IMG/VR virus record: IMGVR_UViG_3300021363_000006
Span: 1-51,891 of that record
Reading direction: 5' to 3' (one strand)
Length of the DNA: 51,891 nucleotides
Source of the DNA: a virus
In this document: piece by piece, positions 1 to 51,891 of the stretch
Position numbering within the stretch: the stretch's first letter is position 1
Layout: each line of letters starts with the position of its first letter
The notes under the pieces: generated by a model
What the model was told of the DNA's origin: nothing
The model's input: the letters and a program-made list of their open reading frames with translations, nothing else
The model's database searches: none
Translations under genes and position numbers: made by a program

Positions 1-139
1 CGGCAAGGGGAGCGCCATACTCGTCACTGACAAGGCCGGTGTCTCTATCTTTGAGGAACGAGGCAACGAGGTCAACGCCATCTCGCCAGTTCTCCTTCGC
101 CTCAGGTAGTGTCCAGCAGCCTACGAGGTCGATCGAAAT
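1..139. repeat. Left copy of terminal redundancy
   Basis: Positions 14-139 are identical to 51766-51891. Positions 1-13 match 51753-51765 except at 1, 4 and 13, each C here and T at the other end. The repeat lies inside the large terminase gene, which continues in frame across the join. It therefore marks a closed circle, a circularly permuted molecule or an assembler overlap, not a coding repeat. Unit length would be about 51,752 bp. Confidence 0.95.
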
Positions 140-1129
140 CTGTACGCCAGCTTCAGGGTCAGCGGCATCCCCGAAGGCCATGTCGAGGTGGTAACCCTCG
201 GGCTGCTCACGGGCCTTAAGAATCCGGATGTGCTCGCCTAGGGTAGTGAAGGCTTGGTAGTGCTCACGCCATACCCTAATCTCGTCCCAGGGCGTTACCT
301 GAAACTCAATAGCTGCCAGAGGGTTCGTGTACCCGAAGTCGAAGGCCATGTAGTTTGGCCAGGCTGGGTTGAACTTAACAGACCCTACATGCTTGGTTAC
401 ATCCCACTCAGGGTAAATCTTTCCAACAAAGCTAGAGAAGTCCGCTGCGATCTCCTGAAGGAACTGCTCGGGTCGCATTGTTTGCAGTAGCAGTTGAATT
501 TCAGGATCGTCGTACCCGCCAGGATATACAGCGTCGTTGTCCCAGCTGGGGAATCTCCAGCTTTCGTAATCGGGGAACTCAGGATCCTGTCCGAACATCC
601 AAGTGGCGTAAAGCCAGTTGAAGCCTTCAGGTGTCGTAGGGAAGTCTGCCGAGCCGCGCTTGTCCGCCAACGCTGGCCGAATGAACCTCTCCCACGTCTC
701 TTCCTTATGCTTCGCGGCCTCAGACATGATCACGTGGTCGAGAGCCTCACCCACCAGGTTCTCAGGGTGGTCAGCACTTCTGACTTCCAAGCGTGTGTGC
801 CACGGAAACTCTAGGAACATGTGGCCTTGCTTCTTGTTGTATGCCTTCTTCACTCGACTGTCACGGCCAAGTTGTTGCTTGACAATCAGGTCATCCCAGA
901 TTACCCGAAACTCCTTCTCGCCAAGGTCGTACGTAGGTCCAACAATCCAAAACGTCTTGTACGGCTCGAACAGTCGAGGCTGGAGCTCCTTGCCCGCCAT
1001 GGTGCTTTTGCCAAAGCGTCGTCCGCAGTTCGGCAGTCGAAAGCGTGCCTTGCTATTGTGGTACAACCACTGCCGAGCATGTGGCGTGTACCCAATATGC
1101 TTGAAGTACGCTTCCTTCGACCACCTCAC
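1..1129 (-). CDS. terL: Terminase large subunit, N-terminal and middle part (continues at the right end of the window)
   Basis: ATPase-nuclease motor that pumps DNA into proheads. Reading the minus strand from a GTG at 1129, which overlaps the upstream TAG stop, gives a Walker A loop GRRFGKS at residues 36-42. A Walker B strand DHVIMSE follows at about 131-137, and the nuclease start MAFDFGYTNP at about 261-270 with its metal-binding Asp. The frame is open to position 1 and resumes at the other end, where the C-terminal motif EDHALDALRYG ends the protein at 51448. Joined at the repeat, the gene is 1434 nt (477 aa), a normal length. It lies between a small zinc-ribbon gene and the portal gene, the usual packaging order. 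Confidence 0.93.
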   Translation of the reverse strand, partial: MRWSKEAYFKHIGYTPHARQWLYHNSKARFRLPNCGRRFGKSTMAGKELQPRLFEPYKTFWIVGPTYDLGEKEFRVIWDDLIVKQQLGRDSRVKKAYNKKQGHMFLEFPWHTRLEVRSADHPENLVGEALDHVIMSEAAKHKEETWERFIRPALADKRGSADFPTTPEGFNWLYATWMFGQDPEFPDYESWRFPSWDNDAVYPGGYDDPEIQLLLQTMRPEQFLQEIAADFSSFVGKIYPEWDVTKHVGSVKFNPAWPNYMAFDFGYTNPLAAIEFQVTPWDEIRVWREHYQAFTTLGEHIRILKAREQPEGYHLDMAFGDAADPEAGVQISIDLVGCWTLPEAKENWRDGVDLVASFLKDRDTGLVSDEYGAPLA

Positions 1130-1446
1130 TACGCTTTCACCCACTTCCCATTACGGATCCAGCCGTGGTCACCACAGGTTCGGCAAAGCAGCGACGGCTC
1201 TAAGTGTAGCGGGTCCATCGATACAACTTGCCACTTGGCCTTGTCTGAAATGTCGACGTTCTCAGGAGTGTCGAAGAGGATCGAACCCTTACACTCCGAG
1301 CCATCAGGCTTGCTGTGCCAATCGATCAGTCCTGCTCGGAGGCCGCCAGCATGGTGAGTGTAGAAGGTGTAGAACGTGATCGCATGGCCTTCGCCAATGT
1401 CTTGACGATCTGAGCCCGACCACTCTACACCTGCATGCGCCAACAC
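1129..1446 (-). CDS. Small zinc-ribbon-like phage protein (possibly DUF6527-type)
   Basis: About 105 residues if started at the GTG seven bases after the upstream stop. An ATG at 1512 is also possible but would overlap the upstream gene by 62 bases. The C-terminus has LCRTCGDHGWIRNGKWV, a CxxC-plus-Gly-Trp ending that I associate with DUF6527-type proteins of actinobacterial phages. The match is from memory, not a search. The stop codon TAG shares its last base with the terminase GTG, so the two are probably translationally coupled. Function unknown. Confidence 0.7.
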   Translation of the reverse strand: MLAHAGVEWSGSDRQDIGEGHAITFYTFYTHHAGGLRAGLIDWHSKPDGSECKGSILFDTPENVDISDKAKWQVVSMDPLHLEPSLLCRTCGDHGWIRNGKWVKA

Positions 1447-1450
1447 CGCT

Positions 1451-1693
1451 TTACTGCAACCGCGAGTAGTACACGTTGGTCTGCGTTCGTGTCGTAGCAG
1501 CAGCCACGTCATCTACAACAGCACAGTTGTTGGAGCCAATGGAGAGCTTCAATCCAGAGTTGGTTCCCTCCGAAAGTACCCGAGCCGCCTTGGTGTTACC
1601 CTTGGCATCGCGGTACAGCACAGAGCGCCTACCCGCAGTTGCGCGCTTGCCCTTGCGAGTCGTATCAATGGTGCGGGTGTCGTAGAGCGGCAT
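1451..1693 (-). CDS. Hypothetical protein, basic N-terminus
   Basis: Eighty residues starting MPLYDTRTIDTTRKGKR. A GGAAGGGA ribosome site lies about 8 bases upstream of the ATG at 1693. The same frame is open to an earlier ATG at 1738, but that has no ribosome site. The N-terminal third is rich in Lys and Arg and the rest is polar. No family recognised. It sits between the small basic protein and the zinc-ribbon gene in the packaging operon, and the repeated 14-bp motif AGTAGACCACAGGG lies just upstream in the reverse orientation. Confidence 0.65.
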   Translation of the reverse strand: MPLYDTRTIDTTRKGKRATAGRRSVLYRDAKGNTKAARVLSEGTNSGLKLSIGSNNCAVVDDVAAATTRTQTNVYYSRLQ

Positions 1694-1728
1694 CTGTATC
1701 TGTCCCTTCCTTCGGAACTTTGGATTGC

Positions 1729-1742
1729 AGTAGACCACAGGG
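1729..1742 (+). promoter_or_regulatory. Repeated 14-bp motif AGTAGACCACAGGG, copy 1
   Basis: Exact copy of a 14-bp word found just ahead of five gene starts (also 6067, 10628, 27163 reversed, 40110 reversed). Here it lies 36 bases upstream of the minus-strand gene starting at 1693 and is antisense to it. Its core CCACAGGG is strongly over-represented in the genome. Role unknown; operator or transcript signal are possibilities. Confidence 0.6.
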
Positions 1743-1779
1743 AGCTCGGTGGGTGGCTGCCGCGGAGATGGGGCAGCTG

Positions 1780-1902
1780 TTACTTGCCCTGACCCTTGGC
1801 GAAAGGGTTGACCTTCTTGCCAGCAGCTACCTTTTTCGCAGCACCCTTTTTGGGCTTCGGCATAGGCTTTGGTGCTGCAGCCTTCTTAGCCGGTGTAGCC
1901 AT
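1780..1902 (-). CDS. Small Lys/Ala/Pro-rich basic protein
   Basis: Forty residues beginning MATPAKKAAAPKPMPKPKK, with a strong ribosome site (GGGAAGAGGA) nine bases ahead of the ATG. Almost half of the residues are Lys, Ala or Pro and there is no acidic residue, as in histone-tail-like DNA-binding peptides. It lies directly after the putative small terminase gene. A DNA- or RNA-binding role is inferred from composition only. Confidence 0.75.
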   Translation of the reverse strand: MATPAKKAAAPKPMPKPKKGAAKKVAAGKKVNPFAKGQGK

Positions 1903-1917
1903 GTTGATCCTCTTCCC

Positions 1918-2283
1918 TTACTTCCTGGGCTGGGCGTTGGCCGCGTTCTCGACATCTACTTCCATCTGGCGCAACATCGCCTCGAGCGGGCTGTCTGCCC
2001 TGTGAGTATCGTCGCCGATCTTGCCAAGTACTCGGTCCACGATGTACTTGCCCGCGTCAAGCCGAAGCCGCTCCGAAGATCCGCGGATCGCAATGTCAAC
2101 CAGGGACATTGCAACCCTAGCTGAGTTCTCCCGGAACAGTCTCTGCGTCAGCGCCTCTTCGGACTCTTCAACGTGAGTAACTCTTTCCATCCGAACCGCC
2201 TCATCAAGGCGTCTCTCGTCCTCGGCGGACAACGGAACCGGCGTCCCGCTACCCCTGAACTCGGTCTCATCGTTGTCTCTCAT
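1918..2283 (-). CDS. Putative terminase small subunit
   Basis: A helical, acidic protein of 121 residues at the head of the packaging operon, three small genes before the large terminase. The middle part (about 47-92, including LRLDAGKYIVDRVLGK) resembles the helical core of some phage small terminase or TerS-like proteins. That and its position are the only basis for the name. The ATG lies 6 bases after a TATAAT -10 box, so the transcript is probably leaderless. Being the first gene after a divergent control region, its promoter could drive much of the late operon. Confidence 0.55.
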   Translation of the reverse strand: MRDNDETEFRGSGTPVPLSAEDERRLDEAVRMERVTHVEESEEALTQRLFRENSARVAMSLVDIAIRGSSERLRLDAGKYIVDRVLGKIGDDTHRADSPLEAMLRQMEVDVENAANAQPRK

Positions 2284-2289
2284 GTTCTC

Positions 2290-2295
2290 ATTATA
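2290..2295 (-). promoter_or_regulatory. Leaderless -10 box for the packaging operon
   Basis: On the minus strand a perfect TATAAT ends 6 bases before the ATG at 2283, which places the start of transcription at or next to the A of ATG. No good -35 hexamer is seen at 17-18 bp. A GCTAGGCTGGAT word lies just upstream of the -10 box and recurs in this region. It could be an activator or operator site. Confidence 0.65.
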
Positions 2296-2720
2296 TAGTA
2301 TCCAGCCTAGCTGACTTCCCGATCAAGGATACATTGGTAACACTATGTCTATGGCCCCTTATATAAAACAAGACGACCACTTGTGTTACGGGCTAGGCTG
2401 GTAACACCTCTCATACCCAACCTAGCATGTATCCCGTATAGGCTGGTATACCTTCAGAGCTTAACCTTGGCGCGTTAGCCCCACGGGTTCTGTGTAGGTA
2501 GGCCTCCGGACAGGTAATATAGTTAGGTATGCCTACATGTAGGTATGCGTTCCGACATGTAGGGGAGGCGACACAACCCTAAGACATGCCTAAATGATGT
2601 TGATATAGCTTAGGCATAACTTAGGCTGGATTTAGGCAGATTGTGTTGAATAGATCTTGGTAGCGCTATAAGATATAGATATAAGAAGAACGAGAGATAC
2701 ACACAGATGGGGTTGGGATC
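2296..2720. promoter_or_regulatory. Divergent control region with phased short repeats
   Basis: About 425 bases without a convincing gene. The word TAGGCTGG (or its complement) occurs at about 2303, 2394, 2440 and 2623, and again at 3959. A perfect 12-bp palindrome CCTACATGTAGG sits at 2532-2543. CCTAA occurs at 2578 and 2589, then TTAGG at 2610, 2621 and 2632, so the units repeat every 11 bp and point toward each other. A poor rightward promoter (TTGAAT, 17 bp, TAAGAT, about 2650-2680) precedes the gene at 2721. The pattern fits a regulator-binding region or a replication origin. Confidence 0.55.
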
Positions 2721-2834
2721 ATGAACACACTGGCCAAGCTTGCAGATGCAGTGTTGTTAAGGGTACACAACGACGGCCACCCAGGGGATGTACAGGAACC
2801 GGAAGATTGCCTTTACTGCCACCCAGAAGGGTAA
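2721..2834 (+). CDS. Tiny hypothetical protein with CxxC end
   Basis: Thirty-seven residues starting MNTLAKLADAVLLRVHNDG and ending with CLYCHPEG, a CxxCH that could bind a metal. A GGGGTTGGGA stretch just ahead of the ATG is the possible ribosome site. It is the first gene rightward of the divergent region. No family recognised; the small size keeps confidence modest. Confidence 0.5.
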   Translation: MNTLAKLADAVLLRVHNDGHPGDVQEPEDCLYCHPEG

Positions 2835-2915
2835 GGTACCGTAACCTGGGAGCTGGTGCCAGGTTGCAGTACGTACCGGAACAAGCCGGTACGTTCTGTG
2901 ACAGGGAGACAAGCC

Positions 2916-3266
2916 ATGAGCGAGAACAGTGTTACCGAGATCGAGGTTACCGAGACCGAGGTTGTCGTGGGGGACTTCTTCACCGCGGAGACGTACAGTC
3001 CGTACGGGGTGATCAAGGCCGTGAATGCCGTCCTCAAGGCCCTAGAGATCGAGAAGGTCCTGCCGGGACCGATGGGCTACACGTACTGCAAGAAGGGGTA
3101 CATCGCCACCGTCCCGGGGAGCAACGCGAAGCTGGTCACCAGGGCAGCTGCGATCGAGTGGACCGAGAAGTACCTGGGCAAGCTGGCAGCGAAGCAGACC
3201 ATGCAGGCCGAGATCGTCGAAGAGGTTACCGAAGCTCCGGAGGCTGACCTTCACGAGGTGCTGTAA
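2916..3266 (+). CDS. Hypothetical acidic phage protein
   Basis: A protein of 116 residues beginning MSENSVTEIEVTETEVV, with CAGGGAGA as ribosome site six bases before the ATG. The N-terminal 20 and C-terminal 25 residues are strongly acidic. Between them lies a compact domain containing YTYCKKGYIATVPGSN. Codon use is GC-rich with C/G in third positions, unlike the small early genes and like the gene at 8506, suggesting high expression. A strong terminator follows. Function unknown. Confidence 0.75.
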   Translation: MSENSVTEIEVTETEVVVGDFFTAETYSPYGVIKAVNAVLKALEIEKVLPGPMGYTYCKKGYIATVPGSNAKLVTRAAAIEWTEKYLGKLAAKQTMQAEIVEEVTEAPEADLHEVL

Positions 3267-3291
3267 GCGGAACGGAGTGACAGAGTGACGT

Positions 3292-3337
3292 AGTAGGTAG
3301 GGGGACCTCAAGGAGGTCGAGGTCCCCCGTCCTACTT
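3292..3337 (+). terminator. Strong hairpin terminator
   Basis: A long GC-rich hairpin: AGTAGG and GGGGGACCTC pair with GAGGTCCCCC and CCTACT across a short AAGGAGGTC loop. It lies 25 bases after the stop codon of the acidic protein gene. There is only a weak T-rich tail (TTCAT). Confidence 0.75.
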
Positions 3338-3374
3338 CATCAGTCGATGGGGTAACAGGCAGAGGGAGGTAGAC

Positions 3375-3479
3375 GTGAAGCGTATCGATCAGCTGTTGCA
3401 GAAGTGGCCTTCACCGCTCATGGTGTTCCACTTGATCGTGGTAATCGGGATCGTCCAGATGTGCTACCTCCCGATGTAA
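3375..3479 (+). CDS. Tiny single-pass membrane protein
   Basis: Thirty-four residues from a GTG with a strong AGAGGGAGGT ribosome site 5 bases upstream. A basic N-terminus (VKRIDQLLQKW) is followed by one hydrophobic helix of about 18 residues (MVFHLIVVIGIVQM). It precedes a gene for a secreted protein by 9 bases. One of a series of very small membrane proteins in this genome; role unknown. Confidence 0.6.
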   Translation: MKRIDQLLQKWPSPLMVFHLIVVIGIVQMCYLPM

Positions 3480-3488
3480 CAGAGAGAC

Positions 3489-3923
3489 ATGGGTATAGAC
3501 ATGATCCTCAAGCGTACCATCGGTGCAATCGTCGTAGGCACTTCACTCTTCGGAGGCGGAGTTGCCTACGGCGCCACCAAGAGTACCTCGTACGCACCTG
3601 CTCCGCACAAGAGTTGGGCGGGTCAGAACAAGGCCGAAGTGGCCTGCGCCGCCGAGTTGGACGACGTGTCATGGGAGTCCTGCCTCGTGAAGGGGTGGGA
3701 GAAGTACACCGGCAAGCACCTCTCCTCCTCAGAGTACGTAACGAACGGTGCCAAGGGAACCTGGTCCGTTAGCTGGTCGCACGTGGTGCTTCCCAGTGGT
3801 GGGAAGGTCATGAACAAGGCGGCGAAGGCTGTGTACAACGTTCCAGTCACGGTGTACTGCAAGGCATACAACGAGGGCGAAGGCAAGGTTGTCCTCTGCA
3901 ACAACGGCTACCGTCACGAGTAA
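3489..3923 (+). CDS. Secreted protein with Sec signal peptide
   Basis: A protein of 144 residues with a clear export signal: positive start, hydrophobic core IGAIVVGTSLFGGGVAYGA and likely cleavage after AYGA near residue 29. An internal ATG at 3501 is an alternative start. The mature part has four Cys that could form disulphides (two near CAAELDDVSWESC, two in the C-terminal third). Small, secreted and early-type, it may act at the host surface, for example in exclusion of other phages, but that is only a guess. Confidence 0.75.
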   Translation: MGIDMILKRTIGAIVVGTSLFGGGVAYGATKSTSYAPAPHKSWAGQNKAEVACAAELDDVSWESCLVKGWEKYTGKHLSSSEYVTNGAKGTWSVSWSHVVLPSGGKVMNKAAKAVYNVPVTVYCKAYNEGEGKVVLCNNGYRHE

Positions 3924-3954
3924 GAGCTGGTGAGACTCCAGTAGAGACACTGAT

Positions 3955-3996
3955 AGGCTAGGCTGGTTCCCCCGAGAGGGGGAGCCTTCCTAGGCC
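3955..3996. terminator. Bidirectional terminator between convergent genes
   Basis: CCCCC-GAGA-GGGGG with flanking GGCT/AGCC pairs and an outer TAGG/CCTA pairing forms a stable hairpin between the rightward secreted-protein gene and the leftward zinc-finger gene. Confidence 0.7.
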
Positions 3997-4033
3997 CTCA
4001 GCGCCTATGTACCTTCACAACTCCACAGAGCTC

Positions 4034-4378
4034 TTACTGGGAAGGAAAGTACCTCACGAGGTCGTAGTTCACATTCATGATGTAGGCTTCCCGATGGGCA
4101 AGGTCAACATCATGTCTCAGGGTGCGTTCCCTGTCCACACTATCGAGGTAGTCGGCGACAGCCTTAGGGCCTTGCGTTCGCTTCTTAGTACAGGCCTTAC
4201 AGTACCCGCCAGGCCTTCCGTACTGGGTTCCGTCCCTCTCGTACCAGATGTCCTCGACCTTGTCCAGGCCGTCACCAATCAGCTTGGCTGTGTAGTAGTC
4301 TCCGATGTACACCCAACGGTGACACATGGAGCACTCGATGGTTCCGTCTTCCTGTATGTATCTCTTCCCTCTTCCCAT
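4034..4378 (-). CDS. Zinc-finger-like protein with two CxxC knuckles
   Basis: A protein of 114 residues. CSMCHRW at about 17-23 and YCKACTKKR near the middle give a CxxC...CxxC pattern typical of zinc ribbons or treble-clef folds. The His/Asn pattern of a full HNH nuclease is not seen. It is the only leftward gene in the early region. It has its own consensus promoter ending 6 bases before the ATG (leaderless), so it may be made first, as a regulator. Function inferred from fold and context only. Confidence 0.65.
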   Translation of the reverse strand: MGRGKRYIQEDGTIECSMCHRWVYIGDYYTAKLIGDGLDKVEDIWYERDGTQYGRPGGYCKACTKKRTQGPKAVADYLDSVDRERTLRHDVDLAHREAYIMNVNYDLVRYFPSQ

Positions 4379-4384
4379 ATAATA

Positions 4385-4413
4385 AGTATAACGTAGTCAA
4401 TAGAGTTAAGCAA
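4385..4413 (-). promoter_or_regulatory. Leaderless consensus promoter
   Basis: Minus strand: TTGCTT, 17-bp spacer, TATACT, then 6 bases to the ATG at 4378. The spacing from -10 box to ATG is the same as at 2290, supporting leaderless initiation at both genes. Confidence 0.7.
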
Positions 4414-4768
4414 CGGGTTCACGTGATTATTCTTATTTCCTTAACAATATATTCTCTAACAAGGGGCGGTATATCTAGTATAACATGTAGTGTCGGACAG
4501 AGAGAAAGGAACAGGAAATATCAATTATAATAATATATATACTACCTTATTTATATTAACTACTATTCTGGTAACTTACATTAACGATACGTCCCTTAAC
4601 TGTCCAACTACGTCTGGAGCCAGAAAGTTACATTGTCACTTCCAGAAAGTTACATGGTCACTTAACGTCTGGGGCTAGAACATTACAGGTTCAGTAGGCA
4701 AGTAAGTGAGATACAAATCCCTAAATAAACTTAAGCTAGATTTAAGGTTTTATTAATTGATCCCGCTA
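4414..4768. repeat. AT-rich intergenic region with 22-bp tandem repeats (origin or operator candidate)
   Basis: About 350 bases with no credible gene. Two adjacent 22-bp units, 4620-4641 and 4642-4663, begin CCAGAAAGTTACAT and differ at one base. They are bracketed by ACGTCTGGAGC (4610) and ACGTCTGGGGC (4665), and a third degenerate unit (TAGAACATTACA) follows. Very AT-rich DNA (about 4500-4570) lies to the left. Tandem iterons beside AT-rich DNA are typical of replication origins, but an operator array for the early promoter is equally possible. Confidence 0.55.
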
Positions 4769-4774
4769 TATAAT
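4769..4774 (+). promoter_or_regulatory. -10 box of the early rightward operon
   Basis: TATAAT in CGCTATATAATTAAAAG, 45 bases before the first rightward ATG. No good -35 box is seen at the normal distance, so the promoter may need an activator bound at the upstream repeats. Confidence 0.55.
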
Positions 4775-4818
4775 TAAAAGAAAAGCGCATAACACAAAGA
4801 CTCAGGAAGGTAAGTGGC

Positions 4819-5097
4819 ATGAAGATCAGGCTCTCCAATGGTGAACTGCTTGAGGTAAGTTCCTCCAGAACAACTCCATCAAAGAGAAGTGTTAAGCTCA
4901 AGAGTGGTAGTCTCAAGAGGTGGAACTCCTCAAAGGTGAATGCCTCAGTTGGAGGCCGTGCCTCTGTGGTCTCTGCTACCTATGCGCCGGCTGACACTCT
5001 TCTATGTATCGTTCGACCTACTAGCTCCGGGAAGCCATTCACCTGGGACTTAGGTGGTTCTGCAAGCACAGGTTATATTGGCGGAAGAGGAATCTGA
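4819..5097 (+). CDS. Hypothetical basic protein
   Basis: Ninety-two residues with GGAAGG as ribosome site ten bases before the ATG. Ser, Lys and Arg are abundant in the middle (residues 14-45), giving a basic, probably partly disordered chain. No family recognised. It is the first gene after the early promoter. Confidence 0.55.
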   Translation: MKIRLSNGELLEVSSSRTTPSKRSVKLKSGSLKRWNSSKVNASVGGRASVVSATYAPADTLLCIVRPTSSGKPFTWDLGGSASTGYIGGRGI

Positions 5098-5114
5098 GAA
5101 GGAGTGTGACTGGA

Positions 5115-5279
5115 ATGTTCACAGAGGCAGAGATCGAGTTCCTGACCATGTTGGTAGAGGATGCTAGAAGGGAGTCTTGGGAACAGGTAGCTAGCCACTC
5201 TGATGACGTCGAAATGAAAGCGCAGACCATCGAGCGGACGGATGCTATCCTTCGCAAGCTGAAGAATGGCGAGGACTAA
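5115..5279 (+). CDS. Small acidic helical protein
   Basis: Fifty-four residues beginning MFTEAEIEFLTMLVEDARR. It is rich in Glu, Asp, Lys and Arg in a helical pattern, ending LRKLKNGED. The next gene starts inside its last codons (5266). A typical small early phage protein of unknown role. Confidence 0.6.
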   Translation: MFTEAEIEFLTMLVEDARRESWEQVASHSDDVEMKAQTIERTDAILRKLKNGED

Positions 5280-5460
5280 CAATGAGACGACGAATGATGT
5301 CACTGGTGGAAGTGTACTCCGGAGAGATGACCCTGTGTACGAAGAAGCCCTGTGTACGAAGAAGCACTGCATGGCCCAAGCTAAGTGGTGGCTGGTTGTA
5401 CGAGATGACGATAACGAACAAGATGTCGACCACGCCAGATGTGAGGAGCACAGCCGATGA
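5266..5460 (+). CDS. Small Cys/His-rich protein
   Basis: Sixty-four residues, overlapping the preceding gene by 14 bases. CTKKHC near residue 30 and ARCEEH near the end give four possible zinc ligands. Its TGA overlaps the next ATG (ATGA), which supports this frame over the other open frame in the same bases. Function unknown. Confidence 0.6.
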   Translation: MARTNNETTNDVTGGSVLRRDDPVYEEALCTKKHCMAQAKWWLVVRDDDNEQDVDHARCEEHSR

Positions 5461-5786
5461 AGCGGACTAAGTGGGAGATACTAGAAGACCGTATGCTGAA
5501 CGCTGGTGAAGCTGTAGGCTACTCTGCCTGGAGAGAGCTACGCGCCCTAGAGCGCACTCCGTTCACTGCGAATGGTACGGGCCAGTGCTCGACCTGTGGT
5601 GCTTTACTCAGCACGGAGGCCGATTTTGCCAAGCACTACCTCATCGACGACGAACGTTATCTGAACCTGGGAATGTGCCCGACCAGAACAACTGAGGGCC
5701 ACCTCAAGCACGCTCTCGACATCGCGTACGCGATGAACGAGGAGTATAACGACAACGCAGGAGTACCACTTGAGGAGGAGCAATGA
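5457..5786 (+). CDS. C2H2-like zinc-finger protein
   Basis: A protein of 109 residues, ATGA-coupled to the previous gene. CSTCGALLSTEADFAKH (about 44-60) looks like a single zinc knuckle of the CxxC...H type, followed by a helical acidic C-terminus ending EEEQ. May bind nucleic acid or a host protein; no family recognised. Confidence 0.65.
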   Translation: MKRTKWEILEDRMLNAGEAVGYSAWRELRALERTPFTANGTGQCSTCGALLSTEADFAKHYLIDDERYLNLGMCPTRTTEGHLKHALDIAYAMNEEYNDNAGVPLEEEQ

Positions 5787-6019
5787 CTAGGCACATCAAG
5801 GTTACAGACACGGAGGGTAACACAGCTGAACTGACGTACGAAGAGAGTCGATACCCATCTCGTAACAGATACGACAACGACCACTCAAGGTTGATGGACA
5901 GTGAAGCCCTTCACCTCGTGCTTCTGAACAACCCAATTGGTGATCACTACACTGTGGAGTTCGACAACGCTGAGCCAGAGAAGTACAAGCACAGCTACAA
6001 GAGCCCGAGAGAACTGTAA
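5783..6019 (+). CDS. Hypothetical protein
   Basis: Seventy-eight residues, ATGA-coupled to the zinc-finger gene, with a strong GAGGAGG ribosome site inside it. It is polar and Asp/Glu/Arg/Tyr-rich, with no recognised motif. A hairpin terminator follows 10 bases after the stop. Confidence 0.6.
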   Translation: MTRHIKVTDTEGNTAELTYEESRYPSRNRYDNDHSRLMDSEALHLVLLNNPIGDHYTVEFDNAEPEKYKHSYKSPREL

Positions 6020-6029
6020 GTAGTGCATG

Positions 6030-6052
6030 ACACTCAACTTCTCGTTGAGTGT
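6030..6052 (+). terminator. Hairpin with 9-bp perfect stem
   Basis: ACACTCAAC-TTCTC-GTTGAGTGT followed by TGTGTT. It sits between the gene ending at 6019 and the next gene at 6090, so it is a probable intrinsic terminator or attenuator. Confidence 0.65.
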
Positions 6053-6066
6053 TGTGTTCAGCGTAC

Positions 6067-6080
6067 AGTAGACCACAGGG
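6067..6080 (+). promoter_or_regulatory. Repeated 14-bp motif AGTAGACCACAGGG, copy 2
   Basis: Exact copy, sense orientation, 9 bases before the ATG at 6090. Its GGG plus the following AGG forms the ribosome site of that gene. Confidence 0.6.
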
Positions 6081-6089
6081 AGGCAGGCA

Positions 6090-6215
6090 ATGCGAGGGCA
6101 GAGACGATTGCAAGTAAGGTCGAAAGTAGCTTGGTGGTTCCTGAACATCGCCAGTTTCGTACTGGCGTTCCTGATTACCATAGCAGTCAACTGGTACTTT
6201 CTAGACAGGAGGTAA
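6090..6215 (+). CDS. Tiny single-pass membrane protein
   Basis: Forty-one residues: basic N-terminus (MRGQRRLQVRSK) then a hydrophobic helix of about 22 residues (WWFLNIASFVLAFLITIAV) and a short charged tail. The ribosome site is the AGGGAGG of the repeated motif. It probably sits in the cytoplasmic membrane with a positive cytoplasmic N-terminus. Role unknown. Confidence 0.6.
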   Translation: MRGQRRLQVRSKVAWWFLNIASFVLAFLITIAVNWYFLDRR

Positions 6216-6219
6216 GGAC

Positions 6220-6378
6220 ATGACGATTCGAGAACTGATCGACGAGCTCGAGGGCATTGCACTCAGGGAAGCTGCAATGGGAGACCAGACTGAGGTGCTT
6301 ACATTTCACGACTGCCAGGCACCAAACGTTTTCTACTCTGAAGATGGTCGAGTGTACATCGAGCCAGGCAGCTCCTGA
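6220..6378 (+). CDS. Hypothetical small protein
   Basis: Fifty-two residues beginning MTIRELIDELEGIALREA, a start seen in many small early phage proteins. AGGAGGTAAGG gives a strong ribosome site and the TGA overlaps the next ATG. Predicted N-terminal helix; function unknown. Confidence 0.6.
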   Translation: MTIRELIDELEGIALREAAMGDQTEVLTFHDCQAPNVFYSEDGRVYIEPGSS

Positions 6379-6770
6379 TGGTCAACGAAAGAGGGTTCGA
6401 CGAGGACGGTAACGACGACCTTACTGACGAGGAGAAGAACTACTTCCTTGATCTGTTAGGGCGGAGCAACGTTAGCTCCAACCCGAGGCCGGAGATTTGG
6501 ATCGAGAGGAACGCGATGGCTAGAAGGAACGGCATAACGTTATCGTCACATAGCTATGTGGCCATGATGCTTAGGGAGCCGGAAGAAGGAGACAGGTTCC
6601 TTAACGGGAGGCAGAAGGGAATACAGGTTCCTGTGCGGACCGCTGAGCACTGCGACCACTGTGAAACCATCTGCCCCACCAAGGCTTGTGTAGATGGTTG
6701 GAGTATCGACCACATTGTTCTGCTAGATAGGACTGTTGCAGGTCGAGGAATTAAGGAGCAGCTGGGATGA
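6378..6770 (+). CDS. Hypothetical protein with Cys cluster
   Basis: A protein of 130 residues. The N-terminal 25 residues are acidic. CDHCETICPTKAC at about 92-104 provides four Cys and a following His that may hold a zinc ion or, less likely, an iron-sulphur centre. It overlaps both neighbours by one to four bases. No family recognised. Confidence 0.65.
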   Translation: MVNERGFDEDGNDDLTDEEKNYFLDLLGRSNVSSNPRPEIWIERNAMARRNGITLSSHSYVAMMLREPEEGDRFLNGRQKGIQVPVRTAEHCDHCETICPTKACVDGWSIDHIVLLDRTVAGRGIKEQLG

Positions 6771-7327
6771 AGCAACTTCTCTACAGGCCATCTTGGCAAG
6801 GACTGCGAGTGGGCCTACTGCAGGAGAACTCTCTCAATGGTGGCTGGACTACCGAAGAGGGTGTAGAGTTCAACATCGACTGCCTTAGGCACTATGTCAA
6901 TATGGACAACCATGCCATATTGTTTCAGGCAGCAACTGAATGCCGAGCGATGGGCTACGCAATCGAACAGGAGCGTTCGCTCAGGCTGTTCAGGACGATC
7001 AACCTTTTGAACGCTACACGTATGGGTTACTCTGGTCAAGGTCTTCGAGGTACCGACCAAGACGTTATGGTTCTGGAGTACAGGAACCAGTTGCAGAAGC
7101 TCCAGACCTCTATGTACATGAGGGATCTGACAATCGTGATGCATGCCTGGGATTGGAGTGTTGTCAAGAGAGAGCTACGCAGACAGCACGACAGCCAGAG
7201 ACTACTGTTCGACCTAACGAGAAGGAACCTTATCGCAAGGTTCAACCACGCAGCGTCGTTGGATAAGGTTCGAACCAGGCCAGAGCTGGTTAAGTACCTC
7301 GACCTGATGGACTCTGTAGGTGAGTGA
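6767..7327 (+). CDS. Hypothetical protein, 186 aa
   Basis: Soluble, Arg/Leu-rich and probably mostly helical in its second half. It contains neither Cys clusters nor membrane segments. Start ATG overlaps the preceding stop. It belongs to the run of overlapping early genes; no function can be assigned. Confidence 0.65.
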   Translation: MKQLLYRPSWQGLRVGLLQENSLNGGWTTEEGVEFNIDCLRHYVNMDNHAILFQAATECRAMGYAIEQERSLRLFRTINLLNATRMGYSGQGLRGTDQDVMVLEYRNQLQKLQTSMYMRDLTIVMHAWDWSVVKRELRRQHDSQRLLFDLTRRNLIARFNHAASLDKVRTRPELVKYLDLMDSVGE

Positions 7328-7628
7328 GCCAAAGCTGCCATGGGTAAGGATGGCTTGCTATGCTCCCTTGGCCTTAGCGTTCTGCGGACTAGGGCTACTG
7401 ATCATGGTGTACGTGGTCGAACTAATACCACTCGGCCTTCTCTGCCTGTGGTGCTCTGCATACCCATACGCGCGGTGGCTGTCGAAGAAGATACACGCTG
7501 ACATCGCGTACGCGAACAGGGATCATTCGCTCAACGAGGGACAGCCTCTTGAGTGGGACGAAGAAGATCCTGTTGACATGGAACTACTCAACATTGTTAT
7601 CAACGGAACAGGGAGAGGCTCATCATGA
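7320..7628 (+). CDS. Small membrane protein with two helices
   Basis: A protein of 102 residues from a GTG at 7320. Two adjacent hydrophobic stretches (about 13-31 and 34-50, including LALAFCGLGLLIMVYVV) are followed by an acidic C-terminus. It resembles a membrane hairpin with a cytoplasmic tail. A holin is possible from topology but it lies in the early region, so another membrane role is more likely. Confidence 0.65.
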   Translation: MSEPKLPWVRMACYAPLALAFCGLGLLIMVYVVELIPLGLLCLWCSAYPYARWLSKKIHADIAYANRDHSLNEGQPLEWDEEDPVDMELLNIVINGTGRGSS

Positions 7629-7930
7629 CCGAACAAGTTGTCGAGAGTCCTACGTTCACCGACCACGCACAACCAGTGTTGTCGGCTATGATCGTTGAGT
7701 ACCTCGCGATCCATCCTGATGTCGAGTACGTTATGAACTTCTTGACGGATCTTGGGTTGAGCGACGATCTCATTCGTGACTACCTTGCCTGGCTGAATGG
7801 TGAGAGCGTCACGATCAGATTGCCTCACTCCTACCCGGCAACACTGCAAAGGACTGAGCCTCCAGTGTTCGACATCGTGGGTGGTACACCGTTCAAGCCC
7901 ACCATCAACATGTTCACTCGCCTTCGCTGA
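7625..7930 (+). CDS. Hypothetical protein, 101 aa
   Basis: Soluble and acidic in its first half. ATGA overlap with the membrane protein gene. No recognised motif. Followed by a small hairpin at 7942-7964. Confidence 0.6.
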   Translation: MTEQVVESPTFTDHAQPVLSAMIVEYLAIHPDVEYVMNFLTDLGLSDDLIRDYLAWLNGESVTIRLPHSYPATLQRTEPPVFDIVGGTPFKPTINMFTRLR

Positions 7931-7941
7931 TCGGACTTGCG

Positions 7942-7964
7942 GCGCCTACACGATGTGTAGACGC
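7942..7964 (+). terminator. Small intergenic hairpin
   Basis: CTACAC-GAT-GTGTAG with an outer GCG/CGC pair and one mismatch. No T tract, so it may be a processing or attenuation site and not a full terminator. Confidence 0.4.
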
Positions 7965-7992
7965 TGTTGGTTCTATCGAGGAGGAGGAAGTG

Positions 7993-8268
7993 ATGGCAAG
8001 CACTACTCGGCTCGTGTGCGCCGAAAGAGGCCACAAGTGGGGCGATGAGAGTTACGTTCAGGAGAGGAACTGGAAGGGCATCAGGATCATCTGGGTGTTG
8101 CGTCTCAGGTGTGAGAGGGATGGTTGTCAACGCATTCGTGTCGATCACGTAATGCCTAAGACCTTCAAGCTCGTTGGTCGTCGCTACGAGGGCGACTACG
8201 AGAAGATGCAACGGATGACGAGGGAAGACCTTCGTCAGGACATCATCACGAGGACGGGAGTTAGGTAA
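7993..8268 (+). CDS. Small zinc-ribbon-like protein
   Basis: Ninety-one residues with a strong GAGGAGGAAG ribosome site. An N-terminal CAERGHKW and a later CERDGCQRIRVDH give three Cys and several His that could bind zinc. Arg-rich throughout, so nucleic-acid binding is plausible. Stop TAA overlaps the next possible start. Function unknown. Confidence 0.65.
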   Translation: MASTTRLVCAERGHKWGDESYVQERNWKGIRIIWVLRLRCERDGCQRIRVDHVMPKTFKLVGRRYEGDYEKMQRMTREDLRQDIITRTGVR

Positions 8269-8275
8269 TGTACAC

Positions 8276-8389
8276 ATGTTTGTGTGGAGGGTTCTACAAG
8301 TCCACAAGACAACGAACTGTCCAAAGACCCAGCTGACACCTACACAGAAGGCTAAGCGACGGGCACTCAAGAAGGGAAAGAAGAAGTAG
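8276..8389 (+). CDS. Possible tiny basic protein
   Basis: Thirty-seven residues ending in the strongly basic KAKRRALKKGKKK. A competing ORF (8268-8336, with TCLCGGFYKS) starts right at the preceding stop codon in another frame. The basic tail looks real but the true start or frame is not clear; the two could be joined by a frameshift or sequencing error. Confidence 0.35.
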   Translation: MFVWRVLQVHKTTNCPKTQLTPTQKAKRRALKKGKKK

Positions 8390-8421
8390 AGACACTTCCA
8401 AAAAGAAATCAAAGTCCCATC

Positions 8422-8451
8422 TTGCGTGGCTAGAGGGGACTGCGTTATAAT
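8422..8451 (+). promoter_or_regulatory. Consensus promoter for the gene at 8506
   Basis: TTGCGT, 18-bp spacer, TATAAT, with TG one base upstream of the -10 box region. Only one gene lies between it and a strong terminator, so it makes a monocistronic transcript. Confidence 0.75.
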
Positions 8452-8505
8452 TATAAGAGAGGCAAGCATAAGGGGCTTGCTTCGAGAGACTCAAGGACAA
8501 AGACA

Positions 8506-9060
8506 ATGGGAAGAGGTAAGACTGTGACAGAAGCTAGCGTGGCGCTCGACGAGGTCGACGTGCCGGACGTGAACGACGAGATCGAAGACATCACCGACGC
8601 TCCGACGGGTTCGGGCCAGGAAGAGAAGCCCAAGGAGCCGGCGAAGCCCAAGCGTGGCGACCTGCCGACCATCGAAGGCGACGAGTACATCACTCCTGTT
8701 GCCTTCGCCAAGCTGCTGAGCCAGCCGCTGGACGGCAACCCGGAGAACGACGACGCCAGCAACTGGCGGAACACGGACAAGAACGGCTCGCATGTCGTTC
8801 CTCCGCAGATGATCTACTCGTACATCAAGAGCTCCAAGGAGTTCGTGTCGTACGATGGCATTGTCGACAGCAACGGCGTTGTGCGGAACAACCTCCTGAA
8901 GCTGTCCGAGGCGAACGCGTACTGGGACGGGCGCGCCGGCAAGGCTGCGGAGCGTGCGGCCAACGCGAAGGCCAAGGCGGAGAAGAAGGCCGCGAAGGCT
9001 GAGACTTCGACGACTACCGTGGATGCCGAGTCTGTGGGCGAGGTCGTCGAGGCGGAGTAA
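8506..9060 (+). CDS. Abundant acidic phage protein of unknown function
   Basis: A protein of 184 residues (or 178 from a GTG at 8524). Residues 1-50 are acidic and Pro/Glu/Lys-rich. A central domain (about 58-140, TPVAFAKLLSQ to SEANAYWDG) follows, and then an Ala/Lys helix (AERAANAKAKAEKKAAKAE) and an acidic tail. Its own consensus promoter, private terminator and GC-rich codon use unlike neighbouring genes indicate strong expression. The layout could fit a scaffold-like or nucleoid-type protein; I do not recognise a family. Confidence 0.8.
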   Translation: MGRGKTVTEASVALDEVDVPDVNDEIEDITDAPTGSGQEEKPKEPAKPKRGDLPTIEGDEYITPVAFAKLLSQPLDGNPENDDASNWRNTDKNGSHVVPPQMIYSYIKSSKEFVSYDGIVDSNGVVRNNLLKLSEANAYWDGRAGKAAERAANAKAKAEKKAAKAETSTTTVDAESVGEVVEAE

Positions 9061-9130
9061 CACCTCTCGTGTCGGTCCTGAGCGATGCTTTTGCTAGCAC
9101 AGGGGCTGTGAAGCAGGTGTAACTCCGTAA

Positions 9131-9199
9131 GAATGGCCGGACGTACAAGTACCAGAAGCCCTCCGCTTCCGAGGAAAGTACGTCCGGCCATTCGTTTTA
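9131..9199 (+). terminator. Terminator with 16-bp perfect stem
   Basis: GAATGGCCGGACGTAC (9131-9146) pairs perfectly with GTACGTCCGGCCATTC (9178-9193), followed by GTTTTA. The 31-base loop contains its own CCTC/GAGG pairing. Confidence 0.85.
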
Positions 9200-9203
9200 G
9201 AGG

Positions 9204-9233
9204 TTGTGTTCCCTAGCTTGTACACTATATAAT
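9204..9233 (+). promoter_or_regulatory. Promoter for the operon starting at 9280
   Basis: TTGTGT, 18-bp spacer, TATAAT, directly after the terminator. The leader contains AAGTATCCAAC, also seen ahead of the secreted-protein gene at 18748. Confidence 0.7.
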
Positions 9234-9279
9234 TTAAGAGTAAGGTAAGACAAGTATCCAACGGTCGAATAGAGGATAC

Positions 9280-9489
9280 ATGGCTCAGATAGAAGTACCA
9301 GAACCAGATATAGAGGCGCTTGCCGATATACTGGACATGGCGATCGAGGAGTACCGTAGCGCTAAGGACCATACATTATCGTGTCCTAGTGTTGAAAGTC
9401 CGGAGCAGTTGCTAGTAGTTGTAGCTGACTACGATATGCGGCGAGCGGCACTACAGCGAGTCCGGATTCAGATTGAGGAGCAAAGGTGA
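9280..9489 (+). CDS. Hypothetical small acidic protein
   Basis: Sixty-nine residues with AGAGGA ribosome site. Acidic, helical, starting MAQIEVPEPDIEALADILD. First gene of a promoter-driven operon; overlaps the next GTG by four bases. Unknown role. Confidence 0.65.
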   Translation: MAQIEVPEPDIEALADILDMAIEEYRSAKDHTLSCPSVESPEQLLVVVADYDMRRAALQRVRIQIEEQR

Positions 9490-9893
9490 ACGACAGCACG
9501 GAAGCTGCTCCAGCAGCCCTCCTAGGACATTGCACTTCGGTGTACGAGGAGATGGAGGCTCAGTCGCGAGTCATCACGGCTGAGCAGGTCGAGATGCTTG
9601 TGTACGAAGGCAAGCTCGTTGAGCTAGTGACAGTACACGTCGGACTGTCAGTACCTTACTACACCAAGGTGACCCAAGCACTTAAGGGCATGGGGTGTGC
9701 AAGGCAAATGCGACGTGGCGGAGGCAACAGTCCGTCGCAGTGGCAGTTGCTTCATGCACCCACGGTTGAACGATTCGACAAGTGGTTGGAGGCTATGGAT
9801 CCAACCCCCGACGAGATCGAGTACGCGACAGCACAGACAGTGCGGGACATGAACACGAGGCTACAGCGCCTCGAGAAAGCGATGGGTGTGTAG
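9486..9893 (+). CDS. Hypothetical protein, possible winged-helix
   Basis: A protein of 135 residues from a GTG. The middle (about 33-75, AEQVEMLVYEGKLVELVTVHVGLS and onward to the MRRGGGNSPSQW stretch) reads like a helix-turn-helix and wing as in small DNA-binding regulators. The C-terminus is a coiled-coil-like helix ending LQRLEKAMGV. The DNA-binding idea is inference from pattern only. Confidence 0.55.
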   Translation: MNDSTEAAPAALLGHCTSVYEEMEAQSRVITAEQVEMLVYEGKLVELVTVHVGLSVPYYTKVTQALKGMGCARQMRRGGGNSPSQWQLLHAPTVERFDKWLEAMDPTPDEIEYATAQTVRDMNTRLQRLEKAMGV

Positions 9894-10081
9894 TGCGAAA
9901 GGTACGCATTACCTATACGGCTAGTGCAACGGTCGAGATGGACTTGTCCTCATACCCTGGTATGACGGAGAAGGGGATCAAGGAGTACGAAGAGGGCAAC
10001 GGCGAGGCAGAAGTCTTCGAGGTACTCGCAGGACAAGACGACCTTGATGTCAAGGTAGAAGTGGAGTTCTTCGATGAGTAA
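9893..10081 (+). CDS. Hypothetical small acidic protein
   Basis: Sixty-two residues from a GTG sharing its first base with the preceding TAG. Beta-rich start (VRITYTASATVEMDL) and strongly acidic C-terminus ending VEVEFFDE. Overlaps the next ATG by 8 bases. Could be a DNA mimic or inhibitor by charge, but nothing shows this. Confidence 0.6.
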   Translation: MRKVRITYTASATVEMDLSSYPGMTEKGIKEYEEGNGEAEVFEVLAGQDDLDVKVEVEFFDE

Positions 10082-10409
10082 CACAACGTTCGAGGAAGCT
10101 AAACAGTGTCCGAAGTGTAGCAATCCTGGTGAGGATCGTATCACCAGAATCGCTAAGGGCATGAAGCCTGGTACGACTACGCACCACATCTACTGCATGT
10201 CCGTTCTTTGTCCTTGGTACGACACGTGCTGGATTGTTCAGGTGAATCCTGATGGGTCAATTCCTCCGGCGACTAACCATGTTGGCCAGCCCAAGGTGTA
10301 CGAAGGCTTTGAGGGTCACGACAAGGAAGCCACAGACCTGATCGACGAGCTGAAGCGTTCTGCCGCTAAGCAGACTGAAGACGGATATGAGATCCGTCGC
10401 AACCGGTGA
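10074..10409 (+). CDS. Zinc-ribbon protein
   Basis: A protein of 111 residues. CPKCSNPGED near residue 12 and a second Cys pair near 41-46 (YCMSVLCPWYDTCW) form a typical zinc ribbon, followed by an acidic-basic helical tail. Similar small zinc ribbons recur through this operon. Function unknown. Confidence 0.65.
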   Translation: MSNTTFEEAKQCPKCSNPGEDRITRIAKGMKPGTTTHHIYCMSVLCPWYDTCWIVQVNPDGSIPPATNHVGQPKVYEGFEGHDKEATDLIDELKRSAAKQTEDGYEIRRNR

Positions 10410-10492
10410 TCTTGAGAGTGCTCGTGGCAGCGTACGTTATAGTTGTCGCGAGCATTTTCGTTGCTGCGGTATTACTTATAGTCTCTCTGTAA
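10406..10492 (+). CDS. Tiny single-pass membrane protein
   Basis: Twenty-eight residues from a GTG overlapping the previous stop. Almost entirely hydrophobic (LRVLVAAYVIVVASIFVAAV). Its stop TAA lies at the left edge of the repeated TTAGAC element. Confidence 0.5.
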   Translation: MILRVLVAAYVIVVASIFVAAVLLIVSL

Positions 10493-10609
10493 GTCTAACT
10501 CTCATGATCCTTAGGGCTATGTTCTCTATGAGGGCGTATTGGCATTCGGTTAGACATAGCTTAGACTCGGTCTCATAGAAAGTCTAAGGCTATCGAGAGC
10601 TTAGAGCTC
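10480..10609 (+). repeat. TTAGAC/GTCTAA structured element, copy R1
   Basis: About 130 bases homologous to R2 (30893-31018, reverse) and R3 (40129-40260, reverse). Order: GTCTCTCTG, GTCTAAC, a variable loop, TTCGGTTAGACATAG, CTTAGACTCGGTCT, AAGTCTAAGG, AGAGCTTAGAG. GTCTAAC can pair with GTTAGAC and CTTAGAC with GTCTAAG, giving two consecutive hairpins. The 5-prime edge coincides with the stop codon of the upstream gene, as in R3. The 14-bp AGTAGACCACAGGG motif follows 19 bases later. No gene is seen inside. Confidence 0.7.
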
Positions 10610-10627
10610 GAGCGTGTGATGGCTGAC

Positions 10628-10641
10628 AGTAGACCACAGGG
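10628..10641 (+). promoter_or_regulatory. Repeated 14-bp motif AGTAGACCACAGGG, copy 3
   Basis: Exact copy in sense orientation, 8 bases before the ATG at 10650. Its end plus AGG makes the ribosome site. Downstream partner of element R1. Confidence 0.6.
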
Positions 10642-10649
10642 AGGAAGCG

Positions 10650-10865
10650 ATGCATAGGCAAGACATGGCAGTGATGCGTTCAGACATCAGAGCTGGACTG
10701 AGCCAGGAAGGTAAGGCCACTGTGGGGTTCGGCGGGACTCCGGCAGAGTGGCGAAACATCCGTGCCACCATAGCTCTCTGGGCCAAGAAGAACGGAAAGC
10801 AGGTGCACATCGAGTTCGTTAAGCACTCGGGCTGGCAAGAGCTGGATGTTCGGGTAGCGTCGTGA
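10650..10865 (+). CDS. Hypothetical small basic protein
   Basis: Seventy-one residues with ribosome site GGGAGGAA. A Gly-rich turn (VGFGGTPAEW) is followed by a basic helix (IRATIALWAKKNGKQ) and a strand. Controlled by the R1 element and 14-bp motif upstream. No family recognised. Confidence 0.65.
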   Translation: MHRQDMAVMRSDIRAGLSQEGKATVGFGGTPAEWRNIRATIALWAKKNGKQVHIEFVKHSGWQELDVRVAS

Positions 10866-11113
10866 ACTTCGACGAACTCCAGAAACAGATTGAGGCAGAC
10901 GAACTAGCTGACGGTATCGAAGCAGGTCAGCTGTTACTGATGTCTGTAGCGGACTACGCGAAGGCTCGAGACATGAAGCCTCAACTCATCCACTACTACA
11001 TCCGCAAGGGCAAGATCGTACCAGTCTTGTGTGAGTGTGGACGCAAGTGCGTAGAGGTTAAGGAGGCAGACGATTTCCTTGCAGGAAGGAGCAAGAGTGA
11101 AGGAGAGAATTAA
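10862..11113 (+). CDS. Small helix-turn-helix (MerR/excisionase-like) DNA-binding protein
   Basis: Eighty-three residues from a GTG coupled to the previous gene. SVADYAKARDMKPQLIHYYIRKG (about 29-51) has the pattern of a winged-helix of the MerR/excisionase kind. A CxCxxxC cluster (CECGRKC) follows and may add zinc. A candidate phage regulator, possibly for one of the repeated DNA motifs; that link is a guess from proximity. Confidence 0.65.
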   Translation: MNFDELQKQIEADELADGIEAGQLLLMSVADYAKARDMKPQLIHYYIRKGKIVPVLCECGRKCVEVKEADDFLAGRSKSEGEN

Positions 11114-11210
11114 GGGCGATGTGATCGTTGCCTTGATTCTAGTACCTATCGTTACACCAGCCTGGTGGACGATGTGGCATGTCTGTGACAGACTATGGAG
11201 CCTGAGGTAA
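11097..11210 (+). CDS. Tiny single-pass membrane protein
   Basis: Thirty-seven residues from a GTG inside the end of the HTH gene. One hydrophobic helix (VIVALILVPIVTPAWW) flanked by charged ends. Another member of the series of tiny membrane proteins. Confidence 0.5.
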   Translation: MKERIKGDVIVALILVPIVTPAWWTMWHVCDRLWSLR

Positions 11211-11214
11211 GGTA

Positions 11215-11451
11215 ATGCCCGTGAACGACACACTGCTAGCGATGCTATTCGAAACGGAGAAGGCCAAGATGCCCAGCATGAGCCACTGCAACCACTCACT
11301 CAACGACGTTTGGGGCGACCAGCGAACTCCTGATGCTACGGAAGTGACGTTGGAAGAGGCCAAGGTGCTGGTCGAGGAGAAGCCTGCGGAACGCTATGCA
11401 GCCTGCTCGTTCTGTGGTGTAACTACTGTGGAGGAAGTAGAAAGTGTGTGA
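11215..11451 (+). CDS. Hypothetical Cys-containing protein
   Basis: Seventy-eight residues. HCNHSLNDVWG and a C-terminal CSFCGVTT give His and Cys pairs suited to zinc. Overlaps the next GTG. Probably one of two adjacent small metal-binding proteins. Function unknown. Confidence 0.6.
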   Translation: MPVNDTLLAMLFETEKAKMPSMSHCNHSLNDVWGDQRTPDATEVTLEEAKVLVEEKPAERYAACSFCGVTTVEEVESV

Positions 11452-11650
11452 AGTGGAGGGAGTAGAAAGTGTGAAGTGCAAGTCCCAACTATGGCCAGAC
11501 AATGATGCCATGCACTACTACACGTATGACCTAGAGCAGAACCACCAAGGCTCACACATCGACCTCGATACATGCAGAAAGTGGGGCTGTAACGATGAGC
11601 GACTTCGCACTCCTGGACTTTCAGAAGGAAGACGTTCTCAAGATCGCTAG
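11444..11650 (+). CDS. Possible small Cys-rich protein overlapping the helicase start
   Basis: Sixty-eight residues from a GTG, with VKCKSQLW and CRKWGC. It overlaps the helicase gene by 56 bases, so either it ends earlier in truth or the overlap is real. Codon pattern before 11595 supports coding; the last 20 residues are in the shadow of the helicase. Confidence 0.45.
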   Translation: MCEVEGVESVKCKSQLWPDNDAMHYYTYDLEQNHQGSHIDLDTCRKWGCNDERLRTPGLSEGRRSQDR

Positions 11651-13070
11651 AGCCGGCCGTGGTGCGATCGGTTCGGAGATGGGTACAGGTAAGACTCATG
11701 AGGCGATCGCCCTGGACAACTACTGGTATAAGGTCGCCAAGACGAAGGGCCCTACGCTAGTCGTTTGCCCCATCAACGTCTTCTCGTCTTGGAAGGAGAA
11801 GTACGCCTGGCAGTCTCCTGAGACGGACGTGTTCGTCATCGATCGGAAGGATAGAGATGGGTTTGTTCAGGCGATCAAGCAGGGCAAGGCTGACGTCTAC
11901 ATCATGCACTGGGACGCTCTGCGCCTCTTGCCCGCTCTGCATCGCATCAAGTTCCTCACCGTCATCGCTGATGAAGCTCACCGAGGGGCTAACCGAACAG
12001 CACAAGCCACACAGGCACTCAAGAAGATTCCGGCAGTCCACAAGCTTGCAATGTCCGGTACTATGTCAGGCGATCAACCGCAAAATCTCTGGTCAGTCCT
12101 GAACTGGATCTGGCCAAAGACGTACACGTCGTACTGGAAGTTCCGCAAGCACTACGTGGTCGAAGAAGCAAGTTCAGGCAGAGGCGACTACAAGGTCATC
12201 ACAGGTGTCAAAAACGTCGATAGCCTGAAGGAGGAGATGTCTCCCTGGTTCGTTCGACACCTGAAGAAGGAGCAGTGCTGTCCTCATCATCCCAATGGTG
12301 TCATGGACTACCTGCCCGAGAAGGTGAATGACACGATCTGGGTTGAGCTGTCGCCGACACAGCGCCGAGTGTACAAGCAGATGAAGGAGCAGATGGTCGC
12401 GTGGATCAACGAGCATGACGATACGCCACTTGTTGCCTCTATCGCTGTCGCTCAGCTGACACGCCTCTCGCAAATTGCTCTTGCGACTCCTGAGATTAGA
12501 ACCGAAACACGTCGCAAGAGGGACGGCACAGAGCACGACGTCTCTGTGGTCTACTTAAAGCTGCCGTCTTCGAAGATGGAGGCACTGCTCGAGCGCCTCA
12601 AGGACAACCCAGAGAAGAAGTTCGTAGTGTGGTCGGCGTCCAAGAAGATGTGCTACCTGATCTCAAAGCACCTTGAGCAGCACGGAATTGGTAGCCACGT
12701 TCTGTCGGGTGACACTCCTCAGTCTCAGCGAGACACAATGGTGAAGAGGTGGGAGACTGACGACAAGCAGGTCTTCATTGGCGTCATCGCAGCAGCCGGA
12801 GAAGGCATCGACGGACTTCAGAATACCACAGACACGTGCTTCTTCATGGACAGGAGCTGGTCAACAAAGCAGAACTACCAGGCCGAAGATAGGCTGCACC
12901 GACCAGGACAGCTAGGGGATCATGTACACATCATCGACATCATGGCCAAGGACACCATCGATCTTGGACGTCATACGCGTCTACTTGAGAAATGGGACTG
13001 GATCCGTATGATTCTGGGAGACAAGGTCGACCAGAGGACAGGAGAGTTGAAGCTTGAGCTGGCCTCCTAG
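11595..13070 (+). CDS. SNF2-type DEAH helicase/translocase
   Basis: A protein of 491 residues. Motif I MGTGKT at about 34-39, DEAH box VIADEAHRG near 125, motif III MSGTM near 153, and the C-terminal QAEDRLHRPGQ (motif VI) near 435. These define a short SNF2-family ATPase without extra domains. It may remodel or unwind DNA during replication or recombination. Upstream of the Cas4-like nuclease and downstream of many small genes. Start ATG follows GGGCTGTAACG with a poor ribosome site, so translation may be coupled to the gene above. Confidence 0.92.
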   Translation: MSDFALLDFQKEDVLKIARAGRGAIGSEMGTGKTHEAIALDNYWYKVAKTKGPTLVVCPINVFSSWKEKYAWQSPETDVFVIDRKDRDGFVQAIKQGKADVYIMHWDALRLLPALHRIKFLTVIADEAHRGANRTAQATQALKKIPAVHKLAMSGTMSGDQPQNLWSVLNWIWPKTYTSYWKFRKHYVVEEASSGRGDYKVITGVKNVDSLKEEMSPWFVRHLKKEQCCPHHPNGVMDYLPEKVNDTIWVELSPTQRRVYKQMKEQMVAWINEHDDTPLVASIAVAQLTRLSQIALATPEIRTETRRKRDGTEHDVSVVYLKLPSSKMEALLERLKDNPEKKFVVWSASKKMCYLISKHLEQHGIGSHVLSGDTPQSQRDTMVKRWETDDKQVFIGVIAAAGEGIDGLQNTTDTCFFMDRSWSTKQNYQAEDRLHRPGQLGDHVHIIDIMAKDTIDLGRHTRLLEKWDWIRMILGDKVDQRTGELKLELAS

Positions 13071-13089
13071 TAAGGTCCCTTACGAGGGA

Positions 13090-13209
13090 ATGCATAGAGA
13101 TCCATTCAAGCTGAGGTGGTACGAGCGTACTACTGCAGGCGTGGTTCTCGTCTTAGCCTTGCTTCTGGGCATGGCCTTACCGTGTATCGTCTTCTACTTC
13201 TGGAGCTAA
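13090..13209 (+). CDS. Tiny single-pass membrane protein
   Basis: Thirty-nine residues: basic N-terminus (MHRDPFKLRWYER) then a helix VVLVLALLLGMALPCIVFY. Lies between the helicase gene and the next ATG by 2 bases. Role unknown. Confidence 0.6.
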   Translation: MHRDPFKLRWYERTTAGVVLVLALLLGMALPCIVFYFWS

Positions 13210-13211
13210 CC

Positions 13212-13502
13212 ATGACAGACAAGGACGTTCAGGTCCATATCGTAGTGAACCTCGAGGGCTTCTCTGGAGACGTCGCGGATATTCGTACACAGGCAAAGTT
13301 TGCTGACCACGACTACTTCTGGACTCAGGTTCTAGATGTCGATAAGGTTCGAGCAGAGGCATACACACTGTCGAAGCCTGACTACTACAGGAAGAAGGGT
13401 GAGACGTCCATGATTCACTTCCACAGGTTCCACGAGCCTTGCGACTACGGAACTCCTGGTGGAAGCCAGAAGCACGAGTTCTATCCTGTGCTGGAGGGGT
13501 AA
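13212..13502 (+). CDS. Hypothetical protein
   Basis: Ninety-six residues, starting MTDKDVQVHIVVNLEGFSG, two bases after the preceding stop. A mix of strands and an aromatic, His-rich patch (MIHFHRFHEPCDYG). Overlaps the next ATG by one base. Not recognised. Confidence 0.6.
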   Translation: MTDKDVQVHIVVNLEGFSGDVADIRTQAKFADHDYFWTQVLDVDKVRAEAYTLSKPDYYRKKGETSMIHFHRFHEPCDYGTPGGSQKHEFYPVLEG

Positions 13503-13936
13503 TGGTAAGCGCCGAGGACTCTCTAGCAGTACCACTCGGGGAACACCTAGCATTACTACGCGAGGCAGACTTGAGGTTCGATGCTGAGAGGGATAGGCGC
13601 TTGTCTGAAGTAGCAGTAGAACGTGAGAAGGCCCTAAAGATCAAGGAGGAGGCGGACAAGGCTGCACTAGCTCTAGCTCGTGCCGACCAGACCTATAAGG
13701 ACGAACAGGCAAACAAGCTCAGGGAGCAGATCAACTCGGAGAGGAACATCTATGTTACCCAAGACCAGCTAGCTGCAGCTATTCGCGAGATGTCGGCACT
13801 AGTTCAACCGGTGAGCGACTACGTAGCCAAGCAGCAAGGTAGGTCTGGAGGCATAGGTGACTCACTCAGTATGGGTAATGTTCTAATTGTGCTCCTGATC
13901 TCGATAGTAGGCTTGTATGTGGCACTCAAACAATGA
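13502..13936 (+). CDS. Coiled-coil protein with C-terminal membrane anchor
   Basis: A protein of 144 residues. Residues about 18-80 form a long charged coiled coil (READLRFDAERDRRL, then Lys/Glu/Ala heptads). YVTQDQLAAAIREM follows, and then one C-terminal hydrophobic helix (VLIVLLISIVGLYVAL). This domain order occurs in a widespread phage family often annotated as holin-like or membrane-anchored coiled coil. Its position far from endolysin leaves the role open. Confidence 0.7.
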   Translation: MVSAEDSLAVPLGEHLALLREADLRFDAERDRRLSEVAVEREKALKIKEEADKAALALARADQTYKDEQANKLREQINSERNIYVTQDQLAAAIREMSALVQPVSDYVAKQQGRSGGIGDSLSMGNVLIVLLISIVGLYVALKQ

Positions 13937-13948
13937 CGAGAGGCAGTA

Positions 13949-14467
13949 ATGGCAAACAGGTACAACGACGAGTACAACGACTACGGAAATCCTACGGGTC
14001 GGTATGTCTTCCCGGACCCTGCCCCGGCAAGAACCACAGGGAGGCTGGGAAGCTTCAGACCTGTAACTGAGAAGGTCAAGGCAGTCGATCCGGAACTAGC
14101 AGAGGAGATCGAGATGAGTGCACTGAATCGCTACCAGATAGACCCGAACACGGCTGAGGCTCTCGAGCGTCGTGCCGATGCTATGCTGAAGCGTGCCGCA
14201 GAGATGCGCGCCAAGACCGAGCGCTTTGGCATCGACGACTTCCCAGATGGCTCCGTCATCATTTTCGACAAGGTCTTCCACGAGTATGGAGGCCGACCGA
14301 TCAGTCCGTCGAAGCCGTACCACTACGCAGCCATGAAGTTCGGCGGCGTATGGAACACTACCGGCCCGAAGTCTCCGAAGGCCTACACCTGGGAGGAACT
14401 CATCAACTGGATGGGTGAAGGTGTACAGGAGATTTACTACGTCAACGAGATCACGAGGTTCGTCTAG
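13949..14467 (+). CDS. Hypothetical protein, 172 aa
   Basis: N-terminal 45 residues are disordered and Asn/Tyr/Pro-rich. A helix (ALERRADAMLKRAAEMRAKT) and a folded C-terminal domain (about 95-172) follow. The domain contains FPDGSVIIFDKVF and WNTTGPKSPKAYTWEEL, which resembles small phage proteins with a beta-barrel-like fold. A copy of the ACCACAGGG word lies near residue 30. Function unknown. Confidence 0.65.
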   Translation: MANRYNDEYNDYGNPTGRYVFPDPAPARTTGRLGSFRPVTEKVKAVDPELAEEIEMSALNRYQIDPNTAEALERRADAMLKRAAEMRAKTERFGIDDFPDGSVIIFDKVFHEYGGRPISPSKPYHYAAMKFGGVWNTTGPKSPKAYTWEELINWMGEGVQEIYYVNEITRFV

Positions 14468-14628
14468 TGAGTACGAAAGGGCTAATTGGACTGGAGCTAG
14501 GTATCGCAGTCTGGTGCGTACTCTGGATTTGGGCTATTTGGTACTTTGGCTGGAAGGCTGATAAGCACAGGGATCTGCTTCAGGCGGGCCGACCCGACGC
14601 CCACCCTGACGACTTCGAGGGGCACTGA
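14467..14628 (+). CDS. Tiny single-pass membrane protein
   Basis: Fifty-three residues from a GTG coupled to the previous TAG. Trp-rich helix (LGIAVWCVLWIWAIWYFGW) followed by a polar tail ending DDFEGH. Overlaps the next ATG by one base. Confidence 0.55.
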   Translation: MSTKGLIGLELGIAVWCVLWIWAIWYFGWKADKHRDLLQAGRPDAHPDDFEGH

Positions 14629-14858
14629 TGGCATACAAGGTACTACGCCTGCTCGAGTACACCTATGACACCGTGGAGGATGCTGACGAAGACATGCAGC
14701 GTTGGTACGTACCTCCTGTAGGTGCGAAGAAGTTCAACCCCAACAACCGAGGCATCCGATCTACAGTCATCCAGTACCCGTTCAAGGAGGAAACAGATGG
14801 AGAACAAGACGCCTCCAATGAAGCGACTAGCTGTCGTCTTAAGCCCTCAGGCTGCTAG
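14628..14858 (+). CDS. Hypothetical protein
   Basis: Seventy-six residues beginning MAYKVLRLLEYTYDTVEDAD. The first 58 residues look folded (acidic patch, then NPNNRGIRSTVIQYPF), and the last ones overlap the next gene by 62 bases. Similar short proteins are common in actinobacterial phages. No function known. Confidence 0.6.
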   Translation: MAYKVLRLLEYTYDTVEDADEDMQRWYVPPVGAKKFNPNNRGIRSTVIQYPFKEETDGEQDASNEATSCRLKPSGC

Positions 14859-15060
14859 TCACTTCGGTGTCTGCGACCAGGGAGATACCATCGTGTTCTG
14901 GGAGGACGAGGGTAGTTGGTCGGTTCAGTTCTACGGGCTACGGATGACCTACACAGGGAAGAACTCCGACCGGAATAAGGGCGACACACAAACCATCGTG
15001 TGGCAGTCCATCGTGTTCTTCGAAGAAACAAGCATGTCGAGGTGGTCGCATGACGGTTAG
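14797..15060 (+). CDS. Hypothetical protein
   Basis: Eighty-seven residues, ATG six bases after an AAGGAGG ribosome site located inside the preceding gene. Beta-rich, with several Trp and Phe. Not recognised. Confidence 0.55.
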   Translation: MENKTPPMKRLAVVLSPQAASHFGVCDQGDTIVFWEDEGSWSVQFYGLRMTYTGKNSDRNKGDTQTIVWQSIVFFEETSMSRWSHDG

Positions 15061-15466
15061 AGTTGTCCTGGAGTTCAAGGACGAAGTGGAAGCCAAGAGG
15101 TTCTGTAAGGCATCTCTGCTTAGTGGAATAGGAATGGTTGAGGCCTGCGCAGATAGTGTTCGCTGGATCAGTAACGAGACCCTCGAACTCATCGGGGTCT
15201 TCAAGAAGCCTACCCTCTACTGCAACCCTTCTGATGGTCACCGTGGCAAGAAGACTTCCGGTGGATGGGCCCGTGGCAAGAAGTACGGCTGGTGGGTCTG
15301 TGGTATCTGTGGGAAGCCGACTGAGCGTTGGGCGAACGGCGACCTCTGGCCTTACAGTATGGGCTTCAACCTGTTGCCGAAGTCCATCTCGAGGTGGGCT
15401 AGGCCTGATTGGGATACAGCTACGCAATGGACTGAAGAGGATTTAGGGTGTTCTGGGCAGGAGTAA
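15050..15466 (+). CDS. Zinc-ribbon-containing hypothetical protein
   Basis: A protein of 138 residues. CNPSDGHRGKK (near 60) and WWVCGICGKPTERW (near 84) supply three Cys and a His for a zinc ribbon. The N-terminal part (VVLEFKDEVEAKRFC) resembles the start of the gene at 15516 (VTIEFNTEESAQIFYD). The two may share a domain by duplication. Confidence 0.6.
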   Translation: MTVRVVLEFKDEVEAKRFCKASLLSGIGMVEACADSVRWISNETLELIGVFKKPTLYCNPSDGHRGKKTSGGWARGKKYGWWVCGICGKPTERWANGDLWPYSMGFNLLPKSISRWARPDWDTATQWTEEDLGCSGQE

Positions 15467-15519
15467 TTGTCGGAATAGTGATAGGCATAGGTTTCTACTA
15501 CTACCTAGAGAGGTTATGA
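15448..15519 (+). CDS. Tiny membrane peptide
   Basis: Twenty-three residues from a GTG: nearly one hydrophobic helix (FWAGVIVGIVIGIGFYYY) with a LERL end. Overlaps both neighbours. Very short, so confidence is limited, but it follows the same pattern as the other tiny membrane genes here. Confidence 0.45.
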   Translation: MFWAGVIVGIVIGIGFYYYLERL

Positions 15520-15992
15520 TGGGTAAAGTTGTCACAATCGAGTTCAATACAGAAGAGTCTGCACAGATCTTCTACGACTGGTCGACAAGGCAAGACCACA
15601 TATTTGGCGATCCAGTAGTTAAGTCAGTTGAGCTAGACTGGCACACTCCTCACGAGCTGTACGAGCACCGCTATCACCTGTACCGTGCGCTTGTCTTTAG
15701 CGGAATCTACCGCTTCAAGTCTTGGCGATCTAGACTTCACCATGACGAGACGATGTTCGAGGACTCGTTCATCGTAGGTATCAACCTCGTCACGGGCATA
15801 AGCTCTAAACGGAATGACATCACTTACCACTTGCCCCTCTCGTGGTGGGAGTCGTTCGACGGCATTACGACCTACGACAAGGCGCCAGAGTATGACGGAG
15901 CATCGCCTGAGGAGGGTCTTCGCCGGCTAGAAGCATTCGTCGATGCGAATAAGGAGCCTAACCGTATGTACGGAGGGGATAGATTCGCGTGA
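15516..15992 (+). CDS. Hypothetical protein, 157-158 aa
   Basis: Two ATGs in a row (15516 and 15519). Starts with VVTIEFNTEESAQIFYD, similar to the first domain of the gene at 15050. The rest is polar with several Trp and His. No function recognised. Confidence 0.6.
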   Translation: MMGKVVTIEFNTEESAQIFYDWSTRQDHIFGDPVVKSVELDWHTPHELYEHRYHLYRALVFSGIYRFKSWRSRLHHDETMFEDSFIVGINLVTGISSKRNDITYHLPLSWWESFDGITTYDKAPEYDGASPEEGLRRLEAFVDANKEPNRMYGGDRFA

Positions 15993-16014
15993 CAGATGGT
16001 CGTCTAGGACGTAG

Positions 16015-16043
16015 TTGACTTTCAAGAGAGTCCACTATATAAT
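16015..16043 (+). promoter_or_regulatory. Consensus promoter for the nuclease gene
   Basis: TTGACT, 17-bp spacer, TATAAT. The best match to the sigma-70 consensus seen in the window, 30 bases before the ATG at 16074, which has an AGAGGGG ribosome site. Confidence 0.85.
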
Positions 16044-16073
16044 ATAAGTATAAGCCCGCAAGAGAGGGGTAAG

Positions 16074-17294
16074 ATGCCAGACTCGGCAGTCGACATCAAC
16101 TGGTTCATCGACAAACGTCTCGTCCATGAAGTGCATACATCTGAGCGGAAAGCGTTTCGTGGATGCCGTCGTAGGTGGGACTGGTTCTCTCGGCAGAGGT
16201 ACTATCCGAAGGTGACAGAGAAGCCTCTGAGCTTCGGCATTGCCTACCACAGCGGTCTCCAGGTGTACTACGACCCGAAGAACTATGACTTCTCTCGTCT
16301 CGTCCGGACCGAACTAGCCATCGCAGCCTTCGTTGCCAAGACGAACCAGCAGCGCAAGGAGATCCTCGAGTCAGGCCTTAAGGAAGACGAAGAGGTCAAC
16401 GAGGACTTCGACGCGCGTGTCACTCTCGGCATTGGCATGTTGCGGTACCTCGCGAGTAGCATAGCACCACAGGAAGAGGAGAAGTGGACTCCCGTCGAAG
16501 TTGAAGTGGAGTTCATGGTCCCGATTCCACATCCCGAAACGAACGTCCACATGGTCTGTGGGTGTAAAATCTGCTATGAGAAGTGGATGTTGTCCGATGA
16601 GGGTAAGAGGCAACACGCATTAGGACAGCTCTGGACTGGACTTCCTGTTGTCTATGCTGGTCGCATCGACTGCTTGATGAAGGACGAGTACGGAGACCTC
16701 TGGATTGTCGACTGGAAGACAGCAGCACAGATCGACTCGTCCCTAACCTTCCTAGACCTAGACGACCAGGTCGGATCCTACCCCTGGGCCCTGTGGTCTA
16801 TTGGCATGAGGGTCCGCGGGTTTATCTGGGCGCAGCAGAAGAAGGGCTTTCCTCAGCCTCCGAAGCAGAACAAGACCACTCGGCTCGGTCGGAAGTTCTC
16901 CGTAGCTGTGGGGCAAGACACTGACTACGAGACGTATAAAGATACGGTCTCCAAGCAGGACACAGCTGCGTATGAGGAAGGGCTGTACGACCAGTTCTTG
17001 GTGTTCCTGAAGAACGAGAACATCAAGTTCTTCCACCGTGAGCCTATCATGAAGACGGAGGAGGAGTTCCTCCAGCTGCAGAAGAACCTCGGCCAGGAAG
17101 TCCTTGACATGCTACGTGAGGACCTGTACCTCTATCCGAGTCCTGGACGCTTTAGTTGTGACCGTTGCACCTTCCTGGTTCCATGTGTCGAACAGACTCG
17201 AGGCGGAGACTACTTGTACGCCATCGAGACCTTGTTCGAGAAGAAGACGCCGTACTACCTTCGCGAAGAGCCTTCGACCGAGCGGTCGACCTAG
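16074..17294 (+). CDS. Cas4/RecB-like PD-(D/E)XK exonuclease
   Basis: A protein of 406 residues. ERKAFRGCRRRWDW near 24-37 and the family His in FGIAYHSGLQ near 58 come first. The catalytic core is AGRIDCLMKDEYGDLWIVDWKTA (Asp and Asp-x-Lys, about 197-219), followed by QVGSYPWALW (about 230), the QxxxY motif. A C-terminal Cys cluster (CDRCTFLVPC, about 362-371) fits the iron-sulphur site of Cas4/AddB-like nucleases. Probably a DNA-end-resecting nuclease acting with the Sak4-like ATPase. Confidence 0.85.
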   Translation: MPDSAVDINWFIDKRLVHEVHTSERKAFRGCRRRWDWFSRQRYYPKVTEKPLSFGIAYHSGLQVYYDPKNYDFSRLVRTELAIAAFVAKTNQQRKEILESGLKEDEEVNEDFDARVTLGIGMLRYLASSIAPQEEEKWTPVEVEVEFMVPIPHPETNVHMVCGCKICYEKWMLSDEGKRQHALGQLWTGLPVVYAGRIDCLMKDEYGDLWIVDWKTAAQIDSSLTFLDLDDQVGSYPWALWSIGMRVRGFIWAQQKKGFPQPPKQNKTTRLGRKFSVAVGQDTDYETYKDTVSKQDTAAYEEGLYDQFLVFLKNENIKFFHREPIMKTEEEFLQLQKNLGQEVLDMLREDLYLYPSPGRFSCDRCTFLVPCVEQTRGGDYLYAIETLFEKKTPYYLREEPSTERST

Positions 17295-17297
17295 ACT

Positions 17298-17365
17298 CCC
17301 TAGTCCTCGGTGTTCCATATCGTCAAGTGCAGGCGGGTTGGATTAACTGGCATCGAGGACTAGGG
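17298..17365 (+). terminator. Hairpin after the nuclease gene
   Basis: CCCTAGTCCTC (17298-17308) pairs with GAGGACTAGGG (17355-17365). A second overlapping pairing, GGTTGGAT (17337) with ATCCAACC (17373), competes with it. The two options could act as a terminator/antiterminator pair ahead of the glycosidase gene. Confidence 0.6.
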
Positions 17366-17400
17366 TTACTATCCAACCACAACAGGAATGGATTAGTGCC

Positions 17401-18690
17401 ATGACTGAGCAACCCGTTACCAGAACAGAGTTCAATGCACTGTCGGCCCGAGTCGACAAGTTGGACGGCGGAGTGATTGTTACTCCTCCTGTCACCTCTG
17501 TCGGATCTGTCGTCGTGACTCCTGGCGTGAACAGTGTTCATGTCGAGTGGATCGCGCCAACGGGGAAGACCCAAGCCAATGCTAGTAGCAGTCGCAATGG
17601 TGTCGACAACACCGGAGCTGGTCCCTGGACGAACAACTTCACGACCCAGACGCACGACGACTTCGACAAGCTCCTCGCTGGTACGTCCTACACGTTCACC
17701 GTCCTCGTGACCTACACGGACGGTACGAGTGAGAGCTTGACAGGAACGGGAACGCCTACGGCTCCTGTCACCGGAACAGGTACTGGCGGAGCGATCCTCG
17801 CCGGTGTCGGAGGATGGGAGAGTGGTGTCTGGGGTCGGAACGATGCCTCGACCGTCACCAAGTTCGCTTCTGATCGTGGCGCGCCGGTGAAGAACATCGG
17901 AGTGTTCCCCGATCGCAATACTGGATGGGCTGGTCTCGCCAACAACTGGTGGACCGTCTCTATCCCGGCTGGTGCCATCGCAGCCGGAGCTCACCTGTCG
18001 GTGGCTCTCCCGCTGTGGCCCGAGTCGGGCAGTTCGGGTCTGGGTTCGGCTACTGACCAGCAGTGGAGGGACATCGCCAACAGCATCAAGGCGGTCGACC
18101 CAACGGCGCACATCCGGCTAGGCTGGGAGATGAACCTAGGGAACAACTGGCACATCTCCGCAGGCAACCGTTCAGCCTGGATCGCCGAGTGGCGCCGCGC
18201 AGCCACCCTGATGAAGTCCGTCGCTCCCGGTTTCCGCTTCTGCTGGAACCCCAACAGTGGTGGGGACCAGACTGGGACGAGCTCTCGTTCGGCCTTCCAG
18301 GCGGTCAAGGACTTGTGCTACTCATACGGCATCGACAGCTACGACGCGTGGCCGGGATGTAACACCACCACAGGGCTCAACGTGCACAAGACTGGCGTTG
18401 GATTCCTGGGCGAGAGCTACGCCTATGCCAAGGCCAATGGAGTCAAGTTCGCTCTTCCGGAATGGGCGCCAACGAATGGATCTGCCTGGGCAGGCAGCCA
18501 GGGTGGCGACGACCCAACCTACGTCAAGTACTACATGGAGTTCATGCGAGGGCATGCGACTGACATGGCGTTCGATTGCTACTTCTTCGAGCCGCAGGGC
18601 TATCTCCGCTCTGACATCTTTACTGGTAACATGCCAAACGCTTCTGCTGAGTATCGCAACCAGTGCACCAACGCCGTCGGTGTTCAGTAA
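17401..18690 (+). CDS. GH26-like glycoside hydrolase with fibronectin III domain (tail or secreted depolymerase)
   Basis: A protein of 429 residues. A short N-terminal helix (TEFNALSARVDKLDGG) like those of phage tail-tip proteins is followed by an Fn3 domain (about 30-122) and a Gly/Thr linker. A TIM-barrel-like catalytic domain (about 130-425) completes it. RLGWEMN (Glu near 243) and ALPEWAP (Glu near 354) match the acid/base and nucleophile regions of GH26 beta-mannanase-like enzymes. It may cut mannan- or arabinan-type surface polymers. No signal peptide is seen. Its place among early rightward genes, away from the tail operon, is unusual. Confidence 0.7.
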   Translation: MTEQPVTRTEFNALSARVDKLDGGVIVTPPVTSVGSVVVTPGVNSVHVEWIAPTGKTQANASSSRNGVDNTGAGPWTNNFTTQTHDDFDKLLAGTSYTFTVLVTYTDGTSESLTGTGTPTAPVTGTGTGGAILAGVGGWESGVWGRNDASTVTKFASDRGAPVKNIGVFPDRNTGWAGLANNWWTVSIPAGAIAAGAHLSVALPLWPESGSSGLGSATDQQWRDIANSIKAVDPTAHIRLGWEMNLGNNWHISAGNRSAWIAEWRRAATLMKSVAPGFRFCWNPNSGGDQTGTSSRSAFQAVKDLCYSYGIDSYDAWPGCNTTTGLNVHKTGVGFLGESYAYAKANGVKFALPEWAPTNGSAWAGSQGGDDPTYVKYYMEFMRGHATDMAFDCYFFEPQGYLRSDIFTGNMPNASAEYRNQCTNAVGVQ

Positions 18691-18747
18691 CTGAGAGCGC
18701 TTCTCCTAGCACTACGCAAGTATCCAACCCAACCGAAAGGACTTGTA

Positions 18748-19329
18748 ATGCGCAAGAAACTCCTCATGATGCTGGGAGCAGTCCTATCTGTTTTCAGCCT
18801 TGCTATTGGGACCAATGCTGCATGGGCTGTGAACCAGACGCCTGTGTATCATGAGCTGTACGAAGCCAGTACTGCCCAGACGTGTTCAATTCCTTCCCAG
18901 TATGGCGGTGGGACGGTTCAAGCTCGTGCATACTGGAACTACAACAACCCCCATACTTCTGTCAAGCCTGCTCAGGTGAACTTCTCGACCAACACAACTG
19001 GGAATTGGTACACCCATTTGATGGCGATCTACTACATGGATGCCAATGGGATCAAGACCACTTCACAGTACCGTGACTACCTCATCCCAGTGGATGACCT
19101 GCCGGGAGACACCTCCTATTGGTCGATGTACAGTTCATACGACACCTTGTACCACGACACTCCATACAACGACGGGAACACGGCTACTGGGTCTGCATGG
19201 AACCCGTATGGCAACTCCAGTGCCATGCTGGTGGCCAGGTCTAACAGTCCTCACTTTCACATCGACTACAAGCTGAAGAATGGGTCAACGACCTCTTCCG
19301 TACGTACCTGTGTTGTCTACGGTCCATGA
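18748..19329 (+). CDS. Secreted protein with Sec signal peptide
   Basis: A protein of 193 residues. MRKKLLMMLGAVLSVFSLAIG then AAWA gives a clear export signal with cleavage near residue 27. The mature part is Tyr-, Ser- and Thr-rich with two Cys (TAQTCSIP and RTCVVYGP) that can bridge the two ends, and no catalytic motif is seen. AACCGAAAGGAC is the ribosome site. It directly follows the glycosidase and precedes another secreted protein with the same MRKK start. Confidence 0.8.
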   Translation: MRKKLLMMLGAVLSVFSLAIGTNAAWAVNQTPVYHELYEASTAQTCSIPSQYGGGTVQARAYWNYNNPHTSVKPAQVNFSTNTTGNWYTHLMAIYYMDANGIKTTSQYRDYLIPVDDLPGDTSYWSMYSSYDTLYHDTPYNDGNTATGSAWNPYGNSSAMLVARSNSPHFHIDYKLKNGSTTSSVRTCVVYGP

Positions 19330-19349
19330 TCCTGAGAGAAGGAAAAGTC

Positions 19350-19793
19350 ATGCGTAAGAAGTTCTCCATCATCATTGCTACTATGTTAGCCTGCATCGGG
19401 GCCCTGACCCTCACTCCTGCAGCCAACGCCGACACCTACCACTATGTTGACATGGCTTGTACTAGTGGTGGGTCAACGTTCAAGATCCATCAGCAGTACG
19501 TTAGCCATCTCCCGTACTTCCCCAGCAATGTCACGGAGTTTGCCTCTTGGGACAGCGACCCGAGAGCACTGTTCAACCGTGTGATGATCTCTGAGAGCTA
19601 TACAGATCACGGCCCTTGGGTTGAGCTGTACTCGTTCGGCGGGTCTTCCACTACGGTCGACGACGTCGCAAGCCATGGGAGCAACGTGGTCTCTGAGACC
19701 TTCGAGTCTGGGAAGTGGCTTCGGCTAAGTGTCTGGGGAGGTGTAGGCGGCTCTACGGATAGTTGTGTGAGCAACGCCAGACACACCTACTAG
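19350..19793 (+). CDS. Secreted protein with Sec signal peptide
   Basis: A protein of 147 residues starting MRKKFSIIIATMLACIGALT, with cleavage probably after ANA near 28-30. The GAGAGAAGG ribosome site is just upstream. Two Cys lie near the ends of the mature part (MACTSGG and DSCVSNARH), the same layout as the preceding gene. Either two small paralogues or two proteins of similar design. Possible roles: surface exclusion or coating; not shown by sequence. Confidence 0.78.
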   Translation: MRKKFSIIIATMLACIGALTLTPAANADTYHYVDMACTSGGSTFKIHQQYVSHLPYFPSNVTEFASWDSDPRALFNRVMISESYTDHGPWVELYSFGGSSTTVDDVASHGSNVVSETFESGKWLRLSVWGGVGGSTDSCVSNARHTY

Positions 19794-19800
19794 CACCAAG

Positions 19801-19915
19801 GCCCCTGCTACAAAAGAGCTGCCAGCAGATGTAGACGAACTGTACTGCCTGGGCAGACTGGTGTAATGGCTTCACTGAGGTGAAGCTACAGCCCGATCGA
19901 GTCGGGCCAGGGGCA
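19801..19915 (+). ncRNA. tRNA-like structured RNA (unclassified)
   Basis: GCCCCTG (19801-19807) pairs with CAGGGGC (19908-19914) as a 7-bp closing stem. Abutting it on the inside is a 5-7-5 arm, GCCCG-ATCGAGT-CGGGC (19891-19907), like a T-arm whose first loop base is A and not T. Further hairpins: 19808-19834 (CTACA/TGTAG), 19845-19856 (CTGC/GCAG) and 19869-19886 (GCTTCAC/GTGAAGC). Unlike a normal tRNA it is 115 nt long, has no ordinary D-arm or 7-base anticodon loop, and lacks CCA. A degenerate tRNA or a new small RNA are both possible. Confidence 0.45.
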
Positions 19916-19950
19916 CGCTATGCTAGACATAGCCAGACAGAAGGAGAACG

Positions 19951-20751
19951 ATGACGACTCTCTCGCCAGGCAGAACCTTGGGCGGCGTATCCGTTCAGAA
20001 GGTAGCCAACAGGGATCCGTTCCTGAACATCCTGGTCTATGCAGACTCAGGAACAGGTAAGACAGTGCTCGCTGGGTCAGCAGATGACGTTCCAGCGATG
20101 CGGAAGGTTATCGTCGTCGACGTGGAAGGTGGTACGGAATCGCTTCGGCGGACCTACCCCAACTGCGACGTCGTCCGAGCACCTTCCTGGAGAGCAATGC
20201 AGGAAGTGTACAACGAACTGCATCGTGGCGGTCACGGGTACAGTACTGTGGTTGTTGACTCTCTGACTGAGGTTCAGAAGTTCAACATGTACAACATCAT
20301 GACGGACCTCGTCGCCAAGAAGACTGACGAGGGCAAGGAAGTCGATCCTGACATCCCATCCGTTCGTGAGTGGGGGAAGAACATCGAGCAGATGCGAAAG
20401 TACATCCGCGCGATGCGAGACCTCCCCATGCATACCATCTTTACAGCCTTGTTGCGTACTGACAAGGACGAGAAGACAGGTGCAACAACGTTAAAGCCTA
20501 TGCTCAGTGGCAAGCTCGCTGACGAGGTGGCAGCGTTTCTCGATGTCGTAGGGTTCTACTACGTCAAAGAGATCGTCCAAGAGGGTGGAGAGAACGAACT
20601 GCGTCGCGTTCTCTTGACCCGCAAGACTGCAAGACACGTGGCAAAGGATCGTAGTGGCAAGCTAGATATGCTGATCCAGAACCCGACGATGCAGATGCTG
20701 TTCGACCAGATGTACAACAAGACAACGACACCGAAAGAAGGAACAAACTGA
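19951..20751 (+). CDS. Sak4-like RecA-fold ATPase (recombination mediator)
   Basis: A protein of 266 residues. Walker A YADSGTGKTVL at about 29-39 and a Walker B strand TVVVDSL near 94 mark the AAA_24/Sak4 group of phage single-strand annealing ATPases. KEGGTN-type polar end. The next gene is ATG-coupled and is the usual SSB-like partner, so the two likely act in phage recombination with the Cas4-like nuclease. Start ATG follows an AAGGAG ribosome site seven bases upstream. Confidence 0.88.
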   Translation: MTTLSPGRTLGGVSVQKVANRDPFLNILVYADSGTGKTVLAGSADDVPAMRKVIVVDVEGGTESLRRTYPNCDVVRAPSWRAMQEVYNELHRGGHGYSTVVVDSLTEVQKFNMYNIMTDLVAKKTDEGKEVDPDIPSVREWGKNIEQMRKYIRAMRDLPMHTIFTALLRTDKDEKTGATTLKPMLSGKLADEVAAFLDVVGFYYVKEIVQEGGENELRRVLLTRKTARHVAKDRSGKLDMLIQNPTMQMLFDQMYNKTTTPKEGTN

Positions 20752-21338
20752 TGGCGCGTGATGACGATATGCAGGTTGTCGACGAGGATCTCCTTCCCGA
20801 CGGAGCTTCGCTCGACGATGTGGACAGCGGTGGCGATGACTTCGACATCACTGAGCTTCGTGTTGACTTCTCGGAGAAGGAGTCTTCCTCTGAAGCAAGG
20901 GACTTCGAGCCGCTTCCCTCCGGTAAGTACCTCGTCGCGGTGACTGAGATCACCATCCAGACCTGCGGTCCGAAGAGCAAGAACCCCGGCAAGAAGTTCT
21001 ACAACCTGCAGCTCACTGTGCAGGAGGGCAAGTACGAGAACCGGAAGCTCTTCGCGAACGTCATGCTCTTCAACGGTGCGCTATACTCTCTCGTCCAGAT
21101 CCTCAAGGCGATGGGTCTGCCGTATCAGGGTTCAGGTGTCAAGGTGCCCACGCCTGAGCAGCTCGAGGGCGAGCAGTTCATCGTCAGCGTCCAGAAGATG
21201 GTGGACAAGTACAAGATGGACAAGGAGGACTGGGACCCCAAGGAACCCAAGCCCTTCAAGAACGAGGTCAAGTCGTTCGCCAAGGCGCCTAACACTGGCA
21301 GCATGGTGCAGTCCGGTGGCAACGACCTGATGCCGTAA
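20751..21338 (+). CDS. DUF669-like single-strand DNA-binding partner
   Basis: A protein of 195 residues. An acidic N-terminus (about 1-50) is followed by the domain FEPLPSGKYLVAVTEI ... YNLQLTVQEGKYENRKLFAN (about 60-115), typical of DUF669 proteins found beside Sak4. An acidic or Lys-rich tail follows. Probably an OB-fold SSB-type protein. GC-rich codons suggest good expression. Confidence 0.8.
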   Translation: MARDDDMQVVDEDLLPDGASLDDVDSGGDDFDITELRVDFSEKESSSEARDFEPLPSGKYLVAVTEITIQTCGPKSKNPGKKFYNLQLTVQEGKYENRKLFANVMLFNGALYSLVQILKAMGLPYQGSGVKVPTPEQLEGEQFIVSVQKMVDKYKMDKEDWDPKEPKPFKNEVKSFAKAPNTGSMVQSGGNDLMP

Positions 21339-21498
21339 CACAGCACCACAGGGTGGGCCGGGCATCTTAGGCTAAGCGCACAAGCGTGAGGAAACCGGGA
21401 TGGGTAACAGTCAGTATTGCGTGTTAGACCCGGGAGTGGGAGGACTTGCAAGTGGTACCCCACACTGTACTACAACAACGAGAGACAGGCGGAGCTGA
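21339..21498 (+). other. Intergenic leader with possible small ORF
   Basis: A 160-base gap before the primase gene. It holds one ACCACAGGG word (21345) and an ORF of 32 residues (21400-21498) with GAGGAAA ahead of its ATG. A different frame of the same bases reads RTCKWYPTLYYNNERQAELNG, which looks more protein-like but lacks a good start. I cannot decide between a real small gene and an untranslated leader. Confidence 0.3.
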
Positions 21499-23739
21499 AT
21501 GGGCAATCTGTTAGGCGCTGCAGAGGATGAGCGCCGAGCATCATTCTTCCGTTACGCCTTCAACGGAAACCATGGTTACGTCGCCTTGGCTTTCCTAACA
21601 CCTGACAAGACAAACTTCTGGGAAGCGTACTTCAAGTACCCAGAAGAGGAAGCGGAGATGCTCCTCAAGATTCGGGACAACCTCGCTTCTCATAACGTCT
21701 ACTTTTGTCCTCAGCTATTTGGAGGTAAGAGGCGGAAGAAGGAAGACGTAACACTAACACCCTCGGCGTGGGCTGACCTCGATACTTGTCATCCAGACAA
21801 CCTAAGAGTTCGACCCAGCTTGGTGATCGAGTCGTCCGCAGGCAGATACCAAGCCCTGTGGACTCTTGACGAAGTCGAGGCCGACGATGCCGAGTTCCTC
21901 AGCAAGAGGATTGCGTACGCTCACTACGAGGAAGGTGCTGATCGATCTGGTTGGGATCTGACACAGCTACTCCGAGTTCCGTTTACGTACAACTTCAAGT
22001 ACAACGCCTTGGCTGGCGAACTGCAGATAGTTCGTATCCATGACCTGTACCGAAGCTCGTATCGTCTTCAGGACTTCGAAGAGGGTTACCCTACCCTTGC
22101 TTCTGAAGTCGTGGACAAGATCCCGATGCCAGAAGCCGGAGAGCTGCCTGAAACGGCAGAGGAACTGCTACAGACCAAGCGCAGGATGATGAACCCGCGC
22201 CTGTGGACTTTGTACAACACGGAGCCCGATGAGGACTGGAGCAAGCCTCTTTGGCAGCTGAACATGATGTGCTTCGAGGCAGGCTTCACTAGGGAAGAGT
22301 CCTTCGTCATCGCTCGTGAGGCGAAGTGTAACAAGTACGCTCGGGATGAGCGTCCTCTCAGGTTGCTATGGAAGGAAGTAGTTAGAGCCCATGCGCGCGG
22401 TGAGGCTACGGCCACACTCTTGGAAGTCCCCGGCGGTCCTGAACGGACTACGCTTCTCACTCCAGAGGAGCAGGAGTCCGTTCATCAGCAGCCCGACACC
22501 TTCGTTGAACGTTACATCACCTGGGCCCGAGCGCTGGGAGATGCTGCACACCAGTATCACCAAGCCGGAGCATTTATCATCTTGTCAACGTTGCTCAGCG
22601 GTAACGTTCGACTCCCTACTTCCTTCGGAACGTTCATCCCTAACCTCTGGTTCATGATCCTTGCGGACACAACACTGACACGTAAGACCACCGCAATGGA
22701 CATGGCAGTCGATCTAATTGCCGAGTTAGATAGTGATGCCATCCTTGCTACTGACGGAAGCATCGAGGGTCTGATGACCTCGTTGTCTCTTAGGCCAGGA
22801 CGCCCGAGTATCTTCCTTCGGGACGAGTTCTCGGGCCTCCTGGAGTCAATGACGAAGAAGGACTACTACGCAGGTATGGCGGAGGTGTTCACAAAATTAT
22901 ACGACGGGAAGATGCAGAAGAGGGTCTTGCGGAAAGAGACTTTGGAAGTCCGCGATCCGCGTTTGATCTTGTTTGCGGGTGGGATCAAGAACAAGGTCAC
23001 TGGGTTGTTGACTTTCGAACAAGTTTCAAGTGGCTTCATGCCCCGTTTCATTTTTATTACCGCGGAATCGGACATCACCAAGCTGAAGCCGTTGGGACCA
23101 AAGACGGAGCAGACGAACTACGGCAAAGAGATCATCTTGAACGAGATGCGCGACCTGATGGATCACTACCAGCAGTTGACGACCATCGAGGTAGCGAAGC
23201 TCGGAACGAAGATCGAAGTGCCTCTTATACACGAAGTAGAGATGACGGACGAGGCGTGGTTCAGATACAACCAGCTCGAGTCAGAGATGCTACAGGTTGG
23301 GATTGCGAGTGAGTTCAGGGCAGATGTCCTTACCCCTACCTACGACAGGCTCAGCAAGAGTATCCTCAAAGCTGCCGTTCTTCTCGCTGCCAGCAGGACG
23401 AGGGACGAACAGATTGTTGTCGAGCTGTCTGACATCCTTAGGGCGATCCATTATGGTGAGCAGTGGAAGATTCATGCCGACGATGTTATGTCGAATATCG
23501 GTAAGACGACTTACGAGAGACAGATCATCAATATTCACAAGTTGATCTGGCGCAAGCCTGGTCTAAGTCGTTCGCAGGTAATGCAGCACTACCACCTGAA
23601 TGCCAAGGCGTGTACGGAAATCTTCGAGACAATGGAACAACGAGGACTCCTATCACGTTCACGCACAGGCAAGACTGAACAGTTGTATCCAACTCAGATT
23701 CACCCACCGGAGGAATGGAATGGCAAGCAGCCAGCTTAA
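21499..23739 (+). CDS. DNA primase-helicase (RepB-like primase plus DUF3987-like helicase)
   Basis: A protein of 746 residues. Residues about 25-215 look like an archaeo-eukaryotic-type primase domain of the RepB/DUF type (SAWADLDTCHPDNL, RPSLVIESSAGRYQALWTL). From about 345 a helicase-like domain follows. Its P-loop is divergent (LADTTLTRKTTAMD, near 394-407), with FLRDEFSGLLESM near 437 as Walker B and LTFEQVSSGFMPRFIFI as the next motif, as in DUF3987 proteins. A winged-helix C-terminus ends the chain. It is the likely replicative primase-helicase. Confidence 0.82.
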   Translation: MGNLLGAAEDERRASFFRYAFNGNHGYVALAFLTPDKTNFWEAYFKYPEEEAEMLLKIRDNLASHNVYFCPQLFGGKRRKKEDVTLTPSAWADLDTCHPDNLRVRPSLVIESSAGRYQALWTLDEVEADDAEFLSKRIAYAHYEEGADRSGWDLTQLLRVPFTYNFKYNALAGELQIVRIHDLYRSSYRLQDFEEGYPTLASEVVDKIPMPEAGELPETAEELLQTKRRMMNPRLWTLYNTEPDEDWSKPLWQLNMMCFEAGFTREESFVIAREAKCNKYARDERPLRLLWKEVVRAHARGEATATLLEVPGGPERTTLLTPEEQESVHQQPDTFVERYITWARALGDAAHQYHQAGAFIILSTLLSGNVRLPTSFGTFIPNLWFMILADTTLTRKTTAMDMAVDLIAELDSDAILATDGSIEGLMTSLSLRPGRPSIFLRDEFSGLLESMTKKDYYAGMAEVFTKLYDGKMQKRVLRKETLEVRDPRLILFAGGIKNKVTGLLTFEQVSSGFMPRFIFITAESDITKLKPLGPKTEQTNYGKEIILNEMRDLMDHYQQLTTIEVAKLGTKIEVPLIHEVEMTDEAWFRYNQLESEMLQVGIASEFRADVLTPTYDRLSKSILKAAVLLAASRTRDEQIVVELSDILRAIHYGEQWKIHADDVMSNIGKTTYERQIINIHKLIWRKPGLSRSQVMQHYHLNAKACTEIFETMEQRGLLSRSRTGKTEQLYPTQIHPPEEWNGKQPA

Positions 23740-24526
23740 TGGCATCGCGATCTTCAGCGGTGGACTCGATAGCACAACAATGGTATGGGATGCAATTGTC
23801 AATAGAGGATTGCATATCGACCTAGTCAGCTTCGACTACGGACAGCGTCACAAGAAGGAGTTGGAGTATGCGGCACGTACTGCTGAACGTCTTGGTTTGC
23901 GTCATGACATTGTTGACCTATCTTCAATCACACCCTTGCTAGCGGAGTCGGGCAGCTCATTGGTGTCGAGCGAAACTGTTCCGGAAGGACACTACGCCGA
24001 AGATAACATGAAGGCGACGATCGTTCCGAACCGCAACATGATGATGATCTCGATCGCAGTCAGCATCGCCGTGGCCCGTAAGGCTCCATTTGTCCTAACA
24101 GGTGTCCATGCTGGTGATCATGCCGTGTACCCGGACTGCCGTCCTGAGTTCGTCAAGGCTGTTAGCTACGCTGCGATGGAAGCGAACTTGGGTTCGGAGT
24201 TCAAAGCTGTCGTTGCCCCCTACATGGAACAGTCTAAGGAAGATATCGCCGCGATCGCTATTGGCTTGCACCTGGACTTGTCTCGGACTTGGAGTTGCTA
24301 TAAGGGCGGCGAGCTTCACTGTGGACGCTGCGGAACCTGTGTCGAACGTCTTGAGGCTATTTACGGTGCTCAAGCCCGCCTGTCCTCAGGAGATATCCTC
24401 AAGCAGTACGATACGACCAAGTACGAGGACACCAAGTTCTGGCAGGAAGCAGTAGCTGCTCAAGGCGTTGAGGAAGAGATCGTCAACCTAGATGCCTGTG
24501 ATGGGACTGAAAAGGAGATCATCTGA
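23720..24526 (+). CDS. queC: 7-cyano-7-deazaguanine (preQ0) synthase QueC
   Basis: A protein of 268 residues. Converts carboxydeazaguanine to preQ0 with ATP and ammonia. PP-loop FSGGLDSTT at about 11-19 and the zinc site CYKGGELHCGRCGTC (about 194-208) are intact. The start is the ATG at 23720 with GGAGGA just ahead, inside the end of the primase gene. First gene of the pathway block and ATG-coupled to QueD. Confidence 0.93.
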   Translation: MASSQLNGIAIFSGGLDSTTMVWDAIVNRGLHIDLVSFDYGQRHKKELEYAARTAERLGLRHDIVDLSSITPLLAESGSSLVSSETVPEGHYAEDNMKATIVPNRNMMMISIAVSIAVARKAPFVLTGVHAGDHAVYPDCRPEFVKAVSYAAMEANLGSEFKAVVAPYMEQSKEDIAAIAIGLHLDLSRTWSCYKGGELHCGRCGTCVERLEAIYGAQARLSSGDILKQYDTTKYEDTKFWQEAVAAQGVEEEIVNLDACDGTEKEII

Positions 24527-24972
24527 TGTACACAGTGTCGAAGGAGATTGAGTTTGATGCAGGTCATCGCGTTCCCAATCACAAGAGCAAGTGTAGAAAT
24601 CCGCACGGGCATCGCTATCGTCTTCGTGTCACTATCGCAGGCGAGCTCATCACCAATGCTGGTGCAAGCGACGAGGGTATGCTTGCTGACTTCGGAGACC
24701 TAAAGACCATCATGACCGAGAAGGTCCACGACGTTCTCGATCATGGCTTCATCGTACATGAAGACGATAGAGTCATGCTAGGCTTCTTCAGCGAATACTC
24801 GGAAGACGTGTTCAAGTACATCGTTGTGCCCTTCGTTCCTACAGCTGAGAACCTTGCCAAGTGGTGCTGGGACCAGCTTAGCGATTTGGTCCTGCAGATG
24901 GGCTTCTGGCTCGAACTAGTCGAGCTATGGGAAACGCCTACTAGTCTGGCTACGTACAAGGAGGTTCGATGA
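24526..24972 (+). CDS. queD: 6-carboxytetrahydropterin synthase QueD
   Basis: A protein of 148 residues. Makes 6-carboxytetrahydropterin from dihydroneopterin triphosphate. Zinc ligands lie in FDAGHR (about 10-15) and PHGHRY (about 28-33), the catalytic Cys in SKCRNPHGH, and PTAENLA and WETP complete the family signature. Between QueC and a short gene; overlaps both. Confidence 0.93.
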   Translation: MYTVSKEIEFDAGHRVPNHKSKCRNPHGHRYRLRVTIAGELITNAGASDEGMLADFGDLKTIMTEKVHDVLDHGFIVHEDDRVMLGFFSEYSEDVFKYIVVPFVPTAENLAKWCWDQLSDLVLQMGFWLELVELWETPTSLATYKEVR

Positions 24973-25181
24973 ACTGGGCAAGGGCCAACAGGTTCTCAGA
25001 ACGTATCTTCTCGAACTTGAAAGGAGTCAAGGGTCCAACGGCCAAGGAGATGGAGTCTATCGACTACGGGCCCAAGCCTTGGAACTGGCAAGACCCATCT
25101 CGTGAGACGTCTGCGCCAGAGCAGCCTCAAGCACTTGACCTGACAGACCTTGACTTGATCAGACAGTCGTACAGGAAGTAG
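24969..25181 (+). CDS. Hypothetical small protein within the preQ0 operon
   Basis: Seventy residues, ATGA-coupled to QueD. Basic N-terminal half (MNWARANRFSERIFSNLKG), then a Pro/Trp stretch and an acidic end. No enzyme motif. Position suggests it may be part of the modification pathway, perhaps as a partner protein, but nothing in the sequence proves it. Confidence 0.6.
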   Translation: MNWARANRFSERIFSNLKGVKGPTAKEMESIDYGPKPWNWQDPSRETSAPEQPQALDLTDLDLIRQSYRK

Positions 25182-25186
25182 GGAAC

Positions 25187-25906
25187 GTGCTCAAGCTGCG
25201 CGTCAGTGAAGTCTACCTTTCAATCCAAGGTGAAGGCCCTAGAGTTGGCGAGTCTACGGTTTTCGTTCGCTTCGCAGGTTGCAACCTCCGTTGTCCTGGC
25301 TGGGCTTGTGATACTCCGCATGCTATTGATCCTGCAATCTATACGAAGGATGCGCAGCTACTTACGCCTCAGGAGATCGTTGAGCTCGTCGTCGAGGCTT
25401 CTCATCCAGGAACGAACATCTGCTACACTGGCGGAGAGCCCTTCATTCAGAATAGTGAGACTCTCTGTGAGTTGTCCGACGCCCTTACGGTTGCGGGTTA
25501 CCCAACGCAGGAGGTGTTCACTAATGGAACTCTCGAGTTCCCCGAGTGGGCATACGAGGTCCTATACTTCGTCATGGACTACAAGTTGTCTGGGTCCGGC
25601 GAGGAGGGCAACATCCATGGGACCGAGGGTGTGCAGGCAACTAGGATCAAGAACATCCAGAGGATGAATGAAGGCGACGTAGTCAAGTTCACCATCGCCA
25701 GTCGCGCTGATTACGAAGAAGCGTGCATGTCCTACCCTCATTTGCAGAAGGACAACCCCCACATCGACTTTTACTACGGAGTCGTGTGGGGGAAGCTCGA
25801 GGCTGGGGACCTAATCGCCTGGGTCCTGGAGGATGGGCTCACTGCTTGGATGTACACCCATCAACTGCATAACGTCATTTGGTCAAGGGACATGCGTGGA
25901 ATCTAA
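25187..25906 (+). CDS. queE: 7-carboxy-7-deazaguanine synthase QueE (radical SAM)
   Basis: A protein of 239 residues from a GTG. The cluster loop is CNLRCPGWACDTP, a CxxxCxxxxC spacing, slightly wider than the usual CxxxCxxC of radical SAM enzymes and close to phage QueE types I recall. The TGGEPFIQ motif (about 84-91) is intact. Converts carboxytetrahydropterin to carboxydeazaguanine. Its end overlaps the next GTG. Confidence 0.9.
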   Translation: MLKLRVSEVYLSIQGEGPRVGESTVFVRFAGCNLRCPGWACDTPHAIDPAIYTKDAQLLTPQEIVELVVEASHPGTNICYTGGEPFIQNSETLCELSDALTVAGYPTQEVFTNGTLEFPEWAYEVLYFVMDYKLSGSGEEGNIHGTEGVQATRIKNIQRMNEGDVVKFTIASRADYEEACMSYPHLQKDNPHIDFYYGVVWGKLEAGDLIAWVLEDGLTAWMYTHQLHNVIWSRDMRGI

Positions 25907-26549
25907 ACCGCTTGCCAACCCTCACAGAAGCAAGATCGACCACCCTTACCACTACTCGTTGTTCATGCCTGAGCAGAAAGAGGTACCCAGATTGTTCGAT
26001 CTCGACGCATCTTCCGATGCCGCTCAAAGGTTCCTCCAGTCTCTAGGCGCCGCGTGGGATGGATCTGAAGAAGACCACAGGGATAGAACGCCACGTCGTA
26101 TGGCAACCATGTTCAGGCAGATGACAGAGCGTGAAGAGTTCAACTTCACCACTTTTCCTGCTAAGGCTCAAGACATGGTAACGTTAGGCCCAATCCCCTT
26201 CTACACCATGTGCGCCCATCACACGGCCCCGTTCTTTGGGAATGTATGGATTGGGTATGTGCCGAACGCTAGCATCGCAGGGCTGTCCAAGTTCGCTCGC
26301 GCAGTCAAGTACTGTGCGAAGGGATTCCACGTTCAGGAGGAGCTGACGGCTCAGATCGCTGATTTCATCGACAAGAAGTTAGACCCTATGGGTGTGGCTG
26401 TCGTAGTGAAGGCGGAGCATCTATGTATGGCGATGCGAGGGGTCCAACAGCCGGGCGTCGTCACCACGACCTCGTCCATGCTAGGCGCGTTCGGAGATCA
26501 CAAACGGACGGCAAAAGCGGAGTTCATGTCACTCATCCAGGGAGGCTAA
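25896..26549 (+). CDS. folE: GTP cyclohydrolase I
   Basis: About 217 residues if started at the GTG at 25896 that overlaps QueE (an ATG at 25967 is the alternative). Makes dihydroneopterin triphosphate from GTP, the first step to preQ0. Zinc site CAHH in YTMCAHHTAPFFG, KFARAVKYCAKGFHVQEELT, and the catalytic HLCMAMRGV are all present. Supplies substrate for QueD. Confidence 0.92.
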   Translation: MESKPLANPHRSKIDHPYHYSLFMPEQKEVPRLFDLDASSDAAQRFLQSLGAAWDGSEEDHRDRTPRRMATMFRQMTEREEFNFTTFPAKAQDMVTLGPIPFYTMCAHHTAPFFGNVWIGYVPNASIAGLSKFARAVKYCAKGFHVQEELTAQIADFIDKKLDPMGVAVVVKAEHLCMAMRGVQQPGVVTTTSSMLGAFGDHKRTAKAEFMSLIQGG

Positions 26550-26551
26550 CT

Positions 26552-26878
26552 ATGTTCAAGGAACCTACGCATCTCGGTCGTATGTCCCTCGAGGCTCATC
26601 AGGACAGCAGGCGATGGTTCCCCGACACTGCTGACAACCTCTTCTTCATGACTGCTTGTATGGGTGGTGAAGCAGGTGAAGCTGTCAATGAGCTGAAGAA
26701 GGTCTTTCGACTCCAACGTAGCTTGACGCCCGTCGAGAAGCATAAGTACGTCATGGAGCTTACAGACGTTCTGACGTACCTGCTAGGCTGCTACGCAATC
26801 GTTGGAGCAGATCCCGAACGAGCGTACTACCAGAAGCGACTTGAGAATGAGCAGCGCTTTGGAAAGGTGATAGAGTGA
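26552..26878 (+). CDS. MazG-like nucleotide pyrophosphohydrolase
   Basis: A protein of 108 residues. The helical metal-binding pattern GGEAGEAVNELKK (about 38-50) and ELTDVLTYLLG (about 71-81) is the MazG-type ExxE...ExxD motif. May hydrolyse unwanted dNTPs, for example dGTP in a phage with modified G. Overlaps the next GTG by four bases. Confidence 0.82.
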   Translation: MFKEPTHLGRMSLEAHQDSRRWFPDTADNLFFMTACMGGEAGEAVNELKKVFRLQRSLTPVEKHKYVMELTDVLTYLLGCYAIVGADPERAYYQKRLENEQRFGKVIE

Positions 26879-27162
26879 GTATCCCCGAACTGATCCGAGA
26901 CTTCTCAGCAGAGTTTGACGCAGTATGTGAGGCGCGACACCTCGAAGGTCAGCAGAAGTATGGTGTCTTCACCTTCCTCGAGAAGGACATGATCGAAGAG
27001 ACGATCAAGGAGATCACCGACGCATCGAACTATCTCCGGTACATGTTCATCAAGCTGAGACTGCTCCAGTTGGCTCTGACTGAAGATGAACGAATCAAAG
27101 GTCTGACCGATGAGAACGGTAACATCTCTATCGGTGTTGAGTCTTTTCACTCCAACGGCTAG
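26875..27162 (+). CDS. MazG-like/all-alpha NTP pyrophosphohydrolase-related protein
   Basis: Ninety-five residues from a GTG. KYGVFTFLEKDMIEETIKEITDASNYLRYMF (about 23-53) has the ExxE...D pattern of all-alpha NTP pyrophosphatases, and the length fits a single domain. It may pair with the preceding MazG-like protein. Assignment by motif and neighbour. Confidence 0.6.
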   Translation: MSIPELIRDFSAEFDAVCEARHLEGQQKYGVFTFLEKDMIEETIKEITDASNYLRYMFIKLRLLQLALTEDERIKGLTDENGNISIGVESFHSNG

Positions 27163-27176
27163 CCCTGTGGTCTACT
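27163..27176 (-). promoter_or_regulatory. Repeated 14-bp motif, copy 4 (reverse)
   Basis: CCCTGTGGTCTACT, the exact complement of AGTAGACCACAGGG, directly after the stop of the preceding gene and 16 bases before the DpdA start. Confidence 0.6.
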
Positions 27177-27191
27177 GAAAGGTGTAACCCC

Positions 27192-27965
27192 GTGCAGATG
27201 GTATACATCCCACCGTTGCAGATGTTAGATCAGGCAGGCAACTACAGGATGCAGTTGATGCTTCCGCAGTGGGTAGGGAACCTCACGTACGACAAGTTCT
27301 TCAAGTACCGTGCAGGTATGGGTGATCACATCATCCTGGACAATGGTGCCAACGAAGGCTACAAGATCAGCCTGGACCGCTTGTGTACACTCGCCAACAG
27401 GTATGGTGTGTCGGAGCTGGTGCTACCTGACACTATGGGAGACTTCGAGGAGACGCTTGGACAGGCAAAGCTATTCCTTGGCCACTACGCTTCCTCGTGT
27501 CCTAAGTGGACGAAGTTCGGGTTCGTACTTCATGGTGCCAACTATGAGGACGCTGCAAGGAACTTCGCTAAGCTTCGAGGCATCAAGGAGCTGTATGACA
27601 TGATCTCAGTCATCTACATTCCCCGAATGCTTGTCACGAAGAAGGAGCCAGGTGCTCGGATTAGTTTGGCTTACTACATCCATGGACACAACAACAGGTT
27701 CGTCTCGCGTAACCAGGAGAAGCAGATACATCTACTTGGCGCCTCTCCTATCTGTATGACAGAAGTTCGGGATGCGCGTAAGAGCGTGTCAGCCATTCGC
27801 AGCATGGACACGTCTGCTCCGTATGTGTACGCACTAAAGGGAAAGCATGTAGATGATGGCGTAGTCCACAGGGAGCATGACACCTACTTCTACGCCCTCA
27901 TTGACCCTGGTACTCGTAAGCTAGCCCTTCAGAGTTGTGAACTGATGGACAGCTGGGTCAAGTGA
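27192..27965 (+). CDS. dpdA: DpdA-like DNA-guanine transglycosylase
   Basis: A protein of 257 residues (GTG at 27192, or ATG at 27198). DHIILDNGANEG (about 38-49), VLPDTMGDF near 78, FVLHGAN near 115 and HLLGASP near 180 follow the TIM-barrel pattern of the tRNA-guanine transglycosylase-related DpdA group. This enzyme exchanges guanine for preQ0 in DNA. With QueC, QueD, QueE and FolE just upstream, the phage can plausibly make and insert preQ0. It is shorter than bacterial DpdA, as in other phage forms. Confidence 0.85.
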   Translation: MQMVYIPPLQMLDQAGNYRMQLMLPQWVGNLTYDKFFKYRAGMGDHIILDNGANEGYKISLDRLCTLANRYGVSELVLPDTMGDFEETLGQAKLFLGHYASSCPKWTKFGFVLHGANYEDAARNFAKLRGIKELYDMISVIYIPRMLVTKKEPGARISLAYYIHGHNNRFVSRNQEKQIHLLGASPICMTEVRDARKSVSAIRSMDTSAPYVYALKGKHVDDGVVHREHDTYFYALIDPGTRKLALQSCELMDSWVK

Positions 27966-30355
27966 ACAAGAACCCATTAGCGGACTGTGAGAACTGCCCC
28001 CTTCAAGGAAGAGAGAACGTTTATGTCCCGAGTAGTGGTCCCCCTCGTGCCCAAGTGGCCTTCGTTGGGGAGGCACCAGGCCTCCAAGAGGCCCGCACAG
28101 GTCGTCCGTTCATGGGGCCTTCTGGCGATCTCCTCAATACTGTTATGCGTCATCATGGGATTAAGCGACAGGAGGTCTTGCTGACCAATGCGTGCCTTTG
28201 TCGCCCACCTGATAACGCGACTCCTCCTGCAGTGGCTATCAAAGCATGCCGTCCGCGACTCATTCATGAGCTTGGATCCGCCCAGGTGGAAACGGCAGTT
28301 GCGCTCGGTAACACTGCAGCTCAAGCACTCACGGGTCGCACTGGAGTTACAAAGCTCCGAGTTGGATCGGGTATCCCATCAAGTTTCAATCCGGATCTCC
28401 GTGTTGTCAGCACCCTCCATCCTGCGTACTGTTTGCGAAATGCTGATGGATTCCCTTCGCTCGTCGTCGACGTCGGAAAGGTAGTACACAAAGGTGTCAG
28501 CTTCACTCCTCCCAACTACACAGTCATTCATACTCCGCTTGAAGCCATCCGACTCGCCCGGAAGCTTCTCAGAGGACAGGGACCTCTTGTTGTCGACATT
28601 GAAACTGATGTTGAGAAGGATGTCGGCTTCGGACACCCTAATCAGCACAGTATGTTGTGCATTGGAATCGGTAAGCGAGCTGAAGGATACTTCGTTCTTG
28701 CTGACACTGCACTTAACAAGCGGTCGTATCGTGCGCTGGGAATTCTCCTGCGACGAAGGGGTGTTGTCGAGCAGAATGGAAAGTTTGACAACGCAGGACT
28801 CTACAGGCACGTTGGGCCAGTTCCTCTCAAGTTCGATACGCTCATCGCCAGCTACGTATTCGATGAACGACCGGGCATCCATGGGCTAGAGCATCAGGCA
28901 CAGGAGTATCTCGGAGCTCCTTCTTGGAAGGACGAGATCAAGCAGTATGTTGGTTCCGGTGAGGGTTACGGCAACATCCCGAGAAATATTCTATACAAGT
29001 ACAATGCGTACGATGTATATTGCACGGATCTCTTGCAAGAGATGTGGGAGTTGCGGCTTAGCCACGACCCAGACGCTCGGAGAGTCCACGATTTTCTGGT
29101 GGAAGCATCCAACGAGCTCATGTTTGTGGAGCTCAATGGTATCGCAGTGGACGTTGGATACCTAGATGTCCTAACAGATATGTATACGAAGTCGCTAGGT
29201 GAGATCGAAGCAGGCATTGACAAGATTGTCGAGAAGGGAACCAAAGGTCAGACAGCGTTCGTCAACCCACGTTCGCCTCAACAGGTGAAGAAGGTTATCC
29301 ACCAGATGGGTATAAAGGTGGACTCGACTGACGTAGACCAGCTCAACAAGATCATTGACTACATCAAGCAGCTAGCGCACAAGAAGAGTCTGACTAGAGA
29401 CACTCCCGTAGAGCCCGAACAGTTCCCGCTATACAACTTCGCCGTAGAGCTCCTGCGGCACCGCAGAGAAACGAAGATGTATGGAACCTATGTCAAGGGT
29501 ATTCGTAAGCGGCTATACCGGGGTAGGGTGTACCCAACCTTTCTTCTTCATGGAACGACCACGGGAAGACTTAGTTGTCGTAACCCTAACTTGCAGAACG
29601 TTCCACGAGAGTCAGCAATACGAGATTTGTTCGTCCCAGCTAGAGAGGGCAATGTCTTTGTTCAGACTGACTACAGTCAGGCTGAGTTGCGGGTGCTATC
29701 TTTCCTTGCGGGTGATAAGTACTTCAGAGACATTTTCAATGCAGGGGATCACGATCTCTTCGATGATCTTACTCCGGTGCTATACCCTCACCTCCAATCC
29801 AAAGATGTTGTCGGAGCTGCGAGATGGAAAGAAGTACGTATCCGCATTAAGGCATTCGTCTATGGTCTTGGGTACGGTCGAGGTCATGAGTCTATTGCGG
29901 AAGAGCTTAAGATCCCTACGTCTGAGGCGTACAAACTCAAGCAGAACTTCTTCCGTGTCATCCCAGAGATACAGGCATTCCAATCACAGGTCCAAAGGGA
30001 CATCCTCGCTGGTAAGGATTTGGTTACTCCTTTCGGTAGGCATCGCCGCTTCATGCTTATCACTGATCGTAATCGCCATGAGGTCCTAAAGGAAGGCCTA
30101 GCCTTCAAGCCTCAATCAACCTCTAGCGACCTAACACTACAAGCTATGGTCAACGTCAGAAAGGATCTAAAGGGTTATGGATGGGTTCGAAACATCGTCC
30201 ACGACTCTATCCTCGCCGAGTGTCGAGCTGAAGATGCCGAGGAGGTTGCAGCTCTTATGGATCGGCGCATGCTAGAGTCGGCCCGAAGCGTTGTCGGAGA
30301 CACTGTCAAGTTCGCAACGGAGTCAAAGATTGGGACAACGTGGGGGCAAGTATAG
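27962..30355 (+). CDS. Uracil-DNA glycosylase (family 4) fused to DNA polymerase A
   Basis: A protein of 797 residues. Residues 1-175: family 4 UDG with four Cys for the iron-sulphur cluster (CENC, NACLC, KACRP), GEAPGLQEARTGRPFMG and HPAYCLR. From about 205: 3-5 exonuclease motifs VDIETD, NGKFDNAG and YNAYDVY. Polymerase motifs: A, DYSQAELRVL (about 561); B, RIRIKAFVYGLGYG (about 625); and C, IVHDSILAEC (about 744, S in the place of the usual E). A GTG overlaps the end of dpdA. Replicative polymerase with built-in uracil surveillance is the likely role. Confidence 0.9.
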   Translation: MNKNPLADCENCPLQGRENVYVPSSGPPRAQVAFVGEAPGLQEARTGRPFMGPSGDLLNTVMRHHGIKRQEVLLTNACLCRPPDNATPPAVAIKACRPRLIHELGSAQVETAVALGNTAAQALTGRTGVTKLRVGSGIPSSFNPDLRVVSTLHPAYCLRNADGFPSLVVDVGKVVHKGVSFTPPNYTVIHTPLEAIRLARKLLRGQGPLVVDIETDVEKDVGFGHPNQHSMLCIGIGKRAEGYFVLADTALNKRSYRALGILLRRRGVVEQNGKFDNAGLYRHVGPVPLKFDTLIASYVFDERPGIHGLEHQAQEYLGAPSWKDEIKQYVGSGEGYGNIPRNILYKYNAYDVYCTDLLQEMWELRLSHDPDARRVHDFLVEASNELMFVELNGIAVDVGYLDVLTDMYTKSLGEIEAGIDKIVEKGTKGQTAFVNPRSPQQVKKVIHQMGIKVDSTDVDQLNKIIDYIKQLAHKKSLTRDTPVEPEQFPLYNFAVELLRHRRETKMYGTYVKGIRKRLYRGRVYPTFLLHGTTTGRLSCRNPNLQNVPRESAIRDLFVPAREGNVFVQTDYSQAELRVLSFLAGDKYFRDIFNAGDHDLFDDLTPVLYPHLQSKDVVGAARWKEVRIRIKAFVYGLGYGRGHESIAEELKIPTSEAYKLKQNFFRVIPEIQAFQSQVQRDILAGKDLVTPFGRHRRFMLITDRNRHEVLKEGLAFKPQSTSSDLTLQAMVNVRKDLKGYGWVRNIVHDSILAECRAEDAEEVAALMDRRMLESARSVVGDTVKFATESKIGTTWGQV

Positions 30356-30370
30356 TGACTGGAGTCTTCG

Positions 30371-30634
30371 ATGGCTGAACACGGAACATACGCAAGGTAC
30401 AAGAAGCACACCCGGGAGAAGGACACTCCCTGCGATGAGTGTCGAGAGGCTTGCCGGGTATACCAGAATGAGTTGTTCGCTCGACACCCTCAGACACATG
30501 AGGCGGAGAAGCTACGTCAGCGAGCAGTTCAAAGGGCTGCAACTCGCCTCAAGCATATGTATCCACTCGACTACGAAGTCTTCTACCAGGATGAGCTACG
30601 AAAGGAGCAGGAGCGTGAGAGGCCAGCTGAGTGA
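30371..30634 (+). CDS. Small zinc-binding-like actinophage protein
   Basis: Eighty-seven residues. HGTYARYKKHTREKDTPCDEC and a following Cys give a His/CxxC cluster seen in small actinobacterial phage proteins. A basic helical tail (KLRQRAVQRAATRLKH) follows, so nucleic-acid binding is plausible. Overlaps the next GTG by 20 bases. Confidence 0.6.
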   Translation: MAEHGTYARYKKHTREKDTPCDECREACRVYQNELFARHPQTHEAEKLRQRAVQRAATRLKHMYPLDYEVFYQDELRKEQERERPAE

Positions 30635-30920
30635 TCCAGGAGAGACTCGGACATCTCCAAATGGTTACCACTACACAAAGACCTCAAAGGGCTGGCGGAT
30701 GACCCATCACATCATGATGGAGCAGCACATCGGTCGCCCTATCAAATTGGAGGAGCGTGTTGTCTTCAAGGACAAGGACCGCACCAACCTTGAGGTCGAC
30801 AACCTCGAACTCCAGGTGAAGGGCAGGAGTACTGCTGCACGTGAGCTCGCTAGACTCGAGGCACGTCGGGATGAGCTCGAAGCTAGGATTACTGAGCTTA
30901 GAGAGAAGCTTGAGACTTAG
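30615..30920 (+). CDS. HNH-like protein, active site degenerate
   Basis: About 101 residues from a GTG. HHIMMEQHIGRPI followed by VDNLELQ matches the start and end of phage HNH nucleases. The usual HHx(N/D)GxKxDN middle reads VVFKDKDRTN, so the second His is missing. A C-terminal coiled coil (ARLEARRDELEARITEL) follows. Either inactive as a nuclease or a DNA-binding derivative. Confidence 0.6.
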   Translation: MRGQLSDPGETRTSPNGYHYTKTSKGWRMTHHIMMEQHIGRPIKLEERVVFKDKDRTNLEVDNLELQVKGRSTAARELARLEARRDELEARITELREKLET

Positions 30921-31018
30921 AGTTAGACCAAGTCTAAGCTATGTCTAACCGAATGAATCGTAGACCCAAGGGAGTAATGAGGGGCAAGATCCTTCACAGG
31001 TTAGACTTACAGAGAGAC
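30893..31018 (-). repeat. TTAGAC/GTCTAA structured element, copy R2
   Basis: On the minus strand this reads TCTCTCTGTAAGTCTAAC ... GGATCTTGC ... TTCGGTTAGACATAG CTTAGAC ... AGTCT, the same order as R1 and R3. The 29-base core around ATTCGGTTAGACATAG differs from R1 at one base in the compared stretch, and AAGGATCTTGC is shared with R3. It lies across the end of the HNH-like gene and the start of the next membrane-protein gene, antisense to them. Confidence 0.65.
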
Positions 31019-31141
31019 CTCGAAACATTGCAGACAGGAGACCACAGGGTGGGCTTAGCTATTGCTTTTGTGGCAGGAGCCGTTGCGGCTTGTGCAGGAT
31101 TACTAATCTGGTTGGCCTACAAGTTTAAGGATATCTGGTGA
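30941..31141 (+). CDS. Small single-pass membrane protein
   Basis: Sixty-six residues. Basic first half (NRMNRRPKGVMRGKIL), then one helix (VGLAIAFVAGAVAACAGLLIWLAY) and a KFKDIW end. Its first third overlaps the R2 element and contains the ACCACAGGG word, so sequence there may be constrained by DNA or RNA function. Overlaps the next GTG. Confidence 0.5.
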   Translation: MSNRMNRRPKGVMRGKILHRLDLQRDLETLQTGDHRVGLAIAFVAGAVAACAGLLIWLAYKFKDIW

Positions 31142-31632
31142 GTGAGTTCGTCTATCGAGTCCTGGCCCTTGATCCAGGAGGCACAACAGGTTGGGCAACG
31201 TACACAACTGAAGCAGAAGGTGTGAAGCCTTACGACCGCTTGGACTTTACCTCTGGACATCTCGGCCCAGAGAAGCACCATCAGGCACTAGAGGTTCTCC
31301 TAGGCAATCAGCGAACAACCTACTTCACTGTGGTCTGTGAGCGCTTTCAGGATCGTGTAGGCGAACACTCAATCAACCTTATGGCTCGGGAGTACATTGG
31401 CGTTGTCGAGAGATGGTGCCAGGAGAACGAGACACAGCTTGTTATGCAGACTCCTGCATATGCCAAGGGCTTCATCCTCGACTACAACTTGAAGGAAGCA
31501 GGTCTCTGGGACGGACCAAAATGGAAGCACGCGAACGATGCAAAGCGACATCTGTTGTCTTACATGATCAATGGTACGCCCCATAGACATGACTGGCTAC
31601 GCAAGATTGGGAAGGGTCCTCATGGCAAGTGA
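31138..31632 (+). CDS. RuvC-like Holliday junction resolvase
   Basis: A protein of 164 residues from a GTG. LALDPGGTTGWATY (first catalytic Asp near residue 11), VVCERFQ (Glu near 70) and a C-terminal NDAKRHLL (Asp near 141) follow the RuvC/RNase H-fold order. Likely resolves branched DNA before packaging. Last enzyme of the early operon. Confidence 0.8.
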   Translation: MSEFVYRVLALDPGGTTGWATYTTEAEGVKPYDRLDFTSGHLGPEKHHQALEVLLGNQRTTYFTVVCERFQDRVGEHSINLMAREYIGVVERWCQENETQLVMQTPAYAKGFILDYNLKEAGLWDGPKWKHANDAKRHLLSYMINGTPHRHDWLRKIGKGPHGK

Positions 31633-31795
31633 GGACTACATCGAGCTGAAACTAATTGCCTCACTGATGGCAATGTACGGGCGGGACGAACTGACGATGA
31701 CGTTAGGTGAGCTGGACAAGGTCTTCAGCCTCTACGCCCCTGTGGTCTCTACGACGTTCGATGGCCGTGTGTTTGTCCATCTGCTAAGGAGATGA
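31622..31795 (+). CDS. Hypothetical small protein
   Basis: Fifty-seven residues starting MASEDYIELKLIASLMAMYG, overlapping the resolvase end by 11 bases. Helical, no motif. Ends just before the convergent terminator; contains a reverse copy of the ACCACAGGG word (31738). Confidence 0.55.
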   Translation: MASEDYIELKLIASLMAMYGRDELTMTLGELDKVFSLYAPVVSTTFDGRVFVHLLRR

Positions 31796-31800
31796 CAGAA

Positions 31801-31854
31801 GACTAGCCCTCACCTGCGGTCCCTAGGATCGACCCCTTCAGGTGAGGGCTAGTC
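31801..31854. terminator. Bidirectional terminator between early and late operons
   Basis: GACTAGCCCTCACCTG (31801-31816) pairs perfectly with CAGGTGAGGGCTAGTC (31839-31854) across a 22-base loop. The rightward early genes end at 31795 and the leftward late genes at 31864, so it ends both. Confidence 0.9.
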
Positions 31855-31863
31855 GGCTCTGAC

Positions 31864-32193
31864 CTAGACGGTCGGGGTCTCGGGTGCAGGGGTTTCCGCG
31901 TCGAGAGCGTCCAGAGCGTCCAGCTTGGCGTCGATCGCCGAGAAGTCCAGCTCCTCCGGCGGGGTGCCAGCAGCGATCTGGTCCTTCAGGCTCTGGAAGT
32001 CAGCACGAAGATCAGTACTGAGGGTCCCGAGACGGCCAGCGATGATGTTGAGCTTGTCCTGGTTCTCGGACATTACGTTCTCCATTCCTTCGAGTTTCTC
32101 CAGGATGTACACCTGGAGTAGGTAGGTCCGAATCGCAAGGTCACGTTCGGACAGATGGTGCGGCTCTGGGTGACAATGAGGCCTATGGCTCAT
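31864..32193 (-). CDS. Hypothetical protein with coiled coil, end of late operon
   Basis: A protein of 109 residues. The ATG (MSHRPHCHPEPHH) overlaps the end of the holin candidate. His-rich start, then coiled-coil helices (EKLEGMENVM, GRLGTLSTDLRADFQSLKDQ) and an acidic Ala/Pro end. Possibly a tail-lysis accessory; unknown. Confidence 0.6.
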   Translation of the reverse strand: MSHRPHCHPEPHHLSERDLAIRTYLLQVYILEKLEGMENVMSENQDKLNIIAGRLGTLSTDLRADFQSLKDQIAAGTPPEELDFSAIDAKLDALDALDAETPAPETPTV

Positions 32194-32371
32194 TGCGGAC
32201 CTTGTAGACTCCGACGGATGTAAGGAAGACGACAGCCGCGACGGCATACGTTTTGTAAGGCTCATGAACGAGTCCCGTAGCCAGCACAGCAACCAAACCG
32301 CCAGCGACTGCTGCTCCAAGCTTCTTCGCCTCCGATCTCCACTTGAGCCAGGTAGGCTTGTCAGGTTTCAT
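32183..32371 (-). CDS. Holin candidate, two membrane helices
   Basis: Sixty-two residues just after the endolysin gene, with which it overlaps by 11 bases. A basic start (KPTWLKWRSEAKK) is followed by two hydrophobic segments (GAAVAGGLVAVLATGLV and YAVAAVVFLTSVGVY) with a short loop and a basic end. Size, topology and position fit a holin. Confidence 0.65.
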   Translation of the reverse strand: MKPDKPTWLKWRSEAKKLGAAVAGGLVAVLATGLVHEPYKTYAVAAVVFLTSVGVYKVRNEP

Positions 32372-33155
32372 CCTTCTTCACCTGCTCCTTCAGCATTCGA
32401 ATGATAGTGTCGAGCTTCCTGTCATCGGCAGCCTGCACTTCTGTGGTGGTCCAGTTCTTGCTCTGGGGTTCACCCTCTACGACAGGCAGGTTGGGAATGA
32501 TGCGCTCTGTCCTAAGCACATCTATGATGAGCTCGCGGATGCTTTTGAGATCATCCTTGTTCAGTGGCATGTGGCCTTCGACTCCTTCCTTGACCCTCGG
32601 GATGACTTCGCGGATGAACTGCTTCACCCTAACAGGTCCAGGACATGTGTGTCCGGCCTTAGACCAGAGTTCTCCTCCCCTGACGAGGTTAGGCGGAACT
32701 CCTTGGTAGTGGTAGGCAAGTCCTCGCCTACCAGGTTTCGTGTCAGGGATCAATACTGGTGGGATGTCGTAGAGGAGACACCACTCTACAATGACCTCAA
32801 CCAGTTTGTCAACCTGTTTCGGGGTCCAGGGTTCAATGTCCTCTGGATGTTGCGGAGCATTGTCAGCTGTCTCGATCGACAAGATATGCCAACTACCCTC
32901 ATAGTTGGCGTCAGCTGTGTGGTTATCGTCTTGAAACTGCCAAGCGACACCATCTAGTCCAGCAGCTGCGTCGGTACCCCACTTGCCGCCGATACCTACG
33001 TGCGACTCGGTACCTGTGTACCCGTTGACCTCAAACATACGCTCAGTCGACTTGAGGTAGCCAACCATCGTATGAACACAGATGATGTCCTTATGTACCA
33101 GGGACGGTTGCCTCTGAGGGCCTAAAGGCCTTTGCGTTGCGCTCTTGAGCCACAT
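32361..33155 (-). CDS. Endolysin, N-acetylmuramoyl-L-alanine amidase
   Basis: A protein of 264 residues with GGAGGAGG ribosome site. CVHTMVGYL near the start, HILSIETADN in the middle, YHYQGVP and GHTCPGPVRVKQF give the His/His/Cys zinc triad of the Amidase_2/PGRP fold, spanning about 25-200. The remaining 60 residues may bind the wall. Cuts the peptide from glycan at lysis. No export signal, so it needs a holin. Confidence 0.88.
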   Translation of the reverse strand: MWLKSATQRPLGPQRQPSLVHKDIICVHTMVGYLKSTERMFEVNGYTGTESHVGIGGKWGTDAAAGLDGVAWQFQDDNHTADANYEGSWHILSIETADNAPQHPEDIEPWTPKQVDKLVEVIVEWCLLYDIPPVLIPDTKPGRRGLAYHYQGVPPNLVRGGELWSKAGHTCPGPVRVKQFIREVIPRVKEGVEGHMPLNKDDLKSIRELIIDVLRTERIIPNLPVVEGEPQSKNWTTTEVQAADDRKLDTIIRMLKEQVKKDET

Positions 33156-33285
33156 GTTCCTCCTCCAACGTCTTGATCCTACCCTCTAGGGTTTCGATGT
33201 ATGACATACTCATACATTCTCTCAGTTCTGCGTCAGCTAGGCGCTGTGCCAAGAGCTGTACGGTTCTCTCGAGATTTACGTTCAC
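33091..33285 (-). CDS. Small coiled-coil protein before the endolysin
   Basis: Sixty-four residues, mostly heptad helix (VQLLAQRLADAELREC ... IETLEGRIKTLEEEH). Overlaps the gene above and the endolysin start by over 50 bases on each side, in different frames. Unknown role, perhaps a lysis accessory. Confidence 0.5.
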   Translation of the reverse strand: MNVNLERTVQLLAQRLADAELRECMSMSYIETLEGRIKTLEEEHVAQERNAKAFRPSEATVPGT

Positions 33286-33823
33286 TAGCCTCAGCCTCCA
33301 GTCGACTCTTCATCACATCTTGCAGACGCTGTCCATGTGACTTCTTGCTGTTCATCCCTCGAGCATGTCGATCTCTACCTACATCTCGGAAGTACTTTGT
33401 CGCTGCCACAGTAGTAGGATCTACATGCTCAAGCAAGAGTGCCTTTGCCTGCTTCAACCCGTCAGATGATGTGCTAGACTCTGCCGCATGGAATAAGGTC
33501 CTCATTCGTCCTGCAGGTGCTCCATGCTCTTGCTTAACAGCTTCGATGTGCCTCATCACTTCCGCATGAGCATCGACAATAGTTGCAGCCGTAACAAGAG
33601 GATGTAGCCCAGGCATGTCAATAAATGGCTCAAGCAAAATCATGTCAAGAACGTCAGGATGTTCCGGCTCAAGGTTATACTCCGCTGCGCGAAGGGATAG
33701 AATTTCCTTTGGCATCCTGTTGATACTCGTTCGTTCGTTTGGAGTACCTTCGTCGTACGTTCTGTAGACAAGTAGGTGCCTTCCATCAGGATCTAGCTCT
33801 GCTTTAGTGATCTTAATGTCCAT
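33233..33823 (-). CDS. Hypothetical late protein
   Basis: A protein of 196 residues. Beta-rich start (MDIKITKAELDPDGRHLL), a central helical part with RMPKEILSLRAAEY, and a basic C-terminus (Arg/Lys/Ser). Stop/start overlap with the minor tail protein gene. Perhaps a tail fibre chaperone; unknown. Confidence 0.6.
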   Translation of the reverse strand: MDIKITKAELDPDGRHLLVYRTYDEGTPNERTSINRMPKEILSLRAAEYNLEPEHPDVLDMILLEPFIDMPGLHPLVTAATIVDAHAEVMRHIEAVKQEHGAPAGRMRTLFHAAESSTSSDGLKQAKALLLEHVDPTTVAATKYFRDVGRDRHARGMNSKKSHGQRLQDVMKSRLEAEASERKSRENRTALGTAPS

Positions 33824-35496
33824 TACGTAGTCCTAAAGTTGAAGTAGTTTAGTTTAGGTGCGCAGGCAGTAACGCAGTGGATTGTGAATCCTGTAGCGCT
33901 CTCTGCAGAACATCTATCGTCACCCTGAGAAGCTCCAGATAGCTTGAACGAGTAGATTACATTTGGCGTCGAACTGAATGTCGTCCCATAAGATAGGATG
34001 AAGTCAGTATTAGAGCCTGGACTCCACGACCCACAAAACACAAGGGCATCACCGCCAATGACGTTGTCGGCGCTAAACACACCTGACACCCACCATGACT
34101 GGTCATCGAACATTGCGAGCTCAGCTGCAACTGAGCCCGAGTTCTGTACGTTAAGTTTAGCCTGACCACCATTTAAGTCTACGTAGCCGCCATTGATAAC
34201 ACCGTTGGACATGATACCAAGAGTGGCACCAGCACCTGTTAAGGCAAGTCGCCCACCTTCGTTGTTACCTCCAGATGTCCTAAACGACTCGAGGATAATG
34301 CCAGAAGCGTTCGCCATAAACAACCGATGCTTACAAGTCACACTATTGTATGTGAATGCTGCAGTGTTAATACCAACCATTGGGTTGCCTGACCCATCGA
34401 TTGGTGTATTCATAAATGCTGGATTGGTTCCGCTAGCATCATAGAACGTCAAGGTTGTGCGGTCTGCTATAGACGTCATATCGACATATGGGACGCCAGC
34501 CGATGGGAAAGCTGTACGAAATGCTCCAGTAATGGTAACTGCGCCCGTAGAGGCTTTGACGTCGAACGTTTGCTGGCCAGACGAGTTAAACGCCTGAAAC
34601 CCATTCGAGTTCATTTCGGCTCGCGCACCAGTGAGACTAGTTGCAATACGGCCCGAAATAGTAATGATTGCCGAGATAACACCTGCGGTAAGCTTGCCCA
34701 CGCCTAGAGATGCGATATCCCCATCAGCTGCCTGGACAGGCGTTCCAGACCCCGCAGTCGACGCTACGCTTCGATTGCCTACAGTATCAACAGCGACAAG
34801 CCTAGCATACTGTACTGTGCCATAAGCCAAGCCAGTCGCGACCCAAGTTCCACCACCACGTAAAATAGTGCCGACCAGAGTAGCAGTAGAAGGAGTAAAC
34901 GTAGGACTTGAAGTAGAGAGGTGTACTTCACAAAATCTAAAGTCCGTCGGCATAGGGTTGGAGCTAACGTCCAAACCGTTCCAGTCAATCGCGAGCTGCC
35001 CCAGGTATGGAGAGACCACAGGGGTAGCTGGCTGGAATGGTGCAGTCGCGTCAGCAGTAGTAGTGTTACTAATGGAGCTGAAGTTGCCTAGGGTTCCCTT
35101 GACGGTTCTTGCTCGGACACGGAACGTGACGACTTGACTTTGAGTAAACGGCCCAACGTCCGCAAACGTGTCTGTCGTAAAGAGTTCCGCAGTCCAATGC
35201 GTACCATCAAGAGACCAAGACGTAAGGTACCCATCAAGCGCTTCCTTATTGTACTCTGACGGGTCATCTGGAACTGCTGTCCAACTATACCGCATCATGA
35301 CACGATAGTTGTCACCGTCAGTTGTTATAGTCTGGGTCGCAAGAGCTAGTCCAGTAATGGCGAGACTACCAATGACGACGACATCAGTAGAGGGGGCGCC
35401 AGACACACCTCGTTCAAGTCTAGCAATGCGACGCTCTAGCATCTTGTAGTAGTCAGCTAGATCAATCTGGCCTGTGGAGTTGCTGAAGCCTACCAT
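33823..35496 (-). CDS. Minor tail protein (tail tip or fibre)
   Basis: A protein of 557 residues. A short N-terminal helix (YYKMLERRIARLERG) is followed by Fn3-like strands (about 35-200, SWSLDGTHWTAELF), and a helical/beta stretch with repeated Gly/Ser/Asn/Thr to the end. Follows the Gp37-like gene by one base. Probably contacts the host. Confidence 0.7.
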   Translation of the reverse strand: MVGFSNSTGQIDLADYYKMLERRIARLERGVSGAPSTDVVVIGSLAITGLALATQTITTDGDNYRVMMRYSWTAVPDDPSEYNKEALDGYLTSWSLDGTHWTAELFTTDTFADVGPFTQSQVVTFRVRARTVKGTLGNFSSISNTTTADATAPFQPATPVVSPYLGQLAIDWNGLDVSSNPMPTDFRFCEVHLSTSSPTFTPSTATLVGTILRGGGTWVATGLAYGTVQYARLVAVDTVGNRSVASTAGSGTPVQAADGDIASLGVGKLTAGVISAIITISGRIATSLTGARAEMNSNGFQAFNSSGQQTFDVKASTGAVTITGAFRTAFPSAGVPYVDMTSIADRTTLTFYDASGTNPAFMNTPIDGSGNPMVGINTAAFTYNSVTCKHRLFMANASGIILESFRTSGGNNEGGRLALTGAGATLGIMSNGVINGGYVDLNGGQAKLNVQNSGSVAAELAMFDDQSWWVSGVFSADNVIGGDALVFCGSWSPGSNTDFILSYGTTFSSTPNVIYSFKLSGASQGDDRCSAESATGFTIHCVTACAPKLNYFNFRTT

Positions 35497-36524
35497 TACA
35501 GCTCCCTCAGGTCTTGGGTGTACAAGACTATAGTCTCGTCGCCACTCTTGTTGACAGTAACCTGTGCACCCTTATACCTGTACTGCTGATTGATACTGAG
35601 GTACCCATCCAGGATAGTAACCTTGATCTTGTCACCGTACTGAATGACACTCGTGTCGAAGATGTTAATCCCCTGCCCTCGTAGGACAAGAGTTGGATAA
35701 GCGCTCACATCGGATCGCTGATCGCTAACGTGAGTTGTGTACGCAGTCAGCTCATTGGCTGTCGCTGCGTCTTTGAGGGCGTCTGCATACTCTCTTAGAC
35801 CGTACAATGCCCGGTTCGTTGTGTTGATCCCAACGTCGTAGCTAGGATCAGGTCCTTGAACTACAACCCTGTTACGCGTATACTTGCCTTGGATGTTCAG
35901 CGCGTAGGAGCTAATATGCTGAGGATATACCAGGTGCAGACCTCTATCCGTAGCAGGCCTAGGATATATAGCGTTGAAGGCCCTCGTTACAGGATTGATC
36001 CAGAAGTCAAAGCCATCATCTAGCTCTGCGAAGTCCTGAATGGCCTCCAAGATATACTTGCAATCGTACGTAGTCCATGAGATGCTTCTAGTAACACCCG
36101 TACCGAGCGTGCCCGATACAATTCCTAGAGCACCATCAGTTCTAGCTTGAGAGTCACTAATTAGGTCCCACGCAATGTTCACTTGGTCGATTACACTATA
36201 GTCAACATCTTGAATGAGTCTGACGTCTAGATAGTCTTCCAAGCTTTGTGCACTACAGCTCAGAGACCTAGAGTCTGTCGACACTGAGATGTCCCAAAGA
36301 GGTCCTGCGGCGACGCATACTCCATTACGCATCACCCAAACCTCGTGGAGACCTGCCCGAATAGTCGTCATCGACACTAGCTCATGGTAGAGAGGAGTGC
36401 TCCAGCGAATCCCTGTGGTGCCATTAAAGCCTACTTCGAATTGCAGATTGTAAAACGGGATCTTACAAACGAAAGTCCCGTCGCGTAACCTTGTCTCAAG
36501 CCAGTACCTAGTCATTACAACCAA
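35496..36524 (-). CDS. Gp37-like tail protein (tail tip)
   Basis: A protein of 342 residues, beginning MVVMTRYWLETRLRDGTF. Resembles the ReqiPepy6 Gp37-like tail proteins: beta-rich, with ARTDGALGIVSGTLGTGVTR and a baseplate-like C-terminal part that ends VTVNKSGDETIVLYTQ. Between Dit and the minor tail protein. Likely the tail-associated hub. Assignment from order and memory. Confidence 0.75.
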   Translation of the reverse strand: MVVMTRYWLETRLRDGTFVCKIPFYNLQFEVGFNGTTGIRWSTPLYHELVSMTTIRAGLHEVWVMRNGVCVAAGPLWDISVSTDSRSLSCSAQSLEDYLDVRLIQDVDYSVIDQVNIAWDLISDSQARTDGALGIVSGTLGTGVTRSISWTTYDCKYILEAIQDFAELDDGFDFWINPVTRAFNAIYPRPATDRGLHLVYPQHISSYALNIQGKYTRNRVVVQGPDPSYDVGINTTNRALYGLREYADALKDAATANELTAYTTHVSDQRSDVSAYPTLVLRGQGINIFDTSVIQYGDKIKVTILDGYLSINQQYRYKGAQVTVNKSGDETIVLYTQDLREL

Positions 36525-37315
36525 GCCGACTTAGCTGCAACAGTACCATTACCAATGTTGCTAGTGACCTTCCAAGTATTCAAGCCAGGAAGTGCTACAG
36601 GCCAAGCACCGCCTGTGAGGGTCAAAGCTACATTGACGATGACACCATTCACCTTGAAGACTAACTTCTCCACGTCGATTGTCAACACCTGACCTGAGGT
36701 AATTGCCTTCGAGAAGCTAAAGGACAAGCCCGTAGTAATGTTAGCGACTGTGATGTTAGCTGTCGTTGAGGACGTTGCGGTGATGGATATAACCTGCCCA
36801 GTTGCTGCGTTGCCCGCGTTGGTGAATGTGTAGTTCGATCCTGCTGTCCAAGCGAACGATGTAATGTCAATGTAGGATCGAGGATCAGTACAGCCAAACT
36901 GCAACTGGAAGGGCATCCGACCTGTACGACGTCCAGCCTCTACGTCCGCCTTGTATGCGATAGGCTTTGCAAGGAAGTAACGTTGTGCTTTCGAAGGATG
37001 CTTCCAGTACAAAGGATAGTCGACACCATCAGGAGTAATGGTCGCCTTAAGGAGTTCGTTGTTCGTTTCTACATCTGAAGGGCCGCAGTACAAGGTACCT
37101 TCGGGGATGACCATTCGATGGTGGAAGTAATTACCTGTAACGAACCCACCATGCTGACCATCGAGATCGAGAACGTCATAGTCCAAATCAGGAAAGTCAG
37201 ATAGTCCACCAACCTTATTCACGTCCCAAAAGGGCATGACAGATGCATTTTGGTTAAGCAGGATACCTGTATCCTTGTACTGGTACTCATAGTCCAAAAG
37301 AGTAGGAGCAGCCAT
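36515..37315 (-). CDS. Distal tail protein (Dit)
   Basis: A protein of 266 residues directly after the tape measure gene. It has the N-terminal ring-like domain (LDYEYQYKDTGILLNQ, then RRTGRMPFQLQFGCTDPRSY) and a beta-sandwich C-terminal part of siphophage Dit proteins. Connects tail tube to the tip. Confidence 0.78.
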   Translation of the reverse strand: MAAPTLLDYEYQYKDTGILLNQNASVMPFWDVNKVGGLSDFPDLDYDVLDLDGQHGGFVTGNYFHHRMVIPEGTLYCGPSDVETNNELLKATITPDGVDYPLYWKHPSKAQRYFLAKPIAYKADVEAGRRTGRMPFQLQFGCTDPRSYIDITSFAWTAGSNYTFTNAGNAATGQVISITATSSTTANITVANITTGLSFSFSKAITSGQVLTIDVEKLVFKVNGVIVNVALTLTGGAWPVALPGLNTWKVTSNIGNGTVAAKSAWL

Positions 37316-39480
37316 TACCCAACCCTCTTCGCTACCTCGTAGCCAAGGTCAGCTGCATGCTTCCTTGGGTCGATCTCCTGTGTCTTGATGTTGAAAATCT
37401 GCGTCAGCCCACTAGCATTGTCGCCTGAAGCGGCCAGCGCCGCTGCAGATACCACAGGCCGTTGGGCTGGGATCATTGCCGGGAGCCTCTTGGTAAGACC
37501 CTGAAGCTTGGATTGAATATCAGGAACACCTTGGTCGAGACCGTCGCCGAAGCCCTTCATGACTAGTCGACCGTTGTTGTAGAGGAGCTTCGCATCCTTC
37601 TCAGGCGGACCTTTCCAGCTCGGCAAGATGTTTGTAACGTTGCCAAGCGTGTTCCGTACGCTACCGAGCATGCCCTGAATACCATTGATCAGGCCCTGCA
37701 TAATAGATCGGCCTACTCCTACCAGGATGCTTCCAGGGTTGGGAATAGCTCCGACGATTCGTCCTGGAAGGCCTCTTAGCCAGGTGAGTGTGGTGTTCCA
37801 ACCATTCTGGATAGCTGTCCGAGCACCATTAGCCAGGTTAGTAGCCCACGTACGGACGCTGGCGATAGCGCTGCTAATCGCGCCCATGATTCTGCCGGGC
37901 AATCCTCTGAAGAAGCTGATGATCGCGTTCCAGACGCCAGAGACGTCCGACTTAACTTGGTTCCAATTCTTCTTGAAGTTATCAACAATATTGAGTAGCC
38001 AAGTCAGAAGGAAGGCTAGCGCATAGATTAACATCTTCTGAAGGAAGTCAATAATCGCATGCCAGACCTTTTGTACGAAGTCCCAAATCTGAGTATGGTA
38101 CTTGACAATTAGCACAACGATAATGACAAGCGCAACAATAGCGGCAATGATTCCGAGTACAACTGCAATGACTGCCCCTAGAGCCACGCCTGCGACAGCT
38201 GCAGCAGCCATCAACATTAAGATGCCACCAACAATAACCATGACGATTCCGATGAGGACCATCAGTACTGAGATGACTGCCAACACAATAATGATGGTCT
38301 TCTGCATACCCGGACTGAGACCATTCCACATGTCAAGCAGCTTCATACCTGCTGCGACTAGCTGCATCTTGACAGGAAGGAGCTTATCTCCAACCTCAAT
38401 TCGCATGGCCTGGTACTTGTTCTGCAGCAACTGAATCTGACTTTGAGGCTGCTTGAACATCGTGTCATAGGCTGCTTGCATAGAGCCCTTAGACTTCGAC
38501 ATATCGCCAGTCAGCTTATTAAGCTGAGTGTATCCTGGAATTGCTAGGTCGAAGAACCGTCGAGCCTGAATGGTTCCTCCAGATCCCTTGAACAAAGCAT
38601 CTAGCGCCTTTGCTCGTTCGGGAGCTGTCATCTCCCCCATCTTGCCATTCAGTTCCTTGATGATCTGAACCATAGGCTTGAAGTTTCCATGAGCATCCTT
38701 AACAGATAGCCCAATGTCCTTCATGTGTTTCTGCGTCTTCGGGTTCGCCATTGCGTCGAAGGCTCGAGCAGCCGAGGTCGCAGACTGTGCAGTCGACAGA
38801 CCATTCCGAGTCATGAATGCCATCATGCCAGCTAGATCCTTGATGGATCCACCTGCACGAACAGTTGAAGGGATCGCTCTACCTATGGACTTGGAGAACT
38901 GATCGTAGGTGCCAACACCCTTCTGCACCAGCTTGAACATGATGTCGTTAACTTTATTTACGTCCGTAGCAGGCAAGTGCCATGCGTTTAGGATCGCGAT
39001 TGTTCCTCGGCCTGCAGTCTGAAGGTCAGTCTGACCAGCAACTGCAGCCTTAGAAAACTCTGTCAGAAGCTTCTTAGCCTGAGGGACCGAGACATCCATC
39101 GACGAGAAGATGTCATACAGTCCTGCTTGAATCTCATCAAGCGGAACAGGAATCGTCTTGGCGACGTCTAGTCCGATCTTCTTTACCGTGTCTAGCGACG
39201 TGCCCAACTTGTCTGTCTGGGTAAGCGTCAGCGCAGCTTTCTGGTTGTAGTCAGCTGCTGCTGTAGTAGCATCGTTGAAGTACTTAATGCCTAACCCACC
39301 AGCGAAGGCTATACCTGCCCCAACTGTGACTAGCGCTTTGCCCTGAGCCATATGCTTCGCAGCTGCATCCTGCGAAGCCTTACTCATAGTGGTAATGCTG
39401 CCGGCAGCTCCAGCTAGAGTCTTGGATGCCTCATCACGTGCACGTAGAACTAGTAGCAGTTCACGTGTTGAGACACCCAC
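37315..39480 (-). CDS. Tape measure protein
   Basis: A protein of 721 residues from a GTG overlapping the end of the G-T chaperone frame. Long helical chain with the tape-measure opening (MGVSTRELLLVLRARDEASKT), a PhageMin_Tail-like part near 80-300, strongly hydrophobic segments near 420-490, and Trp-rich repeats. Length predicts a tail of roughly 100 nm. Sets tail length and may enter the host membrane. Confidence 0.92.
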   Translation of the reverse strand: MGVSTRELLLVLRARDEASKTLAGAAGSITTMSKASQDAAAKHMAQGKALVTVGAGIAFAGGLGIKYFNDATTAAADYNQKAALTLTQTDKLGTSLDTVKKIGLDVAKTIPVPLDEIQAGLYDIFSSMDVSVPQAKKLLTEFSKAAVAGQTDLQTAGRGTIAILNAWHLPATDVNKVNDIMFKLVQKGVGTYDQFSKSIGRAIPSTVRAGGSIKDLAGMMAFMTRNGLSTAQSATSAARAFDAMANPKTQKHMKDIGLSVKDAHGNFKPMVQIIKELNGKMGEMTAPERAKALDALFKGSGGTIQARRFFDLAIPGYTQLNKLTGDMSKSKGSMQAAYDTMFKQPQSQIQLLQNKYQAMRIEVGDKLLPVKMQLVAAGMKLLDMWNGLSPGMQKTIIIVLAVISVLMVLIGIVMVIVGGILMLMAAAAVAGVALGAVIAVVLGIIAAIVALVIIVVLIVKYHTQIWDFVQKVWHAIIDFLQKMLIYALAFLLTWLLNIVDNFKKNWNQVKSDVSGVWNAIISFFRGLPGRIMGAISSAIASVRTWATNLANGARTAIQNGWNTTLTWLRGLPGRIVGAIPNPGSILVGVGRSIMQGLINGIQGMLGSVRNTLGNVTNILPSWKGPPEKDAKLLYNNGRLVMKGFGDGLDQGVPDIQSKLQGLTKRLPAMIPAQRPVVSAAALAASGDNASGLTQIFNIKTQEIDPRKHAADLGYEVAKRVG

Positions 39481-40081
39481 TACGTCCTCCTCCTCCTGCT
39501 GTTTCGTTCCTGTTCGAGTCGCTGCTTCTCGTGCATAGCATTCAGCCCTGCAGTTAAGAGCTCGATGTGGTATGGGTCCTGATCAAGCAACCCTCCAGCT
39601 CTTGGTAGAACGTGCAGCTCCTTGCACAGGAACGTAATCCGTATGGCGAGATCAACTTCGTCATCTGGTTCGCGATCTAGGATGACACTGGCGTTGACTC
39701 GCCCTTGGAGTTTCCCTCGTCATCGTCCCCGTCGAAGTTGTTCATGTCCTCGATGAGCTTCTCGATTTCCTGTCCAACGCGCGGGTCCAGGGAAGCAACA
39801 TCCACAGGGTTGGAGAGGTTGAGCAGCTGACCTTCGATGCGTTCCAGGTTGTGTTCGATAACACAATAGCGGAACTCGAACAAGTTCACATTCTTGTTCG
39901 CCATCGCGATCTCGCCTGCAACGTCGTTCTTACCCTTGCCGTGGTTGGAGAAGGTCAACTTGAGCATGGCACGTCGTTCCAGGATTTGACCATAGTCCAT
40001 CTTTCGGAGCACAACAAATGCTCCGTCAAGAGTCTTGAGGTCAAACCTCTCAGTGCTATTGGATCTGATTGCTACGGGCAT
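39480..40081 (-). CDS. Tail assembly chaperone G-T by -1 frameshift
   Basis: The frame of the gene at 39677-40081 shifts by -1 at GGGAAAC (minus strand, 39716-39710), a canonical slippery heptamer. It continues through VNASVILDREPDDEV to a stop at 39480, giving about 200 residues. This is the classic siphophage G-T pair that helps tape measure folding and tail assembly. The second frame has no start of its own and ends with RRRR. Confidence 0.85.
39677..40081 (-). CDS. Tail assembly chaperone G
   Basis: A protein of 134 residues starting MPVAIRSNSTERFDLKTLDG, after AAGGGAGGAA as ribosome site. Short form of the chaperone pair, with an acidic end (NFDGDDDEGNSK). It is preceded by R3 and the 14-bp motif. 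Confidence 0.85.
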   Translation of the reverse strand: MPVAIRSNSTERFDLKTLDGAFVVLRKMDYGQILERRAMLKLTFSNHGKGKNDVAGEIAMANKNVNLFEFRYCVIEHNLERIEGQLLNLSNPVDVASLDPRVGQEIEKLIEDMNNFDGDDDEGNSKGESTPVSS

Positions 40082-40109
40082 TGCATTTCCTCCCTTAAGG
40101 AATTTCTCG

Positions 40110-40123
40110 CCCTGTGGTCTACT
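40110..40123 (-). promoter_or_regulatory. Repeated 14-bp motif, copy 5 (minus strand)
   Basis: AGTAGACCACAGGG read on the minus strand, 29 bases before the chaperone ATG. It lies just downstream of element R3, the same order as R1 plus motif at 10480-10641. Confidence 0.65.
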
Positions 40124-40128
40124 AGATT

Positions 40129-40260
40129 TCTCTAAGCTCTCTAACCCTTAGACTTCTCATTAGACCGAGTCTAACCTAAGTCTAATCGAAGTTCCCTGAG
40201 GCCCTAATACTACTCGACCCCGCAAGATCCTTCTTAGTTAGACTCTCAGAGAGACTTAGA
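40129..40260 (-). repeat. TTAGAC/GTCTAA structured element, copy R3
   Basis: On the minus strand: TAAGTCTCTCTGAGAGTCTAAC ... AAGGATCTTGC ... TTCGATTAGACTTAGG TTAGACTCGGTCTAA ... AAGTCTAAGG ... AGAGCTTAGAG. Same order as R1 and R2, with changes in the loops. AGTCTAA/TTAGACT and TTAGAC-TCG-GTCTAA pairings are possible. Begins at the stop codon of the major tail protein (the TAA of GTCTAA). It fills most of the 174-base gap between the tail protein and the chaperone. Confidence 0.7.
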
Positions 40261-41176
40261 CAATGTTCTCCGTAGTATTCACTACAAGTCCGTAAGCGTT
40301 ACCGGCACCTAGCGTACCCTTGTACTCAACCTTAGCCCGGACCAAATCGCCCTGTCCTCCGAGGTTGACCTCATACGTGTCGATAATCGAGGCTGCCATC
40401 GTCATCACGAAGCCAGGAGTACTGCCAACTGTCATGGTGATGCTCTGCGCTGTCTCAGCTTTGAACAGGTCGTACTCCGCACGGCTGTCGAAGTCTCTCT
40501 CGACCGACAGCCCTACTTCCCGTTCCCCATAGCTAATGAACTGTGCACCTGTTCCAGTGTTCTTCAACCGGAACTCAGGCTTACCCTTGTCGTCAACCTT
40601 CAGCTCGAACTTGTCCGTGTCGAAGATTTGGGAAGCTGTTGGAATCTGGAGATTGTAACTGCCAGCACCGAACGGAACCGAGGTAGGCCACGTAGCAGTA
40701 GGCGATGACTGAACTGCCTCGTCCTGACCAACAATATGCGGCTTGAACATGAGTTCACCGTTGTCGACAGAGAAGCTAAAGCTCGCAACAACGCAGCCCG
40801 TGTAGGCATACACAATACCATTGCGGACGATCGTGATCGACAGCGTCTTGGCTGGGATAGCTACAGCTGTAGGAGTGCACGTATAGACGTACGGTCCGGC
40901 ACCTGTCTTGACAATGCTCACTCGCGATGCGTAGAGGAAGTACGGCACACAATCGTGCAGCGCCTCCATCGTAATGTCACCAGCGATGTTCGAGTCACCC
41001 GCAACAGCACCAACGATATCAGGTGTCTGTCGAATCGGACGGCGCCACTGCGTGTCCTGTTCGAACTTGAGCGACTCCGACATGAACGGGATGAACTTGG
41101 TAGGCGCGACGTACGTGCCAGGCACGGTCTCGATCGCAACGCCCATGATGCCAGCTGCACCGATGCCCGGAGCCAT
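40256..41176 (-). CDS. Major tail tube protein
   Basis: A protein of 306 residues. MAPGIGAAGIMGVAIETVPGTYVAP is a typical start of siphophage tail tube proteins; beta-rich with AGDITMEALHD and GQGDLVRAKVEYKG. Length is longer than minimal tube proteins and may include a C-terminal Ig-like part. Sits before the chaperone pair. Confidence 0.85.
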   Translation of the reverse strand: MAPGIGAAGIMGVAIETVPGTYVAPTKFIPFMSESLKFEQDTQWRRPIRQTPDIVGAVAGDSNIAGDITMEALHDCVPYFLYASRVSIVKTGAGPYVYTCTPTAVAIPAKTLSITIVRNGIVYAYTGCVVASFSFSVDNGELMFKPHIVGQDEAVQSSPTATWPTSVPFGAGSYNLQIPTASQIFDTDKFELKVDDKGKPEFRLKNTGTGAQFISYGEREVGLSVERDFDSRAEYDLFKAETAQSITMTVGSTPGFVMTMAASIIDTYEVNLGGQGDLVRAKVEYKGTLGAGNAYGLVVNTTENIV

Positions 41177-41421
41177 TACACTTCGCCACCCTCCGTGAAC
41201 TCGACCGTGACATGCTCATTGCCTGCGAACGCCTCAACCAGCGAAGGTCCCGGCCCGTATCCGCCTTCTGCAAGAACCACAGGGTTGGAGGCTCGGTAGT
41301 GTTCGTCGACTTCATCGTTGACTCTGTACGTTCGACCATTGAGGAGGATCTGGTCGAGGCCTGTGATGTCGATCTCCCCATCCTTGGGGAGGTTCGGAAA
41401 GTTGAAGCTAATGGTGTACAA
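41176..41421 (-). CDS. Small head-tail/tail protein, 81 aa
   Basis: Starts MYTISFNFPNLPKDGEIDITG, overlaps the tail protein start by one base. Beta-rich, acidic end. Unknown; between the tail terminator-like gene and the tail tube gene, so likely in tail assembly. Confidence 0.6.
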   Translation of the reverse strand: MYTISFNFPNLPKDGEIDITGLDQILLNGRTYRVNDEVDEHYRASNPVVLAEGGYGPGPSLVEAFAGNEHVTVEFTEGGEV

Positions 41422-41431
41422 CGTGCACCTC

Positions 41432-41881
41432 CTAGGGGTTGTTGGGGAGTCGTTCCTGTGTGGTAGCTTCCCACGTTATGCGAGACGCTCTCATCGTAGT
41501 ATTCGCTTTGGTAGAGTAGCCCGACGTAACATCAGTAACGTAGCAATGAATTGCCATGCCAAAGAATGTAGCATCTGCGTTCACTAGGGTACAGATGGCT
41601 TCAGCGAGTTGATCCGACTCAAGTCTGTTAGTTGTTATGTTCCTGATTTCACTGTGGTATACTAGGATGAACAACGTCAGCTTGACCTGAGTCATGCGAC
41701 CTGCACCGTACAGCTCTGAGGCCTTGTTGTTAGGCTCAACACATACAGCAGGAGAAACGGGAATGCGCTCCTGATCTCCATAGAAGATTCCGCCATCAGC
41801 AATGCCTAGAGCATTACTGTTGGCCTCCAGTAGCTGTTGCATCCGAAGGCCGAACTCAGAGAGTGTCGTAGCAAGTGTCAT
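41432..41881 (-). CDS. Tail terminator-like protein
   Basis: A protein of 149 residues starting MTLATTLSEFGLRMQQLLE, coupled to the upstream stop (ATGA). Order and size match the tail terminator/minor tail U-type proteins of siphophages. The central VKLTLFILVYHSE is strand-rich. Confidence 0.65.
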   Translation of the reverse strand: MTLATTLSEFGLRMQQLLEANSNALGIADGGIFYGDQERIPVSPAVCVEPNNKASELYGAGRMTQVKLTLFILVYHSEIRNITTNRLESDQLAEAICTLVNADATFFGMAIHCYVTDVTSGYSTKANTTMRASRITWEATTQERLPNNP

Positions 41882-42393
41882 CCAGGCCACGCAGCTTCGA
41901 TGCGCTCTAAGAGCCACCTGTCGAAGACATCGCCAATGGCCTTCTCATCTGAGTCCTGCAACAGAACGAAAGGCCTAGCCGGGATAGCGCCAGCACCCGA
42001 CTTGCCTCCATAGCCGCCCTGATGGACCTTACCATACCAAATGTTTGGAGGTAGATCCGCGATGTAGGCTTCTTCCTTTGTGATGGTCCAAAGGTTCTGG
42101 TAACTCATCCCCTGACGGAGAGCGCCTGTCTTGATGAGCATCTCGCCTAGGTCTTCACCCAGCATCTCATGGAACTCAACTGTCGAGTCCGCGTAAGGAG
42201 CCCAGCCAGGCCTTCCACCAGCATCGAAGTTCGCCCTAATGCTGGGAATGACTACCTGCTTGACGCAACGCTTGAGAGGTTCCTTGAAGGACCTGATGTC
42301 AAGACCCAACTTGTCAACATGGGCAGCAACGATCTTCAACGAGGGCTTGAACGTGTACTCTAGAACAGGCTGTGCTGTAACTGCTGCAGGCAT
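41878..42393 (-). CDS. Virion morphogenesis protein (HK97 gp10/Mu gpG-like)
   Basis: A protein of 171 residues starting MPAAVTAQP after AGGAGG. FDAGGRPGWAPYADSTVEFH is the signature of phage virion morphogenesis/tail completion proteins. Between the connector and terminator genes. Confidence 0.78.
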   Translation of the reverse strand: MPAAVTAQPVLEYTFKPSLKIVAAHVDKLGLDIRSFKEPLKRCVKQVVIPSIRANFDAGGRPGWAPYADSTVEFHEMLGEDLGEMLIKTGALRQGMSYQNLWTITKEEAYIADLPPNIWYGKVHQGGYGGKSGAGAIPARPFVLLQDSDEKAIGDVFDRWLLERIEAAWPG

Positions 42394-42401
42394 AGCCCCT
42401 C

Positions 42402-42857
42402 CTAGAAAACGTTGCCCATGGAGAACGATGCGGGCCCGAGACTCGGGTCTTCGACTGTCGGACACTGTGCCGACGAAACGTCTGTAGGGTAGAAGGACGG
42501 AGCACCCTGATCATTCACAGGTATAACCCCAGGAATGATTGTAGCACCCGTCAGGATGTTCGAGAGCATTGCCTCAGCCATGGCCGCAAGTCTAGTGGCG
42601 TAGGCATTTTGATCTGCGTTGTCGTCCGAGTACTGCCGTGAGTACAACCATGACACGTAGTACATTGCAATGATGGTCTTGATCAGCTCTGGCGTAGTCG
42701 TAGGGCTGACCCAGCTCGAAGTGTCATATGCCGTTGCTACTCTTCCGAGCACCTGGGCTGACACCTGCACTTCGAGCTCACCGTCGAGAGTAGAGCCCAG
42801 AGCAAGTTTGGTCTTCTCAGCCCACGCTTGCGCCTCAGCGACAGTGATGTTGGACAC
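42402..42857 (-). CDS. Head-tail connector/adaptor
   Basis: A protein of 151 residues, helical (AEAQAWAEKTKLALG, MYYVSWLYSRQY), with a pattern like gp6-type connectors, then a Pro/Ser-rich end. Position after small capsid-tail genes supports a connector role. Confidence 0.7.
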   Translation of the reverse strand: MSNITVAEAQAWAEKTKLALGSTLDGELEVQVSAQVLGRVATAYDTSSWVSPTTTPELIKTIIAMYYVSWLYSRQYSDDNADQNAYATRLAAMAEAMLSNILTGATIIPGVIPVNDQGAPSFYPTDVSSAQCPTVEDPSLGPASFSMGNVF

Positions 42858-42859
42858 GA

Positions 42860-43111
42860 CTACTTGACCGGTTCCTTCGGCTTGTTAGCCTCGGCCAGTT
42901 CCTTCTGCAGCTGCTCGATCTTCGTCAGGAGCTGAGCCTTCTCCTCGTCCTTGTCAGCAGGACCAACGACAGGTTCACCGATGGCGCCCTGCTCCTTGAG
43001 CAGCTTGATGGTCTTCGCGTCGAGTCCCGTAACCTTGTCGCCCTGTTCGATCACGACTCGTGTCTGATCCCCGTTGCCGTGGACGATCCTCGTAAGTGCT
43101 ACGTCAGTCAT
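42860..43111 (-). CDS. Small head protein with coiled-coil tail
   Basis: Eighty-three residues, start MTDVALTRIVHGNG. A beta N-terminal half resembles small head-tail joining proteins, and the end is an acidic coiled coil (AQLLTKIEQLQKELAEANK). Confidence 0.6.
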   Translation of the reverse strand: MTDVALTRIVHGNGDQTRVVIEQGDKVTGLDAKTIKLLKEQGAIGEPVVGPADKDEEKAQLLTKIEQLQKELAEANKPKEPVK

Positions 43112-43326
43112 TAGTGTTGCCTCCAAACGTTTGTATCGGTAGGAAGGATGCGTCGTGGAACGGCTGCCCCAGCATTGAGAGGGGTACGTGTGCCTGACTG
43201 CTGGACGATTGCAAGGACCAAGTTGCTCTGATCAGTAACCGAAGTCACCTTCGCTGATTGCCACTTGGCTGCAGCCGTCAAGTAGTCGACGCAGTCACCC
43301 ACTCTCACGTGCCAGGCATTTGCCAC
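43111..43326 (-). CDS. Small virion-associated protein, 71 aa
   Basis: Starts MANAWHVRVGDCVDYLTAA. Beta-rich; overlaps both neighbours by one base. Probably a small head or head-tail protein. Not recognised. Confidence 0.6.
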   Translation of the reverse strand: MANAWHVRVGDCVDYLTAAAKWQSAKVTSVTDQSNLVLAIVQQSGTRTPLNAGAAVPRRILPTDTNVWRQH

Positions 43327-44327
43327 TACGCGATCGCGGCCTTGATGAGGTAGCCGGTGATCGACTTCCCGAAGTCAGCCGAGGCAGGATTGATCTCGTT
43401 GCCAACCAGCTTGAGGTCGTAGCGGCGGGCCGTCCGAATGAGATCGGACTTACGCTTGTCCTCGCGCCAGCGGTCGGTAACCATGACCTGCCCACCGTAG
43501 TTCCAGGCGAACTCGTAACCGAAGGCAGGAGTGCGTAGACCTGGACGTGGCGGCACCCAAGCCATGATGACGTCCTTGCCCCACAGGTACCCGACGGTCA
43601 CGGCGTTGCCGAGCGTACCTACACCCCCAGATCCGATACCGATACCTGGCACGACGATCTTCGCCATGCCGAAGACGGCAGCGATGATCTCAGGAGTCAG
43701 AATGGCTCGTTCGGAGTACTTGATCCGCTCGATGATGTCCGGGTGGTCCTCCAACGTGCTCATCACCAGGTAGGGGATGATCGCGATGTTGGGATCCATG
43801 AACACCTTGGCGTTGAGGGCACGAACCCCTGTACGCCAATCCAGGATCGGGTTGCTATTGACGTAGTCGTTCCATTGAGCCGTACCCGACAGCGTGGTCG
43901 AAAGACCCGAGGCGTAGTTGGCTGCAGTGGTGACCAGCGCCTGCATCTTGACTTCGCGAGCCAAGAGGATCTTGGACGTAAGCAGCTCAGTCGCGTCGCG
44001 GTCTGGAACGAATGGCGAATCAACCTGCTCCCGCTCTTCGTCCGGGATCGCCATCTGGAGCGCGTGCTCCTGGCAGTAGTAGGTGTCCGTAGACACCGTG
44101 TACCCGGGGATCTCGTTCGCTTCGGTTCCAGGAGCTCGGTAGTCTGACGTCTCCGTCAGCCAAGCTTCACGACCGAAGACGTAGTACTTGTCGGCCTGCT
44201 TCTTCACCGCGACGACGGGGAACAGTTCCTCGCCAACCATGCCAACGTTCGGCCAGCCAACGCTGATCTGCGTAAGGACGGCATCGATGTGGGTCTGACC
44301 GGATCCGGTAGGACTCCAAACAGCCAT
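43326..44327 (-). CDS. Major capsid protein
   Basis: A protein of 333 residues. MAVWSPTGSGQTHIDAVL opening; an extended arm followed by a spine-like region (EREQVDSPFVPDRDATELLTSKILLAREV) and a P-domain (ILTPEIIAAVFGMAKIVVPG). Matches HK97-fold capsid proteins of Mu-like/actinophage type. Follows decoration protein and protease as expected. Confidence 0.88.
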   Translation of the reverse strand: MAVWSPTGSGQTHIDAVLTQISVGWPNVGMVGEELFPVVAVKKQADKYYVFGREAWLTETSDYRAPGTEANEIPGYTVSTDTYYCQEHALQMAIPDEEREQVDSPFVPDRDATELLTSKILLAREVKMQALVTTAANYASGLSTTLSGTAQWNDYVNSNPILDWRTGVRALNAKVFMDPNIAIIPYLVMSTLEDHPDIIERIKYSERAILTPEIIAAVFGMAKIVVPGIGIGSGGVGTLGNAVTVGYLWGKDVIMAWVPPRPGLRTPAFGYEFAWNYGGQVMVTDRWREDKRKSDLIRTARRYDLKLVGNEINPASADFGKSITGYLIKAAIA

Positions 44328-44347
44328 TGCTTAGTACACCTCCTTCT

Positions 44348-44764
44348 CTAGTAAGACGCGCCGGGAGTGAGCAGCATGTCGAAGAACTCGTTGGCATTGC
44401 TCGTAGCCGTCAGTGCAATGCCAAAGACTGGCAACGGCTGAGCACCTGCGATCGCACGAGTCACAACGATTCCTCGAGAGCTAGAGTCGTTGCTGATACG
44501 TGCACCCTTGGTAACGGCTGCACCGCACTTCACGCGGGCGATGCCCATCAGGTCGACCTTGATGAAGGCCTTGCCCGTAGCGATCTTGGCCGCATCGATG
44601 TCCTCGGTGCAAACACCAAACGGAAGCAAGGTGTTCGCAGCGGACAATGTAATCACGGACTGCTCGACAGTGCCCTGAATGACCAGGAGACCTGAAGCGT
44701 AGGCGGTGACAGGCGTCTGAGCCAGAAAGCCTTTGCTCAAAACGTAATTCGGACCAACACCCAT
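44348..44764 (-). CDS. Capsid decoration protein (DUF2190-like)
   Basis: A protein of 138 residues. Beta-rich with KCGAAVTKGARISNDSS and PVFGIALTATSNANEFFDMLL, typical of small decoration proteins ahead of major capsid genes. Probably trimeric on the head surface. Confidence 0.75.
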   Translation of the reverse strand: MGVGPNYVLSKGFLAQTPVTAYASGLLVIQGTVEQSVITLSAANTLLPFGVCTEDIDAAKIATGKAFIKVDLMGIARVKCGAAVTKGARISNDSSSRGIVVTRAIAGAQPLPVFGIALTATSNANEFFDMLLTPGASY

Positions 44765-44766
44765 TT

Positions 44767-45876
44767 CTAGTTACCTCCCTGCACGGCGTAGGAGCCCATC
44801 GCGTAGTCGCGGTAGGCGTCAGGGTTCTCCAGAGCCACCTTGGCTACAGCGTCAGCGTAGTTGAGCTTGTGGTCAGTCTGGACCTTCTGAACCAGCTCGC
44901 CGAACACCTTGACAGGGTCCTGCTCGGTACCGGGGTTCTGATGACCAACCTCACCAAGCTTGACAAAGCCTGTCTCACCAAGCGCCTTGACAATCGTGGT
45001 GACCTTGGTACCAACGGCGTCAGTCGACTCGTGCAGGATCTGCACCAACGTCTCCACGACAGTCGCAGGAAGCGCAACCTTCTTGGTACGAAGCTCTTCG
45101 TTCAGAGTAGTAACACCGTTGCGAACCTCAGCAAGGCGCAAGGCTGCAGTGGTACGGGCACTCTCTTCCCGCAACTGCTGCTGCGACTCCATCAGCAGCT
45201 TGATCGCAGGGTTGGTCTCGGCCAGCTTCTTGAGTTCGGTCTCGGCGTCGGTCAGCTTGACCGGCTCCTTCTCCGCCTTCTCCTTAAACTCCTTGATCTT
45301 GGCCAAGAGCTGCTCTTCGGTAGCGTCCTCGGCCAGACCCAGAAGTTCAGCGAACTTCTTCGGATCCATATCATTCCCTTCTTCTGGGTCGTCCGTACCT
45401 TTGAGCATCTCGGACAGGTTGAGAGGAGACAGGTCCTTCAGGAAAGGCCTGTTGGTGATTGCTCCGCCACTGAGGACATCCGAGAACTTGGTCTGGCTCT
45501 TCGGATGCACCCACTCATCGACAAACTCAGGGGAGAAGTACTTGTAGGCCTTCGACCGAATCTTGGTCGCGGCGTCCTTCGTCCACTCGACAAACAGGTA
45601 GAGGCCGTCAGTACGAACTTCAGCCTTCTTCACCCATCCTGCAGCCTCGTCGGTTCGCTTCTTGTGATCGTAATCAACGTCAGGCTCAATCTCTCGCACC
45701 TTGTTGTTGACACTATCTGCAAACCTCTGAAGGCGTTCATCAGAGAAGTCGATCTCACCATAAACGACGTGATCGTACTTGCCTCGAGTCATGGCGTGGA
45801 TCCAGGATGATGGAGTTTCTCCCTCACTTAGTACAACCTTATGCAGGTCGACCAAGTAGCTCATCCGCTGCGTCAC
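44767..45876 (-). CDS. Prohead protease/scaffold (Mu gpI-like)
   Basis: A protein of 369 residues, GTG start with AAGGAGGG ribosome site. N-terminal half (about 1-150, IDFSDERLQRFADSVNNKV, then VDYDHKKRTDEAAGWVKKAEVR) is Mu-I-like protease. The C-terminal half is helical and Glu/Lys-rich (scaffold). The protease acts on itself and the capsid. Confidence 0.85.
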   Translation of the reverse strand: MTQRMSYLVDLHKVVLSEGETPSSWIHAMTRGKYDHVVYGEIDFSDERLQRFADSVNNKVREIEPDVDYDHKKRTDEAAGWVKKAEVRTDGLYLFVEWTKDAATKIRSKAYKYFSPEFVDEWVHPKSQTKFSDVLSGGAITNRPFLKDLSPLNLSEMLKGTDDPEEGNDMDPKKFAELLGLAEDATEEQLLAKIKEFKEKAEKEPVKLTDAETELKKLAETNPAIKLLMESQQQLREESARTTAALRLAEVRNGVTTLNEELRTKKVALPATVVETLVQILHESTDAVGTKVTTIVKALGETGFVKLGEVGHQNPGTEQDPVKVFGELVQKVQTDHKLNYADAVAKVALENPDAYRDYAMGSYAVQGGN

Positions 45877-45942
45877 TGTACCACCCTCCTTACCTCTTAT
45901 TGTAGAGTATACCTAGTAGTGAACTACACGAACACGTATATC

Positions 45943-47247
45943 TTAGACTATCTTAATCGCACCATCATCGCATGTGACGTAATACGAGATGTACAAGGTA
46001 GTTGCAAGGTCATCAAGCTTGAAGGATATGTACTTCGGAAGCAATGTACCATCGTCAACGAGCTGAGCCAGGTCTGCTGCTACGCAGCTGTCGAACGCTT
46101 CCTTGGCAAAGGCTACAACCAGGTCAACAGCAGAAGCATTATCAGCCGCCAAGATGCTAACGACTACGTTGGTTGTAGTATCCGCACCATTGCAAGTCTC
46201 GCTTGCGAAGACCTGAACAACAACCGTACCAGCCTCGGAGGCTACAACACTATCGCCAAGACCTGCTCGAGCTAGAATGCCTACAGCGTCTACTCCAGCG
46301 GAAGCCTCTGCGGTAACTGGGAGGGCTGCTGCGATGGAGGAGCCTTCACTGCTCGCAGCATTGTCAAGGCCGCTTCTCGTCGTCGCCGTGACCGCTTCAG
46401 TACTACCAGAAGTGTCAGCAGCACTAGTAGTGACAACAAGTGAGCCTACCGAATCTGCGCCTGTAGAAGTCTCAGACGCTGCAGGGAAGAAGGACTGGAA
46501 GACCGTTCCAGCAGTATCTACACCTGCAGACGTTTCAGTTGCAGAAGTAGCAACTGCAAGAGTCGTTGATGCATCGCTACCTGAACCAGTCTCCGTCTGG
46601 GTCCGAGACGTAGCAAGGCTTGCAGCATCTGCGCCAGATGCGACATCAGCGGAAGTCGTGGACGCAGAGACCACAGGGAGGTCTGATCCAGATGACGTGT
46701 CTGCCGAGCTCGTTGCAACAGCTTGGGTGTTTACAGCATCTGAACCCGTACCTGTATCCGAGTCGCTAACTGGAACTATGGATAGTGGTGCAGGTAGTGC
46801 AGGTAGGACGATGTTGGTTTGGCGTGTGTAAAGTCGCCTCGCTACGTTTAGAGCAGCTGAGTTGACAACGAGTGGCTGTCGAACGGGTGGGTCGAAGACC
46901 TGAAGCGTCCCTGCATCGACTCCAGATCCTATCTCAGTACCAGTACTTGACGCTGCAAGTGTTCCTGCGTCTACAGACGATCCCGTCTCAGTCGCTGAAG
47001 TTGACGTTGTTGTCGCACTTACAGCATCCGTACCTGAGGACGTTTCTGTCGCAGTGAAGGTTACAGTCTGGGTGAGTACAGAGTCATTGCCAGTAGGGGA
47101 TTCAGTGTCTGTCCTCGACGTTGCAAGTGTTAGGACAACATCTACTGCAGAGCTGGTATCTGAGTCTGCAATTGGTGTAGGCAGCAGGAAGACAGGCGTC
47201 CGCAATACGATCGGGACGTTAGGATAGCCCCTACCAGCTCTTGCCAT
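45943..47247 (-). CDS. Repetitive Asp/Ser/Thr-rich structural protein
   Basis: A protein of 434 residues, made almost entirely of about 17 imperfect units of 18-20 residues with core TETxSGxDAxxxxA. A non-repeated stretch lies near 105-160 and a folded C-terminal tail is about 50 residues long. Such Ala/Ser/Thr/Asp repeats recur in surface or fibre proteins of actinobacterial phages. It lies between the protease and the lectin-like gene, so a head fibre or appendage is likely. Confidence 0.75.
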   Translation of the reverse strand: MARAGRGYPNVPIVLRTPVFLLPTPIADSDTSSAVDVVLTLATSRTDTESPTGNDSVLTQTVTFTATETSSGTDAVSATTTSTSATETGSSVDAGTLAASSTGTEIGSGVDAGTLQVFDPPVRQPLVVNSAALNVARRLYTRQTNIVLPALPAPLSIVPVSDSDTGTGSDAVNTQAVATSSADTSSGSDLPVVSASTTSADVASGADAASLATSRTQTETGSGSDASTTLAVATSATETSAGVDTAGTVFQSFFPAASETSTGADSVGSLVVTTSAADTSGSTEAVTATTRSGLDNAASSEGSSIAAALPVTAEASAGVDAVGILARAGLGDSVVASEAGTVVVQVFASETCNGADTTTNVVVSILAADNASAVDLVVAFAKEAFDSCVAADLAQLVDDGTLLPKYISFKLDDLATTLYISYYVTCDDGAIKIV

Positions 47248-47250
47248 GTG

Positions 47251-47952
47251 TCACCAACTCATTGCTCTGTTGAGTGCTGCCATCGAAGGTGAGACGTATG
47301 TCTCAGGAGGATTGAACGAGGCAGACGGAAAGGCGTCGTCTAGCTGGTAGTCATCTACATCCCACTTTCCCAAACCAGCATTGCCTACGCCAACAGAGAA
47401 GCCTGCAGCACCTGCAGCTGTGAGGGTAGTATCGGTCGTGGACCTATCCCACGTGTTCGGCTCGCCAGCACCGTCAGCCCAAACACGTGCTTGGACTAGG
47501 GAGCCTACAGCACCAAATCTACACCAGTACTTAGTAGCAGATGCAAATGCTAGGGTAACGGGTGTTAGTAGGTCTGTGCCTGCATAGGCATTGCTATATC
47601 CAAGGGTCCAGTTACCTGCAGGCCTATTCAGAGATACATAGTACCCTGCTTGTCCATCTAGCAGGTTCGCATTTGACTGGTTTGATCGCACATAGAATAG
47701 CGGATATACTTCATCCCCTGTAGGCCACTGGAAGCTGAAGAGTGCCACGGCATTTGCCACGGACCCTGCAGTAGCATCCCGGCGTGCAACGCGCGACCCA
47801 CCAGCGTAGCCCCCTGTGGTGCCACAGGTCAAACGTCCCTGGTTAGACTGGATCTGGGATCCACCACCAGAAGGCGTCAGACCTGTAGCCCAGGTAGCAC
47901 TCCACGCAGCACCATTGGTCCCAGTAAACGTGTCACTGGAAAGCGTGGTCAC
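47251..47952 (-). CDS. Lectin-like (jelly-roll) structural protein
   Basis: A protein of 233 residues. DTFTGTNGAAWSATWATGL start and the strand pattern (SRVARRDATAG, WCRFGAVGSLVQARVW, WDVDDYQLDDAF) look like a concanavalin/LamG-type jelly roll. Possibly binds sugar on the host, or caps a fibre with the repeat protein just downstream. Confidence 0.7.
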   Translation of the reverse strand: MTTLSSDTFTGTNGAAWSATWATGLTPSGGGSQIQSNQGRLTCGTTGGYAGGSRVARRDATAGSVANAVALFSFQWPTGDEVYPLFYVRSNQSNANLLDGQAGYYVSLNRPAGNWTLGYSNAYAGTDLLTPVTLAFASATKYWCRFGAVGSLVQARVWADGAGEPNTWDRSTTDTTLTAAGAAGFSVGVGNAGLGKWDVDDYQLDDAFPSASFNPPETYVSPSMAALNRAMSW

Positions 47953-47955
47953 CGA

Positions 47956-48435
47956 CTAGCACCTCTCGAACCAAAAGGCTGCACGGGCGTTGACGACGGC
48001 TGCCGCAGTAAGGCGAATTGCGAAGCCCTTGGACACGTCGTTGTCAGGCGTGTCACCAAGCGGGAAGTCGTAGACAAGCAGTCCACCTGCAGGCGACAGG
48101 AAGCCTGAGTCAATTGGAGCCAATACCGTAGGCTCCGATGTCGATGCGGAGAAGGCCGTAAAGCCTGCAGTAATCGCACGCCCATAGTTCTGGGTGATGT
48201 TGGAGTTCTCGTTGGTGTTGGCTGTACCAGGTGTACTGTTGGTTGCAGCAGTGAGGGTACAGAGCTCCCAGAACACAGGGACAGCCGTACCCGTAACACC
48301 GTCAAGCGAGAGCCTGAACTTCTTCAGGTCTGCGCCGAATGTAGAAGGGGCGAGGACAGCAAGCACTGTCTTCGCTGTAGCTGCAGCTAGAGCGACCTGC
48401 GAGGTCGTCCTGACCGAGTAGCCAGCCTTAGCCAT
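47956..48435 (-). CDS. Hypothetical structural protein, 159 aa
   Basis: Beta-rich, with Ala/Thr-rich runs (TSQVALAAATAKTVLAVLAPS start). Probably a head- or fibre-associated protein by neighbourhood. Two bases from the lectin-like gene. Confidence 0.6.
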   Translation of the reverse strand: MAKAGYSVRTTSQVALAAATAKTVLAVLAPSTFGADLKKFRLSLDGVTGTAVPVFWELCTLTAATNSTPGTANTNENSNITQNYGRAITAGFTAFSASTSEPTVLAPIDSGFLSPAGGLLVYDFPLGDTPDNDVSKGFAIRLTAAAVVNARAAFWFERC

Positions 48436-48444
48436 GCCTCCTCC

Positions 48445-49023
48445 TTAGGAGAACGTGATTGTGGTGGTGAAGGCCCAGGTGGAACCGGAAGCCTTGGTAC
48501 CGAGCGCTGCCGACGTCTTGTGGTTTAGCAACGTGGCACTAACGGCGTTGCTAGAGGAAACGGTCGGAGTACCGATATCGATGCCCCACTCGTTCCACGC
48601 GTAGTTGCCATCTGCAGTACCAAACGTCGACTTGAACGTGATGACTGCAGCTGCAATCGTGGGGAACGTAGCATCCATGACCTGGAACCAGCGGTGTGTG
48701 GAACCTGCAGCAGCTGAGAGGTCAGTATCACCAACTGCTGCCGAGCCTGCGCCATCACCCGTACCAATACGGGCCGCTGTGTTCGTAGGAGCCTGACCTC
48801 CAGCAGCTACCATCAGCGACACAAGACGAGTCAAGCCCGCAGTGGTCAGGAGGTTGTCCGCCCGATCAGCCGTGTCTGACGGCTTGATCCCAAGAGCTGT
48901 GAACACCGCAGCTGTCGGAGCCAAGATACCCGACTTGAGCTGAGCGTACTTGGTCTGGTCCGCGTCGTACTTGTCAACGTGGGCATGTGCCTGCCACTTG
49001 AACGTGTCAGTCTTTGTCGTCAT
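48445..49023 (-). CDS. Hypothetical structural protein, 192 aa
   Basis: TFKWQAHAHVDKYDADQTKY start, then Ala/Thr/Gly-rich strands such as ARIGTGDGAGSAAVGDTDLS and FPTIAAAVITFKSTFG. Resembles phage surface proteins of unknown function with a structural fold in the head/fibre block. Confidence 0.65.
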   Translation of the reverse strand: MTTKTDTFKWQAHAHVDKYDADQTKYAQLKSGILAPTAAVFTALGIKPSDTADRADNLLTTAGLTRLVSLMVAAGGQAPTNTAARIGTGDGAGSAAVGDTDLSAAAGSTHRWFQVMDATFPTIAAAVITFKSTFGTADGNYAWNEWGIDIGTPTVSSSNAVSATLLNHKTSAALGTKASGSTWAFTTTITFS

Positions 49024-49358
49024 CGCTGTATCGCTACCTCTCCTGTAATGACGGTCTCCCTAATGACTGGGATGGTCTTGGCGAGCATAACTCGGAACGG
49101 TTGAGCGTCCCAAGAGAACTGAACATCCTCAGATGGCTGATCGAATGTCGCACTGTTAGCCAGTATGACACTCGTCCAAGTAACCATCCCATCAGGATCG
49201 TCAATCTCAATTGTGATCGATGTCCCAGCTAAGCTGGCAGGAACTGTATTCTCGACATCGTTCCAAAAGTACAATACGAACTTATTGCGTGAATTGAACT
49301 TCAGTCGCAGGACAGCAACAATTGCAACTGAGCCTACTTCGACTGTGCGCGCCATCAC
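49020..49358 (-). CDS. Hypothetical structural protein, 112 aa
   Basis: Beta-rich, short (MARTVEVGSVAIVAVLRLKF start at the second residue). Overlaps its neighbours by four bases. Similar to small head-associated proteins; not recognised. Confidence 0.6.
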   Translation of the reverse strand: MMARTVEVGSVAIVAVLRLKFNSRNKFVLYFWNDVENTVPASLAGTSITIEIDDPDGMVTWTSVILANSATFDQPSEDVQFSWDAQPFRVMLAKTIPVIRETVITGEVAIQR

Positions 49359-49615
49359 TTACCTCCGCAACGGAAGGACCCTCGCAGTTTGACAAGCTCG
49401 TCATACGTACGAATCTGATACGCGCGCTGCTGTACACCAGCAGCAGTCGTCGGCGTCAGCTGCTTATGCGGATCATTCGAGGTGAGGATGTCTAGCGTCG
49501 AGCACCATTTCTGGTTTGAGTAGGTAACGTACCAGACAACAAATGCTCCACTCAGGACCAGCGACATCAGCACAGATACAATGCTGTAGACAACACGCTG
49601 CCTAGTATTGGTCAT
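49355..49615 (-). CDS. Membrane protein next to holin-like gene
   Basis: Eighty-six residues, start MTNTRQRVVYSIVSVLM: one N-terminal membrane helix (VLMSLVLSGAFVVWYVTY) and a soluble C-terminal domain with two Cys. Similar paired membrane proteins are found by holins of actinobacterial phages. Confidence 0.6.
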   Translation of the reverse strand: MTNTRQRVVYSIVSVLMSLVLSGAFVVWYVTYSNQKWCSTLDILTSNDPHKQLTPTTAAGVQQRAYQIRTYDELVKLRGSFRCGGK

Positions 49616-49622
49616 CTGTGAA

Positions 49623-49880
49623 TCACCACGTTCCAGAACGTTGAGACCGAGATGGCGGAGATGGTGAGTCCGGCGGAGACGGTGGCGGCGAAGAGCCTCC
49701 ATTCTGTCTCAGTAACCAGATGGCGTTCGTGATGCCAGGAATCCCTAGCATCGTGGTGAACGTTGCTAGGAGCAGAGGGTCTGTCCTGCCCGTCAACAAC
49801 TGATACACGATACCGAATGTACCTAGTGCGAGGAGGACCAGATCGCGTAGAATCGTTAGCCATGGAGGACCGTTCACCAT
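49623..49880 (-). CDS. Holin-like protein
   Basis: Eighty-five residues: two membrane helices (LRDLVLLALGTFGIVYQLL and LLLATFTTMLGIPGITNAIWLL) and a Pro/Ser-rich end, like actinobacterial phage holins. An overlapping frame (49612-49884) also ends with a hydrophobic helix. Lies next to the portal, about 17 kb from the endolysin, which is unusual. Confidence 0.6.
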   Translation of the reverse strand: MVNGPPWLTILRDLVLLALGTFGIVYQLLTGRTDPLLLATFTTMLGIPGITNAIWLLRQNGGSSPPPSPPDSPSPPSRSQRSGTW

Positions 49881-49917
49881 TCACCTGTTAGTCCTAACCA
49901 GTAGGGGATGCTACTAG

Positions 49918-51429
49918 TTACTTGTTGCCCGAGCGATCAGCTCCAGCATTACTGGCAGGGAGTTGTGCCTTCGCAGGCCCTTGCCTTGGAGGTCCCGCTT
50001 TAGGAGCCTCACCATTCCCAGGCTTTCCAGCAGCAGCTTCACCAGGTGCCTGAGGTGTAGCCGTCTCTCGGACGGTTGCTTCGTCCGCTGGGGGCAAATC
50101 CATTTCCTCTCGAATGTTTGCCTCTAGTACATCGTCAGGACGAATGATGTTTGCTCCGACGAAGTTTCTAATCGCGAAGCTAAGCGTACGCCAGTCAGCA
50201 GATTCACCAATACGGCGGGCACGAAGCTTAGGGTAGTCCTTAACGCCAGTGAAGTTGAAATCCACTAGCTCTTTGATAGCATAGTCGTTAACCGTCTGGC
50301 ATACAATATCCGCAATGAACCTCGTAGCCTTCAGGAACAGGTCAAGGTCGACATCCTTTGACCCCTGCCCAGTATCAGCCAGGAAGGCAGCCAAGATAGA
50401 CTTCTCGATCTGCTTGTCATGATGCTCGATCGAAGCCAAGGCATCTACAGGTTGACCCTCGAGCTTCAGCATGATCAGCTCCCAGTTAGGCGGAAGCACT
50501 ACATGCGCTCGCTCGTTGGTTCGAAGGTTTCGACCCATCTGCTCTGCGAGTCCTCGGTCCTGGGGCGAGAAACCGGGAGGCAGCGTAATCATCGGGATGC
50601 CAATGCCGTGACGTTCCTTCTGAATGGCATCGATCTTGTACAGCTGCTCCTTGTAGTACCAGTGCTTATAGGTCGACCGGAGCAAGCTGATACCCTCGAT
50701 GTTCCCTGCTTCCTTGTCGAAGGTAAACACCAGCATCTTACTGATATCGATCATGACCTCCTGGTCATAACCATTACCGTTCGGAGGCCAAAAGCAAACT
50801 GACTTAGGTCCGCCAGCTGTATCGTACTTCCACTCCTTGACATCCATGGGATGCCGAGGAGCAAGCTTCTTCCAAACGATCTGGTACTTGCCATCGATGA
50901 TTCGAGGTTCCCAGACCTTCTCGAACATGTAGTACCCAAACTCGCACATCAGCAAGGACTCAATAATGAACTGAGACCAGCTGATCGACATGTACTCGGT
51001 TAGGCACTTCCATACGAACTCCGCGATCTTTTTGTCCTTGGGTCGAATCTTCCCATTAGGACCTTTACCGGGTTCCATGAACCAGCGTGCGGCGAGTACA
51101 GGCGTCTTAACCAGGCGAAGAGTACCGCGAACAGTACCATCACCACGACGCATCTGGTCGTACTTCTGGAGGCCCTTAATCCCCATGAGGTCACGATTGT
51201 ACTCCGCTCTAATAAAGGATGTAAATGGTGAAGGTGAGGATGTTCCAATCTCTCGCAGGTCAACTTCGTTGATGCTGGATGAAGCAACGTTAGATGCGAA
51301 CTGGCGAGGCGTGACGATGGCAAACGGGTCCATGCCAGGCTCAGAGACCACAGACACGATCTCAAATCTGGCCAGAACATCGTCCATCGTGCTAACGAGG
51401 GTCTGGGTCTCGGCCTGGGTCTCAGTCAC
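49918..51429 (-). CDS. Portal protein (Mu gp29-like)
   Basis: A protein of 503 residues. LMGIKGLQKYDQMRRGDGTVRGTLRL-type opening, then QFIIESLLMCEFGYYMFEKVWEPR and ISLLRSTYKHWYYKEQLYK, typical of DUF935/Mu gp29 portals. The C-terminus is Pro/Ala/Gly-rich and disordered. Immediately after the large terminase, as usual. Confidence 0.88.
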   Translation of the reverse strand: MTETQAETQTLVSTMDDVLARFEIVSVVSEPGMDPFAIVTPRQFASNVASSSINEVDLREIGTSSPSPFTSFIRAEYNRDLMGIKGLQKYDQMRRGDGTVRGTLRLVKTPVLAARWFMEPGKGPNGKIRPKDKKIAEFVWKCLTEYMSISWSQFIIESLLMCEFGYYMFEKVWEPRIIDGKYQIVWKKLAPRHPMDVKEWKYDTAGGPKSVCFWPPNGNGYDQEVMIDISKMLVFTFDKEAGNIEGISLLRSTYKHWYYKEQLYKIDAIQKERHGIGIPMITLPPGFSPQDRGLAEQMGRNLRTNERAHVVLPPNWELIMLKLEGQPVDALASIEHHDKQIEKSILAAFLADTGQGSKDVDLDLFLKATRFIADIVCQTVNDYAIKELVDFNFTGVKDYPKLRARRIGESADWRTLSFAIRNFVGANIIRPDDVLEANIREEMDLPPADEATVRETATPQAPGEAAAGKPGNGEAPKAGPPRQGPAKAQLPASNAGADRSGNK

Positions 51430-51447
51430 TTACTGCCTCGCCCTTCA

Positions 51448-51891
51448 TTAGAAAACTCCACCTGAGGTAAAGAAGGATGCATCGCCTTCTCCTCCACCCT
51501 CTGCGGGCGTCATTGTGAACGAGCCACCATCTTTCGAGCCTCCAGATTCTCCCTGGTAGACTTCGGATAGGTGGTGATGAGCTCCGAGCTTGAACACATG
51601 CATAAGGCCGTATCGCAATGCATCGAGTGCGTGGTCTTCGACCTTGTTTCCGAACTCAGGTACGTTCCGCCCCTTGACTGGAGCATTGGACTTGTAGTTG
51701 TTGAACTCATGGATGAGAGACTTGCATGAGTGATCCACCAGCATCCCTGTGGTGGTAAGGGGAGTGCCATACTCGTCACTGACAAGGCCGGTGTCTCTAT
51801 CTTTGAGGAACGAGGCAACGAGGTCAACGCCATCTCGCCAGTTCTCCTTCGCCTCAGGTAGTGTCCAGCAGCCTACGAGGTCGATCGAAAT
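51448..51891 (-). CDS. terL: Terminase large subunit, C-terminal part
   Basis: Same gene as 1-1129, reading through the join at the end of the window. It ends the RNase H-like nuclease domain, with EDHALDALRYG near the end and an acidic/Gly-rich tail. Bases 51753-51891 repeat the first 139 of the window, so only 51448-51752 is unique. Confidence 0.93.
   Translation of the reverse strand: MSIDLVGCWTLPEAKENWRDGVDLVASFLKDRDTGLVSDEYGTPLTTTGMLVDHSCKSLIHEFNNYKSNAPVKGRNVPEFGNKVEDHALDALRYGLMHVFKLGAHHHLSEVYQGESGGSKDGGSFTMTPAEGGGEGDASFFTSGGVF
51753..51891. repeat. Right copy of terminal redundancy
   Basis: Same 139 bases as 1-139; three differences (T here, C at the left) at 51753, 51756 and 51765. 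The right copy translates as GTPLTT and the left as GAPLA at the same place, so the two ends carry different versions of the gene. Confidence 0.95.

Follow-up and report, generated by a model that had tools for sequence, protein, structure and literature searches.

Helically phased site arrays at three syntenic loci of an uncultivated phage group, possible modules of replication initiation

The three repeated elements of about 130 bp in the window (the whole stretch of 51,891 nucleotides analysed here, which comes from an IMG/VR virus record) are arrays of short sites that follow a fixed, helically phased plan, recur at syntenic loci in related phages and mostly lie beside a polar word, ACCACAGGG. 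Judging from sequence comparison, they are very probably protein-binding arrays on duplex DNA. Regarding their role, we favour replication-initiation modules, made of iterons and a priming word, and give this reading a probability of about 45%.

Arrays in the window and in related phages

The elements were re-located at 10480-10609 (R1, plus strand), 30893-31018 (R2, minus) and 40129-40260 (R3, minus), with the blocks described in the initial annotation. Their 31-nt core, TTCGGTTAGACATAGCTTAGACTCGGTCTAA, had exactly three matches in the window with up to three mismatches and none in 100 shuffles, and an architecture scan of the whole window gave exactly three arrays with scores of 60-65, the next best scoring 25; three elements are therefore observed where the expected number is 0. 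Array R1 (10480..10588, plus, order 2+4) has sites at 10481 (weak GTCT), 10493 (GTCTAA), 10550, 10561 (TTAGAC), 10571 (GTCTCA) and 10582 (GTCTAA), and is followed, as had been noted, by the word AGTAGACCACAGGG (10628..10641, plus) and by a gene start at 10650. Array R2 (30909..31018, minus), whose order is 4+2 on the plus strand, consists of a weak AGAC at about 30912, TTAGAC at 30923, GTCTAA at 30932 and 30943, the centre spacer, TTAGAC at 31001 and a weak AGAC at about 31015. Downstream of it, in all the relatives too, is the gene of a RuvC-like Holliday junction resolvase (31138..31632, plus). Array R3 (40146..40260, minus), read along the tail genes, has its two-site group first (2+4), and its word, AGTAGACCACAGGG at 40110..40123 (minus), is 28 bp before the ORF of the tail assembly chaperone (39677..40081, minus), the gene in front of which the element had been placed.

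Two details had to be corrected. The 14-bp motif had been reported beside two copies, but all three adjoin it: that of R2, AGGAGACCACAGGG, with one mismatch to the 14-mer, is at 31036..31049 on the plus strand, opposite to the element, and therefore R2 is inverted relative to its own word and gene. Furthermore, R1 and R3 had been said to begin at the stop codon of the upstream gene. This is right for R3, since the stop codon that it overlaps belongs to the major tail gene. R1, however, lies 70 bp past the end of gene 10074-10409, and the stop codon that it overlaps (TAA, 10490-10492) is that of a short ORF for a membrane peptide. Short ORFs for peptides with a single membrane span directly adjoin arrays R1 and R2 (10423-10492 and ~31077-31141 in the window, 7660-7760 in the relative G001).

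A DNA search of INPHARED with the 1.6-kb tail region of the window found no match and no close phage, and neither the exact core (DNA) nor the tail gene (protein) matched any of the viral contigs searched, these being too diverged. The genome contigs searched for a host gave only distant uracil-glycosylase/polymerase matches in many phyla, which were uninformative. Nevertheless, the DNA polymerase search recovered G001 (72%) and G002 (57%), and a joint polymerase profile of these relatives gave about 25 contigs with polymerases 42-72% identical, whose genomes we read whole or in part. In the polymerase of the window (27962-30355), a uracil-DNA-glycosylase domain is fused to the N-terminus of DNA polymerase A.

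About 30 further arrays were found across about 20 related phage contigs. Nearly all of these are at the same three intergenic, syntenic loci: between the homologues of 10074-10409 and 10862-11113 (R1), between an HNH gene and the RuvC-like gene (R2), and between the major tail and tail chaperone genes (R3). One extra array, in G019, is outside the three loci, and G016 has neither arrays nor the small protein R1b discussed below. In G001 and G002 the R3 array is absent and the 8-mer ACCACAGG directly follows the stop codon; compared with them, the R3 array is an extra block between stop codon and word, as a MITE-like mobile insert would be. This suggestion of the initial annotation is nevertheless largely refuted and most improbable, since the copies occupy the identical three loci in many diverged phages instead of unrelated sites, keep their internal spacing despite low sequence identity, and are accompanied by no other insertion sites in the window.

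A spacing-free search for at least three exact GTCTAA/TTAGAC sites within 160 bp gave 23 clusters, against 0.3 in shuffles, and the architecture scan over the relatives and the window gave around 33 arrays. When weaker GTCT sites were counted as well as exact ones, most arrays showed a group of four sites one helical turn apart (steps of about 12, 10 and 11 bp) and a group of two (11-12 bp apart), separated by a centre step; either group can come first. The centre step is 57-58 or 47 bp, rarely 69 bp; these lengths differ by whole helical turns, all of them staying near half-integer turns. The sequence of the centre is not conserved across the relatives. Of the 26 spacings measured at R1 and R3, 25 fall within bands learned on the R2 arrays (p=9e-12 against a null of 0.32). 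The orientation of the sites is free: neighbouring sites form 39 direct and 27 inverted pairs, and orientation differs between orthologous loci while the DNA-helical spacing is kept. This freedom fits the site consensus, GTYWRAC, which is pseudo-palindromic and has GTCTAAC as its best form.

The fixed half-turn centre and the helical spacing are the mark of a protein assembly on double-stranded DNA, and the protein-binding array that had been among the first suggestions is strongly supported by the spacing kept, the free orientation and the three syntenic loci. The arrays have the clustered sites in helical phase of an iteron-type origin, the binding of an initiator being putative. On the other hand, as orientation varies freely, hairpins are not conserved. 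This bears on the proposal of a structured RNA, an attenuator or riboregulator in the leaders of the downstream genes, which could explain that hairpins are possible in all three window copies and that the mean folding z-score over 31 arrays is about -1.7. However, the z-scores (range -6 to +1.4) are equal on both strands, the array at 52699 of G003, with direct sites only, folds worse than shuffles (z = +1.4), some arrays are antisense to genes, and the Rfam covariance-model search of the elements gave no match. The base changes of R3, thought to keep pairing possible, are weak evidence: both partners were changed in 5 of 36 consensus pairs, and covariation over the three window copies contributed an unfavourable term overall (+1.23). 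Thus the RNA reading is largely refuted and we consider it very unlikely.

The word beside the arrays and across the genome

Most arrays (27 of 33) point at a ACCACAGGG word, an outward CCACAG being found at 75 bp or less from them, against 5.5% of random windows. It is on the two-site side in 25 of these 27, R1 and R3 of the window being the exceptions, and the other six arrays have no exact CCACAG alongside. One array without it, at the R1 locus of G009 (36700-36900), is followed by a promoter-like TTGATA...TATAATT sequence. At the R2 locus the word points at the RuvC-like gene in 18 of 18 cases. At R1 and R3 it points toward the gene in five and away in six, so the array-word unit is flipped in about half of them, and these flipped units in several relatives argue against a simple promoter.

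The 14-mer is also present away from the elements, and no 8-mer of the genome is more over-represented than its core, ACCACAGG occurring 23 times in the window against 1.8 expected. There are around 20 copies per genome, on both strands, within and between genes; examples of ACCACAGG(G) in the window are 1729+, 6067+, 16789-, 21345+, 26069+, 27163-, 35010+ and 46665+. In the window the copies are evenly spaced on each strand (about 4.5 kb; CV 0.31 and 0.25, p<=0.001), which is less clear in most relatives, and five of the eight alignable copies are conserved between the window and G001, against around 7-10% of control 8-mers. The word is no gene-start signal genome-wide: most copies are intragenic, and they are 13 sense and 7 antisense to the genes in the window and 4 and 9 in G003.

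No hairpin was found at the ACCACAGGG words, where stem length equalled that of the permuted control and covariation did not exceed that of permuted pairs. About 20 bp ahead of many words away from arrays is a box, GG(T/G)CCC(C) (e.g. L088-L090 in G014 and L076-L078 in G004); a search for a covarying hairpin between box and word found none. At 27163-27176 (minus) of the window, the space between two plus-strand genes is taken up by a perfect, reversed 14-mer, which G001 and G002 lack. The GC skew follows gene direction and leaves the arrays unmarked, therefore it was uninformative, and a literature search on the two words found nothing relevant. A promoter/RBS reading of array plus word is disfavoured by the reversed units and by the intragenic copies on both strands. 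We also think it rather unlikely that the word is a host Chi site, because related words are found in phages whose hosts are Arthrobacter, Curtobacterium, Stenotrophomonas or Gordonia, and because they track the phage primase.

A candidate binder and a RepB'-type primase

The best candidate for the protein that binds the arrays is R1b (10862..11113, plus), an 83-aa protein with a predicted winged-HTH fold of the BldC/Xis/MerR kind. Ten array-bearing contigs extend to the R1 locus, and in 9 of them its gene adjoins the array. R1b may be the cognate initiator of an iteron-type origin, its binding being putative, but it was not detectable in G019, which has arrays. The Pfam search of R1b gave no match. 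Its model is nearest to BldC, GlnR, Pukovnik Xis, RacA and RdfS; the best match to BldC had a probability of 1.0 but E=0.016, for a predicted fold. Filaments are formed both by BldC, at one DNA turn per protomer, and by RdfS (PMC5859096, PMC11963761).

The same protein gives rise to the strongest rival of the replication reading, in which the arrays would be transcription operators or enhancers where R1b, an autoregulated BldC-like protein, binds cooperatively and controls the early (R1), RuvC (R2) and tail (R3) operons. The array next to the gene of its own candidate regulator in nine genomes, the position of the arrays ahead of operon starts in the window, the constant direction of the word toward the RuvC gene and the TTGATA/TATAAT-like promoter beside the R1 array of G009 would all agree with operators. 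However, neither a sigma-70 promoter nor a terminator was found at R1-R3 beyond chance, six array-word units at R1 and R3 point away from the genes, and the word does not mark gene starts genome-wide. We regard operators as a serious possibility, somewhat less probable than initiation modules. An Xis/RdfS-like candidate binder would also suit centromere-like, packaging or recombination sites, dispersed as in phage-plasmids and with the 47/58-bp centre as the working core, and so would several dispersed, orientation-independent copies with strict helical geometry. But the scanned proteins include no ParA/ParB, integrase or invertase, a working core is hard to reconcile with the unconserved centre sequence, and packaging does not need three loci; this explanation is therefore unlikely.

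The candidate enzyme acting at the ACCACAGGG words is a primase (21499..23739, plus). By its sequence and its predicted model, it is an enzyme of the RSF1010 RepB' type: the Pfam RepB_primase match scores 35 bits (cut-off 24), the WxDLD and SxxRYQ motifs are present, and the model matches RSF1010 RepB' 3H20 (E=1e-10) and 3H25, the ssiA-bound form (E=5e-7). A glutamine in motif II has been described for RepB'-like enzymes (PMC5862659), and GTG is the proposed initiation motif of RepB' (PMC4434180). The template strand of the word, CCCTGTGGT, includes GTG. The window also seems to encode a pathway to 7-deazaguanine (preQ0), which suggests modified DNA: QueC, QueD (PTPS), a radical-SAM protein and GTP cyclohydrolase I are at 23600-26549, and 27192-27965 (weak DUF6610) may be a further component.

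The word is enriched in most contigs that bear the primase and mostly not in those without it. Words with a (T/G)GTG core are also at the top in distant phages that share the primase and differ in host, namely Amigo (GGGTGTGC), Yappy (CGCTGTGC/CCCTGTGC), Jojan60 (CCCTGTGC) and Buttrmlkdreams (TGGTGTGG/CGGTGTGG), and CN1A has a related GTG-core word, CCGTGCGG. TGTG-type words were among the top three in around 13 of 19 primase stretches, that of CN1A counted and the stretches not being independent by descent, against 1-2 of 20 controls. The primase is present without this word in L032, L039, L040 and Satis. The link between word and primase may reflect shared ancestry of the whole replication module.

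Comparable phased arrays were sought in Amigo, Yappy, Jojan60, CN1A, Buttrmlkdreams and Satis without a clear result, except in CN1A (L138, a Clavibacter phage). There, a 12-bp tandem array of its own top word (CCGCACGG/CCGTGCGG) is at 5334-5440, upstream of an HTH gene and a helicase; Satis has likewise an HTH protein gene at or near the helicase gene. In Jojan60 (L137, a Stenotrophomonas phage), GGTAGAAT occurs 11 times between 4246 and 27426, against 0.5 expected, on one strand and mostly in gene gaps of the late region; it resembles a late promoter, and an annotated sigma-factor gene is nearby.

A possible role in replication and the known systems compared

In the replication reading, an oligomeric phage protein, likely R1b, would assemble on the pseudo-palindromic sites of the array and bend or open the DNA next to the polar word, which the RepB'-type primase would then take as a priming signal on the GTG-containing template strand. 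The other copies of the word would be further priming sites, a putative role with which copies on both strands, evenly spaced, conserved and tracking the primase, are consistent. The complete design is a tentative proposal, somewhat less probable than the origin role by itself: up to three origin-like 4+2 modules with half-turn geometry aimed at the priming word, together with about 20 evenly spread strand-specific words read by the primase, each lineage having its own version of the word. To our knowledge, no such replication design has been described for tailed phages.

Several observations speak against the replication reading. The word keeps its direction toward the RuvC-like gene, as a promoter or leader signal would, G001 and G002 keep the R3 word without the array, and six arrays are without the exact CCACAG. 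The GC skew gives no signal at the arrays, R1b was not detected in G019, and the mixed orientation of the sites differs from the head-to-tail direct repeats of BldC. Finally, the ssi sites of RSF1010 contain a hairpin, whereas no covarying hairpin was found at the words.

The stoperators of cluster A mycobacteriophages are asymmetric words of about 13-14 bp dispersed over the genome. The words described here are likewise asymmetric and dispersed, but many are intragenic instead of intergenic and their orientation shows no bias following transcription. PMC3203893 contains a remark on stoperators.

In the SAS/ESAS elements of cluster K mycobacteriophages and their counterparts in Microbacterium cluster EF phages (PMC3203893, PMC7302621), a short asymmetric word close to gene starts likewise has a repeat element immediately before it, and each phage has several copies. 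However, the word here is also intragenic and on both strands, not regularly 3-7 bp before start codons in gene direction, and the unit often runs opposite to the genes. Furthermore, the word is preceded there by two imperfect 17-bp repeats, inverted and separated by a short spacer, whereas here there is a phased 4+2 array of mixed orientation with a 47/58-bp centre.

The oriV of RSF1010 (IncQ), with RepC iterons and the ssiA/ssiB sites primed by RepB' (PMC4434180, PMC4538821), is similar in having initiator-type repeats beside a polar priming-type signal, a homologous primase fold (3H20/3H25) and GTG on the template strand. An AEP primase of the RepB' type is present in the phage, and no homologues of RepC and RepA were identified. 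RSF1010 has one hairpin-bearing ssi per strand, whereas here there are at most three arrays and around 20 words per genome, with no hairpin signal. Regarding the winged-HTH filaments of BldC, lambda Xis and RdfS on tandem sites (PMC5859096, PMC11963761), the likeness is in the predicted fold of R1b, with an N-terminal helix as in RdfS, and in the one DNA turn per site; but BldC binds direct repeats head-to-tail, and here both orientations occur, in two groups half a turn out of phase.

Thus, the uncultivated phages of this group share a precise, conserved cis-acting DNA architecture, and its candidate binder can be tested. For phages with RepB'-type primases, the top over-represented word suggests a way of reading priming or control sites from sequence alone. 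If the replication reading is true, it would give a testable account of the unexplained repeated words and intergenic, SAS/ESAS-like elements in several actinophage groups.

What the first reader, a model, noticed from the sequence alone, without database searches (positions are those of the whole stretch)
19801..19915. tRNA-like RNA with acceptor and T-arm but abnormal body
A 7-bp closing stem abuts a 5-bp stem/7-base loop exactly as acceptor and T-arm do in tRNA. The rest is 115 nt in all with four more hairpin possibilities, lacks a normal anticodon arm and CCA, and the T-loop starts with A. It lies between secreted-protein genes and the recombination ATPase. It could be a tRNA mimic, a decayed tRNA, or a new small RNA that uses tRNA-processing enzymes.
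Basis: seen in the sequence. Interest (0 to 1): 0.7.

Follow-up and report, generated by a model that had tools for sequence, protein, structure and literature searches.

The report
Phage tRNA-shell RNA without anticodon
This stretch of a soil-phage genome appears to encode a tRNA look-alike that keeps the two stacked arms used by tRNA-processing enzymes but cannot read codons; related phages carry rows of such RNAs with very different middles, so it belongs to a little-studied kind of phage RNA whose best-known example, T4 'RNA C', still has no known function.

Summary
At 19801-19914 a 7-bp acceptor stem abuts a 5-bp/7-nt T-arm, and the body folds into two further arms (z -4.5 to -5.1). Chance gives about 0.1 such motif per 52 kb.

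It is not a lone oddity. Two related phages (G001, G002) carry a similar RNA at the same place, 6-7 nt after a stop codon and just before sak4. More distant relatives (G004-G006, G008-G011) carry 3-7 tRNA-like RNAs each, 46-139 nt long. These keep acceptor + T-arm, are mostly followed by ACG instead of CCA, and mostly lack a usable anticodon arm.

The window RNA's acceptor, T-arm and trailer match a 47-nt 'mini' RNA of G010 at 34/35 positions. The T-loop starting with A is that subfamily's signature (5/5). Compensatory changes support acceptor and T-stem.

Closest known: T4 RNA C, which has the same layout but no detectable sequence kinship. Best reading: a non-decoding tRNA-shell RNA, cut from the phage transcript by host RNase P and 3'-processing enzymes, serving as intercistronic cut site and/or stable small RNA. 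Expression, processing and function are untested. A dead tRNA relic is unlikely.

The parts
19801..19914 (+). tRNA-like (tRNA-shell) RNA, predicted body of the mature RNA
   Evidence: sequence; fold z -5.1; scan against null; RNAs of the same layout at the same site in G001 and G002
19801..19807 (+). acceptor stem, 5' strand GCCCCTG
   Evidence: pairs 7/7 with 19908-19914; identical to the G010 mini RNA
19809..19865 (+). arm 1, long imperfect hairpin in the D-arm position, no D-arm consensus
   Evidence: MFE and centroid structure; no covariation data for this arm
19867..19888 (+). arm 2, 9-bp hairpin with UGAG loop, in place of an anticodon arm
   Evidence: MFE and centroid structure; UGAG also in the small hairpin of three mini RNAs, UGAU in the fourth
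19891..19907 (+). T-arm GCCCG-ATCGAGT-CGGGC, 5-bp stem, 7-nt loop starting with A
   Evidence: sequence; the A-start loop is shared by all four mini RNAs
19908..19914 (+). acceptor stem, 3' strand CAGGGGC
19915..19917 (+). ACG where a tRNA would have N73 and CC(A)
   Evidence: in the family the second base is C in 36/39 and the third G in 33/39
19326..19793 (+). upstream 155-aa secreted-looking gene; its stop codon lies 7 nt before the acceptor
   Evidence: ORF; spacing; no Pfam or PHROG match
19951..20751 (+). downstream Sak4-like recombination ATPase
   Evidence: phrog_124 E 1.6e-47; Pfam AAA_24

Best explanation
The element is a non-decoding 'tRNA-shell' RNA, transcribed as part of the phage's polycistronic message. 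Its stacked acceptor/T-arm helix is recognised by host tRNA-maturation enzymes: RNase P cuts 5' of G19801, seven nucleotides after the upstream stop codon, and RNase Z or exonucleases trim near A19915. This releases a compact RNA of about 115 nt and separates the message of the upstream cargo genes from that of sak4. Lacking an anticodon arm, it does not decode; its body (arms 1 and 2) is a subfamily-specific module. Shown here: the sequence, the predicted fold, conservation of the layout, compensatory pairing in relatives, position, and kinship of the acceptor and T-arm with a mini RNA family. Inferred: transcription, cleavage, stability, and the role as cut site and/or stable small RNA.
For: 7/7 acceptor on a perfect T-arm, z -5.1, 1 observed against 0.125 expected. 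Similar RNAs at the same site in G001 and G002. Spacing of 6-8 nt after a stop codon in window, G001, G002 and all four mini RNAs. Acceptor, T-arm and trailer match the G010 mini at 34/35 positions. In mini RNAs plus window, four of seven acceptor pairs and one T-stem pair change on both sides, none broken. Forty curated plus-strand RNAs in 13 of 15 genomes against two minus-strand hits. G53-C61 in 38/40 and G1-C72 in 33/40, neither demanded by the scan. A model substrate made of acceptor stem, T-stem and T-loop, and phage M3 and C4 RNAs, are known RNase P substrates (PMC11143913). T4 RNA C has the same layout and is expressed (PMC9697503).
Against: No expression or cleavage data. The body of the window RNA has no covariation support, and a mini-based model reaches it only at E=0.024 with the 5' acceptor misplaced. 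The T-loop starts with A, which removes the usual T54-A58 pair (general knowledge) and might weaken recognition by tRNA enzymes. No CCA is encoded, and RNase P often prefers one (PMC11143913). In G001 and G002 the acceptor is only 5-6 bp. Some members of the arrays still have D-arms or are ordinary tRNAs, so the set is not homogeneous.
Confidence: 0.55

Rival explanations
1. Decayed tRNA: remnants of ordinary phage tRNAs whose anticodon region has drifted, with no present function.
For: Several array members keep a canonical D-arm and pass the Rfam tRNA cut-off. The G001/G002 T-arm and 3' acceptor strand are identical over 23 nt to a real tRNA-Arg gene of another phage.
Against: Decay should not spare pairing in acceptor and T-stem while sequence changes, conserve G53-C61 and the CG trailer, keep orthologous mini RNAs after the same gene in four phages, or keep shared motifs inside oversized bodies. 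Bodies fold better than shuffled, mean z -1.27 +/- 0.18.
Confidence: 0.08
2. Decoy for host enzymes or toxins that act on tRNA: the acceptor/T-arm minihelix soaks up host tRNA-targeting defence enzymes, CCA-acting toxins or tRNA-modifying enzymes.
For: Strong conservation of acceptor and T-arm with varied bodies is what a mimic of the acceptor end would need; several differing copies per genome.
Against: No direct evidence. No anticodon loop is available for anticodon nucleases. The conserved CG in place of CC(A) argues against mimicry of a mature CCA end unless CCA is added later.
Confidence: 0.15
3. Cis-acting regulator of sak4: the structure in the leader controls translation or stability of the downstream recombinase message.
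For: In window, G001 and G002 the RNA ends 23-36 nt before the sak4 start codon.
Against: In the sister group the RNAs lie kilobases from sak4, and the mini RNAs have no ORF start of 40 aa or more close downstream in three of four cases. The constant relation is to the upstream stop codon.
Confidence: 0.15
4. Chance folding of an intergenic spacer, with no RNA product.
For: Acceptor + T-arm geometry alone is common (25 hits over both strands).
Against: With the T-loop motif 1 observed against 0.125 expected, z -5.1, and RNAs of the same layout at the same site in two relatives.
Confidence: 0.03

Closest known systems
Phage T4 RNA C (species 1 RNA, rnaC, NC_000866 70908-71046)
   Same: Non-decoding phage RNA of similar size (139 nt) with acceptor, long imperfect arm, second hairpin and a canonical T-arm abutting the acceptor; z -4.6; function unknown (PMC9697503). 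Acceptor and T-stem vary with pairing kept in some Tevenvirinae (read by eye).
   Different: No sequence kinship detected: a mini-based model did not hit the T4 locus. T4 RNA C lies in a tRNA cluster and its acceptor has two mismatches; its trailer is TAC, not ACG.
Transfer RNA (Rfam RF00005)
   Same: 7-bp acceptor abutting a 5-bp/7-nt T-arm.
   Different: No D-arm or anticodon arm; A instead of T at the first T-loop position; not found by ARAGORN or Rfam.
tmRNA
   Same: Acceptor and T-arm without a decoding anticodon arm (general knowledge).
   Different: Far shorter; no tmRNA or tag peptide found by ARAGORN.
RNase P-processed phage RNAs: M3 RNA, C4 antisense RNA of P1/P7
   Same: Phage transcripts other than tRNA that are substrates of host RNase P (PMC11143913).
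   Different: No Rfam family matches at gathering score; I did not compare their structures directly.

Membership tests
tRNA | acceptor stem of 7 bp abutting the T-arm | tested here: met
tRNA | T-loop consensus TTCRANY | tested here: not met
   ATCGAGT: first base is A, the rest fits
tRNA | D-arm and 5-bp/7-nt anticodon arm | tested here: not met
   fold shows a 57-nt arm and a 9-bp, 4-nt-loop hairpin instead; D-arm pattern absent
tRNA | recognised by tRNA gene finders or the Rfam tRNA model | tested here: not met
   ARAGORN 0 genes; no RF00005 match even at E 10
tmRNA | tRNA-like ends plus tag-peptide reading frame | tested here: not met
   ARAGORN finds no tmRNA
T4 RNA C kind (tRNA-like stable phage RNA) | non-decoding RNA closed by acceptor + abutting T-arm with two other arms | tested here: met
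   window fold; T4 fold
T4 RNA C kind (tRNA-like stable phage RNA) | sequence homology to RNA C | tested here: not met
   BLASTN of the window RNA gives no T4-like hit; mini model does not hit the T4 locus
T4 RNA C kind (tRNA-like stable phage RNA) | expressed as a discrete stable RNA during infection | not testable with these tools
   no expression data for this phage
mini tRNA-shell subfamily of G004/G005/G006/G010 | acceptor, A-start T-loop T-arm and ACG trailer | tested here: met
   34/35 positions shared with the G010 mini
mini tRNA-shell subfamily of G004/G005/G006/G010 | short body with hairpin GCC-RUGAK-GGY | tested here: inconclusive
   window body is 83 nt with two arms; only the UGAG loop of arm 2 recalls the mini hairpin; model E=0.024
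mini tRNA-shell subfamily of G004/G005/G006/G010 | located just after the stop codon of the conserved EAE-ending gene | tested here: not met
   window RNA follows another gene, though at the same 7-nt spacing; the window's possible homologue of that gene is at 8551-8988, E 0.02
C4 antisense RNA | match to its Rfam family | tested here: not met
   no Rfam match at gathering score in the window and none to such a family at E up to 10 in 19700-20000; that Rfam holds a C4 family is from memory

The most novel reading that the evidence does not exclude
A lineage of soil phages runs a modular RNA system: many small RNAs built on one tRNA-maturation shell (acceptor + T-arm + ACG) with exchangeable, sometimes conserved, non-decoding bodies, released from phage transcripts by host RNase P. 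This would be a natural counterpart of the engineered 'tRNA scaffold', and T4 RNA C would be an isolated example of the same principle.
Probability: 0.35. Interest if true: 0.85.

Novelty: new variant of a known kind. Interest (0 to 1): 0.7.

Why it matters
T4 RNA C and RNA D are still described as RNAs of yet unknown function (PMC9697503). A phage group with arrays of such RNAs, in recurring subfamilies with covarying stems and shared internal motifs, gives comparative material that T4 lacks. It makes two questions testable: whether phages use tRNA-maturation enzymes as general RNA-release machinery, and what the non-decoding bodies bind. ARAGORN misses most of these RNAs and calls a few of them tRNAs, some with doubtful or four-base anticodons, so annotated tRNA content of such phages may be unreliable.

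Tried and rejected
BLASTN of the window, G001, G002 and mini RNAs against known phages gave no homologous RNA, only ordinary tRNA T-arms or chance matches. Exact and loose acceptor/T-arm patterns in viral contigs gave either the same loci or mostly class II, tandem or odd tRNAs. A genome-collection scan with the G004 Sak4 protein gave no relatives, so no host could be named. The Yfr1 and HOTTIP_1 Rfam hits are chance. A terminator reading was dropped: no terminator-like site was reported at this place. A cis-element specific to sak4 was weakened because RNAs of the sister group are not at sak4. MAFFT misaligned the acceptors of the mini RNAs, so pairs were counted on hand-set rows. A low-scoring model hit in G012 was judged chance by eye. 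Two scan hits (G001 4849, G008 21911) were dropped before the tallies, by eye, for weak pairing and no matching trailer. Literature searches found no description of such arrays in the held library, which lacks most subscription journals.

Full report
WHAT IS THERE. The window is a 51.9-kb virus record. Between the stop codon of a 155-aa secreted-looking gene (19326-19793) and a Sak4-like recombination ATPase (19951-20751; phrog_124 and Pfam AAA_24) lies a 157-nt gap. In it, 19801-19914 holds a 7/7 acceptor stem GCCCCTG/CAGGGGC abutting a T-arm GCCCG-ATCGAGT-CGGGC, followed by ACG. The stretch folds at -55 kcal/mol, z -5.1, as a four-way junction: acceptor, a 57-nt imperfect hairpin, a 9-bp hairpin with a UGAG loop, and the T-arm. 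ARAGORN and Rfam are negative. Geometry alone would not impress: 25 acceptor/T-arm hits over both strands. With the T-loop consensus only this one remains, against 0.125 expected.

SAME SITE IN RELATIVES. Two phages with 69-70% identical Sak4 (G001 = contig of L002, G002 = contig of L003) carry 93-nt RNAs in the same gap, GCCCCTG...GGCGG-TTCGATT-CCGTC-CGGGGC. They start 6-7 nt after a preceding stop codon, as the window RNA starts 7 nt after its own; for G002 the preceding ORF is only 42 aa. Their acceptors are only 5-6 bp. In more distant relatives whose upstream sequence I read, the exonuclease gene or another ORF runs up to sak4 and no such RNA was found there.

ARRAYS IN A SISTER GROUP. 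A relative with 49% identical Sak4, G004 (contig of L034 and L171), carries seven such RNAs within about 2.6 kb. A search with its protein found further relatives. In the 15 genomes compared, 40 plus-strand RNAs in 13 genomes remain after curation. Two scan hits were dropped by eye and the G001 RNA, which the strict scan misses, was added. The strict scan gave two minus-strand hits in all, and 0.125-0.2 hits per simulated genome. Lengths run from 46 to 159 nt. Eleven carry a recognisable D-arm and one, in G013, is an ordinary tRNA with CCA, so the set grades from tRNA to pure shell. After the last acceptor base come A in 29/39, C in 36/39 and G in 33/39. G53-C61 is present in 38/40 and G1-C72 in 33/40, though the scan asked only for pairing.

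CONSERVED SUBFAMILIES. (i) Mini, 46-48 nt, in G004, G005, G006 and G010, 7-8 nt after a stop codon and downstream of homologues of one gene. Four acceptor pairs and one T-stem pair change on both sides with no violation, the window RNA included. The mini RNAs were also recognised by T-arm and body motifs without requiring acceptor pairing, so this is not circular; with four or five sequences it is still a small sample. Their T-loop is ATCGAAT; the window has ATCGAGT and matches the G010 mini at 34/35 acceptor, T-arm and trailer positions. I take the outer arms as homologous. The body is much longer (83 nt before the T-arm, against 16) and cannot be aligned beyond a shared UGAG loop. A covariance model of two mini RNAs finds the other two at about 3e-12 to 5e-12 and the window only at E=0.024, with the 5' acceptor misplaced. 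(ii) RNAs of 138-139 nt in G004 and G008 share GACATACCG...GCGACCG inside a long arm and are the most similar pair of bodies. (iii) RNAs of 75-79 nt with a CCGNTAGG hairpin in G007, G008, G009 (two) and G010, with compensatory acceptor and T-stem changes and one non-pair. Of 36 bodies long enough to test, the mean folding z is -1.27 +/- 0.18.

MECHANISM. From established RNase P biology, the stacked acceptor/T-stem-loop can suffice as a substrate core: a model substrate built from acceptor stem, T-stem and T-loop is described, and RNase P also processes phage M3 RNA and C4 antisense RNA (PMC11143913). I infer that host RNase P and 3'-processing enzymes cut the RNA from the polycistronic message, leaving a compact RNA and splitting the cargo message from sak4. 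The regular 6-8 nt spacing after a stop codon in window, G001, G002 and the mini RNAs fits a 3'-boundary element of the upstream gene better than a leader of the downstream gene. No step from transcription onward was shown.

KNOWN KIND. T4 RNA C shows the same layout: imperfect acceptor, long arm, 10-bp arm, and a perfect T-arm abutting the acceptor, z -4.6. In the Tevenvirinae relatives I aligned, read by eye, the T-stem varies with pairing kept in T4, Yen9-01 and PEi20, the loop is changed in two others, and the acceptor is fully paired in Yersinia phage fHe-Yen9-01. BLASTN finds RNA C in 714 phage records. It is listed as a late RNA of yet unknown function, seen by Northern blot (PMC9697503). 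No sequence kinship with the window RNA was detected, so 'works like RNA C' rests on architecture alone. I file it as a new variant of a known kind; the arrays and subfamilies go beyond what I found in the held literature.

LIMITS. No host is known, there are no expression data, the body of the window RNA has no covariation support, the contigs may be fragments, one scan threshold was used throughout, and the paper library lacks most subscription journals.

Noticed in passing
window 17298-17378; G001 13800-13854; G002 25546-25602: H-type pseudoknot (stem 10-15 bp, loop segment pairing 7-8 nt just downstream) at the 5' boundary of the cargo genes in all three phages, with different sequence but same design. 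The cargo genes are thus flanked by a pseudoknot and the tRNA-like RNA.
   Followed up: partly
window 9131-9193 and G001 about 6546-6610: Perfect 16-bp hairpin with a 31-nt loop downstream of the window's possible homologue of the EAE-ending gene, and a similar long hairpin downstream of that gene in G001 (seen). In the sister group this place holds the mini tRNA-shell RNA.
   Followed up: partly
L042, L058, L068, L086, L091, L095, L106 (viral contigs): Recurring 95-96 nt tRNA-like genes with D-arm, a CTTATAC-type anticodon loop and a long extra arm that ARAGORN did not call; possibly odd tRNAs.
   Followed up: no
L171 6740-7320 (G004): About 600 nt within the tRNA-like array with no gene of note and much apparent RNA structure.
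   Followed up: no
window 23600-26549: Genes that look like QueC, QueD, QueE and FolE (read by eye, no family search run), suggesting 7-deazaguanine modification of phage DNA.
   Followed up: no
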